Source: Archivesica marissinica
Lineage: Eukaryota > Mollusca > Bivalvia > Venerida > Vesicomyidae
Length of the DNA stretch: 64,000 nucleotides
Assembly (NCBI GenBank): GCA_014843695.1
Contig: CM026400.1
Span: 37,432,234 to 37,496,233, forward strand
Reading direction: 5' to 3'
Below are positions 1 through 64,000 of the stretch, one piece after another. The position numbers and the translations under genes were made by a program. Within the stretch, counting starts at the first letter, position 1, and each line of letters begins with the position of its first letter. The notes below the pieces were generated by a model. It was not told the DNA's origin. It searched no databases and saw only the letters and a list, made by a program, of their open reading frames with translations.

Positions 1-1854
1 GTCTACAACAGACGTTCAAGTGCCCCAGTCATCATGTCTGAAACATGTCTACAACACTCGTTCCAGTGCCCCAGTCATCTTGCCTGAATAATGTCTTCAA
101 CAGACGTTCCAATGCCACAGCCATCAAGCCCGCAACATGTCTACAACAGACATTCCAGTGCCCCAGTCATCTAGCCTGAAACATGTCTACAACAGACGTT
201 CCAATGCCCGAGTTATCTAGCCTGAAATATGTCTACAACAGACGTTCCAATGCCCCAGTCATCTAGCCTGAAACATGTCTACAACAGACGTTCAAGTGCC
301 CCAGTCATCTAGCCTGAATCATGTCTACAACAGACGTTCCAATGCCCGAGTTATCTAGCCTGAAATATGTCTACCACAGACGTCCCAATGCCCCAGTCAT
401 CTAGCCTGAAACATGTCTACAATAGACGATCAATGCCCCATTCATCTTGCCTGAAACATGTCTACAACAGACGTTCCAATGCCCCAGTTATCTAGCCTGA
501 AACATGTCTACAACAGACGTTCCAATGCCCCATTCATCTTGCCTGAAACATGTCTACAACAGACGTCCCAATGCCCCAGTCATCTAGCCTGAAACATGTC
601 TACAACAGACGTTCCAATGCCCCAGTCATCTAGCTTGAATCATGTCTACAACAGACGTTCCAATGCCCGAGTTATCTAGCCTGAAATATGTCTACAACAG
701 ACGTTCCAATGCCCCATTCATCTTGCCTGAAACATGTCTACAACAGACGTTCCAATGCCCCAGTCATCTAGCCTGAAACGTGTCTACAACAGACGTTCCA
801 GTGCCCCAGTCATCTATCCTGAAACATGTCTACAACAGATGTTTCAATGCCCCAGTCATCTAGTCTGAATCATGCCTACAACATACGTTCCAATGCCCCA
901 GTCATCTAGCCTGAATCATGTCTACAACAGACTTTCCAATGCCCCAGTTATTTTGCCTGAAACATGTCTAAAACAGTCGTTCCAATGCCCCAGTCATCTA
1001 GTCTGAATCATGTCTACAACAGACGTTCCAATGCCTGCCCCAGTCATCTAGCCTGAATCATGTCTACAACAGACGTTCCAATGCCCCAGTCATCTAGCCT
1101 GAATCATTTCTACAACAGAGGTTCCAGTGCCTCAGTCATCTAGCCTGAAACATGTCTACAACAGACGTTCAAGTACCCCAGTCATCATGTCTGAAACATG
1201 TCTACAACACTCGTTCCAGTGCCCCAGTCATCTTGCCTGAATAATGTCTTCAACAGACGTTCCAATGCCACAGCCATCAAGCCCGCAACATGTCTACAAC
1301 AGACATTCCAGTGCTCCAGTCATCTAGCCTGAAACATGTCTACAACAGACGTTCCAATGCCCGAGTTATCTAGCCTCAAATATGTCTACAACAGACGTTC
1401 CAATGCCCCATTCATCTTGCCTGAAACATGTCTACAACAGACGTTCCAATGCCCCAGTCATCTAGCCTGAAACATGTCTACAACAGACGTTCCAATGCCT
1501 GCCCAAGTCATCTAGCCTGAATCATGTCTACAACAGACGTTCCAATGCCCCATTCATCTTGCCTGAAACATGTCTACAACAGACGTTCCAATGCCCCAGT
1601 CATCTAGCCTGAAACATGTCTACAACAGAAGTTCCAATGCCTGCCCAAGTCATCTAGCCTGAATCATGTCTACAACAGACGTTCCAATGCCCCAGTCATC
1701 TGGCCTGAAACATGTCTACAACAGATGTTTCAATGCCCCAGTCATCTAGCCTGAATCATGCCTACACCATACGTTCCAATGCCCCAGTCATCTATCCTGA
1801 ATCATGTCTACAACAGACTTTCCAATGCCCAAGTTATATTGCCTGAAACATGTC

Positions 1855-3930
1855 TAAAACAGTCGTTCCAATGCCCCAGTCATCTGTCTGAATCATGTCT
1901 ACAACAGACGTTCCAATGCCCCAGACAACTAGCCTGAATTATTTCTACAACAGACGTTCCAATGCCCCAGTCATCTGGCCTGAAACATGTCTACAACAGA
2001 TGTTCCAATGCCCCAGTCATTTAGCCTGAATCATGTCTACAACAGACGTTCCAATACCCAGTCATCTGGCCTGAAACATGTCTACAACAGATGTTCCAAT
2101 GCCCCAGTCATCTAGCCTGAATATGTCTACAACAGACGTTCCAATGCCCCAGTCATCTTGCCTGAAACATGTCTACAACAGACGTGCCAATGACCCAGTC
2201 ATCGTGCCTGAATCATGTCTATAACAGAGGTTCCAATGACCCATTCATCTAGCCTGAAACATGTCTACAACAGACGTTCCAGTGCCCCAGTCATCTAGCC
2301 TGAAACATGTCTACAACAGACGTTCCATTGCCCCATTTATCTAGCCTGAATCATGTCTACTACAGACGTTCCAATGCCCCAGTCATCTTGCCTGAAACAT
2401 GTCACCAACAGACGATCCAATGCCAGAGTCATCTTGCCTGAAACATGTATATAACAAACGTTCTAATGCCCCAGTCATCTAGCCTGAAACATGTCTACAA
2501 CAGACGTTCCAGTGCCCCAGTAATCTAGCCTGAAACATATCTACAACAGACGTTCAAGTGCCCCAGTCATCTAGCCTGAAACATGTCTACAACAGACGTT
2601 CCAATGCACCAGTTATCTAGCCTGAAACATGTCTACAACAGACGTTCCAATGCCCCATTCATCTTGCCTGAAACATGTCTACAACAGACGTTCCAATGCC
2701 CCAGTCATCTAGCCTGAAACATGTCTAAAACAGTCGTTCCAATGCCCCAGTCATCTAGTCTGAATCATGTCTACAACAGACGTTCCAATGCCCCAGACAA
2801 CTAGCCTGAATTATGTCTACAACAGACGTTCCAATGCCCCAGTCATCTGGCCTGAAACATGTCTACAACAGATGTTCCAATGCCCCAGTCATTTAGCCTG
2901 AATCATGTCTACAACAGACGTTCCAATACCCCAGTCATCTGGCCTGAAACATGTCTACAACAGATGTTCCAATGCCCCAGTCATCTAGCCTGAATCATGT
3001 CTACAACAGACGTTCCAATGCCCCAGTCATCTTGCCTGAAACATGTCTACAACAGACGTGCCAATGACCCAGTCATCGTGCCTGAATCATGTCTATAACA
3101 GAGGTTCCAATGACCCATTCATCTAGCCTGAAACATGTCTACAACAGACGTTCCAGTGCCCCAGTCATCTAGCCTGAAACATGTCTACAACAGACGTTCC
3201 ATTGCCCCATTTATCTAGCCTGAATCATGTCTACTACAGACGTTCCAATGCCCCAGTCATCTTGCCTGAAACATGTCACCAACAGACGATCCAATGCCAG
3301 AGTCATCTTGCCTGAAACATGTATATAACAAACGTTCTAATGCCCCAGCCATCTAGCCTGAAACATGTCTACAACAGACGTTCCAGTGCCCCAGTAATCT
3401 AGCCTGAAACATTCTACAACAGACGTTCAAGTGCCCCAGTCATCTAGCCTGAAACATGTCTACAACAGACGTTCCAATGCACCAGTTATCTAGCCTGAAA
3501 CATGTCTACAACAGACGTTCCAATGCCCCATTCATCTTGCCTGAATCATGTCTACAACAGACGTTCCAATGCCCCAGTCATCTAGCCTGAAACATGTCTA
3601 AAACAGTCGTTCCAATGCCCCAGTCATCTAGTCTGAATCATGTCTACAACAGACGTTCCAATGCCCCAGACAACTAGCCTGAATTATGTCTAAAACAGAC
3701 GTTCCAATGCCCCAGTCATCTGGCCTGAAACATGTCTACAACAGATGTTCCAATGCCCCAGTCATCTAGCATGAATCATGTCTACAACAGACGTTCCAAT
3801 ACCCCAGTCATCTAGCCTGAATCATGTCTACAACAGACGTTCCAATGCCCCTGTCATCTTGCCTGAAATATGTCTACAACAGACGTGCCAATGACCCAGT
3901 CATCGTGCCTGAATCATGTCTATAACAGAC
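1855..3930 (+). repeat. Higher-order block, 19 satellite units, two full copies plus part of a third
   Basis: Diagnostic variant units recur at a fixed spacing. The TAAAACAGTCGTTCC unit occurs at 1855, 2726 and 3599, and the CGTGCCAATGACCCAGTCAT unit at 2183 and 3057, an offset of 874 = 19 x 46. A 2-bp deletion explains 871 versus 873. Copy 3 follows copy 2 closely to about 3930 and then diverges. Confidence 0.85.
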
Positions 3931-4519
3931 GTTCCAATGACCCAGTCATCTGGCCTGAAACATGTCTACAACAGACGTTCCAATGCCCCAGTCATCTAGC
4001 CTGAAACATGTCTACAACAGACGTTCCAGTGCCCCAGTCATCTAACCTGAAACATGTCTACAACAGACGTTCCAGTGCCTCAGTCATCTAGCCTGAAACA
4101 TGTCTACAACAGACGTTCCAATGCCCCAGTTATCTAGCTTGAATCATGTCTAAAACAGACGTTCCAATGCCCCAGTCATCTGGCCTGAATCATGTCTACA
4201 ACAGACATTCCATTGCCCCAGTCATCTAGCCTGAATCATTTCTACAACAGACGTTCCAATAACCCAGTCATCTGGCCTGAAACATGTCTACAACAGATGT
4301 TTCAATGCCCCAGTCATCTTGCCTGAAACATGTCTATAACAGACGTTCCAATGACCCAGTCATATAGCCTGAAACATGTCTACAACAGTCGTTCCAGTGC
4401 CCCAGTCATCTTGCCTGAATAATGTCTTCAACAGACGTTCCAATGCCACAGCCATCAAGCCCGCAACATGTCTACAACAGACATTCCAGTGCCCCAGTCA
4501 TCTAGCCTGAAACATGTCT

Positions 4520-7500
4520 ACAACAGACGTTCAAGTGCCCCAGTCATCTAGCCTGAAACATGTCTACAACAGACGTTCCAATGCCCGAGTTATCTAGCCT
4601 GAAATATGTCTACAACAGACGTACCAATGCCCCAGTCATCTAGCCTGAAACATGTATACAACAGACGTTCAAGTGCCCCAGTCCTCTAACCTGAAACATG
4701 TCTACAACAGACGTTCCAATGCCCGAGTTATCTAGCCTGAAATATGTCTACAACAGACGTCCCAATGCCCCAGTCATCTAGCCTGAAACATGTCTACAAT
4801 AGACGTTCCAATGCCCCATTCATCTTGCCTGAAACATGTCTACAACAGACGTTCCAATGCTCCAGTCATCTAGCCTGAAACGTGTCTACAACAGACGTTC
4901 CAGTGCCCCAGTCATCTTGCCTGAAACATGTCTACAACACTCGTTCCAGTGCCCCAGTCATCTAGCCTGAAACATGTCTACAACAGACGTTCCAATGCCT
5001 GCCCAAGTCATCTAGCCTGAATCATGTCTACAACAGACGTTCCAATGCCCCAGTCATCTAGCGTGAATCATGTCTACAACAGACGTTCCAATGCCCCAGT
5101 CATCTGGCCTGAAACATGTCTACAACAGATGTTTCAATGCCCCAGTCATCTAGCCTGAATCATGCCTACACCATACGTTCCAATGCCCCAGTCATCTAGC
5201 CTGAATCATGTCTACAACAGACTTTCCAATGCCCAAGTCATCTAGCCTGAATTATGTCTACAACAGACGTTCCAATGCCCCAGTCATCTGGCCTGAAACA
5301 TGTCTACAACAGATGTTCCAATGCTCCAGTCATCTAGCCTGAATCATGTCTACAACAGACGTTCCAATACCCCAGTCATCTGGCCTGAAACATGTCTACA
5401 ACAGATGTTCAATGCACCAGTCATCTAGCCTGAATCATGTCTACAACAGACGTTCCAATGCCCCTGTCATCTTGCCTGAAACATGTCTACAACAGACGTG
5501 CCAATGACCCAGTCATCGTGCCTGAATCATGTCTACAACAGACGTTCCAATGCCCCAGTCATCTAGCCTGAAACATGTCTACAACAGACGTTCCAATGCC
5601 CCAGTCATCTTGCCTGAAACATGTCACCAACAGACGATCCAATGCCAGAGTCATCTTGCCTGAAACATGTCTATAACAAACGTTCCAATGCCCCAGTCAT
5701 CTAGCCTGAAACATGTCTACAACAGACGTTCCATGTGCCCCAGTCATCTAGCCTGAAACATGTCTACAACAGACGTTCCAGTGCCCCAGTCATCTAGCCT
5801 GAAACATTTCTACAACAGACGTTCCAATGCCCCAGTCATCTGGCCTGAAACATGTCTACAACAGATGTTTCAATGCCCCAGTCATCTAGCCTGAATCATG
5901 CCTACAACATACGTTCCAATGCCCCAGTCATCTAGCCTGAATCATGTCTACAACAGACTTTCCAATGCCCAGGTTATCTTGCCTGAAACATGACTAAAAC
6001 AGTCGTTGCAATGCCCCAGTCATCTAGTCTGAATCATGTCTACAACAGACGTTACAATGCCCCAGTCAACTAGCCTGAATTATGTCTACAACAGACGTTC
6101 CAATGCCACAGTCATCTGGCCTGAAACATGTCTACAACATATGTTTCAATGCCCCAGTCATCTAGCCTGAATCATGCCTACACCATACGTTCCAATGCCC
6201 CAGTCATTTAGCCTGAATCATGTCTACAACAGACGTTCCAATGCACTAGTCATCTGGCCTGAACCATGTCTACAACAGATGTTTCAATGCCCCAGTCATC
6301 TTGCCTGAAACATGTCTACAACAGACGTGCCAATGCCCCAGTAACGTGTCTGAATCATGTCTATAACAGACGTTCAAGTGCCCCAGTCATCTAGCCTGAA
6401 ACATGTCTACAACAGACGTTCCAATGCCCGAGTTATCTAGCCTGACATATGTCTACAACAGACGTACCAATGCCCCAGTCATCTATCCTGAAACATGTCT
6501 ACAACAGACGTTCAAGTGCCCCAGTCCTCTAACCTGAAACATGTCTACAACAGACGTTCCAATGCCCGAGTTATCTAGCCTGAAATATGTCTACAACAGA
6601 CGTCCCAATGCACCAGTCATCTAGCCTGAAACATGTCTACAATAGACGTTCCAATGCCCCATTCATCTTGCCTGAAACATGTCTACAACAGACGTTCCAA
6701 TGCCCCAGTCATCTAGCCTGAAACGTGTCTACAACAGACGTTCCAGTGCCCCAGTCATCTTGCCTGAAACATGTCTACAACACTCGTTCCAGTGCCCCAG
6801 TCATCTAGCCTGAAACATGTCTACAACAGACGTTCCAATGCCTGCCCAAGTCATCTAGCCTGAATCATGTCTACAACAGACGTTCCAATGCCCCAGTCAT
6901 CTAGCGTGAATCATGTCTACAACAGACGTTCCAATGCCCCAGTCATCTGGCCTGAAACATGTCTACAACAGATGTTTCAATGCCCCAGTCATCTAGCCTG
7001 AATCATGTCTACACCATACGTTCCAATGCCCCAGTCATCTAGCCTGAATCATGTCTACAACAGACTTTCCAATGCCCAAGTCATCTAGTCTGAATCATGT
7101 CTACAACAGACGTTCCAATGCCCCAGACAACTAGCCTGAATTATGTCTACAACAGACGTTCCAATGCCCCAGTCATCTGGCCTGAAACATGTCTACAACA
7201 GATGTTCCAATGCTCCAGTCATCTAGCCTGAATCATGTCTACAACAGACGTTCCAATACCCCAGTCATCTGGCCTGAAACATGTCTACAACAGATGTTCA
7301 ATGCCCCAGTCATCTAGCCTGAATCATGTCTACAACAGACGTTCCAATGCCCCTGTCATCTTGCCTGAAACATGTCTACAACAGACGTGCCAATGACCCA
7401 GTCATCGTGCCTGAATCATGTCTATAACAGACGTTCCAATGACCCAGTCATCTAGCCTGAAACATGTCTACAACAGACGTTCCAGTGCCTCAGTCATCTA

Positions 7501-8300
7501 GCCTGAAACATGTCACCAACAGACGATCCAATGCCAGAGTCATCTTGCCTGAAACATGTATATAACAAACGTTCTAATGCCCCAGTCATCTAGCCTGAAA
7601 CATGTCTACAACAGACGTTCCAGTGCCCCAGTCATCTAGCCTGAAACATGTCTACAACAGACGTTCCAGTGTCTCAGTCATCTAGCCTGAAACATTTCTA
7701 CAACAGACGTTCCAATGCCCCAGTCATATAGCTTGAATCATGTCTACAACAGACGTTCCAATGCCCCAGTCATCTGGCCTGAAACATGTCTACAACAGAT
7801 GTTTCAATGCCCCAGTCATCTAGCCTGAATCATGCCTACACCATACGTTCCAATGCCCCAGTCATCTAGCCTGAATCATGTCTACAACAGACTTTCCAAT
7901 GCCCAAGTTATCTTGCCTGAAACATGACTAAAACAGTCGTTGCAATGCCCCAGTCATCTAGTCTGAATCATGTCTACAACAGACGTTACAATGCCCCAGT
8001 CAACTAGCCTGAATTATGTCTACAACAGACGTTCCAATGCCACAGTCATCTGGCCTGAAACATGTCTACAACATATGTTTCAATGCCCCAGTCATCTAGC
8101 CTGAATCATGCCTACACCATACGTTCCAATGCCCCAGTCATTTAGCCTGAATCATGTCTACAACAGACGTTCCAATGCCCTAGTCATCTGGCCTGAACCA
8201 TGTCTACAACAGATGTTTCAATGCCCCAGTCATCTTGCCTGAAACATGTCTACAACAGACGTGCCAATGCCCCAGTAACGTGCCTGAATCATGTCTATAA
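4520..8300 (+). repeat. Higher-order block of about 1.85-1.93 kb, tandemly duplicated
   Basis: The unit with ACGTACCAATGCC occurs at 4621 and 6464 (offset 1843). The CGTGCCAATGACCC unit recurs at offset about 1889, which implies one extra 46-bp unit in copy 2 near 7081-7126. The rare TGACTAAAACAGTCGTTGC unit occurs at 5991 and 7925 (offset 1934). Copy 1 spans about 4520-6370 and copy 2 about 6370-8300. Confidence 0.8.
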
Positions 8301-11300
8301 CAGACGTTCCAATGACCCAGTCATCTAGCCTGAAACATGTCTACAACAGTCGTTCCAGTGCCCCAGTCATCTAGCCTGAAACATGTCTACAACAGACGTT
8401 CCAGTACCCCAGTCATCTAGGCTGAAACATGTCTACAACAGACGTTCAAGTGCCCCAGTCATCATGTCTGAAAAATGTCTACAACACTCGTTCCAGTGCC
8501 CCAGTCATCTAGCCTGAAACATGTCTACATCAGACGTTCCAATGCCCGAGTTATCTAGCCTGAAATATGTCTACAACAGTCGTTCCAATGCCCCATTCAT
8601 CTTGCCTGAAACATGTCTACAACAGACGTTCCAATGCCCCAGTCATCTAACCTGAAACGTTTCTACAACAGACGTTCCAGTGCCCCAGTCATCTAGCCTG
8701 AAACATGTCTACAACAGAGGTTTCAATGCCCCAGTCATCTAGCCTGAATCATGCCTACAACATACGTTCCAATGCCCCAGTCATCTAGCCTGAATCATGT
8801 CTACAACAGACTTTCCAATGCCCCAGTTATCATGCCTGAAACATGTCTACAACAGAGGTTTCAATGCCCGAGTCATCTAGCCTGAATCATGCCTACAACA
8901 TACGTTCCAATGCCCCAGTCATCTAGCCTGAATCATGTCTACAACAGACGTTCCAATGCCCCAGTCATCTAGCCTGAATCATGTCTACAACAGTCGTTCC
9001 AATGCCCCAGTCATCTAGTCTGAATAATGTCTACAACAGACGTTCCAATGCCCCAGACAACTAGCCTGAATTATGTCTACAACAGACGTTCCAATGCCCC
9101 AGTCATCTGGCCTGAAACATGTCTACAACAGATGTTTCAATGCCCCAGTCATCTAGCCTGAATCATGCCTACACCATACGTTCCAATGCCCCAGTCATCT
9201 AGCCTGAATCATGTCTACAACAGACGTTCCAATGCCCCAGTCATCTGGCCTGAAACATGTCTACAACAGATGTTTAAATGCCCCAGTCATCTTGCCTGAA
9301 ACATGTCTACAACAGACTTGCCAATGCCCCAGTCATCGTGCCTGAATCATGTCTATAACAGACGTTCCAATGACCCAGTCATCTAGCCTGAAACATGTCT
9401 ACAACAGTCGTTCCAGTGCCCCAGTCATCTATCCTGAAACATGTCTACAACAGATGTTCCAGTGCCCCAGTCACCTAGCCTGAAACATGTCTACAACAGA
9501 CGTTCCAATGCCCCATTTATCTAGCCTGAATCATGTCTACTACAGACGTTCCAATGCCCCAGTCATCTTGCCTGAAACATGTCACCAACAGACGATCCAA
9601 TGCCAGAGTCATCTTGCCTGACACATGTCTATAACAAACGTTCCAATACCCCAGTCATCTAGCCTGAAACATGTCTACAACAGAAGTTCCAGTGCCCTAG
9701 TAATCTAGCCTGAAACATGTCTACAACAGACGTTCAAGTGCCCCAGTCATCTAGCCTGAAACATGTCTACACCAGACGTTCCAATGCCCCAGTTATCTAG
9801 CCTGAAACATGTCTACAACAGACGTTCCAATGCCCCAGTCATCTAGCTTGAAACATGTCTACAACAGACGTTCCAGTGCCCCAGTCATCTAGCCTGAAAC
9901 ATGTCTACAACAGACGTTCCAGTGCCTCAGTCATCTAGCCTGAAACATGTCTACAACAGATGTTCAAGTGACCCAGTCATGATGTCTGAAACATGTCTAC
10001 AACACTCGATCCAGTGCCCCAGTCATCTTGCCTGAATCATGTCTTCAACAGACGTTCCAATGCCACAGCCATCAAGCCCGCAACATGTCTACAACAGACA
10101 TTCCAGTGCCCCAGTCATCTAGCCTGAAACATGTCTACAACAGACGTTCAAGTGCCCCAGTCATCTAGCCTGAAACATGTCTACAACAGACGTTCCAATG
10201 CCCGAGTTATCTAGCCTGAAATATGTCTACAACAGACGTTCCAATGCCCCATTCATCTTGCCTGAAACATGTCTACAACAGACGTTCCAATGCCCCAGTC
10301 ATCTAGCCTGAAACGTGTCTACAACAGACGTTCCAGTGCCCCAGTCATCTAGCCTGAAACATGTCTACAACAAACGTTCCAATGCCCCAGTCATCTAGCC
10401 TGAAACATGTCTAAAACAGTCGTTCCAATGCCCCAGTCATCTAGTCTGAATCATGTCTACAACAGACGTTCCAATGCCCCAGACAACTAGCCTGAATTAT
10501 GTCTACAACAGACGTTCCAATGCCTGCCCCAGTCATCTAGCCTGAATCATGTCTACAACAGATGTTCCAATGCCCCAGTCATCTAGCCTGAACCATTTCT
10601 ACAACAGACGTTCCAATGCCCCAGCCATCTTGCCTGAAACATGTCACCAACATACGATCCAATGCCAGAGTCATCTTGCCTGAAACATGTCTATAACAAA
10701 CGTTCCAATGCCCCAGTCGTCTAGCTTGAAACATGTCTACAACAGACGTTCCAGTGCCCCAGTCATCTAGCCTGAAACAGGTCTACAACAGACTTTCAAG
10801 TGCCCCATTCATCTTGCCGGAAACATGTCTACAACAGACGTTCCAATGCCCCAGTCATCTAGCCTGAAACGTGTCTACAACAGACGTTCCAGTGCCCCAG
10901 TCATCTAGCATGAAATATGTCTACAACATACGTTCAAGTGCCCCAGTCATCTTGCCTGAATCATGTCTTCAACAGACGTTCCAATGCACCAGTCATCTAG
11001 CCTGGAACATGTCTACAACAGACAACCAATGACCCAGTCATCTTGCCTGAAACATGGCTACAACAGACGTTCCAGTGCGCCAGTCATCTAACCTGAAACA
11101 TGTCTACAACAGACGTTCCAATGCTCCAGTCATCTAGCCTGAAACATGTCTACAACAGACATTACAATGCCCCAGTCATCTTGCCTGAAACATGTCACCA
11201 ACAGACGATCCAATGCAAGAGTCATCTTGCCTGAAACATGTCTATAACAAACGTTCCAATACCCCAGTCATCTAGTCTGAAACATGTATACAACAGACGT

Positions 11301-11389
11301 TCCAGTGCCCTAGTAATCTAGCCTGAAACATGTCTACAACAGACATTCAAGTGCCCAGTCATCTAGCCTGAAACATGTCTACAACAGAC

Positions 11390-14300
11390 GTTCAAGTGCC
11401 CCAGTCATCATGTCTGAAATATGTCTATAACACTCGTTCCAGTGCCCCAGTCATCTTGCCTGAATCATGTCTTCAACAGACGTTCCAATGCCACAGCCAT
11501 CAAGCCCCTGAAATGTCTCAACAGACGTTATGCCCAGTCATCTAGCCTGAACCATGTCTACAACAGACGTTCCAATGCCCAAGTTATCTAGCCTGAAATA
11601 TGTCTACAACAGACGTTCCAATGCCCATCATCTTGCTGAAACATGTCTACAACAGACGTTCCAATCCCCAGTCATCTAGCCTAAACGTGTCTACAACAGA
11701 CGTTCCAGTGCCCCAGTCATCTAGCCTGAAACATGTCTACAACAGATGTTTTAATGCCCCAGTCATCTAGCCTGAATCATGCCTAAAACATACGTTCCAA
11801 TGCCCCAGTCATCTAGCCTGAATCATGTCTACAACAGACTTTCCAATGCTCCAGTTATCTTGCCTGAAACATGTCTAAAACAGTCGTTCCAATGCCCCAG
11901 TCATCTAGTCTGAATCATGTCTACAACAGACGTTCCAATGCCCCAGACAACTAGCCTGAATTATGTCTACAACAGACGTCCCAATGCCTGCCCCAGTCAT
12001 CTAGCTTGAATCATGTCTACAACAGACGTTCCAGTGCCCCAGTCATCTAGCATGAAACATGTCTACAACATACGTTCCAATGCCCCAGTCATCTTGCCTG
12101 AAACATGTCACCAACACACGATCCAATGCCATAGTCATCTTGCCTGAAACATGTCTATAACAAACGTTCCAATGCCCCAGTCGTCTAGCCTGAAACATGT
12201 CTACAACAGACGTTCCAGTGCCCCAGTCATCTAGCCTGAAACAGGTCTACAACAGACGTTCAAGTGCCCATTCATCTTGCCTGAAACATGTCTACAACAG
12301 ACGTTCCAATGCCCCAGTCATCTAGCCTGAAACATGTCTACCACAGACGTTCCAGTGCCCAGTCATCTAGCCTGAAACATGTCTACAACAGGCGTTCCAG
12401 TGCCTCAGTCATCTAGCCTGAATCATGTCTACAACAGACGTTCAAGTGCCCCAGTCATCATGTCTGAAATATGTCTATAACACTCGTTCCAGTGCCCCAG
12501 TCATCTTGCCTGAATCATGTCTTCAACAGACGTTCCAATGCCACAGCCATCAAGCCCGCAACATGTCTACAACAGACATTCCAGTGCCCCAGTCATCTAT
12601 CCTGAAACATGTCTACAACAGAAGTTCAAGTGCCCCAGTCATCTAGCCTGAAACATGTCTACAACAGACGTTCCAATGCCCGAGTTATCTAGCCTGAAAT
12701 ATGTCTACAACAGACGTTCCAATGCCACATTCATCTTGGCTGAAACATGTCTACAACAGACGTTCCAATGACCCAGTCATCTAGCCTAAAACGTGTCTAC
12801 AACAGACGTTCCAGTGCCCCAGTCATCTAGCCTGAAACATGTCTACAACAGATGTTTTAATGCCCCAGTCATCTAGCCTGAATCATGCCTACAACATACT
12901 TTCCAATGCCCCAGTTATCTTGCCTGAAACATGTCTAAAACAGTCGTTCCAATGCCCCAGTCATCTAGTCTGAATCATGTCTACAACAGACGTTCCAATG
13001 CCCCAGACAACTAGCCTGAATTATGTCTACAACAGACGTCCCAATGCCTGCCCCAGTCATCTAGCCTGAATCATGTCAACAACAGATGTTCCATTGACCC
13101 AGTCATCTAGCCTGAAACGTGTCTACAACAGACGTTCAAGTGCCCTAGTCATCTAGCATGAAACATGTCTACAACATACGTTCAAGTGCCCCAGTCATCT
13201 TGCCTGAAACATGTCTAGAACACTCGTTCCAGTGCCCCAGTCATCTTGCCTGAATCATGTCTTCAACAGACGTTCCAATGCACCAGTCATCTAGCCTGGA
13301 ACATGTCTACAACAGACATTCCAATGACCCAGTCATCTTGCCTGAAACATGTCTACAACAGACGTTCCAGTGCGCCAGTCATCTAACCTGAAACATGTCT
13401 ACAACAGACGTTCCAATGCTCCAGTCATCTAGCCTGAAACATGTCTACAACAGACATTCCAATGCCCCAGTCATCTTGCCTGAAACATGTCACCAACAGA
13501 CGATCCAATGCCAGAGTCATCTTGCCTGAAACATGTCTATAACAAACGTTCCAATACCCCAGTCATCTAGTCTGAAACATGTCTACAACAGACGTTCCAG
13601 TGCCCTAGTAATCTAGCCTGAAACATGTCTACAACAGACGTTCCAGTGCCCTAGTAATCTAGCCTGAAACATGTCTACAACAGACATTCAAGTGCCCAGT
13701 CATCTTGCCTGAAACATGTCTACAACAGACGTTCCAATACCCCAGTCATCTAGCCTAAAACGTGTCTACAACAGACGTTCCAGTGCCCCAGTCATCTAGC
13801 CTGAAACATGTCTACAACAGATGTTTTAATGCCCCAGTCATCTAGCCTGAATCATGCCTAAAACATACGTTCCAATGCCCCAGTCATCTAGCCTGAATCA
13901 TGTCTACAACAGACTTTCCAATGCTCCAGTTATCTTGCCTGAAACATGTCTAAAACAGTCGTTCCAATGCCCCAGTCATCTAGTCTGAATCATGTCTACA
14001 ACAGACGTTCCAATGCCGCAGACAACTAGCCTGAATTATGTCTACAACAGACGTCCCAATGCCTGCCCCAGTCATCTAGCTTGAATCATGTCTACAACAG
14101 ACGTTCCAGTGCCCCAGTCATCTAGCATGAAACATGTCTACAACATACGTTCAAGTGCCCCAGTCATCTTGCCTGAAACATGTCTAGAACACTCGTTCCA
14201 GTGCCCCAGTCATCTTGCCTGAATCATGTCTACAACAGACGTTCCAGTGCGCCAGTCATCTAACCTGAAACATGTCTACAACAGACGTTCCAATGCTCCA

Positions 14301-15400
14301 GTCATCTAGCCTGAAACATGTCTACAACAGACATTCCAATGCCCCAGTCATCTTGCCTGAAACATGTCACCAACAGACGATCCAATGCCAGAGTCATCTT
14401 GCCTGAAACATGTCTATAAGAAACGTTCCAATACCCCAGTCATCTAATCTGAAACATGTCTACAACAGACGTTCCAGTGCCCTAGTAATCTAGCCTGAAA
14501 CATGTCTACAACAGACGTTCAAGTGCCCAGTCATCTAGCCTGAAACATGTCTACAACAGGCGTTCCAGTGCCTCAGTCATCTAGCCTGAATCATGTCTAC
14601 AACAGATGTTCAAGTGCCCCAGTCATCATGTCTGAAATATGTCTATAACACTCGTTCCAGTGCCCCAGTCATCTTGCCTGAATCATGTCTTCAACAGACG
14701 TTCCAATGCCACAGCCATCAAGCCCGCAACATGTCTACAACAGACATTCCAGTGCCCCAGTCATCTATCCTGAAACATGTCTACAACAGACGTTCAAGTG
14801 CCCCAGTCATCTAGCCTGAACCATGTCTACAACAGACGTTCCAATGCCCGAGTTATCTAGCCTGAAATATGTCTACAACAGACGTTCCAATGCCACATTC
14901 ATCTTGGCTGAAACATGTCTACAACAGACGTTCCAATGCCCCAGTCATCTAGCCTAAAACGTGTCTACAACAGACGTTCCAGTGCCCCAGTCATCTAGTC
15001 TGAAACATGTCTACAACAGATGTTTTAATGCCCCAGTCATCTAGCCTGAATCATGTCTACAACAGACGTTCCAATGCCCCAGACAACTAGCCTGAATTAT
15101 GTCTACAACAGACGACCCAATGCCTGCCCCAGTCATCTAGCCTGAATCATGTCTACAACAGACGTTCCAGTGCCCCAGTCATCTAGCATGAAACATGTCT
15201 ACAACATACGTTCAAGTGTCCCAGTCATCTTGCCTGAAACATGTCTAGAACACTCGTTCCAGTGCCCCAGTCATCTTGCCTGAATCATGTCTTCAACAGA
15301 CGTTCCAATGCCCCAGTCATCTAGCCTGGAACATGTCTACAATAGAAATTCCAATGACCCAGTCATCTTGCCTGAAACATGGCTACAACAGACGTTCCAG
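11390..15400 (+). repeat. Overlapping higher-order copies at about 1.05 and 2.1 kb
   Basis: The unit reading CATCATGTCTGAAAT occurs at 11,406, 12,456 and 14,624. The unit GACGTCCCAATGCCTGCCCC occurs at 11,975, 13,035 and 14,050. Segments 12,425-12,646 and 14,593-14,814 are nearly identical. The offsets (1050, 1060, 2075, 2168) are not a single period, so several unequal exchanges have overlapped here. Confidence 0.7.
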
Positions 15401-18400
15401 TGCGCCAGTCATCTAACCTGAAACATGTATACAACAGACGTTCCAATGCTCCAGTCATCTAGCCTGAAACATGTCTACAACAGACATTCCAATGCCCCAG
15501 TCATCTTACCTGAAACATGTCACCAACAGACGATCCAATGCCATAGTCATCTTGCCTGAAACATGTCTATAACAAACGTTCCAATGTCTACAACAGACAT
15601 TCCAGTGTCCCAGTCATCTAGCCTGGAACATTACTACAACAGAGGCTCCAATGCCCCAGTCATCTTGCCTGAAACATGGCTACAACAGAGGTTCCAATGC
15701 CCCAGTCATCTAACCTGAAACATGTCTACAACAGACGTTCCAATGCCCCAGTCATCTAGCCTGAAACATGTCTACAACAGAGGTTCCAATGCCCCAGTCA
15801 TCTAGCCTGAAACATGTCTACAACAGACATTCCAATGCCCCAGTCATCTAGCCTGAAACATGTCTACAACAGAGGTTCCAATGCCCCAGTCATCTAACCT
15901 GAATCATGTCTACAACAGACGTTACAATGCCCCAGTCATCTAGCCTGAATCATGTCTACAACAGACATTCCAGTGTCCCAGTCATCTAGCCTGGAAAATG
16001 TCTACAACAGAGGCTCCAATGCCCCAGTCATCTTGCCTGAAACATGGCTACAACAGAGGTTCCAGTGCCCCAGTCATCTAACCTGAAACATGTCTACAAC
16101 AGACATTCCAATGCCCCAGTCATCTTGCCTGAAACATGTCTACAACAGACGTTCCAATGCCCCAGTCATCTAGCCTGAAACATGTCTACAACAGACATTC
16201 CAATGCCCCAGTCATCTAGCCTGAAACATGTCTACAACAGACGTTCCAATGCCCCAGTCATCTAGCCTGAATCAGGTCTACAACAGACGTTCCAATGCCC
16301 CAGTCATCTAGCCTGAATCATGTCTACAACATACTTTCCAATGGTCCAGTTATCTTGCCTGAAACATCTCTAAAACAGTCGTTCCAATGCCCCAGTCATC
16401 TAGTCTGAATCATGTCTACAACAGACGTTCCAATGCCCCAGACATCTAGCCTGAATCATTTCTACAACATACGCTCCAATGCCCCAGTCATCTGGCCTGA
16501 AACATGTCTACAACAGATGTTTCAATGCCCCAGTCATATTGCCTGAAATATGTCTACAATAGACGTTCCAATGACACAGTCATCTAGCCTGAAACATGTC
16601 TATAACAGACGTTCCAATGCCCCAGTCATATAGCCTGAAACATGTCTACAACAGTCGTTCCAGTGCCCCAGTCATCTAGCCTGAAACATGTCTAAAACAG
16701 ACGTTCCAGTGCCCCAGTGATCTAGCCTGAAACATGTCCACTACAGACGTTCCAATGCCTGCCCCAGTCATCTAGCCTGAATCATGTCTACAACACACGT
16801 TCCAATGCCCCAGACATCAAGCCCGAACATGTCTACAACATACATTCCAGTGCCCCAGTCATCTAGCCTGGAACATGTCAACAACAGACATTCCAGTGCC
16901 CCAGTCATCTAGCCTGAAATATGTCTACAACAGACGTTCCAATGCTACAGTTATCTAGCCTGAAATATGTCTACAACAGACGTTTCAATTCCCCATACAT
17001 CTTGCCTGAAACATGGCTACAACAGACGTTCCAATGCACCAGTCATCTAGCCTGAAACATGTCTACAACAGACGTTCCAGCGCCCCAGTCATCTAGCCTG
17101 AAACATGTCTACAACAGACGTTCAAGTGCCCTAGTCATCTTGCCTGAAACATGTCTACAACACTCGTTCCAATGCCCCAGACATCTAACCTGCAACAGGT
17201 CTACAACACACATTCCAGTGCCCCAGTCATCTAGCCTGGAACATGTCTACAACAGAGTCCAATGCCCCATCATCTGCCTGAAACATGCTACAACAGACGT
17301 TCCAATGCCCCAGTCATCTAGCCTGAATCATGTCTACAACAGACGTTCCAATGCCCCTTTCATTTAGCCTGAAAAATGTCTACAACAGACGTTCCAATAC
17401 TCCAGTCATCTTGCCTGAATCATGTCTACAACAGACCTTCCAGAGCCCCAGTCATCTAGCCTGAAACGTGTCTACAACAGACGTTCCAATGCCTGCCCAA
17501 GTCATCTAGCCTGAATCATGTCTACAACAGACATTCCAATGCCCCAGTCATCTAGCCTGAATCATGTCTACAACAGACGTTCCAATGCCCCAGTCATCTG
17601 GCCTGAAACATGTCTACAACAGATGTTTCAATGCCCCAGTCATCTAGCCTGAATCATGCCTACAACATACGTTCCAATGCTCCAGTCATCTAGCCTGAAA
17701 TGTCTACAACAGACTTCCATGCCCAGTATCTGCCTGAAACATGTCTAAAACAGTCGTTCCAATGCCCCAGTCATCTATTCTGAATCATGTCTACAACAGA
17801 CGTTCCAATGCCCCAGTCATCTAGCCTGAATCATTTCTACAACATACGTTCCAATGCCCCAGTCATCTGGCCTGAAACATGTCTACAACAGATGTTTCAA
17901 TGCCCCAGTCATCTAGCCTGAAACATGTCAACAACAGACAGTCCAGTGCCCCAGTCATCTAGCCTGAAACATGTCTACAACAGACGTTCAAGTGCCCCAG
18001 TCATCTAGCCTGAAACATGTCTACAACAGACGTTCCAATGCTCCAGTTATCTAGCCTGACATATGTCTACAACAGACGTTCCAATGCCCCATTCATCTTG
18101 CCTGAAACATGCCTACAACAGACTCTCCAATGTCCCAGTCATCTAGCCTGAAACATGTCTACAACAGACGTTCCTGTGCCCCAGTCATCTAGCCTGAAAC
18201 ATGTCTACAACAGACGTTCAAGTGCCCCAGTCATCTTGCCTGAAACATGTCTACAACCCTCGTTCCAGTGCCCCAGTCATCTTGCCTGAATCATGTCTTC
18301 AAAAGACGTTCCAATTCACAGACATCTAGCCTGCAACATGTCTATAACAGACATTCCAGTGCCCCAGTCATCTAGCGTGGAACATGTCTACAACAGAGGC

Positions 18401-21400
18401 TCCAATGCCCCAGTCATCTTGCCTGAAAAATGGCTACAACAGACGTTCCAATGCCCCAGTCATCTAGCCTGAATCATGTCTACAACAGATGTTCCAATGC
18501 CCCAGTCATCTAGCCTAAAACATGTCTACAACAGACGTTCCAATACCCCAGTCATCTTGCCTGAATCATGTCTACAACAGACGTTCCAGAGCCCCAGTCA
18601 TCTAGCCTGAAACATGTCTACAACAGACATTCCAATGCCCCAGTCATCTAGTCTGAATCATGTCTACAACAGACGTTCCAATGCCCCAGTCATATGGCCT
18701 GAAACATGTCTACAACAGATGTTTCAATGCCCCAGTCATCTAGCCTGAATCATGCCTACAACATACGTTCCAATGCTCCAGTCATCTAGCCTGAATCATG
18801 TCTACAACAGACTTTCCAATGTCCCAGTTATCTTGCCTGAAACATGTCTAAAACAGTCGTTCCAATGCCCCAGTCATCTAGTCTGAATCATGTCTACGAC
18901 AGACGTTCCAATGCCCCAGACATCTAGCCTGAATTATGTCTACAACAGACGTTCCAATGCCTACCCCAGTCATCTAGCCTGAATCATGTCTACAACAGAC
19001 GTTCCAATGCCCCAGTCATCTAGCCTGAATCATTTCTACAACATACGTTCCAATGCCCTAGTCATCTGGCCTGAAACATGTCTACAACAGATGTTTCAAT
19101 GCCCCAGTCATCTAGCCTGAAACATGTCAACAACAGACAGTCCAGTGCCCCAGTCATCTAGCCTGAAACATGTCTACAACAGACGTTCAAGTGCCCCAGT
19201 CATCTAGCCTGAAACATGTCTACAACAAACGTTCCAATACTCCAGTTATCTAGCCTGAAATATGTCTACAACAGACGTTCCAATGCCCCATTCATCTTGC
19301 CTGAAACATGTCTACAACAGACGTTCCAGTGCCCCAGTCATCTAGCCTGAAACATGTCTACAACAGACGTTCCAGTGCCCCAGTCATCTAGCCTGAAACA
19401 GGTCTACAACAGACGTTCAAGTGCCCCAGTCATCTTGCCTGAAACATGTCTACAACACTCGTTCCAGTGCCCCAGTCATCTTGCCTGAATCATGTCTTCA
19501 ACAGACGTTCCAATTCACAGACATCTAGCCTGCAACATGTCTACAACAGACGTTCCAGTGCCCCAGTCATCTAGCCTGAAACATGTCTACAACAGACGTT
19601 CAAGTGCCCCAGTCATCTTGCCTGAAACATGGCTACAACAGAGGTTCCAATGCCCCAGTCATCTAGCCTGAATCATGTCTACAACAGACGTTCCAATGCC
19701 CCAGTCATCTAGCCTGAAACATGTCTACAACAGACGATCCAATACCCCAGTCATCTTGCCTGAATCATGTCTACAACAGACGTTCAAGAGCCCCAGTCAT
19801 CTAGCCTGAAATATGTCTACAACAGACGTTCCAATGCCTGCCCAAGTCATCTAGCCTGAATCATGTCTACAACAGACATTCCAATGCACCAGTCATCTAG
19901 CCTGAATCATGTCTACAACAGATGTTCCAATGCCCCAGTCATCTGGCCTGAAACATGTCTACAACAGATGTTTCAATGCCCCAGTCATCTAGCCTGAATC
20001 ATGCCTACAACATACGTTCCAATGCTCCAGTCATCTAGCCTGAATCATGTCTACAACAGACTTTCCAATGTCCCAGTTATCTTGCCTGAAACATGTCTAA
20101 AACAGTCGTTCCAATGCCCCAGTCATCTAGTCTGAATCATGTCTACAACAGACGTTCCAATGCCCCAGACATCTAGCCTGAATTATGTCTACAACAGACG
20201 TTCCAATGCCTGCCCCAGTCATCTAGCCTGAATCATGTCTACAACAGACGTTCCAATGCCCCAGTCATCTAGCCTGAATCATTTCTACAACATACCTTCC
20301 AATGCCCCAGTCAACTGGCCTGAAACATGTCTACAACAGATGTTTCAATGCCCCAGTCATCTAGCCTGAAACATGTCAACAACAGATATTCCAGTGCCCC
20401 AGTCATCTAGCCTGAAACATGTCTACAACAGACGTTCCAGTACCCCAGTCATCTTGCCTGAATCATGTCTTCAACAGACGTTCCAATTCACAGACATCTA
20501 GCCTGGAACATGTCTACAACAGACGTTCAAGTGCCCCAGTCATCTTGCCTGACAAATGGCTACAACAGACGTTCCAATGCCCCAGTCATCTAGCCTGAAT
20601 CATGTCTACAACAGACGTTCCAATGCCCCAGTCATCTAGCCTGAAACATGTTTACAACAGACGATCCAATAACCCAGTCATCTTGCCTGAATCATGTCTA
20701 CAACAGACGTTCCAATGCCCCAGTCATCTAGTCTGAAACATGTCTACAACAGACGTTCCAATGCCTGCCCAAGTCATCTAGCCTGAATCATGTCTACAAC
20801 AGACATTCCAATGCGCCAGTCATCTAGCCTGAATCATGTCTACAACAGACGTTCCAATGCCCCAGTCATCTGGCCTGAAACATGTCTACAACAGATGTTT
20901 CAATGCCCCAGTCATCTAGCCTGAATCATGCCTACAACATACGTTCCAATGCTCCAGTCATCTAGCCTGAATCATGTCTACAACAGACTTTCCAATGTCC
21001 CAGTTATCTTGCCTTAAACATGTCTAAAACAGTTGTTCCAATGCCCCAGTCATCTAGTCTAAATCATGTCTACAACAGACGTTCCAATGCCCCAGACATC
21101 TAGCCTGAATTATGTCTACAACAGACGTTCCAATGCCTGCCCCAGTCATCTAGCCTGAATCATGTCTACAACAGACGTTCCAATGCCCCAGTCATCTAGC
21201 CTGAATCATTTCTACAACATACCTTCCAATGCCCCAGTCAACTGGCCTGAAACATGTCTACAACAGATGTTTCAATGCCCCAGTCATCTAGCCTGAAACA
21301 TGTCAACAACAGATATTCCAGTGCCCCAGTCATCTAGCCTGAAACATGTCTACAACAGACGTTCAAGTGCCCCAGTCATCTAGCCTGAAACGTTCCAATG

Positions 21401-23015
21401 TTCCAGTTATCTAGCCTGAAATATGTCTACAACAGACGTTCCAATGCCCCATTCATCTTGCCTGAAACATGTATACAACAGACTCTCCAATGCCCCAGTC
21501 ATCTAGCCTGAAACATGTCTACAACAGACGTTCCATTGCCCCAGTCATCTAGCCTGAAACATGTCTACAACAGACGTTCAAGTGCCCCAGTCATCTTGCC
21601 TGAAACATGTCTACAACACTCGTTCCAGTGCCCCAGTCATCTTGCCTGAATCATGTCTTCAACAGACGTTGCAATTCACAGACATCTAGCCTGCAACATG
21701 TCTACAACAGACATTCCAGTGCCCCAGTCATCTAGCCTGGAACATGTCTACAACAGAGGCTCCAATGCCCCAGTCATCTTGCCTGAAACATGGCTACAAC
21801 AGACGTTCCAATGCCCCAGTCATCTAGCCTGAATCATGTCTACAACAGACGTTCCAATGCCCAGTCATCTAGCCTAAAATATGTCTACAACAGTCGTTCC
21901 AATGCCCCAGTCATCTAGTCTGAATCATGTCTACAACAGACGTTCCAATGCCCCAGACATCTAGCCTGAATCATGTCTACAACAGACGTTCCAATGCCCC
22001 AGTCATCTAGCCTGAATCATTTCTACAACATACCTTCCAATGCCCCAGTCAACTGGCCTGAAACATGTCTACAACAGATGTTTCAATGCCCCAGTCATCT
22101 AGCCTGAAACATGTCAACAACAGATATTCCAGTGCCCCAGTCATCTAGCCTGAAACATGTCTACAACAGACGTTCAAGTGCCCCAGTCATCTAGCCTGAA
22201 ACATGTCTACAACAGACGTTCCAATGCTCCAGTTATCTAGCCTGAAATATGTCTAGAACAGATGTTCCAATGCCCCATTCATCTTGCCTGAAACATGTAT
22301 ACAACAGACTCTCCAATGCCCCAGTCATCTAGCCTGAAACATGTCTACAACAGACGTTCCATTGCCCCAGTCATCTAGCCTGAAACGTGTCTACAACAGA
22401 CGTTCAAGTGCCCCAGTCATCTAGCCTGAAACATGTCTACAACACTCGTTCCAGTGCCCCAGTCATCTTGCCTGAATCATGTCTTCAACAGACGTTCCAA
22501 TTCACAGACATCTAGCCTGCAACATGTCTACAACAGACATTCCAGTGCCCCAGTCATCTAGCCTGGAACATGTCTACAACAGAGGCTCCAATGCCCCAGT
22601 CATCTTGCCTGAAACATAGCTACAACAGACGTTCCAATGCCCCAGTCATCTAGCCTGAATCATGTCTACAACAGACGTTCCAAAGCCCAGTCATCTAGCC
22701 TAAAATATTTCTACAACAGACGTTCCAATACCCCAGTCATCTTGCCTGAATCATGTCTACAACAGACGTTCCAGAGCCCCAGTCATCTAACCTGAAACAT
22801 GTCTACAACAGACGTTCCAATGCCTGCCCAAGTCATCTAGCCTGAATCATGTCTACAACAGACATTCCAATGCCCCAGTCATCTAGCCTGAATCATGTCT
22901 ACAACACACGTTCCAATGCCCCAGTCATCTGGCCTGAAACATGTCTACAACAGATGTTTCAATGCCCCAGTCATCTAGCCTGAATCATGCGTACAACATA
23001 CGTTCCAATGCTCCA

Positions 23016-25060
23016 GTTATCTTGCCTGAATCATGTCTACAACAGACGTTCCAATGCCCCAGACATCTAGCCTGAATTATGTCTACAACAGACGTTCCAA
23101 TGCCTGCCCCAGTCAACTAGCCTGAATCATGTCTACAACAGACGTTCCAATGCCCCAGTCATCTAGCCTGAATCATTTCTACAACATACGTTCCAATGCC
23201 CCAGTCATCTGGCCTGAAACATGTCTACAACAGATCTTTCAATGCCCCAGTCATCTTGCCTGAAACATGTCTACAACAGACGTGCCAATGCCCCAGTCAT
23301 CGTGCCTGAATCATGTCCGTAACAGACGTTCCAATGCCCCAGTCATCTAGCCCGAAACATGTCTACAACAGTCGTTCCAGTAACCCAGTCATCTAGCCTG
23401 AAACATATCTACAACAGACGTTCCAGTGCCCCAGTCATCTAGCCTGAAACATGTCTACAACAGACTTTCCAATGCACCATTTATCTAGCCTGAATCATGT
23501 CTACTACAGACGTTCCAATGCCTGCCCAAATCATCTAGCCTGAATCATGTCTACAACAGACGTTCCAATGCCCAAGTCATCTGGCCTGAAACATGTCTAC
23601 AACAGATGTTTCAATGCCCCAGTCATCTAGCCTGAATCATGCCTACAACATACGTTCCAATGCTCCAGTCATCTAGCCTGAATCATGTCTACAACAGACG
23701 TTCCAATGCCCCAGTCAACTAGCCTGAAACATGTCTACCACATTCGTTCCAGTGCCCCAGTCATCTAGCCTGAAACATGTCTAAAACAGACGTTCCAGTG
23801 CCCCAGTCATCTAGCCTGAAACATGTCTACTACAGACGTTCCAATGCCTGCCCCAGTCATCTAGCCTGAATCATGTCTACAACAGACGTTCCAATGCCCC
23901 AGTCATCTAGCCTGAAACATGTCTACAACAGACGTTCCAGTGCCCCAGTCATCTAGCCTGAAACATGTCTACAACAGACGTTCAAGTGCCCCAGTCATCT
24001 AGCCTGAATCATGTCTACAACAGACGTTCCAATGCCCCAGTCATCTAGCCTGAATCATGTCTACAACAGACGTTCCAATGCCCCAGTCATCTGCCTGAAA
24101 CATGTCTACAACAGAGTTCAATGCCCCAGTCATCTAGCCTGAATCATGTACAACAACGTTCCAATGCCCAGTTATCTTGCCTGAATCATGTCTACAACAG
24201 ACGTTCCAATGCCCCAGACATCTAGCCTGAATTATGTCTACAACAGACGTTCCAATGCCTGCCCCAGTCAACTAGCCTGAATCATGTCTACAACAGACGT
24301 TCCAATGCCCCAGTCATCTAGCCTGAATCATTTCTACAACATACGTTCCAATGCCCCAGTCATCTGGCCTGAAACATGTCTACAACAGATCTTTCAATGC
24401 CCCAGTCATCTTGCCTGAAACATGTCTACAACAGACGTGCCAATGCCCCAGTCATCGTGCCTGAATCATGTCCGTAACAGACGTTCCAATGCCCCAGTAA
24501 TCTAGCCCGAAACATGTCTACAACAGTCGTTCCAGTAACCCAGTCATCTAGCCTGAAACATATCTACAACAGACGTTCCAGTGCCCCAGTCATCTAGCCT
24601 GAAACATGTCTACAACAGACTTTCCAATGCACCATTTATCTAGCCTGAATCATGTCTACTACAGACGTTCCAATGCCTGCCCAAATCATCTAGCCTGAAT
24701 CATGTCTACAACAGACGTTCCAATGCCCAAGTCATCTGGCCTGAAACATGTCTACAACAGATGTTTCAATGCCCCAGTCATCTAGCCTGAATCATGCCTA
24801 CAACATACGTTCCAATGCTCCAGTCATCTAGCCTGAATCATGTCTACAACAGACGTTCCAATGCCCCAGTCAACTAGCCTGAAACATGTCTACCACATTC
24901 GTTCCAGTGCCCCAGTCATCTAGCCTGAAACATGTCTAAAACAGACGTTCCAGTGCCCCAGTCATCTAGCCTGAAACATGTCTACTACAGACGTTCCAAT
25001 GCCTGCCCCAGTCATCTAGCCTGAATCATGTCTACAACAGACGTTCCAATGCCCCAGACA
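23016..25060 (+). repeat. Higher-order block duplicated at 1155-bp offset
   Basis: About 890 bp starting GTTATCTTGCCTGAATCATG at 23,016 recurs at 24,171 with very few differences (for example GTCATCTAGCCCG versus GTAATCTAGCCCG). The copies part at about 23,905 and 25,060, where AGTCAT is replaced by AGACAT. Confidence 0.85.
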
Positions 25061-28000
25061 TCAAGCCCGAAACATGTCTACAACAAACATTCCAGTGCCC
25101 CAGTCATCTAGCCTGGAACATGTCTACAACAGACGTTCAAGTGCCCCAGTCATCTAGCCTGAATCATGTCTACAACAGACGTTCCAATGCTACAGTTATC
25201 TAGCCTGAAATATGTCTACAACAGACGTTCCAATTCCCCAGACATCTAACCTGCAACAGGTCTACAACACACATTCCAGTGCCCCAGTCATCTAGCCTGG
25301 AACATGTCTACAACAGAGGCTCCAATGCCCCAGTCATCTTGCCTGAAACATGGCTACAACAGACGTTCCAATGCCCCAGTCATCTAGCCTGAATCATGTC
25401 TACAACAGACGTTCCAATGCCCCAGTCATTTAGCCTGAAAAATGTCTACAACAGACGTTCCAATACCCCAGTCATCTTGCCTGAATCATGTCTACAACAG
25501 ACGTTCCAGAGCCCCAGTCATCTAGCCTGAAACATGTCTACAACAGACGTTCCAATGCCTGCCCAAGTCATCTAGCCTGAATCATGTCTACAACAGAAAT
25601 TCCAATGCCCCAGTCATCTAGCCTGAATCATGTCTACAACAGACGTTCCAATGCCCCAGTCATCTGGCCTGAAACATGTCTACAACAGATGTTCCAATGC
25701 TCCAGTCATCTATCCTGAATCATGTCTACAACAGACTTTCCAATGTCCCAGTTATCTTGCCTGAAACATGTCTAAAACAGTCGTTCCAATGCCCCAGTCA
25801 TCTAGTCTGAATCATGTCTACAACAGACGTTCCAATGCCCCAGACATCTAGCATGAATTATGTCTACAACAGACGTTCCAATGACTTCCCCAGTCATCTA
25901 GCCTGAATCATGTCTACAACAGACGTTCCAATGCCCCAGTTATCTAGCCTGAATCATTTCTACAACATACGTTCCAATGCCCCAGTCATCTGGCCTGAAA
26001 CATGTCTACAACAGATGTTTCAATGCCCCAGTCATCTAGCCTGAAACATGTCAACAACAGACAGTCCAGTGCCCCAGTCATCTAGCCTGAAACATGTCTA
26101 CAACAGACGTTCAAGTACCCCAGTCATCTAACCTGAAACATGTCTACAACAGACGTTCCAATGCTCCAGTTATCTAGCCTGACATATGTCTACAACACAC
26201 ATTCCAGTGCCCCAGTCATCTAGCCTGGAACATGTCTACAACAGAGGCTCCAATGCCCCAGTCATCTTGCCTGAAACATGGCTACAACAGACGTTCCAAT
26301 GCCCCAGTCATCTAGCCTGAATTATGTCTACAACAGACGTTCCAATGCCTGCCCCAGTCATCTAGCCTGAAACATGTCTACAACAGACGTTCAGGTGCCC
26401 CAGTCATCTAGCCTGAAACATGTCAACAACAGACGTTCCAATGCTCCAGTTATCTAGCCTGAAATATGTCTACAACAGACGTTCCAATGCCCCATTCATC
26501 TTGCCTGAAACATGTATACAACAGACTCTCCAATGCCCCAGTTATCTAGCCTGAAACATGTCTACAACAGACGTTCCATTGCCCCAGTCATCTAGCCTGA
26601 AACATGTCTACAACAGACGTTCAAGTGCCACAGTCATCTTGCCTGAAACATGTCTACAACACTCGTTCCAGTGCCCCAGTCATCTTGCCTGAAACATGTC
26701 TACAACAGACGTTCCAATGCCCCAGACATCTAACCTGCAACAGGTCTACAACACACATTCCAGTGCCCCAATCATCTAGCCTGGAACATGTCTACAACAG
26801 AGGCTCCAATGCCCCAGTCATCTTGCTTGAAACATGGCTACAACAGACGTTCCAATGCCCCAGTCATCTAGCCTGAATCATGTCTACAACAGACGTTCCA
26901 ATGCCCCAGTCATTTAGCCTGAAAAATGTCTACAACAGACGTTCCAATACACCAGTCATCTTGCCTGAATCATGTCTACAACAGACGTTCCAGAGCCCCA
27001 GTCATCTAGCCTGAAACATGTCTACAACAGACGTTCCAATGCCTGCCCAAGTCATCTAGCCTGAATCATGTCTACAACAGACATTCCAATGCCCCAGTCA
27101 TCTAGCCTGAATCATGTCTACAACAGACGTTCCAATGCCCCAGTCATCTGGCCTGAAACATGTCTACAACAGATGTTCCAATGCTCCAGTCATCTAGCCT
27201 GAATCATGTCTACAACAGTCGTTCCAATGCTCCAGTTATCTAGCCTGAAATATGTCTACAACAGACGTTCCAATGCCCCATTCATCTTGCCTGAAACATG
27301 TATACAACAGACTCTCCAATGCCCCAGTTATCTAGCCTGAAACATGTCTACAACAGACGTTCCATTGCCCCAGTCATCTAGCCTGAAACATGTCTACAAC
27401 AGACGTTCAAGTGCCCCAGTCATCTTGCCTGAAACATGTCTACAACACTCGTTCCAGTGCCCCAGTCATCTTGCCTGAAACATGTCTACAACAGACGTTC
27501 CAATGCCCCAGACATCTAACCTGCAACAGGTCTACAACACACGTTCCAATGCCCCAGTCATCTGGCCTGAAACATGTCTACAACAGATGTTTCAATGCCC
27601 CAGTCATCTAGCCTGAATCATGCGTACAACATACGTTCCAATGCTCCAGTTTTCTTGCCTAAATCATGTCTACAACAGACGTTCCAATGCCCCAGACATC
27701 TAGCCTGAATTATGTCTACAACAGACGTTCCAATGCCTGCCCCAGTCATCTAGCCTGAATCATGTCTACAACAGACGTTCCAATGCCCCAGTCATCTGGC
27801 CTGAAACATGTCTACAAGGTCTACAAAAGATGTTTCAATGCCCCAGTCATCTTGCCTGAAACATGTCTACAACAGACGTGCCAATGCCCCAGTCATCGTG
27901 CCTGAATCATGTCCGTAACAGACGTTCTAATGCCCCAGTCATCTAGCCCGAAACATGTCTACAACAGTCGTTCCAGTAACCCAGTCATCTAGCCTGAAAC

Positions 28001-31000
28001 ATATCTACAACAGACGTTCCAGTGCCCCAGTCATCTAGCCTGAAACATGTCTACAATAGACTTTCCAATGTCCCATTTATCTAGCCTGAATCATGTTTAC
28101 TACAGACGTTCCAATGCCTGCCCAAATCATCTAGCCTGAATCATGTCTACAACAGACGTTCCAATGCCCAAGTCATCTGGCCTGAAACATGTCTACAACA
28201 GATGTTTCAATGCCCCAGTCATCTAGCCTGAATCATGCCTACAACATACGTTCCAATGCTACAGTCATCTAGCCTGAATCATGTCTACAACAGACGTTCC
28301 AATGCCCCAGTCATCTAGCCTGAATCATTTCTACAACAGACGTTCCAATGCCCCAGTCATCTGGCCTGAAACATGTCTACAACAGATGTTTCAATGCCCC
28401 AGTCATCTAGCCTGAAACATGTCTACAACAGAGGCTCCAATGCCCCAGTCATCTTGCCTGAAACATGGCTACAACAGAGGTTCCAGTGCCCCAGTGATCG
28501 AACCTGAAACATGTATACAACAGACGTTCCAATGCCCCAGTCATCTAGCCTGAATCATGTCTACAACAAACGTTCCAATGCCCCAGTCATCTAGCCTGAA
28601 ACATGTCTACAACAGACGTTCCAATACCCCAGTCATCTAGCCTGAAACATGTCTACAACAGACGTTCCAGTGCCCCAGTCATCTAGCCTGAAACATGTCT
28701 ACAACAGACGTTCCAATGTCCCATTTATCTAGCCTGAATCATGTCTACTACAGACGTTCCAATGCCTGCCCAAGTCATTTAGCCTGAATCATGTCTACCA
28801 CAGACATTCCAATGCCCCAGTCATCTAGCCTGAATCATGTCTACAACAGACGTTCCAATTCCCCAGTCATCTGGCCAGAAACATGTCTACAACAGATGTT
28901 TCAATGCCCCAGTCATCTAGCCTGAATCATGCCTACAACATACGTTCCAATGCTCCAGTCATCTAGCCTGAATCATGTCTACAACAGACGTTCCAATGCC
29001 CCAGTCATCTGGCCTGAAACATGTCTACAACAGATGTTCCAATGCCCCAGTCATCTAGCCTGAATCATGTCTACAACAGACGTTCCAGTATCCCTGTCAT
29101 CTTACCTGAATCATGTCTACAACAGACGTTCCAGTGCCCCAGTCATCTTGCCTGAAACATGTCTACAACAGACGTTCCAATGCCTGCCCAAGTCATCTTG
29201 CCTGAATCATGCATACAACATACGTTCCAATGTTCCAGTCATCTAGCAGGAATCATGCCTACAACAGACGTTGCAATGCCCCAGACATCTAGCCTGAATT
29301 ATGTCTACAACAGACGTTCCAATGCCTGCCCCAGTCATCTAGCCTGAATCATGTCTACAACAGACGTTCCAATGCCCCAGTCATCTAGCCTGAATCATTT
29401 CTACAACAGACGTTCCAATGCCCCAGTCATCTGGCCTGAAACATGTCTACAACAGATGTTTCAATGCCCCAGTCATCTTGCCTGAAACATGTCTACAACA
29501 GACGTTCCAGTGCCCCAGTCATCTAGCCTGAAACATGTCTACAACATACATTCCAGTGCCCCAGTCATCTAGCCTGGAACATGTCAACAACAGACGTTCC
29601 AGTGCCCCAGTCATCTAGCCTGAAACATGTCTACAACTACAACAGACGTTCAAGTGACCCAGTCATCTAGCCTGAAACATGTCTACAACAGACTTTCCAA
29701 TGCTCCAGTTATCTAGCCTGAAATATGTCTACAACAGACGTTCCAATGCCCCATTGATCTTGCCTGAAACATGTCTACAACAGACGTTCCAGTGCCCCAG
29801 TCATCTAGCCTGAAACATGTCTACAACACACGTTCCAGTGCCCCAGACATCTAGCCTGAATTATGTCTACTACAGACGTTCCAATGCCTGCCCCAGTCAT
29901 ATAGCCTGAATCATGTCTACAACAGACGTTCCAATGCCCCAGTCATCTAGTCTGAATCATTTCTACAACAGACGTTCCAATGCCCCAGTCATCTTGCCTG
30001 AAACATGTCTACAACAGACGTGCCAATGTCCCAGTCATCGTGCCTGAATCATGTCTATAACAGACGTTCCAATGACCCAGTCATCTAGCCTAAAACATGT
30101 CTACAACAGTCGTTCCAGTGCCCCAGTCATCTAGCCTGAAACATGTCTACAACAGACGTTCCAATGCCTGCCCCAGTCACATAGCCTGAATCATGTCTAC
30201 ATCAGACGTTTCAATGCCACAGTCATCTAGCCTGAATCATTTCTACAACACTCGTTCCAGTGCCCCAGTCATCTTGTCTGAATCATGTCTTCAACAGACG
30301 TTCCAATGCCCCAGACATCTAGCCTGCAACATGTCTACAACAAACATTCCAGTGCCCCAGTCATCTAGCCTAGAACATGTCTACAACAGAGGCTCCAATG
30401 CCCCAGTCATCTTGCCTGAAACATGGCTACAACAGAGATTCCAGTGCCCCAGTCATCTAGCCTGAAACATGTCTACAACAGACGTTCCAATGCCCCAGTC
30501 ATCTAGCCTGAAACATGTCTACAACAGACATTCCAATGCCCCAGTCATCTAGCCTGAAACATGTGTACAACAGACGTTCCAATGCCCCAGTCATCTAGCC
30601 TGAATCATGTCTACAACAGACGTTCCAATGCCCCAATCATCTAGCCTGAAAAATGTCTACAACAGACGTTCCAATACCCCAGTCATCTTGCCTGAATCAT
30701 GTCTACAACAGACGTTCAAGTGCCCCAGTCATCTAGCCTGAAACATGTCTACAACAGACGTTCCAATGCCTGCCCCAGTCATCTAGCCTGAATCATGCCT
30801 ACAACATACGTTCCAATGCTCCAGTCATCTAGCCTGAATCATGTCTACAACAGAATTTCCAATGCCCCAGTTATCTTGCCTGAAATATGTCTAAAACAGT
30901 CGTTCGAATGCCCCAGTCATCTATTCTGAATCATGTCTACAACAGACGTTCCAGTACCCCAGTCATCTAGCCTGAAACATGTCTACAACAGACGTTCCAG

Positions 31001-32589
31001 TGCCCCAGTCATCTAGCCTGAAACATGTCTACAACAGACGTTCCAATGTCCCATTTATCTAGCCTGAATCATGTCTACTACAGACGTTCCAATGCCTGCC
31101 CAAGTCATCTAGCCTGAATCATGTCTACCACAGACATTCCAATGCCCCAGTCATCTAGCCTGAATCATGTCTACAACATACGTTCCAATGCCCCAGTCAT
31201 CTGGCCTGAAACATGTCTACAACAGATGTTTCAATGTCCCAGACATCTTGCCTGAATCATGTCTATAACAGACGTTGCAATGCCCCAGTCATCTAGCCCG
31301 AAACATGCCTACAACAGTCGTTCCAGTACCCCAGTCATCTAGCCTGAAACATTTCTACAACAGACGTTCCAGTGCCCCAGTCATCTAGCCTGAAACATGT
31401 CTACAACAGACGTTCCAATGCCCCATTTATCTAGCCTGAATCATGTCTACTACAGACGTTCCAATGCCTACCCAAGTCATCTAGCCTGAATCATGTCTAC
31501 CACAGACATTCCAATGCCCCAGTCATCTAGCCTGAATCATGTCTACAGCAGACGTTCCAATGCCCCAGTCATCTAGCCTGAAACATGTCTACAACAGACA
31601 TTCCAATGCCCCAGTCATCTGGTCTGAATCATGGCTATAACATACGTTCCAATGCTCCAGTCATCTAGCCTGAATCATGTCTACAACAGACGTTCCAATG
31701 CCCAAGTCATCTAGCCTGAATCATTTCTACAACAAACGTTCCAATGCCCCAGTCATCTAGCCTGAAACATGTCTACAACAGACGTTCCAGTGCCCCAGTC
31801 ATCTAACCTTAAACATGTCTACAACAGACGTTCAAGTGCCCCAGTCATCTTGCCTGAAACATGTCTACAACACTCGTTCCAGTGCCCCAGTCATCTTGCC
31901 TGAATCATGTCTTTAACAGACGTTCCAATGCCCCAGACATCTAGCCTGCAACATGTCTACAACAGACATTCCAGTGCCCCAGTCATCTAGCCTGGAACAT
32001 GTCTACAACAGACGTTCCAATGCCCCAGTTATCTAGCCTGAAATATGTCTACAACAGACGTTCCAATGCCCCATTCATCTTGCCTGAAACATGTCTACAA
32101 CAGACGTTCCAGTGCCCCAGTCATCAAGCCTGAAACATGTCTACAACAGACTTTCCAATGCCCCAGTCATCTCGCCTGAATCATTTCTACAACAGATGTT
32201 CCAATGCCCCAGTCATCTGGCCTGAAACATGTCTACAACAGATGTTTCAATGCACCAGTCATCTTGCCTGAAACATGTCTACAACAGGCGTGCCAATGCC
32301 CCAGTCATCGTGCCTGAATCGTGTCTATAACAGTCGTTCCAGTGCCCCAGTCATCTAGCCTGAAACATTTCTACAACAGACGTTCCAGTGCCCCAGTCAT
32401 CTAGCCTGAAACATGTCTACAACAGACGTTCCAATGCCCCATTTATCTAGCCTGAATCATGTCTACTACAGACGTTCCAGTGCCCCAGTCATCTTGCCTG
32501 AAACATGTCACCAACAGACGTTCCAATGCCACAATCATCTTGCCTGAAACATGTCTATAACAGACGTTCCAATGCCCCAGACATCTAGC

Positions 32590-35260
32590 CTGAAACAGGT
32601 CTAAAACAGACGTTCCAGTGCCCCAGTCATCTAGCCTGAAACATGTCTACAACAGTCGTTCAAGTGCCCCAGTCATCTAGCCTGAAACATGTCTACAACA
32701 GACGTTCCAATGCCCCAGTTATCTAGCGTGAAACATGTCTAAAACAGACGTTCCAATGCCCCATTCATCTTGCCTGAAACATGTCTACAACAGACGTTCC
32801 AATGCCCCAGTCATCTAGCCTGAAACATGTCTACAACAGACGTTCCAGTGCCCCAGTCATCTAGCCTGAAACATGTCTAAAACAGACGTTCAAGTGCCCC
32901 AGTCATCTTGCCTGAAACATGTCTACAACACTCGTTCCAGTGCCCCAGTCATCTTGCCTGAATCATGTCTTCAACAGACTTTCCAATGCCCCAGACATCT
33001 AGCCTGCAACATGTCTACAACAGACATTCCAGTGCCCCAGTCATCTAGCCTGGAACATGTCAACAACAGACGTTCCAGTGCCCCAGTCGTCTATCCTGAA
33101 ACATGTCTACAACAGACGTTCAAGTGCCCCAGTCATCTAGCCTGAAACATGTCTACAAAAGACGTTCCAATGCCCCAGTTATCTAGCCTGAAATATGTCT
33201 ACAACAGACGTTCCAATGCCCCATTCATCTTGCCTGAAACATGTCTACAACAGACGTTCCAATGCCCCAGTCATCTAGCCTGAAAATTGTCTACAACAGA
33301 CGTTCCAGTGCCCCAGTCATCTAGCCTTAAACATGTCTACAACAGACGTTCAAGTGCCCCAGTCATCTTGCCTGAAACATGTCTACAACACTCGTTCCAG
33401 TGCCCCAGTCATCTTGTCTGAATCATGTCTTTAACAGACGTTCCAATGCCCCAGACATCTAGCCTGCAACATGTCTACAACAGACATTCCAGTGCCCCAG
33501 TCATCTAGCCTGGAACATGTCTACAACAGACGTTCCAATGCCCCAGTCATCTTGCCTGAAACATGTCTACAACAGACGTTCCAGTGCCCCAGTCATCTAA
33601 CCTGAAACATGTCTACAACAGACGTTTCAATGCCCCAGTCATCTAGCCTGAAACATGTCTACAACAGACGTTCCAATGCCCCAGTCATCTAGCCTGAAAC
33701 ATGTCTACAACAGACGTTCCAATGCCCCAGTCATCTAGCCTGAAACATGTCTACAACGGACGTTCCAGTGCCCCAGTCATCTAGCCTGAATCATGTCTAC
33801 AACAGACGTTCCAATTCCCCAGTCATCTAGCCTGAAACATGTCTAAAACAGACGTTCCAGTGCCCCAGTCATCTAGCCTGAAACATGTCTACAACAGTCG
33901 TTCAAGTGCCCCAGTCATCTAGCCTGAAACATGTCTACAACAGACGTTCCAATGCCCCAGTTATCTAGCGTGAAATATGTCTAAAACAGACGTTCCAATG
34001 CCCCATTCATCTTGCCTGAAACATGTCTACAACAGACGTTCCAATGCCCCAGTCATCTAGCCTGAAACATGTCTAAAACAGACGTTCCAGTGCCCCAGTC
34101 ATCTAGCCTGAAACATGTCTAAAACAGACGTTCAAGTGCCCCAGTCATCTTGCCTGAAACATGTCTACAACACTCGTTCCAGTGCCCCAGTCATCTTGCC
34201 TGAATCATGTCTTCAACAGAATTTCCAATGCCCCAGACATCTAGCCTGCAACATGTCTACAACAGACATTCCAGTGCCCCAGTCATCTAGCCTGGAACAT
34301 GTCAACAACAGACGTTCCAGTGCCCCAGTCGTCTATCCTGAAACATGTCTACAACAGACGTTCAAGTGCCCCATTCATCTAGCCTGAAACATGTCTACAA
34401 AAGACGTTCCAATGCCCCAGTTATCTAGCCTGAAATATGTCTACAACAGACGTTCCAATGCCCCATTCATCTTGCCTGAAACATGTCTACAACAGACGTT
34501 CCAATGCCCCAGTCATCTAGCCTGAAACATGTCTACAACAGACGTTCCAGTGCCCCAGTCATCTAGCCTTAAACATGTCTACAACAGACGTTCAAGTGCC
34601 CCAGTCATCTTGCCTGAAACATGTCTACAACACTCGTTCCAGTACTCCAGTCATCTTGTCTGAATCATGTCTTTAACAGACGTTCCAATGCCCCAGACAT
34701 CTAGCCTGAAACATGTCTACAACAGACGTTCCAGTGCCCCAGTCATCTAGCCTTAAACATGTCTACAACAGACGTTCAAGTGCCCCAGTCATCTTGCCTG
34801 AAACATGTCTACAACACTCGTTCCAGTACTCCAGTCATCTTGTCTGAATCATGTCTTTAACAGACGTTCCAATGCCCCAGACATCTAGCCTGCAACATGT
34901 CTACAACAGACATTCCAGTGCCCCAGTCATCTAGCCTGGAACATGTCTACAACAGACGTTCCAATGCCCCAGTCATCTTGCCTGAAACATGTCTACAACA
35001 GACGTTCCAGTGCCCCAGTCATCTAACCTGAAACATGTCTACAACAGACGTTTCAATGCCCCAGTCATCTAGCCTGAAACATGTCTACAACAGACGTTCC
35101 AATGCCCCAGTCATCTAGCCTGAAACATGTCTACAACAGACGTTCCAATGCCACAGTCATCTAGCCTGAAACATATCTACAACAGACGTTCCAGTGCCCC
35201 AGTCATCTAGCCTGAATCATGTCTACAATAGACGTTCCAATTCCCCAGTCATCTAGCCTG
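32590..35260 (+). repeat. 27-unit (1242-bp) higher-order block in two copies, with a nested 4-unit duplication
   Basis: CAGTCGTTCAAG occurs at 32,653 and 33,895, and ATCTTGTC at 33,411 and 34,653; both offsets are exactly 1242 = 27 x 46. Inside copy 2 a further 184-bp (4 x 46) duplication repeats the CCAGTACTCCAGTCATCTTG segment at about 34,640 and 34,824. Downstream units are then offset by 1426 = 31 x 46. Confidence 0.88.
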
Positions 35261-35429
35261 AATCATGTCTACAACAGACGTTCCAGTGCCCCAGTCATCT
35301 TGCCTGAATCATGTCTACAACAGACGTTCCAATGCCCCAGTCATCTAGCCTGAAACATGTCTACAACAGACGTTCCAATGCCCCAGTCATCTTGCCTGAA
35401 TCATGTATTCAACAGACGTTCCAATGCCA

Positions 35430-37866
35430 TTATTTCATCGTGGACAACAGCAGGAAATGCAATGTTGTCATTTATCGCCAGATTGGATTTGAAAAAATGG
35501 ATGAAACTGAATTAGCATAAATAGTAAATATATTGGACAGTAATATTTTAACTATATACATATATTTAACACTATATTTGAATTAACATGTACAATGCGC
35601 ATTATGACATTGTCGCATAACTAGCACGTGACCTTCCTGAGCAGACGATGAAATTTCTCATTTTACAAAAACAAACACATATGTCTTTATATTTACCTCT
35701 GTGTAAGGGATGTTAGGCTACACATAAATGGGATTAATGAAAACATACTTTCAAATAAAATAAAAATATGCGCAGTTTACTCTTGATACATAATATATGA
35801 AACCATAAGTATCAAAGCACCTGTTTTGAGAGCAAAGATATAATTCGTGTTCCCAATGTAAACACAATTCACATGAATAAATAAAGGCCGATATCAGGTA
35901 TGTTGACGATACTGGCCAGTATAAAATGTTAATTGCTCTTGCCGGATATTATTATTTTCTTAAGTCGTGCAAACAACTTACAAAAAACTCTTGTTGACAG
36001 TTTTAGCTTCATCGCGTGACCTTGCTGCTTAATTCAGCTATCGCAACGGTGTCGAGTCTATATGGGGGAACTCAAGACTTCAGGACACATATGCACGGAG
36101 CACTTGTTATTTTTTATTTATCCACCATAACTTGTTGAATATCTTATTTTGACATAGTACATCATTGAATAAAAACACTTAGTGGTCTTAATCAGAAATA
36201 GTATAGAAACTATTGTTCGCGTTAGTGGTAGATTTTTTAAATTCAGATAGCTACCTGAATTGCTCAAACACCGTATCAATTCTGTGGAAATATTTCTCCC
36301 AATGATTTGTTTGTTTACATTCGTCTGCTGGAACATTTACGCGATAGTTGTTTCAGGCTACCGGATACACGTAACGGAATGATATTGAACCATGCTTCAG
36401 CTCTGTCAGCGAAACTATATAAATATTTTAAATACGGATGTAAATGGACAAATACGCCGAGCATAGGAATACGTCGAGCATAGCTTCGACCACTCTAAAT
36501 GTACATGCATATTTTCGGATGTTCACACCATTTTTCTTATGTAGTTTTATCATTTTCTTTCAGTTCGACGTATATAAATAAACGTAGTATAATATACATG
36601 CCTATGGTTACACACTAATAATACAACATAACAAAAGCAAATGGGTCGGGCAACAAGTTCTAACAACATTACATAACAACCAGAAGTTATGGACTCTAAA
36701 TGTGATAATTTTATAATGAATAATCGTCATGAAATCACACCGAAAATCGTTTTGTTTCTATCCAATCGTCTGTGAACATAGGAATAGGTGCGCACTTGCA
36801 GACCACGTGGTGTTTATCGGCCAATGGATTAGTGGGAATCACGTTTTCGTCGCAATCAAAGAGATTTTTGAAAAAATTCGATTGCTTTAGAGCCGTTGAT
36901 AAGTTGGAAGCATATAAGATCGTAGTTCAAAAATAGCATCAGCTGAAAATACGTCATCTCTAGTTTATTTCGGTACCAAATACATAGGGCAAAATCGCGG
37001 GACAGTATCATCGGAAAACACCACCTACCCGGCTTAGATCTTTTGTTTCACTGCGATTAATAACAATGGCAATTAACACCAAGCTGATTAAAATGTGTTT
37101 TTAATGACTTAAATTACACAAATACGTGCTTCTATCACGTTTATTATAAAGATAAATGATTATAAAATGCCATTATACAATAATCTGAAAATTGTTAAAA
37201 TACCATTGTGTTGACTTATAATTATCTGCCTTACGATAATCCCGACTTACGACTGATTTTGATATGGCGGGTCACATATGTGTATACTATTAAGCTATGT
37301 TGTATTTATGATCGACTCAAGGGCAGTAACTCTGATTGGCGGGGGATAACGCACAATGGTGAAGTGTTACGGTGAAAATATTGAAATTTTAATGACTTCA
37401 ATGGATTTTTAAAAATCAATCCAAGGGCAATAACACTGGCTTTACAATTGCAATGTGGGTCAGACTTGCAGGGCAGCACAGCACAATGGTGATCTAATTG
37501 TATTGCCTTACGATAATCCCGACTTACGACTGATTTTGATATGGCGGGTCACATATGTAAATATGATGTGAATAATAGGATTTCTTATCTTATATATATA
37601 TAATTTATGGGCATTTCTTAATTTGATAGTTAAACAAGTACTGACGTCATAAGCGACCAACATTACAGATTATAAAATGTCATTAATGATGGCGTGTCGT
37701 TGCAAACGTTCTTTCAAAAACATCTGTTATGTGTCTGTCACTAAACAAGTCACAGCTTTCTCAATTGGTAACATATTGTGTTGGCATGTTCGGGATTTGT
37801 TAAAGAGACGGTGTCATATAGGGCTGCCCTATCACCATCATTAGCTCCTTTTTGTGTGTCGCCCGC
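35430..37866. other. AT-rich non-coding stretch with a 54-bp direct repeat
   Basis: I see no supported gene here. The one clear structure is a perfect 54-bp direct repeat at 37,228-37,281 and 37,505-37,558, beginning GCCTTACGATAATCCCGACT. The spacer holds two related AAGGGCA(G/A)TAAC motifs. The short open frames on both strands lack any recognisable family signal. Confidence 0.6.
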
Positions 37867-38763
37867 CATATGCAATTATGGTATATGCTATTATGATATA
37901 TGCTATTATGATATATGCTATTATGGTATATGCTATTATGATATATGCTATTATGGTATATGCTATTATGGTTTATGGTATATGCTATTATGGTATATGC
38001 TATTATGATATATGCTATTATGATATATGCTATTATGGTATATGCTATTATGGTATATGCTATTATGGTATATGCTATTATGGTATATGCTATTATGGTA
38101 TATGCTATTATGGTATATGCTATTATGGTATATGCTATTATGGTATATGCTATTATGGTATATGCTATTATGGTATATGCTATTATGGTATATGCTATTA
38201 TGATATATGCTATTATGGTATATGCTATTATGGTATATGCTATTATGGTATATGCTATTATGGTATATGCTATTATGGTATATGCTATTATGGTATATGC
38301 TATTATGGTATATGCTATTATCTATATGCTATTATGGTATATGCTATTATGGTATATGCTATTATGCTATATGCTATTATGGTATATGCTATTATGGTAT
38401 ATGCTATTATGGTATATGCTATTATGCCATATGCTATTATGGTATATGCTATTATGGTATATGCTATTATGGTATATGCTATTATGGTATATGCTATTAT
38501 GCTATTATGATATATGCTATTATGGTATATTCTATTATGGTATATGCTATTATGCTATTATGATATATGCTATTATGGTATATGCTATTATGGTATATGC
38601 TATTATGGTATATGCTATTATGCCATATGCTATTATGGTATATGCTATTATGGTATATGCTATTATGGTATATGCTATTATGGTATATTCTATTATGGTA
38701 TATGCTATTATGCTATTATGATATATGCTATTATGGTATATGCTATTATGGTATATGCTATTA
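37867..38763 (+). repeat. 15-bp minisatellite, about 60 copies
   Basis: The unit is TATGCTATTATGGTA. Variants include GATATA for GGTATA, GCCATA, GCTATA and TATTC, and an 8-bp CTATTATG addition that resets the phase near 38,500, 38,550 and 38,710. As 15 is a multiple of 3 and the unit has no stop in any plus frame, long overlapping open frames of up to 258 codons appear (YAIMV, CYYGI and MLLWY repeats). They are artefacts of the repeat. The array ends about 115 bp before the exon at 38,878. Confidence 0.95.
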
Positions 38764-38877
38764 ACTATATCGGTTATATATACATTAGTATGTATAGCTT
38801 ATGCTAATGGAAAAGAATTAACACTGTACTTTTACAAAGAAAGATTAATTTTATTAACACCTCTATTTTTATAACAG

Positions 38878-38982
38878 AGATGCATATGCTGGTGAATGCA
38901 CGGCCTATTACTCTTGTTCAGGGAAATGTTCAAAGAGTTACACCACCTCATGTGGTAGGTGGGGGTTGACAAGATGCACGAG
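38878..38982 (+). CDS. Exon: Cys-rich EMI-like segment of an extracellular EGF-repeat protein
   Basis: This is the most upstream exon I can support. It follows an acceptor ending TTTTTATAACAG and ends at a donor GTAAGATC. The open frame begins with one base completing a codon and ends with two bases (phase 2), which joins exactly to the one-base start of the exon at 45,436. The 34 codons encode a Cys-, Tyr- and Ser-rich peptide with CTAYYSCSGKC and TSCGRWGLTRC. With the next exon (CAKTC, DCCNGYTGSGC) this resembles the Cys spacing of EMI domains that precede EGF repeats in secreted animal proteins. The signal peptide and first exon must lie upstream and I did not find them. The family name is inference; the exon call rests on splice sites, phase match and cysteine pattern. 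Confidence 0.6.
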
Positions 38983-39229
38983 GTAAGATCTAGTTTATAC
39001 CAGCAGTTGCACGAACAACATTGATGTTGCAGACATGACACAGAACTCCATTATACAGATAGATAGATACTTCCTATAGATATGTCCTCCAATTCGGAGA
39101 GCAAAACATTATAAACATATATCAATGTATATTGACTATATACATGCATCATACAGTGAGTGACAAACCATACAATTACATACATATGTATACATATTAT
39201 TATTTTGCACTCTATTTCCAGCGGTTATA

Positions 39230-39572
39230 TGAACAGTCTGAACCTACAATATATCAAGCAGACACATGAACAGTTCAAAAGCTATACCAAAGCAGTCTCA
39301 TATGAACAGTTCATACAGTATATCTAGCAGTCACAGAAACAGTTCATACAGTATATCTAGCAGTCACAGAAACAGTTCATACAGTATATCTAGCAGTCAC
39401 AGAAACAGTTCATACAGTATATCTAGCAGTCACAGAAACAGTTCATACAGTATATCTAGCAGTCACAGAAACAATACAGTATATCTAGCAGTCACAGAAA
39501 CAGTTCATACAGTATATCTAGCAGTCACAGAAACAGTTCATGCAATATACCAAGCAGCTATATGAACAATTC
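39230..39572 (+). repeat. 33-bp minisatellite, about 8-9 copies
   Basis: The unit starts ACAGTTCATACAGTATATCT and is 33 bp long; 33 is a multiple of 3, so an 11-residue repeat (NSSYSISSSHR) reads open at 39,266-39,565. One copy near 39,470 lacks GTTCATAC. Flanking copies are degenerate. It lies in intron 1 of the EGF-repeat gene and carries no sign of real coding. Confidence 0.9.
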
Positions 39573-40639
39573 ATACTGCCCTGTTAAAATGGATAGCGTC
39601 AGTGTCAGAGTTTTAGACATTTAGCATTCCTAAATATTATAAATATATATATATAAATATTGTGACATGCAAACGGGACAACAGAATATGGACAACCGGT
39701 AGCGACGATAAATAAACGTAAATCACAAACGGGACCATCAACCTTTCTTGGATTAATCATCACAAATGTACCATAACCCTATGAACCATAATCCCATAAA
39801 GCCTTCATAAGAAAGCAGTACGTGTTACTGCCAATGTGCTTTGCACCTGCTATTCTGTGTTGACTCTTGGTCTGGTTATTGCTTTAAGTTGGCTTTATAT
39901 ACTGTTAATTATCGCTGCCGATGTTCACCTGTAGCTTATCAATTGCCAGCATGATGTCAGATGTCAGATGTACTTGATATTTCGAACCATATAGCCATTT
40001 AAATATTCGAAGTCTGCAACAAAAACTATATTTGCTTTATGCAGAACTTAGCTAATTTGATATGCTTGCCTTTTCTGAGACATGTCTGAACAACTCGATC
40101 TCCACAGAGGAAATCATGTTTCCTAATTTCCACAAACCTGGGCGAAGGAATCGTGTTGGTCATGGTAGTGACATAATATTGTTACGCGCTAACCGGGGTC
40201 AATCTAGTGGGCAGACGGGATGAAGGACGTAGGCTGATCACAGCGGACAGTTGACTAAGTGATGACAACGACGATATGATGTACCTCTTTCGTGCTTTGC
40301 TATACAGCAACTGATATGCATATGCGTGACTGTTAACGACAATTATTAATATTACAAACTGGCCAAGAAACCCGAATTATATCATGAAATGACACTTAAA
40401 ACGCACCAAATGCTTAAAATGTCGTCTGCTATTTCATAAAACAGGCAAAGATTTCCGGCTATTCCAGAGTGTTGGAGGCCAAGAATGACATTCTGCTCGG
40501 TATTTATACTAACACACAACGACGTATGGGACGTGCAACCTGTGGGCGCACACTGTGTAATCCATACATCGCAGTGCACGTGGGTGCCCCACATGTCGCA
40601 TGACGCTGCCCACATTTCGCATTACGTCAAAAACAAAGT
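39573..40639. other. Intronic, no recognisable feature
   Basis: AT-rich intron DNA with a short TA microsatellite near 39,640-39,660. Opposing short open frames near 40,380-40,720 overlap each other and show no family signal. Confidence 0.5.
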
Positions 40640-41390
40640 TGTACACAGGTACTCACAACTAAAAACTAAAATAAGATTGTTGCAGCAACTAAGCACCGCA
40701 TACATATCAATAGCATAAATTCAGACTTTGCAATGAAACTCTCCGACAAGCTAAAGAATGGATCTAAACAATCTAACAACGCAATTCCTCAATTACAACA
40801 CACAGACACACCTACCTTCTATTACAATGCAAAACTTCTTAACAGCTACTTTCAGAAACAGACAAACATTAATGATGACATCAGACATGTACCATATCTC
40901 GGCCCACAGCATTCCATGATTCGATTGAATGAAATAAATATCATGGTACATGAAGTACTGGTGTTTTAAAGTCTTTACAAGTCGACAAAGCGGCATGGTC
41001 AAATGGAATATGCACAAATAAATCCTCTATGAAGCTCCTCAAGAGCTATCTCAACCCTAATCTTCTGCTCAATCAGGGTTCATACCGGGTGAATCAACTG
41101 TAAACCAGCTGACGTACACATACGATACACGCTGTATATCTCTAGATAATGGTCTTGATGTGATATTCTTCTGCGATATAAGTAAAGCTTTTGATAAAGT
41201 ATGGCATGTATATTTGCAAACTTATTACATGCAGGTATATGCGTTCCTTATATTCAATAATATTTCGATTTTCTGTCGAATGAAAGACAAAGAGGTGTTC
41301 TTCCTGGTATCAAATATACATGGCCAAACATAAGAACCGTAGTTCTACAGGGGTCAATTCTAGGTCCTATGCTTACATAAAATTACTATT
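40640..41390 (+). mobile_element. Non-LTR retrotransposon fragment (reverse-transcriptase region), degenerate
   Basis: Conceptual translation, with frameshifts, gives a run of reverse-transcriptase landmarks in the right order. They are a linker region at 40,733-40,969, then SLQVDKAA, a FIPGESTVNQLTY block near 41,078, FFCDISKAFDKVWH near 41,165 (the catalytic palm D and the AFD motif), LSNERQRGV near 41,275, and VLQGSILGPML near 41,340 (the PQGS-type motif). The YADD box and the 3' end are missing, and there is no endonuclease. Stops and indels make it a dead fragment. It lies in intron 1 and is of a different subfamily from LINEs A and B. Confidence 0.75.
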
Positions 41391-42039
41391 ATTACATGTA
41401 TTTCTGGAGGCGTCGCCCCAATTAATCAAGGGTGGGGGCAATAAATAAGCATATCCAAAATGTATTAATATATGCACTAAATGAACAGTTTCGCATTATG
41501 CTTACAAATGACCGTCATGTGTGAATATTGTTTACCATAACTACTGTTGTGAATACCGCATGCAGTTAATTCAGTCTGTTACATTCGACAATAGCATTAT
41601 TGTGACTGAAAACAACAATGGTTTTCAAAATGGCTACCATGCTTAACGTCAATCTGGTACCACTAAATATAGCTTTGATGTTCATGTTTTGCTAAACTGC
41701 ACATAATTTCATAAGGTGTCCTCTAACTATGTAGAGAATCCTATGTGTTAAAGATCTTATTGCAAAGGAATGCATCTGACCTTGTAAGTGTAAACTATGT
41801 CGGTACAGACCACAGCAGAATCGCAAAATAAGAACACTTAAGCGGACATGAAGACACTATTCGAAGCATCCAACATTCTCTGACAAGTGATCACAAAGGC
41901 GGCGAAATAGAATTTCAGCGTCCAACAATCGGACATAATTGATTCACATGTACTGACAGAGTTGTATACATTATTCCTGTGAATTTTGCCAGGAACAACG
42001 TCCACTCTCCCGTCTAACATGACTGAGGCCAACAGATCA

Positions 42040-44965
42040 CCAGTAGATACACATGTAGAGAGCTTGCCCAGAGTACTATGCATTATTATCTCTCAGATCT
42101 TCAGACAAGACACACATCTGATGTACATAATAATGTAGATGGCAATGAAATGTCACAGCAATTAGGTATTGGTGAAGCTGTAGGATAGGCAATATGAGCA
42201 AACAGTTCATCAATCTTCTGTATGGATTTGGTGTTGCATAAGGGCGACTCCTAAAACTAGAATCTGAAATAGCTAATACAATTCCAGAACAATACACGTA
42301 AATGATCGAGTCTATATCCCTGCAAACGTTGTTTCTGACCGATATATATTCCAGCCATGACTGATAAGGTAATACATACATTCAATGGCACAGTAATGGC
42401 AACTTTACTGAGTCATTATTCAGTGGATATAACATACAAGTTAGATTGAAAATGGCGATCATCAAGGAACTACCTTCAAATATCAGTGAGCTCATTCCAT
42501 GTATAATGCCAAAGAATTCCAAACAAGCAAGGCTAGCTTACCCAACATTTGGTCTCAATAAAGTACCACACGCAGACATGGCACACAAAGATGAAATGGC
42601 TTGGTTGCTCGTGAAGTTAAACTACCCAATTCAGCACAGATACGGAAATAACATATACATACCACAGTTCAGAGTGTGCAGTTTACACTTATAATTTTGG
42701 TAGGTCAATGCCTTTCACAAGTGCTAGTACACCTATACTAATGGCGGCTCCTGCTCATCAATTGCAGACGCTGCTGACTATCTAAAATCAAGCACAAGAA
42801 GGCAAAACAGTGATAACTCTTGACCTGGACTCACGCAAGCCAGCCAAACTACATTCGGCTCAGTAAAGAATTATTAAGTCATCTCATCGCCCTGGTGAAC
42901 TGCATATGTTATGGCTTATCACCGAACAATTGACTTATACTTATACAATAGTGGGCTAGATTTGTGCTGGATTGAAGCAGGCGTGTATGGTTCAGCTACC
43001 ATATAACCGATTCATGAGGAACGACATGTCAAGATGGGTACTGTAGTACATTTAGCTACCTTGCAGAAGCTTTCATTAAATAAACCACAGCTTTGTTCGT
43101 GAATGTACCGTGATAGTAAGGTGGACAATCTCCACTTTGCAAAAATAGATATGTTGACGACAGAAAACCCATCCAGATATGGTTACAAATGTATATCACT
43201 GACATTCACTAGCTAGAAACATTCTTCAGTAAATATCAGAGCTCTACGGACTGGTGATCTGAAGTGTCTTCTTCTAGACAACACAGAAGCGTTTGTAAAA
43301 TACAAAAGCATTACCTAAAACAAATACCGATATTTGGGAAGAGTTCATGAAAGACAATTGAATGGTTAGCAAAAAGTAGATATCTTTCGGTGCTATTGGA
43401 CCAGATCAGTTTGCCCTGGTACCAATAAATCAGATGAGAAGAAGTAGCAGGATGCCTTAATGGTATCATACTAAATCCATACGTCCACAACAAAGTATTC
43501 CTGGTTGATCCAGAGCGTGTATGTCTTGCAGAGGAATAAAAGAACATGACATATCTACCCGAGACCAAGGATAACCATCACCATGAGCTCACATACCCAA
43601 TTGTCAAGCAACAGGAGAATGTTATGTATGTGACCAGCTGATAGACATTGTTACCAAAGCTGTTTTGCCGTAGAAGAGCCGAGATGACCATCAACAAACA
43701 TTTCGGGATTGGAGATGAGAGATTTGTACTACAGATGTGGCCATCGGCAGGGAGGATGGCTACTTTAAAAGATGGGAACACATTGTGTTGGAGCTCAATG
43801 AAGAAAGGCCACGATTTGTGCTCATGCTGTATTGAAATTCAGCAAGTTGTTTTTCAGCAGATGACAAATCATTTCGTTGAAAGACATTGGCAGAGATACA
43901 GCGAACATTATAGAGATGTTATTTTGGGGACAGGTATAACATTTGTGAATCACTGAAACCATACACACATAAGAGAAGAATAGGTGATATCAGATCACAG
44001 ATACAACATCAATCACCATATGTGTACTATGCATACTCTTCTTCTATCTCATATAAAGATCAAAGATGAACGTTAAGCATATATAGGACACAAAGTGCTA
44101 GCGCAAGCCCTGTCAAAAAGAAATATTATTGAAGTAGCAAGGGGTGAGCATGCGAAAGCCACTCACTCACAGACACGTTAATCTGTCAGGTACCAAGTTG
44201 CAGGTACCAAGCTAATTCTTCATTATCTTGATGTCACATCAAATGTGACCACCTCAGTTAGTTGCAGTATCTAGATACTGATGTTATTGTGTAAGCTATC
44301 AAACGTTGAGACATACAACATCAACATATTTGCAATTCATGGTCCCAACAGAAGCTGTCTGGGTGTTCATGCACTGTTTGGAGCAGACATTACTCAGTCT
44401 TGTAGATTTGCTGACAACGGGTAATGACTAGAAAGTGTAACAAGAATTCCATGCATTTGCACAAAAAACACATGAATGCCGTTCTAGAAACATGCACTCA
44501 ATAATAGTCCTAATAGGTCACCTGGTGTTTTGCAGTATTTAGAGCAAACTAATAACAAATAATATCAATATTCGTATCATCTTATTGGCTACATTTTAGT
44601 ACAGATCGTTATGCATGATTTTCTGTATAATCATATCGGATAAAATACATTAAATAACAATAAGAAAATATTTATATTGTATGATTATTAATTGGCTTCA
44701 CACATTATAAACTACCAGGTGACCGATTAGGAAATTTGTTGGGTGTATATGTGCAATATGTATTGGCCTTTCCCAGAACTGACGCAGGAGTGATTGCTGT
44801 TAACAACAACAAATTCAATCTGAGGTTCTACCTCCAACTAGGACTGCACTGATACCTGCACTTTTGAGAGCTCAATATAATGCTCTGGCTTTGTACACTG
44901 GTGTAGTAGCCAATTCCGAGCTTTCATAATATCGGCCATATGATTGGGATATAGTTGATGGACAC
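42040..44965 (+). pseudogene. Decayed member of the uncharacterised HA-(F/L)-TG-(C/A)-D nuclease-like family
   Basis: No frame stays open, but islands of similarity to a large uncharacterised animal family appear in the expected order on the plus strand. They are a VYIPANVVSDRYIF block (42,310), FNGTVMATLLSHY (42,380), a TPILMAAPAHQLQTLL block (42,735), VITLDLD (about 42,810), DTDVIV (44,272-44,290), VHALFGADIT (44,364-44,393) and LPPTRTALIPALLRAQYNAL (44,828-44,886) followed by YDWDIVDG. This order parallels the gene at 58,780 but belongs to a different subfamily (HA-L-x-GAD rather than HAFTGCD). Stops and shifts are everywhere, so it is long dead. I found no inverted repeats around it. Family recognition is from memory; a translated search would settle it. 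Confidence 0.5.
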
Positions 44966-45435
44966 TCTTCCAATCAGTGATAACTTTCTTGCATCCTGCT
45001 TCTGATGCATTAACTCACTCACGTGTTAGTATCAATTAGATACCAGTAATAAACCAGTTATTACAGTTTGTACATGTGAGTATCTTGAAATTCAAGAGGC
45101 TGAACACACGGAAGTCACAAGACATGTTATCAAAGTCGATGTTAAAGATCTTTCAGCATTATTTTGTTTGTTAAACAACCCACACCTCCCCCGGCGGGGC
45201 TCAACTAAGTGAAGTCTTCTTTAAGCTAATTACCATTGCAAATCTCAATGTTGCCACCAAAACAGCGTCATACGATGTTCACAATATGAGTGTCAATTTG
45301 TTGCGATGTAGATTACAAATACTCCAAATGACATATTTCTTGAGATCGTAGTGTTAATGCGCCATGTTCATATTAAGCAACCATTCACGCATGTAGTCCA
45401 TTAACCATGTTTATTTCGACTATTCCTTTATATAG
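44966..45435. other. Intronic, no recognisable feature
   Basis: Remainder of intron 1 of the EGF-repeat gene, ending in the acceptor TTTATATAG. Nothing else is seen. Confidence 0.5.
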
Positions 45436-45515
45436 AACGAGTTACTACCAATGTGCTAAGACCTGTAGCAGACAGGACTGCTGCAACGGATATACCGGCA
45501 GCGGATGTAACACAC
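45436..45515 (+). CDS. Exon 2 (visible) of the EGF-repeat gene: CC-x-GY-x-G-x-C segment
   Basis: The acceptor TTTATATAG and donor GTAAGAAC bound 80 bp, read as one base, 26 codons, one base. The peptide is TSYYQCAKTCSRQDCCNGYT followed by GSGCNT. CC-x-GY-x-G-x-C is the usual end of an EMI-like module just before an EGF domain. The one-base start completes the AG left by the exon at 38,878 (Arg), and the final C joins CT of the next exon to give Pro. This end makes the following EGF exons phase-1 modules, the classic exon-shuffling arrangement of extracellular proteins. Confidence 0.75.
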
Positions 45516-46509
45516 GTAAGAACTTACTATTGTACCAATGTCTGTTAAAGATTATACCATGACATGCATGCCCTCATTTTATACATGTACTTGATATAAC
45601 TACATTGTTATGTTTCAGGTGAACGTTCTGTCCCAAAGATGCGTATTCCTCATCACAATCCTATTATGCTATCTGTTTAGCGGTTATCAAAATGATCTTC
45701 ATGTATAATTTCTTAATATTAAAAGAAACCTCTGCACGACCGACCGCAATCCCAACAAATCACAATATGGCCCATCACAACATAGTTCCTATATTCAATA
45801 CGCTAACGTCAACATGAACGTATTTAGCCAACCCATTCATTTATATATCGTTTTATGCGGAACGGGGGTTATTGTTTTTGGCTGCGTGTGTCTTTGTGTT
45901 AGCAGGGTAAACGTGTGGGTGAAATTTGATTAAACTCTGTTGTTATATAGAGGGTTGGGTCATGAGGAAGTGGTTGGTATTGGGCAGAAATCGGTCCAAT
46001 GTGTATGTACACATCGGGGATTTGCATCACTCCGCGTGTTATTCTCTAGTTAGTATTTATTATGCTCGTATTTTGAACTTTGTTTTATTATTGCGTATTA
46101 ATATGTAAAGTAGCACACACCGGAGATTACCGAATATTGAGAATCCGGATATGTCCGTTATGTTGAAATACAATCAGTCAAGACTAAAATCTGGAAGCAA
46201 AAGATGTTTGTCCATATTAAGAAGAACTTATTAATTATTTATTGTTATGTAACTTGTCACAGGCAAATATTTGTTGTCATATCTATTCTAAGTTTAAAAA
46301 AACGAACATATGCGACTTCGGTATTTTCCGGCTTAGTCTCATACGACGTATACCGAGGGCGCGCCAGGTGTAGACGACGGAAAGTAATCTTAATAATGTG
46401 ACTATTTGATTTCAGTATATTGCTATGCAACAAAATAACAGCACGCAACACTCTCGGTGCTTTTCTATCTATATATTTCTAGTGATCTTCTCGTCTTAAA
46501 ATGTTGTGA

Positions 46510-46623
<114 letters not shown>

Positions 46624-46819
46624 TAGCCGAGAAATAGAGGCTATTTGTGGTCATTAGTGTAAGATTGGAATTTATTTCATCGAGTGATGACATCCACATA
46701 GTTCGGTGAATGCAAAACAAAATACAGTTCTAATCTTTCACAAATACATACAATATGGAATACAGTGCCATGTAGCTAGTGTACATCTATAATCACCCTT
46801 TCATAGCTTCAGATACTTA

Positions 46820-47217
46820 CTAACATAATTATACATATATAACAATGATTACCTTTGCATGACGATGGTTCAGTGTAAAATAGTATATCTCCACTGGACA
46901 TATATAAAGTGCCGGAGCGTCAACATGTTAAGATCCGTTATAATGTGTGTACCATTCTGTCATATAATGTAACTGTATTTCTAAGCGAACTAAAGCATAA
47001 GTAAAATTTACATTGCCACATTCTTCGTATTATCTGAGAAAATTGAAAATGTTCTTTCCTTACACATATATTATAGACAGGTTTGCATTATCTTTTAAGT
47101 ATACATTTAATGAATTTACATAGATTTATTGAATTCACCTTTATTATTCGTATTCATTTGCTGCTCAAATTTATACATATTTGGTCTACTGTAATAGTAT
47201 GGTTTGATGTTTTCTTT
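46820..47217 (-). repeat. 398-bp copy of the LINE A 3' region (duplicate of 50,081-50,478)
   Basis: Positions 46,820-47,217 match 50,081-50,478 at a constant offset of 3261 with no indel. I count about five substitutions, for example TTAAGATCCG versus TTACGATCCG and ATAATGTAAC versus ATAATATAAC. In LINE A (minus strand) this piece is the last codons plus most of the 3' untranslated region, but not the terminal 160 bp with the tail. The copied ends therefore do not fit ordinary target-primed retrotransposition. The long plus-strand open frames in both copies are shadows. Confidence 0.9.
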
Positions 47218-47465
47218 AACTGTCATCTAACTGTAATGTTGACTGAGTATGAAATGCCTGGATTTTCTCAATTTACAAACGAACAATATTGCATTACCCC
47301 CAGCCCCTCATCTCGATCATGTCTTTATGTAAGGTCACCCGCTAAACATGTGTTCTTTATACATTGCCCCTTGCAAAATTTAACAGGATTCGCACAAGAA
47401 GTATTTTTAGCCTATGTATTTATTTGCTGAACAAAATAATTACCATTCCTTGTGTTTATATACAG

Positions 47466-47588
47466 ATATCAATGAATGTGCCAGCAGTACACACGGGTGT
47501 AAACATAATTGTGCAAACACACATGGTTCCTATCACTGCACATGTAGGACTGGCTACACGCTCAAAACGGATCTCAAATCATGCATCG
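47466..47588 (+). CDS. Exon 4 (visible): calcium-binding EGF-like domain
   Basis: The acceptor TATATACAG and donor GTATGTAT bound 123 bp of phase 1-1. With the preceding G the domain starts [19 protein letters not shown] and continues [20 protein letters not shown] then C. The D-I-N-E-C start, the N-T-x-G-S-Y-x-C sequence with its conserved Asn and aromatic residue, and six cysteines define a calcium-binding EGF domain. The Asn in the C-x-N-T-x-G-S-Y/F position fits the site for Asp/Asn beta-hydroxylation. The last G can splice to the exon at 63,374 in phase, over a 15.8-kb intron filled with transposons. Confidence 0.93.
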
Positions 47589-47641
47589 GTATGTATACAC
47601 ATATGTACGTTGGTATATGTCAGTATGAAGTGCACACATGC

Positions 47642-47880
47642 GTCAATGTAAATGTGTAAACACACATGGTTTCTATCACTGCACATGCAGGACCGGCTAC
47701 ACGCTCAACACGGATCTCAAATCATGCATCGGTATGTATACACACATGTACGTTAGTATATGTCAGTATGAAGTGCACATATGCGTCAATGTAAATGTGT
47801 AAACACACATGGTTTCTATCACTGCACATGCAGGACCGGCTACACGCTCAACACCACGTCTACACGCTCAACAACACGTC
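47642..47880 (+). pseudogene. Two degenerate tandem copies of the calcium-binding EGF exon and its intron
   Basis: A 143-bp unit made of the second half of exon 4 plus the start of its intron is repeated. CGTCAATG occurs at 47,641 and 47,784, and ACATGGTT at 47,521 and 47,664. Copy 2 (exon-like part 47,647-47,731) keeps an open frame, [20 protein letters not shown] and onward to a GTATGT donor. It lacks the D-I-N-E-C half, and the only upstream AG leads into an in-frame TGA. Copy 3 breaks off near 47,853 in a short repeat of CTACACGCTCAAC and runs into LINE C. These are failed exon duplications, not coding exons. Confidence 0.75.
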
Positions 47881-47881
47881 T

Positions 47882-49680
47882 TAATGTAATGGTAGACAAT
47901 TCCATATCTTTGGATCAGGGTATTCTAAAGATTTATTGTACATTTCACATCTAGGTTTTGGAATATAGAGGTCAATATTTGAAGCATATCTCAATGTCAT
48001 ATCTGAGGTAACTGTATTGCGATGTCTTAATTGAAAATGTTCATTCAAATAATTCAGTACAAGATTGTGCATAATTTTGTTTATTGCTACTGCTTTTTAA
48101 AACATAATTTGCTGGTCAAAAGTCATTATACTAATTTCAGACATTGATTCAGGCAAAGAAATATAATCTTGACACAGAATGTATTTATATGCTCGACTCT
48201 GTAATCTTAACAGTGTGTCAATATTTTGTTGGGTGGTGTTTCCCCATATGATACAACAAATAATCAAAACGTAGTTGGATATATGCCTTGAAGTAAAGTA
48301 TTCTGTAGTTCAGATTGACAATATACTGTATTTTACCTAATAGCTAAATGCTAGTTGAAATCTTATTCATAATATAAGTTATATGTGAGTACCATTTTAA
48401 TGAATCCTGTATGAGTACTCCAAGCAGCTTCTCTGATTTGTTGGTTTTCAATAATATATTTTCATGTATAAGAGAGAGTGTTGGATTAGGGAAACCACAT
48501 TTTCGCTGGGCTGTCATCATAAATATAATGTTTCGTTTTGTCTGTATTAATCCTCATTTCATTTTCAAGTCTTCTAAAGCTTGATGTAATCGTTTTTCTA
48601 ACACCTCTTTCTGGGTATGGATATCATCTGCATATAAATCGCTACCGGTGAAACACCAGTGGTAAGTCATTAATAATAAAGTAAGAATAAAAGTGGTCCT
48701 AATATTGAGCCCTATGTGACTCCACAATTAACAGTTTTGTTTTCAGATAAATCGTCATTTATAGAAATAGTTTGGTTTCTATCACAAATATATGATTTAA
48801 AAAGCTTCACGGTATTGTTGCTACATTTGTATAATGATAATTTCTTTAACAAAACAGTATGATCGACAAGATCAAAAGCTTTTCGAAAATCGACCATTAC
48901 AATTCCAATCAATGTGCACTCATTTAGTGCTCGAATCCATTAATCTATCATATAAAGTAAAGCTGATTCAGTTGAGTGGCCAGTTCTAAAACCAATGTGT
49001 GTGTTGTGAAGTATATTGAACTTATCTAAAAAAGTGTCTTCAATGATTTATGCACGTGTCTTTCAAAAAGTATCGACAAAGTTGGTAAAATTGAAATAGG
49101 TCTATGTTTATTTACGTCATTGGTTTTTCCACTTTTGATTAATGGTATGATTTTTGCAAATTTCCAAGCTTCTGGGAAAGTTGATGTTTGCATACTCTTA
49201 TTTATTATAAAAGTTACATGCTGTACAATGATATCAGCGGACAGCTTTGGTCCAATATTATCGAATCCTGTAGCTTTAGAAACATTAAGTTTGAGCAATT
49301 GCTTTCTGGTATTATTCTGTGTAACTTCGGGTATTTCAAACACTACTATCAGCAGGTACATGTTCATTAATAAAATCTTGAATATAATCAAAGTTTAAGT
49401 AATCAGGTACTGGATCTTTGATGTCGGATGCAACAGTGACAAATACTTCATTAAATATAGTTGTCATTTCAACATTTTGAGAGTAATCAGTTCCTTGATG
49501 GTGTATCGAGTTAATATTGTTTCCAGATGGCGTTGATTTCCCTGAACCAAACTCGTTTTAGAAATCTTCCAGACAGTACGAGGGTTATCTTTACCAGACT
49601 CGATTTTTCTTTCACATTACTCTTTCCTTGCTGTATTAATCATTGCTGACCCTTTGTTTCGGATTTGTATAAAACGCAGA
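47882..49680 (-). mobile_element. LINE C: non-LTR retrotransposon, reverse-transcriptase half, decayed
   Basis: On the minus strand the landmarks run in order from high to low coordinates. They are RKTVWKISKT-like linker (about 49,570), LNVSKATGFDNIGPK (about 49,290), PLIKSGKTNDVNKHRPISIL (about 49,130), VMVDFRKAFDLVDH (48,900), NCGVT followed by GSILGPLLF (48,700), DLYADDI (about 48,640) and a C-terminal YPDPKIWNCLPLH (47,882-47,925). The catalytic YADD is present, but stops and frameshifts break the frame. The endonuclease is absent, so the copy is 5'-truncated. It ends at the C-terminal tip against the exon duplication. The motif style is that of CR1/Jockey-like elements, by inference. Confidence 0.85.
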
Positions 49681-49918
49681 TTTGTCTGCAGAATGCAACT
49701 TGCATACTAGTGTGTGTGTATGGAGGCAGGAGACGATCACACTTTTGGTAATCACGATCAGTGATCAGTAGCGCCTGACACTTCATGGTACACTTAATTC
49801 CAATAAACTATTCTGGTAATTTGCAAAATTGCCTATGGCAATGTACAGCATGGGAATAAATTAGATATATTTAACAGTATCCATTATAAAAAACTGATTG
49901 TCCACTCAATTCTTCACA
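49681..49918. other. Spacer between LINE C and LINE A
   Basis: About 240 bp of unassigned intron DNA with no coding signal. Confidence 0.4.
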
Positions 49919-52037
49919 GTTCAAGTCAAGTCAAGTCAAATATCTTTTATTCTCTCATTTCAATAAACATACATGAATAAATGAGGTATTACAATTAATA
50001 CAATACATGAGGCTCATAGTTACTAAGTATTACTAGCAATATTAGTAAATTACACATGTATAACAATGATAATAATATAACTAACATAATTATACATATA
50101 TAACAATGATTACCTTTGCATGACGATGGTTCAGTGTAAAATAGTATATCTCCACTGGACATATATAAAGTGCCGGAGCGTCAACATGTTACGATCCGTT
50201 ATAATGTTTGTACCATTCTGTCATATAATATAACTGTATTTCTAAGCGAACTAAAGCATAAGTAAAATTTACATTACCACATTCTTCGTATTATCTGAGA
50301 AAATTGAAAATGTTCTTTCCTTACACATATATTATAGACAGGTTTGCATTATCTTTTAAGTATACATTTAATGAATTTACATAGATTTATTGAATTCACC
50401 TTTATTATTCGTATTTATTTGCTGCTCAAATTTATACATATTTGGTCTACTGTAATAGTATGGTTTGATGTTTTCTTTCGTTTTCCAAATGATCACATTC
50501 AAATAAATAATGAAATTCGTCACCTGTTTCATTTACACAATTGCTACAAAAGTTAAGCTTACGTTGTACTCTGCTCCATTGTTCTGTTTCAATTGGGAGT
50601 CTATGGTTCCTAGTTCTAAACTTAGTGAAGTATGTTACAAGAGTAGGTGTTGATTTCAAATAGTTTTCAAAACCAAACTTTATTTTTAATATTCGGTAGC
50701 TTGTAGTTTCTGCCTAACAAGAGAGTTTCAACCACTTTGTATTAATAGTATTTTAATTTCTACATAGGTTAATATGTCCACAATTTATTAGTACGGATCG
50801 GATATTGTAAAGCCACGGACATTTGTTCTTTAGTGATTCACTATTAGTTTAAACATATTTGATTTCCCAATATAATAGATATTGTACAATGCATACATAA
50901 CACATAATCAAAATACAGCAAAATGATTAGAATGGAAGACAGCGATTCACTATTAAGACCCAGATGACATATTCGTAATACTTTGATAAATAACACTAGA
51001 GAGTTGTTCAGTTGTTTCAGTTTCAACTTGTTAATGTAATCGCGCCCAGAAGGAAATAGTTTTCTCCTGTATATCAACTTATAATGGCATGCATCCACTT
51101 TCTCCATATACCATATCATTTGGGGTTGAACGTTTCATTTTCATTATGTATTAAAAAAATTCAACTGTACTCTCTCAATAACATCAAGCTTACCAAATCC
51201 CCATATTTCGGCTCCATACAACAGACTCGGTTTGATTGTTTATTAAAAATGTCAATTGGGATATATATAGGTAAATTTAATCTATTTGAGTTTCTAATAA
51301 AACTATACATGGCCCTTGTAGCTTGTGATGCTAGATGTGTTTTACATTTCCTAAACGTTCCATATCTGCTAAAATATACACCGAGATATTTGTATTCAGT
51401 GAAAGTTTCAAGTGGTTTACTTTTAAATGTATAATTATAAGCACGGTGTCTGCCCTTAGAAAATACAAGTACATTTGATTGTTTGGAATTTACTTTAAGT
51501 TTCCAGTTATCACAGTACTGTTCGTAATCATTAAGTGCATTTTGTAAATCAGTTTCAGTTTCTGACATAAGAACTGTATCATCTGCATACAATAGTCAAC
51601 ATAATTTTAAAAAGTTTTGCACACCATCTACTTGCTCGTCGCTGTGTATGTTTACCCTTGAATATTGTTATTATTTTCTAAAAATATGTACAGGTCATTG
51701 AGAAATACAGAAAAAAGTAAAGGCGAACGGTTCTCTCCCTGTCTTACGCCAATATTGCTTGTGAAGAAATTTGACAGCTATGAATTACTGCATGCACATA
51801 CTTTTATATTACTGTACATATTTTTAATAAGTTTAAAACAGTTTTTCCATTTATTCTTGTATTAAATGATTTTCCCCAAAGACCCCGCTCCAAACAGTAT
51901 CGAAAGCGTGTCTTAGATAAACGCAAACACTTATTTCTTGTTGGTATTATTCAAGTACTGAATCATGTGTTGTAATATGAACATGTTATCAGACATTGAA
52001 TATCCTTTTCGAAAATCAGCTTGGCAGTTATGAAGGG
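49919..52037 (-). mobile_element. LINE A, 3' part: reverse transcriptase core, C-terminal zinc knuckle and 3' end
   Basis: Minus strand, with frameshifts: NCQADFRKGYSMSDNMFIL (about 52,025), a DLRHAFDTVWSG-like palm motif, QGEN-x-SPLLFS (about 51,740), then MYADDTVLMSE at 51,592 with the catalytic YADD. EYKYLGVYFSRYG follows (about 51,380), and RTNHRLP...CSNCVNETGDEFHYLF leads to ECDH (50,480-50,620), a C-x-x-C-x-H-x-C knuckle like that of LINE B. The element ends with AATAAAAGATATTTGACTTG and short TTGAC repeats at 49,919-49,960, a polyadenylation signal plus a microsatellite tail. Its 5' half lies at 56,976-57,758 and 62,293 onward, separated by later insertions. Dead copy. Confidence 0.85.
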
Positions 52038-53120
52038 TCTACTGTTATTTTGGCATATAACGCCCAGTTTCAGCATCCCCAGGTCGACCCTGAATTATCG
52101 GGGGCCAGCGTACTCGAGGGTCGTCACACCAACGTAGTTCCAACCGTTCATACCGGTGCACTGGATCCGACCGTCACATCAACTCTACCATACATCCGTG
52201 AAGTAATTGCAGCCGGGTCTTCTCCACCTAACAGCAGCGCCCCAAACATGGAATCCGAGAGCCCTGTAACTTATTCCTCGTCACTTCCATGCCATAAACA
52301 GTCGTTAATGGAGGCATGTGCTCCAAATTATTCTGCAGGACAGAATATTAACTGTCAGAACCAAGCGATGGCTGATGCATCACTTGTCCACTCGTCCGGC
52401 GGTAACAACACAGGTGGTAACGGATAGGACCGGCCGGGGACAGTGTGTTTAGGCAACCCCACGATTGTTATCGAGTCGACGGAACAGTGTACTCATAAAA
52501 TACAAAATAATAATATTGTGAATTTGTGTACTTTGCTATGTAATGAGTGTTTAACATTACCTAGTTCTTCAACGCATACCATATGTAGCCATATAAATTC
52601 CGTAGAACAGTGTGAATCTAAAACACGAAATAGTGTGAAATTGTGTACTTTTCTATGCAATGAGTGTTTAACATTACCCAGTACGTCTAACAACAGTGTA
52701 TGTAATCATACAGACCAACATGATATAGCTACCCACAAGAATATTGATTTGACTTTACATGATAACCATAATGATAAACCTGAATCTATCCCACCAAAAC
52801 CATATAGTGTTAATTTTCAAAATGACATTAAAATTGGCTGTTTAAACGTGTGTGGCCTTAAACGTAAGACCAAGTACCCAGAATTTGTTAAAAAGGTCCA
52901 TTCATATGATATTTTATGTATTGCCGAGACAAAACTAGAGGAATATGACATAATTGATATTAAGGACTATACATTTCTGTCTAAACCAAGAAAAGATCCC
53001 CATATGAGAAAATCTGGAGGCATTGGCTTTTTTATTAGATCACGTCTACTAGATTTTATTGAAATGTTGGTGTTTGACTGTGAGTATGTTATTTCAGAAC
53101 GATATATTGTATTTTGTTAG
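52038..53120 (+). pseudogene. LINE B leader, Cys-rich repeat and N-terminal endonuclease half
   Basis: One frame is open from the LINE B start to 53,120 except for a single TAG at 52,425-52,427. The first part is low-complexity (S, P, N, T, G). After the TAG a Cys-rich segment repeats itself at a 117-bp spacing: NLCTLLCNECLTLPS (52,521) and KLCTFLCNECLTLPS (52,638), each with an EQC ahead of it. From about 52,830 the endonuclease/exonuclease/phosphatase fold begins: IKIGCLNVCGL, ILCIAETKLEEYD with the metal-binding Glu, and GGIGFFIRS. It stops at 53,120. The TAG may be the ORF1/ORF2 boundary or a single nonsense change. There is no Met near the endonuclease start to decide. Confidence 0.7.
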
Positions 53121-53704
53121 GTGACACGAATGGACATACCTCTGTATTACAGGATTATATTTCTGTCGATAACTTTCTCGCTGATCAGTTTGGTTTTGAT
53201 GAGGAAATAGTAAGTGTATACAACTCGGTGGACGTTATTTCAAACTATAATGTCTCAATTAATAGAGCTTCGAATGATACTAAAGTAAATTCTTCTGGAT
53301 CAAAATTCCTTGACACTTGTAAAAACAATAATTTATTTATACTGAACGGCAGAATAGGGACCGACAAGGGCGTTGGAGACTTTACATTTAGAGATACGTC
53401 AGTAATATATTATATTGCTGCGTCTAGCCATTGTTTTGCGCATTTCTCAAATTTTAATATAAGCTATGTAGATTCTCTTTTTTCTGATGGTCACGCTCTA
53501 CTTTCCCTCGATCTTAAGTTTTACCGCTCAAATGCAAATGAATTAAATACCCCGAATGTAAATGAAAGTTGTAAGGAGGATTTATTGCGCAAACCGCCCA
53601 AGTGGTTGGATTCTTTAAAAAACGAATTTACTGCAAATATTGACCTAAACAAACTAAACGATATCAAAACGGTTCTGGCAAGTTCGTATGAAAACCAAAC
53701 ATAA
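53105..53704 (+). pseudogene. LINE B C-terminal endonuclease half
   Basis: Frame continues as CILLGDTNGHTS (GDFN-type catalytic motif, here GDTN) and LFSDGHALLSLDL near 53,480 (the SDH catalytic His motif), followed by a basic linker. Compared with LINE A, which keeps a VYIPP block and 20-30 residues before GDFNSRT (62,758-62,900), LINE B lacks that segment: CEYVISERY runs almost straight into GD. A deletion and a frame change therefore coincide at 53,095-53,115. The copy cannot make active endonuclease. A further 1-base shift near 53,695 leads into the next frame. Confidence 0.75.
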
Positions 53705-56140
53705 TATAAATGATGTGTCGACAATGATTGGGGAGTTATTTAATGATTCTGCGCATGCAACGTTTCCCAACAATACCAACGGTTTACATTATTTTAAATT
53801 TATGGATGAAGCGCCAAAAAATAATAAACCCTTCTTCGGTCCTCAGTGTAAGAAAGCGAGATCTAAATATAACAAAGCTCGCCGACAGTATAATCTCCAT
53901 AAAACGGATTACTGTAAACAGCAACTAAATCGTGCAAGTAAATTTTATAAGCAAACGATGAATACATATATACGGTTACATAAGTCTAAGAAGGAACGAA
54001 AATTGCGTGAAATGCATTCAAAATGTCCAAAAGAATTTTGGAAGGTAATAAATAATATTAATAAGCCGGCGCAAAGTAATATACCCGATGCACAAGCGTT
54101 TTTTAACCATTATAAAAAGGTAAATATAAACCCAGATCACACAGATTCAATAGATTTCCAATATGACAAGAATAGTGCCGATGCCATATTGAATTGTCCA
54201 ATATCTCCACAAGAAATAAATAAAATGATACTTAAATGCAATAATGCAAAGGCTGCATCCACATATGACTATATATATAATGAATATTTAAAATGTACTA
54301 CAACTGATATGCTTCCAGTTTATACGTCATTCTTCAACATGATTCTTACTACGGGAATAATCCCGGAAACCTGGTTAATCGGAACTATCAAACCTATCTT
54401 TAAAAGAAGGGTTCCACACTTCAGCCATCAAACTATAGACCTATTACAATATTAAGTTGCCTAGATAAACTCTTCACAGCTATACTGAATGAACGTGTAA
54501 CTCGTTTCCTTAACCAATATAACTTACTGAACGAAAACCAGGCGGGCTTCAGGGCAAATTACTCGACATGTGACCATATATTTACTTTAAAATGTTTGAT
54601 TGACAAACTTAGACAACAGAAGAAGAAACTCTACTGCTCGTATGTGGATTTCTCCTTAGCATTCGATCAAATTTGGAGGGCGGGTCTGTGGAGCAAGCTA
54701 ACTAAAAATGGAGTAAATGGGAAAATCTTTAAAATAATATACAACATGTACTTAGATATTAAATCTTGCGTGTCAGTTATCGATAATCTGTCCACATTTT
54801 TTAAAAGCAATTGTGGTGTTCGTCAAGGAGAAAATGTGTCGCCCATTTTATTTTCTATCTATTTAAACGATTTAGAATCATATCTAGAGGTTAACAACTC
54901 TGGTCTGAAGCTTGATCAACCGCATATAGACGTAAACACATACCTTAAGATTTTTATTTTGTTATATGCAGATGATACAGTTATTGTAAGTGACGACCCT
55001 GAATCATTTCAGCACATGTTAAACGAATTCAATACATACTGTAAAATATGGAAGCTACAAATTAATATGACTAAGACAAAAGTTATAGTTTTTGGCACTA
55101 ATAAACCGGGTAATTTTAAATTTACTTTAAATGGACAAGTAGTAGAAACGGTTAAAGAATACAAGTATTTGGGTTTGTTATTTTCGTCTTCAGGCAGTTT
55201 CTCAAATGCGAAAAACCAACTAGTTAGCCAAGCCAATAAAGCTATGCATATTTTATATTCTAGAATATATAATCTTGATTTACCTATAGATATACAACTA
55301 AAGCTTTTTGACCAGACAATACTACCTATTTTAACATACAATTGTGAGACTTGGGGGTTCGAAAATAATGATATTATAGAACGAGTACATTCAGATTTTC
55401 TACGTAAAATTACAAAAAGCAAGAGAAGTACCCCACTTTACATGCTATACGGAGAATTAGTGAGATACCCAATATATATTATTATTATATCACAACTGAT
55501 AAAATATTGGGCAAAACTATTAGCTGGTAGCGAAACAAAGTTATCAAGAGTTTGTTATGAGAACATGTTATGTTCAGCAATTGATTACAAATGGCTCAAT
55601 TTTGTCAAACATATTTTAAATTCAACAGGAAACACTTTTGTTTGGGTAGCCCAGAAAACCATTGATTTAAAAAATATCCACATAATAATAAAACGAAATT
55701 TAACAGATCAGATTTTACAAAATTGGAACGGCAATCTAAACAATTCATCTAAAGGTATCAATTATAGATTATACAAGGAAGACGCTGTCCTGGAAACATA
55801 TTTAACGTCGCTTTCAATAAATTTACGTTTATCTCTATTCCATTTTAGGACTGGAAATCACAGGTTACCGGTGCAAACCGGACGTTGGTCACAGTCTTTT
55901 ATACCACTTGAAAACCGGACATGTAGGTTATGCCCCCTTAATGACATAGGCGATGAATTTCACTACCTCTTAACATGCCCGTTCTTTTCAACTTCAAGAA
56001 AAGTCTATATCGCACGTCGTTATTATTGTAACCCCAATACGCTTAAATATAAAGATTTACTATGTACAAAATCAGTTAGGACTCTAACTCGACTCGCTAT
56101 ATTTGCGAAAATCATAATGACTCAATTTAAACGTGAATAG
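53688..56140 (+). pseudogene. LINE B reverse transcriptase and C-terminal knuckle
   Basis: Frame one (53,688-54,410) holds the Lys/Arg-rich linker (FFGPQCKKARSKYNKARRQY, FWKVINNINKP) and the first RT block ending TWLIGTIKPIFK. A single-base indel at the A/G run near 54,409 shifts to the frame that stays open to 56,140: PSNYRPITILSCLDKLF, NQAGFRANYST, SYVDFSLAFDQIW, CGVRQGENVSPILFSIYL, LLYADDTVIVS (YADD, 54,965-54,976), EYKYLGLLFSSSG, then a thumb and connection region. The end is NRTCRLCPLNDIGDEFHYLL then TCP, a C-x-x-C...H...C zinc knuckle. Repairing only this indel would give a full RT, so the copy is fairly young. Confidence 0.88.
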
Positions 56141-56975
56141 CTATATTTTGCGGCGCATATCAATTATCCTACCACTCCAGTACATACATAATTATATAAC
56201 GAAAATAACTTAGCACAACTTGAAATTATTAATCGAACAGTTTCAAGTTAAAGCAACCCGCATATTGCGCATATACGAACCCGTATCTATAGACAGAACA
56301 TTCTAACTTGCATAATTGTGAATTACAAATGCGCGGTTAATTCATTGCCCACCATTTTCCGACTGGTGCGGGCCGTTTTCTAATGTTGTTAAAACTTGTG
56401 GCCCAAACCATTTGTATTATCAGGCTATATTGTTATACCTATGTTTTGTATATTATATCTTGATCAATGCAATAAAATATGATTAAACCTAAAAGACTTG
56501 TGTATGTGACGTAAATGTTTTCCATACAAATATAAACCCATGTAAAACTACTATAATTATATAGGTTTGATTCATATCAACTAAATCCCGTGCGCAACGA
56601 ATATGACCGTGTGACAATGTTCTCACAGTATTTTTCTAAACATTCTTATTGCCGTATGTAGTAGCATATTAGTGATTAATTGCGTTGGTCAATGTTTATA
56701 TATCTTTCACAGACACCGATATTCATATGAGCATGCATACGTATTTAGAAATAATCCACATAAATATGTCCATACATTCAATTGGATGTATATTTTGATG
56801 TTTGTTTGTGTAACTTATATTACATTTTTGTAATTGTCTATAGGACATATAGTACAATTGCTGTCCCCCATGCATGTATACCCAATGTTTATATTTTGTA
56901 CAACATATTCAAGTCATGTTGTTACATAATCTGTAACCTGACGTTAAATAAAAAGTTATTGTTGTTGTTGTTATT

Positions 56976-57758
56976 ATTAATAATGCATGTGCATAATTTT
57001 CCGAGACAACTTAGAAATGTAATTGGTCTGTAATTGTCTGGGTTTGTGACATCACCATTATTATTTTTGTATATATAGGATTTATTATACCAATGGTTCA
57101 GGGATAACACCACTGTCCAATACAAGGATAAATAACTTAATGTATATATTCTTCATCATTGAGTAAGATGTTTTAATTGGTTCATTTACAATTTTGTCGA
57201 ATCCACATGAGTTGTTATTTTTCAACAATCGTATTGCTTTTTCTATTTCAACATCAGTAATTTTCATATTAATATGTTCAGTTATATAATCATTTTCAAT
57301 ATCACTATTTACACCATCTCTATCAGTAGTGTCTACATTACTGTTAACGTTTTTAAGGAAATCATAAATGTCAGTTTAACTGGCCTGATTGTCACTTTTA
57401 ATTTTTCCTTGCAAGATTTTCCAGTACGTTCTTGGGTCTTTATTTTTGATATTACGCAATTTTGTGATATTTTTACATTTTGATTTATTAAAGAATAATC
57501 GCATTGTGTGTTGTATTCCTTGCTACAATTTCTGAACTGTTGCTTATTTGAATCGGTATTGCGCAACTTATATAAGTATTTGGCTCTATGGACATTTTTT
57601 TCGAGCTTTTTTACATTTATGCCCAAACCATGGTGACGGTTGATTATTTGGAGAATCGTCGGATACATTATTTTTGTTTTCAGGAATGTAGCCAAACGAT
57701 TCCTTAGATGTTTTCAAAAATAACGACGCAATATCATTAACAACGATATCAGCATTTA
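56976..57758 (-). mobile_element. LINE A, middle part: linker and first RT blocks
   Basis: Minus strand from 57,758 down: NADIVVNDIASLFLKTSKES, PSPWFGHKCKKARKKC, RAKYLYKLRNTDSNKQQF, then MKITDVEIEKAIRLLKNNNS and CGFDKIVNEPIK, VIPEPLV, and NPDNYRPITFLSCLGKLCT followed by CIINN. There it is cut by the LINE B tail at 56,975. The pieces match the LINE B linker and RT N-terminus in order. The upper end abuts the DNA transposon at the TTA target, and the reading continues beyond it at 62,293. Confidence 0.85.
57756..57758. repeat. TTA target-site duplication, left copy
   Basis: TTA directly precedes the left inverted repeat and matches the TTA at 62,293-62,295. Removing the element and one TTA joins LINE A on the minus strand as an open frame reading NNINQL then NADIVVNDI. 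This fixes both the element ends and the 3-bp duplication. Confidence 0.85.
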
Positions 57759-58100
57759 TAGTGAGAGTCACTACAAGGGTATTTTGCAATAATTGCTCGC
57801 TTAATTCTAGAATTTAGCCACTTCGTGTACTGATAGAATGATAATGTGTGGACCTTTTCCTAACGAGACCCTAGGTTCTGGGTCAAGGGTTCCCCGAAAA
57901 TTCAAGATGGCCGCCAAGATGGCCGCCGTTTTGGCAGTGTCAGTGAGTTGGACATATAATTGTACTATACTTTTATTACTTGACATATTTAAATCAAATC
58001 AACTGGATGTCATAGATATTAAATATATGCTTAAAATGAAATACATTGTGGGTGCTCATTGGTCAAAGTCAAGGTCATAGTCAAGGTCAAATGGTGCAAT
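57759..58100 (+). repeat. Left terminal inverted repeat
   Basis: The outer 170 bp (to about 57,927) align with the right end almost continuously, with short indels near 57,775-57,790. After a divergent stretch the block at 58,061-58,092 (TCAAAGTCAAGGTCATAG then TCAAGGTCAAATG) matches the right end again at nearly the same distance from the tip (about 302 versus 284 bp). Confidence 0.88.
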
Positions 58101-58779
58101 TTACATAAAAAACACATCTTTACCGTGCATAAGTACCTTTATTTTGAAAACTATAGGTTTTAATAGTATGTTATTTACATTAATGTAATGCATGATGTAT
58201 GCCCTTTAATTTGGTATGTTGATTACTGACTTCTGTTTTGTATCCATTGATATACAAGATGATTTCCAAGTTGGCCGCCATTTTCCCAGTGGAATCCAAA
58301 TATGTATTGTGCAATAGAATGATTATATATTTTTTTCTTTTTAGATTAAAATAAACGTTTAAATGTTTGATACACATACAATCGACATACATGAACTCTA
58401 AAACAATGTTAATATTTTATAACTGCTAAGAAATATGTATATATAGTAGTAGCCGTATATCCGGATATGGTATTGATTCGGATATTACAATTGTTGCAGT
58501 ACTAAATGGCTTACATTTTTATAATTTAGTTAAATTATGCACACAAACTAATTATTATAGTGTATGTACTGTCATAAGAAGTCAAATTCCCGGAGCCTTT
58601 GTTTTGATAATGCATAGCTCTTGTTACTAGTATATTTGATAACCACCAGTAGTATGCAATTTTTATGTAATGGTTGCCTGCAGCAATAACAAACTACTAA
58701 CACAAGATTCATCACAAGAATGCATTACTAACTTTACTAACATGAGATATACTAACATACATGTACCAACGTAGCATCA
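58101..58779. other. Transposon interior, 5' non-coding
   Basis: AT-rich with no supported gene. A third ATGG/GGCCGCC-type motif, TTGGCCGCCATTTT, lies near 58,270. The minus-strand open frame at 58,180-58,392 has no family signal. Any promoter of the gene at 58,780 should be here or in the left TIR. Confidence 0.5.
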
Positions 58780-61035
58780 ATGTCAAAAAAAGTTGTCATA
58801 GCTAAAACTGAAAACATTGATTTAGAAAAAACACAGTCGACAAGTAGTATAGAGGAATATGAAATTGATTGGGCAAAATTTGTATTGTGCCAGGAAAAAA
58901 GCAATGCTCATCTTGTGTGTCCAGTTAATTATGAAACATTCCTACAGGATATCAACCGTTATTATAGGTCTGGACGTTGTCTATATCAACTCAATAGCTG
59001 CTTAGTTGGTGATATTGCTAAAAGTATATGGTGCAAAATGGCATAAAACATGTAGAAACAATGTTGGATTGTGGAAATATGAACGACAAAAACGTCATGC
59101 AACTTCAAGCAGGAATGACCCAACAGAAAAATCCAAGAAAGGTAACCCGTCTAAGTAGTGTTGATGCCGCGGCTCAAGTGGATACTAAATGCTTGACACA
59201 ACTACACAACTTTTACGTTGTATGCTATGTGGCCTTGAAATAGCCAGGCTGGTTAATGAATTTGAAGATTCAAAAATTGTCTCTACAGCTGAATACAATT
59301 ACAAACATCAGGAACAAACAAAGAGTATCCAACATACATTTCAGCAGCAAGTAAATGATCTGGTGTCTGTGATAAGAAACCTAAGAAACCCGTTTGCTGA
59401 TAAATCGGATGGCCTACTAGTTCTTGACACAGCCCAAAATGGCTGATGCAGGCGTAAAACCCGAAATATATATATAAATTCTTGACACAAGATATATTGT
59501 TGAACCAAGTGTAGCAGAGAGCATAAAACACTTAACATACTTGGGGAAGCAGCACTATGAGACATATGTACAGGAGAGGCTTGCAACACGTGAACAATCA
59601 GTGACAGACACAATTAAACAAACCAAATTACCATTGTTCAGCAGGCCACCATTTGGGAAACAGTCAAAACAAAAACGTGAACTTGTGTCCCTTAAAGTGA
59701 CTTGCGCATTATGCTCGAGGCTGTATGTGTCGTGTCAGGTTCGAAAAGGAGACCTGAGTTCCTCTCGCATGAAAACACTAAATATGCCCCATCACTCTCA
59801 CACTTTGATAAATTGCACACTGGAAAAACGTCTGAACTGACGCCCTGTCTGGAACAGCTCTGCCAATCATGTAAACCAACACATGAAAATCTAGTGGTAG
59901 ACGGGATTATTAACATGCTGAAGCCACAGAAAAAATGCAGGACATTTCAGGATTATGCTGTAGACGTGTTTCTGCCATATGTACAAGGGCATTTGACTAA
60001 TGTCCATATAGTTGATTTAGTTTGGGATAGATACATTGACACTAGCTTGATAACTGGGGCACGGGGAGATCGTGGTACTGATATTCGTAAAAGGGTGCTG
60101 CCTAATACGACAATTCCATCTAACTGGGACACCTTCCTGCGAAATGATAAGAACAAGAATGAATTATTTGACTTCTTGACAACTGAATGTAGCAATATGA
60201 CAGTTCCATATGGAAAATATATCAATTCCACAAAAGGGGTCATTATTGAAACAACAGCAATCGAAAATAGAGATTCCATTGCACCATGCTCACATGAGGA
60301 AGCAGAGAGCATGCTTCTACTTCACGCAGCTCATGTCGGCAAATCTGAAATGAAGCGGATTATGATTAAGACAGTTGATACCGACGTTATTGTGACAGAT
60401 GCAGGAATGTTCAGTAAGTGTGGCTTAGATGAGCTATGGTTTGAATTTGGCACAGGAAAACTTCTCAGATATATACCCATACACAGCATGGTCACAATTA
60501 TGGGTGAAGATATGGCGAGGGCATTGCCAGGATTCCATGCATTTACGGGCTGCGACCAGGTGTCAGGATGTCTGGGATAAGGAAAGCAAACTTTGTTATC
60601 ATTTCCTCTGGCAGTTCAGGCATTTACAACATTGGGCAACACACCAAGTGAACAGCAGATCAATGACTGTATCCCTGTTGTTGAAAGGTTTGTTGTGTTG
60701 ATGTACGACAGGTCAAGTCAATGAGAAAACACCAATGATGTCCGCCATGATCTATTCACACAGAAAGGCCGTGCTATAGATGCTATACCACCAACATCTG
60801 CTGCTCTTTACCAGCACACACACCAGGCAGGCTACTGCTGGGGTCAAGCAATATGTTCATCGCCAACACTACCATTTCCAGCAGAACATGGATGGACAAA
60901 GGAAGCCGGACCTACACTCACCATGGAAACCACTGTGGATCAAACTCCAGCATGGAATTATTGAAGTGTGGCTGTGACAAGGATAAGGGTTGAGCTTCCA
61001 TGCACCGCTTTATGTAAATGCAATGGACACTGAGA
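58780..61035 (+). pseudogene. Transposon-borne uncharacterised protein, FEN/XPG-nuclease-like motifs plus C-terminal Cys cluster (broken)
   Basis: Pieces in order: MSKKVVIAKTENIDL and YEIDWAKFVLCQ with VCPVNYETFL (58,780-59,030); after a shift, AKWHKTCRNNVGLWKYERQK (59,033). Next come MLCGLEIARLVNEFEDSKI, NDLVSVIRNLRNPFADKSDG and LLVLDT (to 59,431), a SINE-tail insertion, RYIVEPSVAESIKHLTYLG, and LCSRLYVSCQVRKGDL. After another shift near 59,757 come FLSHENTKYAPSL, TFQDYAVDVFLPYVQGHL, LVWDRYIDTSL and IPSNWDTFLRND. Acidic motifs follow: EEAE (60,296-60,307), DTDV (60,377-60,388) and HAFTGCD (GCD 60,548-60,556). A shift then leads to GKQTLLSFPLAVQAF, VVERFVVLMYDRSS, LFTQKGRAIDAIPPTSAALY, QAGYCWGQ, and Cys-rich LLKCGC and CTALCKCNGHC. 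From memory this is a large uncharacterised animal family; the nuclease reading is inference. Confidence 0.72.
59421..59489 (+). mobile_element. 5'-truncated SINE tail inserted in the transposon gene, with 11-bp target duplication
   Basis: TTCTTGACACA occurs at 59,421-59,431 and 59,479-59,489. The 47 bp between contain GCAGGCGTAAAACCCGAAAT, shared with the 3' end of the full SINE at 61,517-61,763, and an AT-rich tail. Insert plus one duplication is 58 bp, which shifts the frame by one. Deleting it restores a single frame through LLVLDT into RYIVEP. The insertion postdates the coding state of the gene. Confidence 0.9.
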
Positions 61036-61503
61036 TGGGCTTTAAGTACAATTGTATCATTGATGGCCTTTGAATTGTAAAACAAGGTTTTACAATTAAG
61101 AATCTACGCCACCTGATCTACGCTCAATGTCTGTTTCCTCAGGTTCCCAATCTATACTCATGCTGGATTGCGTTATTATTGAAACCGACACGCAATTTTG
61201 TTCCCGCCCAGTGATTTATTTAACATTATACCACAGTGCTTCCTGTACATGAATATTGTTAACTATGATATCGGAATGGCATTATCTGGGTAATAAATGA
61301 CCCGTAGGTACGTAGTACCATGATTCATATTTATTTCAGTCTTGTATTTTTGTTACACACATTGTATTTGTAAAAGTGTAATATGGCGGCCATATTGGTT
61401 ATTAGTCGTCACTATGGTGAAACCTACCTAATTTTAAATACTATACTGTAGTATAATTATATAAAGCGATATTATGCTAATATTAAAAAGAAAATATGTT
61501 AAT
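61036..61503. other. Transposon interior, 3' non-coding
   Basis: No gene seen. A GGCGGCCAT motif lies near 61,386. Confidence 0.5.
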
Positions 61504-61776
61504 AGAAGTAGTTACTATTATGTTATATTTCGGGTTTTACGCCTGCTATATCGCCGGCGGGCAGTGTATTTAACAATACCTTTCCTGGGCAGGCTCCAGC
61601 GGTTAACCAGTAATGGGGTGCACCAACCTCCGTAAGAAACTGCCAACTTTTTCATATAAATGAGACACGGCCTGAGCGGGGCTCGAACCCGTGACCATCA
61701 GTGATGATAGGTTACAGTGATATACAAGTCAGCGACCTTAACCACTCGACCACGGAGGCGGACAGAAGTAGTTACT
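61504..61776 (-). mobile_element. Full-length tRNA-derived SINE with 13-bp target duplication
   Basis: AGAAGTAGTTACT flanks the insert at 61,504-61,516 and 61,764-61,776. On the minus strand the element starts GTCCGCCTCCG, with an RNA polymerase III A box TGGTCGAGTGG (61,742-61,752) and B box GGTTCGAGCCC (about 61,679-61,689). This is the layout of a Ser/Leu-type tRNA head. A body with GGTTGGTGCACCCCATTACT follows, then the 3' end GCAGGCGTAAAACCCGAAAT with an AT-rich tail. It is not a working tRNA gene: the two boxes are too far apart and no acceptor stem closes. The 3' end is the one copied at 59,432. Confidence 0.9.
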
Positions 61777-61969
61777 GTATAGACTACTTTCACCACACAT
61801 GTTAACAAAACGTCCATCTTATTACCATGGCAATATATTATGTGATAGCAGTACTCCATTTCAAAGAAGATAAATTGTGCTGTAAGTTGATGTGCAAATC
61901 AGTATAATATTTAATATAAATAATCCAACACATTCATAATTATATATGTTAAAATAAATTTCTTCAAAT

Positions 61970-62292
61970 TTTGATCATGTGACCTTGAAAATGACCTTGA
62001 CCTTGACATTAGATCATCATTGACGGCTTTCAGTTTTTGAACATTTCCTTTCAGAACAGGATGCTATTATTTTTATTTGTTTATATGTGCTAATAAATAA
62101 GAAATATAACTATTTATATATTTATCTATTAATGCCGGCCATCTTGGTGGCCATCTTGGATGTTGGGGGACCCCTTGACCCAGAGTCTAGGGTCTCGTTG
62201 GAAAGATAGTCGCATGTCATCATACTATCACCATGCAAAGTGGCTAAATTCTAGAATTAAACGAGCAATTATTCTTATAGTGACTCTCACTA
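61970..62292 (-). repeat. Right terminal inverted repeat
   Basis: Reverse complement of the left TIR. The tip is TAGTGACTCTCACTA (62,278-62,292), the CCATCTTGG pair lies at 62,139-62,159, and the inner GTGACCTTGAAAATGACCTT cluster at 61,979-62,008. Between inner cluster and CCATCTTGG block the two TIRs have diverged. Confidence 0.88.
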
Positions 62293-62295
62293 TTA
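62293..62295. repeat. TTA target-site duplication, right copy
   Basis: TTA immediately follows the right tip and matches 57,756-57,758. Confidence 0.85.
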
Positions 62296-62990
62296 GTTGG
62301 TTAATATTGTTTTGAGATTCCAAAAAGTTAAAATAATTTAATTATCGGTGAGTTATGTTGGTTATTGTTATATGTGCAACATGCCTGAAAATCAACATTT
62401 AGTTGTAATGGAGCATGCGCGCCAGAGTATAAACTACACAATTCTAAAACGTTCAATTCATTTAAATATTTAAACAAAGATGAATTACACATGAAATAAT
62501 CAACTGTGCTAACCCCTTTCCATGTAACATGTCCCTGATAGTCTCCCTTTGTCCTTCCATTTAGCAAATAAAGGTCATTACATTGCAAATATTCTATAAC
62601 CCTATACCTGTAATTATTCACAGAATGGTCACAATTATTTCTGTTTAAATTATGTTAGGTGATTTTTCAAAATATTCCATTTCCTGACTATATTCATCAT
62701 ACATTTCGTTTAAATTATGACTTTTGAGAAATCTTCATCTAGCGTAATAAAACCATCCTTATTTCTAGTTCTAGAGTTGAAGTCGCCAATAATACAATTA
62801 ACACGATATTTCTGTGAAAGTCAATTTAGTTCGATCTGTATTTCTAAGAATGTGTCTTCAACAGAATATTCCGAGTATTTAGGAGGTATATACACAGTTC
62901 CACACAAAACCATTTTTTCGCTTTATTTCATAGTATCTACGATTTGTTGTTATTCAGTCTGGTTGGTATTTCGTTTTCAATCTCTGAGTT
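62293..62990 (-). mobile_element. LINE A, 5' part: endonuclease domain, 5'-truncated
   Basis: Minus strand: MVLCGTVYIPPKYSEYS (about 62,900), VNCIIGDFNSRTRNKDGF with the GDFN catalytic motif (about 62,790), then NDLYLLNGRTKGDYQGHVTW with the STVDYF motif and SGAHAPLQLNVDF (the final SDH-type motif, here GAH), at 62,330-62,621. The N-terminal endonuclease residues (N and E motifs) are missing, so the copy is 5'-truncated near 62,990. Stops at about 62,740 and 62,830 and a frame change near 62,335 make it dead. It joins 56,976-57,758 across the DNA transposon. Confidence 0.82.
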
Positions 62991-63373
62991 TTTACTGGAA
63001 CATACCATTGTGTTTATAGAGCAGCCCGCACGGAATTCATATAATGTATGCACATACACATAGTTCATATCCTAGTCCCAGTCCATGGCTCCAGTTACAC
63101 ACCCTGCATTGAGCCTGACATATTTCTAACCACTTGTTGTTGTGTTTTTGCTTTACGGTGAATCTATTACACTATATGCAATCCGATGCAACACTTTGTC
63201 TTTACTCTGAAAGGTTGAAAGGATTGAACACCACAAAATATATTAAATTGATTACGAAGTGCAGTTATTTCAATCGACACTTGTGTGTCGTTGTATTAAC
63301 GTTCCAGAAATATAACGATGTATTGAATTTTGAGTGTATCAATTTATAATTAGAGAAAAAAATATGTTTGCAG
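62991..63373. other. Intron end before the EGF exon
   Basis: No feature recognised. It ends with the acceptor ATATGTTTGCAG. Confidence 0.5.
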
Positions 63374-63496
63374 ATTTGAATGAATGTCTTATCAATAATG
63401 GAGGATGCGGCCAAAAATGTATTAACTCAGTGGGATCTTATTCGTGTGACTGCAAATCCGGGTACAAACTGAACTCAAACGGGAAGACATGTTCAG
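63374..63496 (+). CDS. Exon 5 (visible): calcium-binding EGF-like domain
   Basis: The acceptor TTTGCAG and donor GTAATTTA bound 123 bp of phase 1-1, the same length as exons 4 and 6. With the incoming G it reads [20 protein letters not shown] then [20 protein letters not shown]. The D-L-N-E-C start and the C-I-N-S-x-G-S-Y sequence mark a calcium-binding EGF domain with six cysteines. It continues the tandem series after the transposon-filled intron, which must be spliced out for the protein to be made. Confidence 0.93.
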
Positions 63497-63770
63497 GTAA
63501 TTTATTTCATTTAACCAAAATACTTCCGCCATCTTTGATCAGTGCAATTTGATTTTGAAAATGTTAAAATAAATTCCACATTATCACAATTATTGGCGAA
63601 CAAATGGCAACATCGTATTACGATATACTAACCATTGAGAACGTTTTAGACTCACTATATGCATTTAATATACTAAATGTTAAAGATTATAATATGAAAA
63701 ATTACCTTTTGCATTTAAACATAAAATGTCAAATAGTTGACTGGTACCACTCTTCAGTTTGTCTTTTCAG

Positions 63771-63893
63771 ATATCAATGAGTGCATTATTGGTACTTCCG
63801 GTTGTGCGCATGGGTGTAACAACACCGTGGGCTCCTACACATGTTCCTGCAATACCGGTTTTGTGCTGGGTGTTGATGGGAAATCGTGCGAAG
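63771..63893 (+). CDS. Exon 6 (visible): calcium-binding EGF-like domain
   Basis: The acceptor GTCTTTTCAG and donor GTAGCTGT bound 123 bp of phase 1-1. The reading is DINECIIGTSGCAHGCNNTV then GSYTCSCNTGFVLGVDGKSC. It has the D-I-N-E-C calcium-binding start and all six cysteines. The separation from exon 5 is only 274 bp. The phase-1 end (GAA G) shows that further exons lie beyond the right edge, most likely more EGF domains. Tandem calcium-binding EGFs of this kind form rigid extracellular rods in fibrillin-, fibulin- and Notch-like proteins, but the few domains seen do not allow a name. Confidence 0.93.
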
Positions 63894-64000
63894 GTAGCTG
63901 TTGTAAATCAAAACATATCGACATTTCGCGGTAGTTTTTAATGATTTAAACATGTTGAAAACTGCTGCAGACGTCAATACATTCCACAGTTCGAGTTATA

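Follow-up and report, generated by a model that had tools for sequence, protein, structure and literature searches.

The window element and its copies

The window, a stretch of 64,000 nucleotides from the bivalve Archivesica marissinica, contains at positions 57759–62292 a transposon with terminal inverted repeats (TIRs) and a TTA target duplication, located inside the frame of a LINE. The element holds the remnants of a gene coding for a FEN/XPG-like protein, some of which are numbered here according to the protein of a relative, L051, present in the same genome. The features are the following:

57756..57758, no strand: left target duplication, TTA
57759..62292, + strand: transposon copy, 4534 bp
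57759..58112, + strand: left TIR with tip TAGTGAGAGTCACTA; ~350 bp gapped match to the right arm
58783..59034, + strand: N-terminal coding remnant (MSKK...), unmatched by the L051 protein
59110..59200, + strand: approximate position of the predicted deletion junction; start of homology to the long ORF of the relatives (L051 protein residue 734)
59198..59840, + strand: coding remnants corresponding to L051 protein residues ~749–911, broken by frameshifts and stops
59756..60964, + strand: FEN/XPG-like domain remnant with motifs VWD.Y, HEEAES, DTD and GCD..S
61524..61763, − strand: tRNA-derived SINE-like insertion within the window copy, identified visually; foreign to the family
61938..62292, − strand: right TIR
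62293..62295, no strand: right target duplication, TTA

The outer arms of the inverted repeat (57758–57784 and 62267–62293) were 85% identical over 27 nt and the inner ones (57788–57930 and 62131–62273) 81% identical over 143 nt; a gapped alignment of both terminal arms extended over ~350 bp, and the tip TAGTGAGAGTCACTA was exact at both ends. The in silico removal of the element plus one TTA generated a 72-codon minus-strand frame across the junction, and the protein reading of the insertion site matched the LINE at 53.8–54.1 kb (tblastx, E = 2e-6). The original prediction of a TIR transposon flanked by TTA, whose excision restores the LINE frame, was thus borne out.

That prediction also called for a search for other copies by means of the TIRs. 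In the same genome, the left TIR was found at no fewer than 40 scored places among 247 candidates, with 96–100% identity, and the flanks differed wherever they were visible. Twenty of the 40 scored loci were inspected, each as a 10-kb stretch; both ends were visible in 16, while the right end was not visible in the other four. A perfect 3-bp duplication flanked 15 of the 17 copies with both ends visible (14 of the 16 sampled loci, plus the window), the two lacking it being L047 and L049. L033 and L035 represent a single insertion present on two contigs. The duplicated trimer was not constant: besides TTA, the copies showed ATA, TAA, TTT, TCT, TCA, TTC and AAC. The window thus contains a genuine DNA transposon of 4.5 kb that was copied recently.

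Seven copies, 4470–4559 bp in length, were uninterrupted (L036, L040, L041, L042, L047, L048 and L050), and outside the region of the gene none of them was listed with an ORF reaching 150 aa. The expectation that the FEN/XPG-like gene would be found alone was correct for the window family in the copies inspected. The additional segments of the longer copies were inserts not common to other copies. The further ORFs in L031 and L044, a reverse transcriptase and a hAT-like transposase as judged by eye, do not recur among the copies; they were rejected as genes of the family and taken as nested inserts.

A gene already broken in the founder

The FEN/XPG-like domain remnant of the window contains two in-frame stops ahead of its end, a TAA after GCLG and a TGA after DRSSQ. 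The gene was broken in all 17 copies examined (the window and the 16 loci with both ends), and the majority frame derived from ten aligned copies was broken as well. Among these ten, the founder frameshift was present in the nine that could be read at that site. The 267 changes relative to the majority were distributed over the three codon positions as 89/92/86, and their synonymous share was 23.6%, compared with the 22–28% expected without selection. The gene was already broken in the founder, and the copies drift neutrally; the element would therefore have moved in trans.

These observations bear on a reading in which the transposon class has no DDE transposase and transposition is catalyzed by the FEN/XPG-like protein, which makes the 3-bp staggered cuts. 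The presence of this gene alone in the seven uninterrupted copies agrees with such a proposal. However, since the gene is broken in 17 of 17 copies, and the ten aligned copies drift neutrally, it was probably not the FEN/XPG-like gene that moved them.

Longer genes in related elements and the proposed origin of the window element

A protein search of the same genome yielded at least 141 scored matches among 2362 first-look candidates. One of them, L051, has an ORF of 1523 aa from stop to stop that is listed as open at four places with one score; at the one place read, the frame was open across 1363 codons. The L051 gene sits between two inverted repeats that agree at 235 of 244 columns (counted by hand) and whose approximate outer ends are ~5.5 kb apart; neither a TAGT pair nor a 3-bp duplication was seen there, the flanking trimers being ACA and TGT. 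The window gene, in a pieced reading, was 37% identical to the L051 protein over 584 columns (E = 1e-102). This alignment covered residues 734–1304 of 1363 and began, at residue 734, just past a conserved E. The window N-terminus (~126 aa) had no match in the L051 protein (best E = 2.5).

Two further element families, nested within copies of the window element, code for both transposase-like and XPG-like parts. They have TAGT/AGTA-type ends, are flanked by CAA and ATA duplications, and have matching empty sites in sibling copies. The n34 element has a short, imperfect TIR that escaped detection when the two ends were aligned locally, and its limits were taken from the empty site; n39 lacks the first T of the left tip. 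A TIR core, AAAATTCAAgATGGCCGCCA, is common to the window and the L051 element (none of 500 two-base-block shuffles was as good) and to the window and n39 (2 of 500 as good), while the sharing between the n34 and window TIRs did not exceed that of the shuffles. Besides the window family, three others carry the FEN/XPG-like protein, as had been proposed, and carriage by transposons would explain the abundance of this protein family.

The alignment of L051 with both nested families (three rows) revealed a conserved segment with the motifs PVLTxDQPL, GGxH, D..xEQ and K..GG. This DQPL...GGxH...D..EQ segment lies just upstream of the XPG-like half, in the same gene. It had no match in Pfam, NCBIfam or PDB, and a second catalytic acid does not stand out; we infer that it is a DDE transposase. 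The claim of a class whose only gene codes for a FEN/XPG-like protein, with no transposase, is not supported, as in the relatives that gene also includes this conserved, transposase-like segment. Intact relatives with a transposase beside the nuclease gene, which the original prediction had named as contrary evidence, are largely represented by L051, although not with the exact window TIR and with a segment whose DDE nature is putative. The lack of library matches for the middle segment is in keeping with the FEN/XPG-like protein acting as the only transposase; its conservation as a second segment of the same gene, in the intact relative and in both nested families, speaks against this, and we regard that reading as very improbable. 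It is somewhat less improbable, yet still distinctly unlikely, that the carriers belong to a separate superfamily whose conserved middle segment is something other than a classical DDE transposase, with the XPG-like nuclease participating directly in cutting and setting the 3-bp stagger.

For the XPG-like part, in which the motif order is conserved, a four-row profile matched four PDB sequences, all of them exonuclease 1, weakly (best E = 0.04) and with the four acidic motifs in register; a Pfam search found no XPG model. A fold of the window XPG part predicted from its single sequence (mean pLDDT 33) was set aside, as was a DCAF17 Pfam match of the n39 protein (E = 0.00055), which misses Pfam's cut-off. 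A PDB search with one n39 protein returned weak nitrophorin matches alone. When viral contigs were scanned, the n39 protein gave one pattern match, not a relative, the GCDT pattern gave none, and alignment A2 gave 119, with no relatives among them; alignment A2 gave 51 pattern matches in prokaryote genome contigs, again with no relatives.

The window gene starts just past the transposase-like segment of the relatives. This lone nuclease-like gene appears to be the truncated and defunct end of a longer one. That only the distal part of the gene is present could also suggest that an unrelated transposon captured a fragment of a host XPG-family gene. The same protein family is found, however, in three or more additional families of elements, each with inverted repeats of its own, and at 141 or more scored places of the 2362 candidates, which makes such a capture extremely improbable. 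We favor, with a probability of roughly 0.8, the view that the window element is a non-autonomous, internally deleted derivative of a transposon with transposase and XPG-like parts, probably an Academ (AcademX) element. The ancestor would have had one long gene between its TIRs, coding for an N-terminal part, a transposase segment presumably of the DDE type with an RNase H-like fold, a nuclease domain of the FEN/EXO1/XPG-like kind and, at the C-terminus, a Cys-rich (CXC-like) tail. An internal deletion would have removed the transposase segment, and the frame lesions would have arisen later. The broken founder would then have multiplied in trans by cut-and-paste, generating 3-bp target duplications with enzymes that intact relatives may have supplied. 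The role of the nuclease in transposition might be to process ends or flaps.

An undeleted parent, with the window TIR and the missing segment as its own, was found in none of the 20 sampled loci, four of which had no visible right end. L043, with a 3.4-kb gap within the gene, was rejected as such a parent, as no transposase-like segment was found there. The locus C12:33074368 is 80% identical to the window ORF and is listed with a 1916-aa frame containing one TAG; the place might be the parent, a mere repeat frame or something in between.

The derivation proposed for the window element would account for the abundance of the 'uncharacterised' FEN/XPG-like family in the A. marissinica genome, its genes being pieces of transposons. 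It also calls for caution, since an accessory-nuclease gene that stands alone between TIRs can stem from an internal deletion rather than denote a transposase-free class. The L051 element, with its frame listed as open at four places, would permit a direct test of the role of the nuclease in transposition.

Comparison with known systems

PIF/Harbinger elements generate 3-bp duplications, often TTA or TAA. The window family also shows 3-bp duplications, but lacks a strict TWA target, as AAC, TCT, TTC, TCA and TTT occur. CACTA/EnSpm elements combine 3-bp duplications with a terminal CACTA. The window family shares the duplication size and has CACTACAAG just inside the tip; its mobile unit, however, begins with TAGTG, outside CACTACAAG, in the 15 perfectly duplicated copies. 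The CACTA within the tip was rejected as the true 5′ end, since the duplications flank TAGTG...CACTA.

Human exonuclease 1, a member of the XPG family, resembles the nuclease-like part in the order of the acidic motifs and in the GCD...G.GK.A region, and provided the only PDB matches of the profile, at an E-value of just 0.04 and with no Pfam match; an additional C-terminal Cys-rich tail sets the nuclease-like protein apart.

The nuclease of AcademX elements is of the XPG type. The window family resembles Academ (AcademX) in its 3-bp duplications (15 of 17 copies; CAA and ATA in the nested relatives) and in coding for an XPG-type nuclease, a likeness that is weak given the exonuclease 1 match (E = 0.04) and the lack of a Pfam XPG match. 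Compared with AcademX as described, it lacks the transposase segment. A literature search pairing Academ with XPG found no report, and the accessible portions of PMC9587614, PMC9004415 and PMC12730594 contain nothing on XPG in Academ. The carriers might instead constitute a superfamily apart from Academ, TAGT-ended and 3-bp-duplicating, with an unrelated recombinase as the middle segment, which would agree with the failure of this segment to match anything in the libraries. We consider this unlikely: the AcademX lineage is described, in the available part of PMC10045372, as coding for a nuclease and producing 3–4 bp target duplications, a description that also makes it doubtful that the class is new, as originally suggested. 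We infer that the carrier class is probably Academ (AcademX); according to the available part of PMC10294476, Academ elements are abundant in bivalves and have there a mean length of 5,565 bp, close to the 5.5 kb of the L051 element.

The window element and its insertion site

The element in the window is real and ordinary in kind. Its position and those of nearby features are as follows:

57759-62292: transposon copy, TTA on either side
53658-56140: LINE whose ORFs resemble reverse transcriptase (by eye); at the protein level it is related to the LINE remnant split by the element
61524-61763, minus strand: SINE-like, tRNA-derived stretch (by eye), within the element
63380-63490 and 63770-63890, plus strand: two EGF-like exons (by eye)

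The two arms of the element match each other as inverted repeats over 27 nt (85%) and 143 nt (81%), or over about 350 bp once gaps are allowed, with an exact, identical 15-nt tip at the left and right ends. Removal of the element and one TTA yields a 72-codon minus-strand frame across the joined site. This frame resembles the LINE at 53.8-54.1 kb, which bears out the original observation that excision restores a LINE reading frame. Positions 61524-61546 are an exact inverted copy of 59448-59470, a segment that interrupts the window gene.

Copies of the family and the state of their gene

A search of the window's own genome (1.54 Gb) with the left TIR gave 40 scored places (247 candidates) with 96-100% identity; the flanks differed wherever they were seen. 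Half of these places (20 of 40) were fetched as 10-kb stretches. Both ends were visible in 16, while the stretches of L037, L038, L043 and L046 showed no right end. A perfect 3-bp duplication (TTA, ATA, TAA, TTT, TCT, TCA, TTC or AAC) was present at 14 of the 16 two-ended loci, as well as in the window, and was absent at L047 and L049. Loci L033 and L035 represent one insertion present on two contigs. The L034 target, its flanks joined with one ATA, is the palindrome AACAAACGTCGTATACGACGTTTGTT; this single case may hint at a target preference.

The seven uninterrupted copies measured 4470-4559 bp and could be aligned along their length (L040 as two pieces); longer copies held inserts not shared between copies. 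By eye, the L031 insert codes for a reverse transcriptase and that of L044 for a hAT-like transposase; the two lie at nearly the same spot (element coordinates about 900-950) and show no DNA similarity to each other. The L034 and L039 inserts are two other XPG-like elements, n34 and n39 respectively.

An open gene was found in none of the 16 two-ended loci, nor in the window. The majority reading of ten copies was already broken, and its first frameshift was present in all nine readable copies (L045 had no match to the search string). Changes from the majority were even across codon positions (89, 92 and 86), and 23.6% were synonymous, the expectation under no selection running from 22% under a uniform model to 28% with transitions given fourfold weight. 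Divergence from the majority was 1.4-2.0%, varying by region. From the broken majority, the shared frameshift, the evenness of the changes and this divergence, we conclude that the founder was gene-dead from the start and that its recent movement occurred in trans.

Relatives coding for transposase-like and XPG-like parts

A protein search of the same genome gave 141 scored matches (from 2362 first-look candidates), 44 of them in a 37-47% identity class (hand count). In ten of these 44 the frame was open for 943-1523 aa, and one of the ten had a stop within its match; 1523-aa frames were listed at four places, with one identical score. The place read, L051 (6 kb, plus the 646 bases upstream, L052), was stop-free for 1363 aa over the part read, and the window gene matched residues 734-1304 of its protein (37% identity, E 1e-102). 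The L051 gene is flanked by inverted repeats (235/244 columns identical, hand count) with outer ends about 5.5 kb apart. A minisatellite with several open frames, reading WSIQEPVILVDS, lies downstream at L051 4790-5530. Another place, C12:33074368, showed 80% identity to the window ORF and a listed 1916-aa open frame with one TAG.

The 4542-bp n34 lies between CAA copies, its limits picked from the empty GACAAGTAG site in siblings L039 and L044. Its ends, TAGTGCAGTACA and TAGTACAATACA, gave 13/17 anchored matches (none of 20000 random position pairs did as well); local alignment of the ends detected no long TIR. The 4358-bp n39 lies between ATA copies, has TIRs of about 400 bp with a left tip lacking the first T, and its site is empty in L036, L040 and L044. 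The genes of both elements include a transposase-like part and an XPG-like part, and their frames carry lesions.

The acidic residues of the nuclease are ordered as in FEN/EXO1, both in L051 and in the window and nested families (some rows being incomplete): (V/F)DG, VWD.Y or FDGY, HEEAD or DAD, DTD and GCD..S..G.GK. When the PDB was searched with a four-row profile, all four sequences hit were exonuclease 1 (best E 0.04), and the last four motifs lined up; no XPG model was matched in Pfam, and a single-sequence fold gave no usable structure (pLDDT 33). The Cys-rich C-terminal tail is CXC-like (Pfam preSET_CXC at E 1.1, which does not pass that model's cut-off).

The motifs PVLTxDQPL and GGxH, followed by D..xEQ and K..GG, are common to L051 and the two nested families in the segment that precedes residue 734. 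This segment is probably the transposase catalytic region; its middle acid is not evident, and it had no match in Pfam, NCBIfam or the PDB. The window gene begins just beyond the conserved E. Since its first ~126 residues do not match the L051 protein, the putative deletion is deduced from the start of homology and not from comparison with a parent copy.

The proposal that transposons carry this XPG-like family thus holds, given the related genes in L051, n34 and n39, while that of an XPG-only transposon class is not supported, as all three also code for the transposase-like segment. The window element, whose gene is dead, probably arose by internal deletion from a transposase+XPG transposon. 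Against this reading count the ends of L051, the sole intact element read, which are not exactly fixed: the flank trimers (ACA versus TGT) form no direct repeat, and TAGT stands opposite TAGA.

Proposed mobilization and class placement

In the proposed mechanism, an intact relative would provide the transposase-like segment, which would bind the TIRs, excise the element and insert it with a 3-bp stagger. The nuclease would trim flaps or ends, and the window family would contribute TIRs only. Cross-recognition between families is possible, because the TIR core AAAATTCAAgATGGCCGCCA of the window element is common to L051 (none of 500 two-base-block shuffles did as well) and to n39 (2 of 500 did); it is not shared with n34 (56 and 473 of 500).

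The carriers likely belong to Academ, with which they were compared by published description. According to PMC10045372, AcademX elements code for a nuclease and make duplications of 3-4 bp, and AcademH elements have a helicase and duplications of 9-10 bp. Bivalves are rich in Academ, with 100 curated consensus elements of mean length 5,565 bp (PMC10294476).
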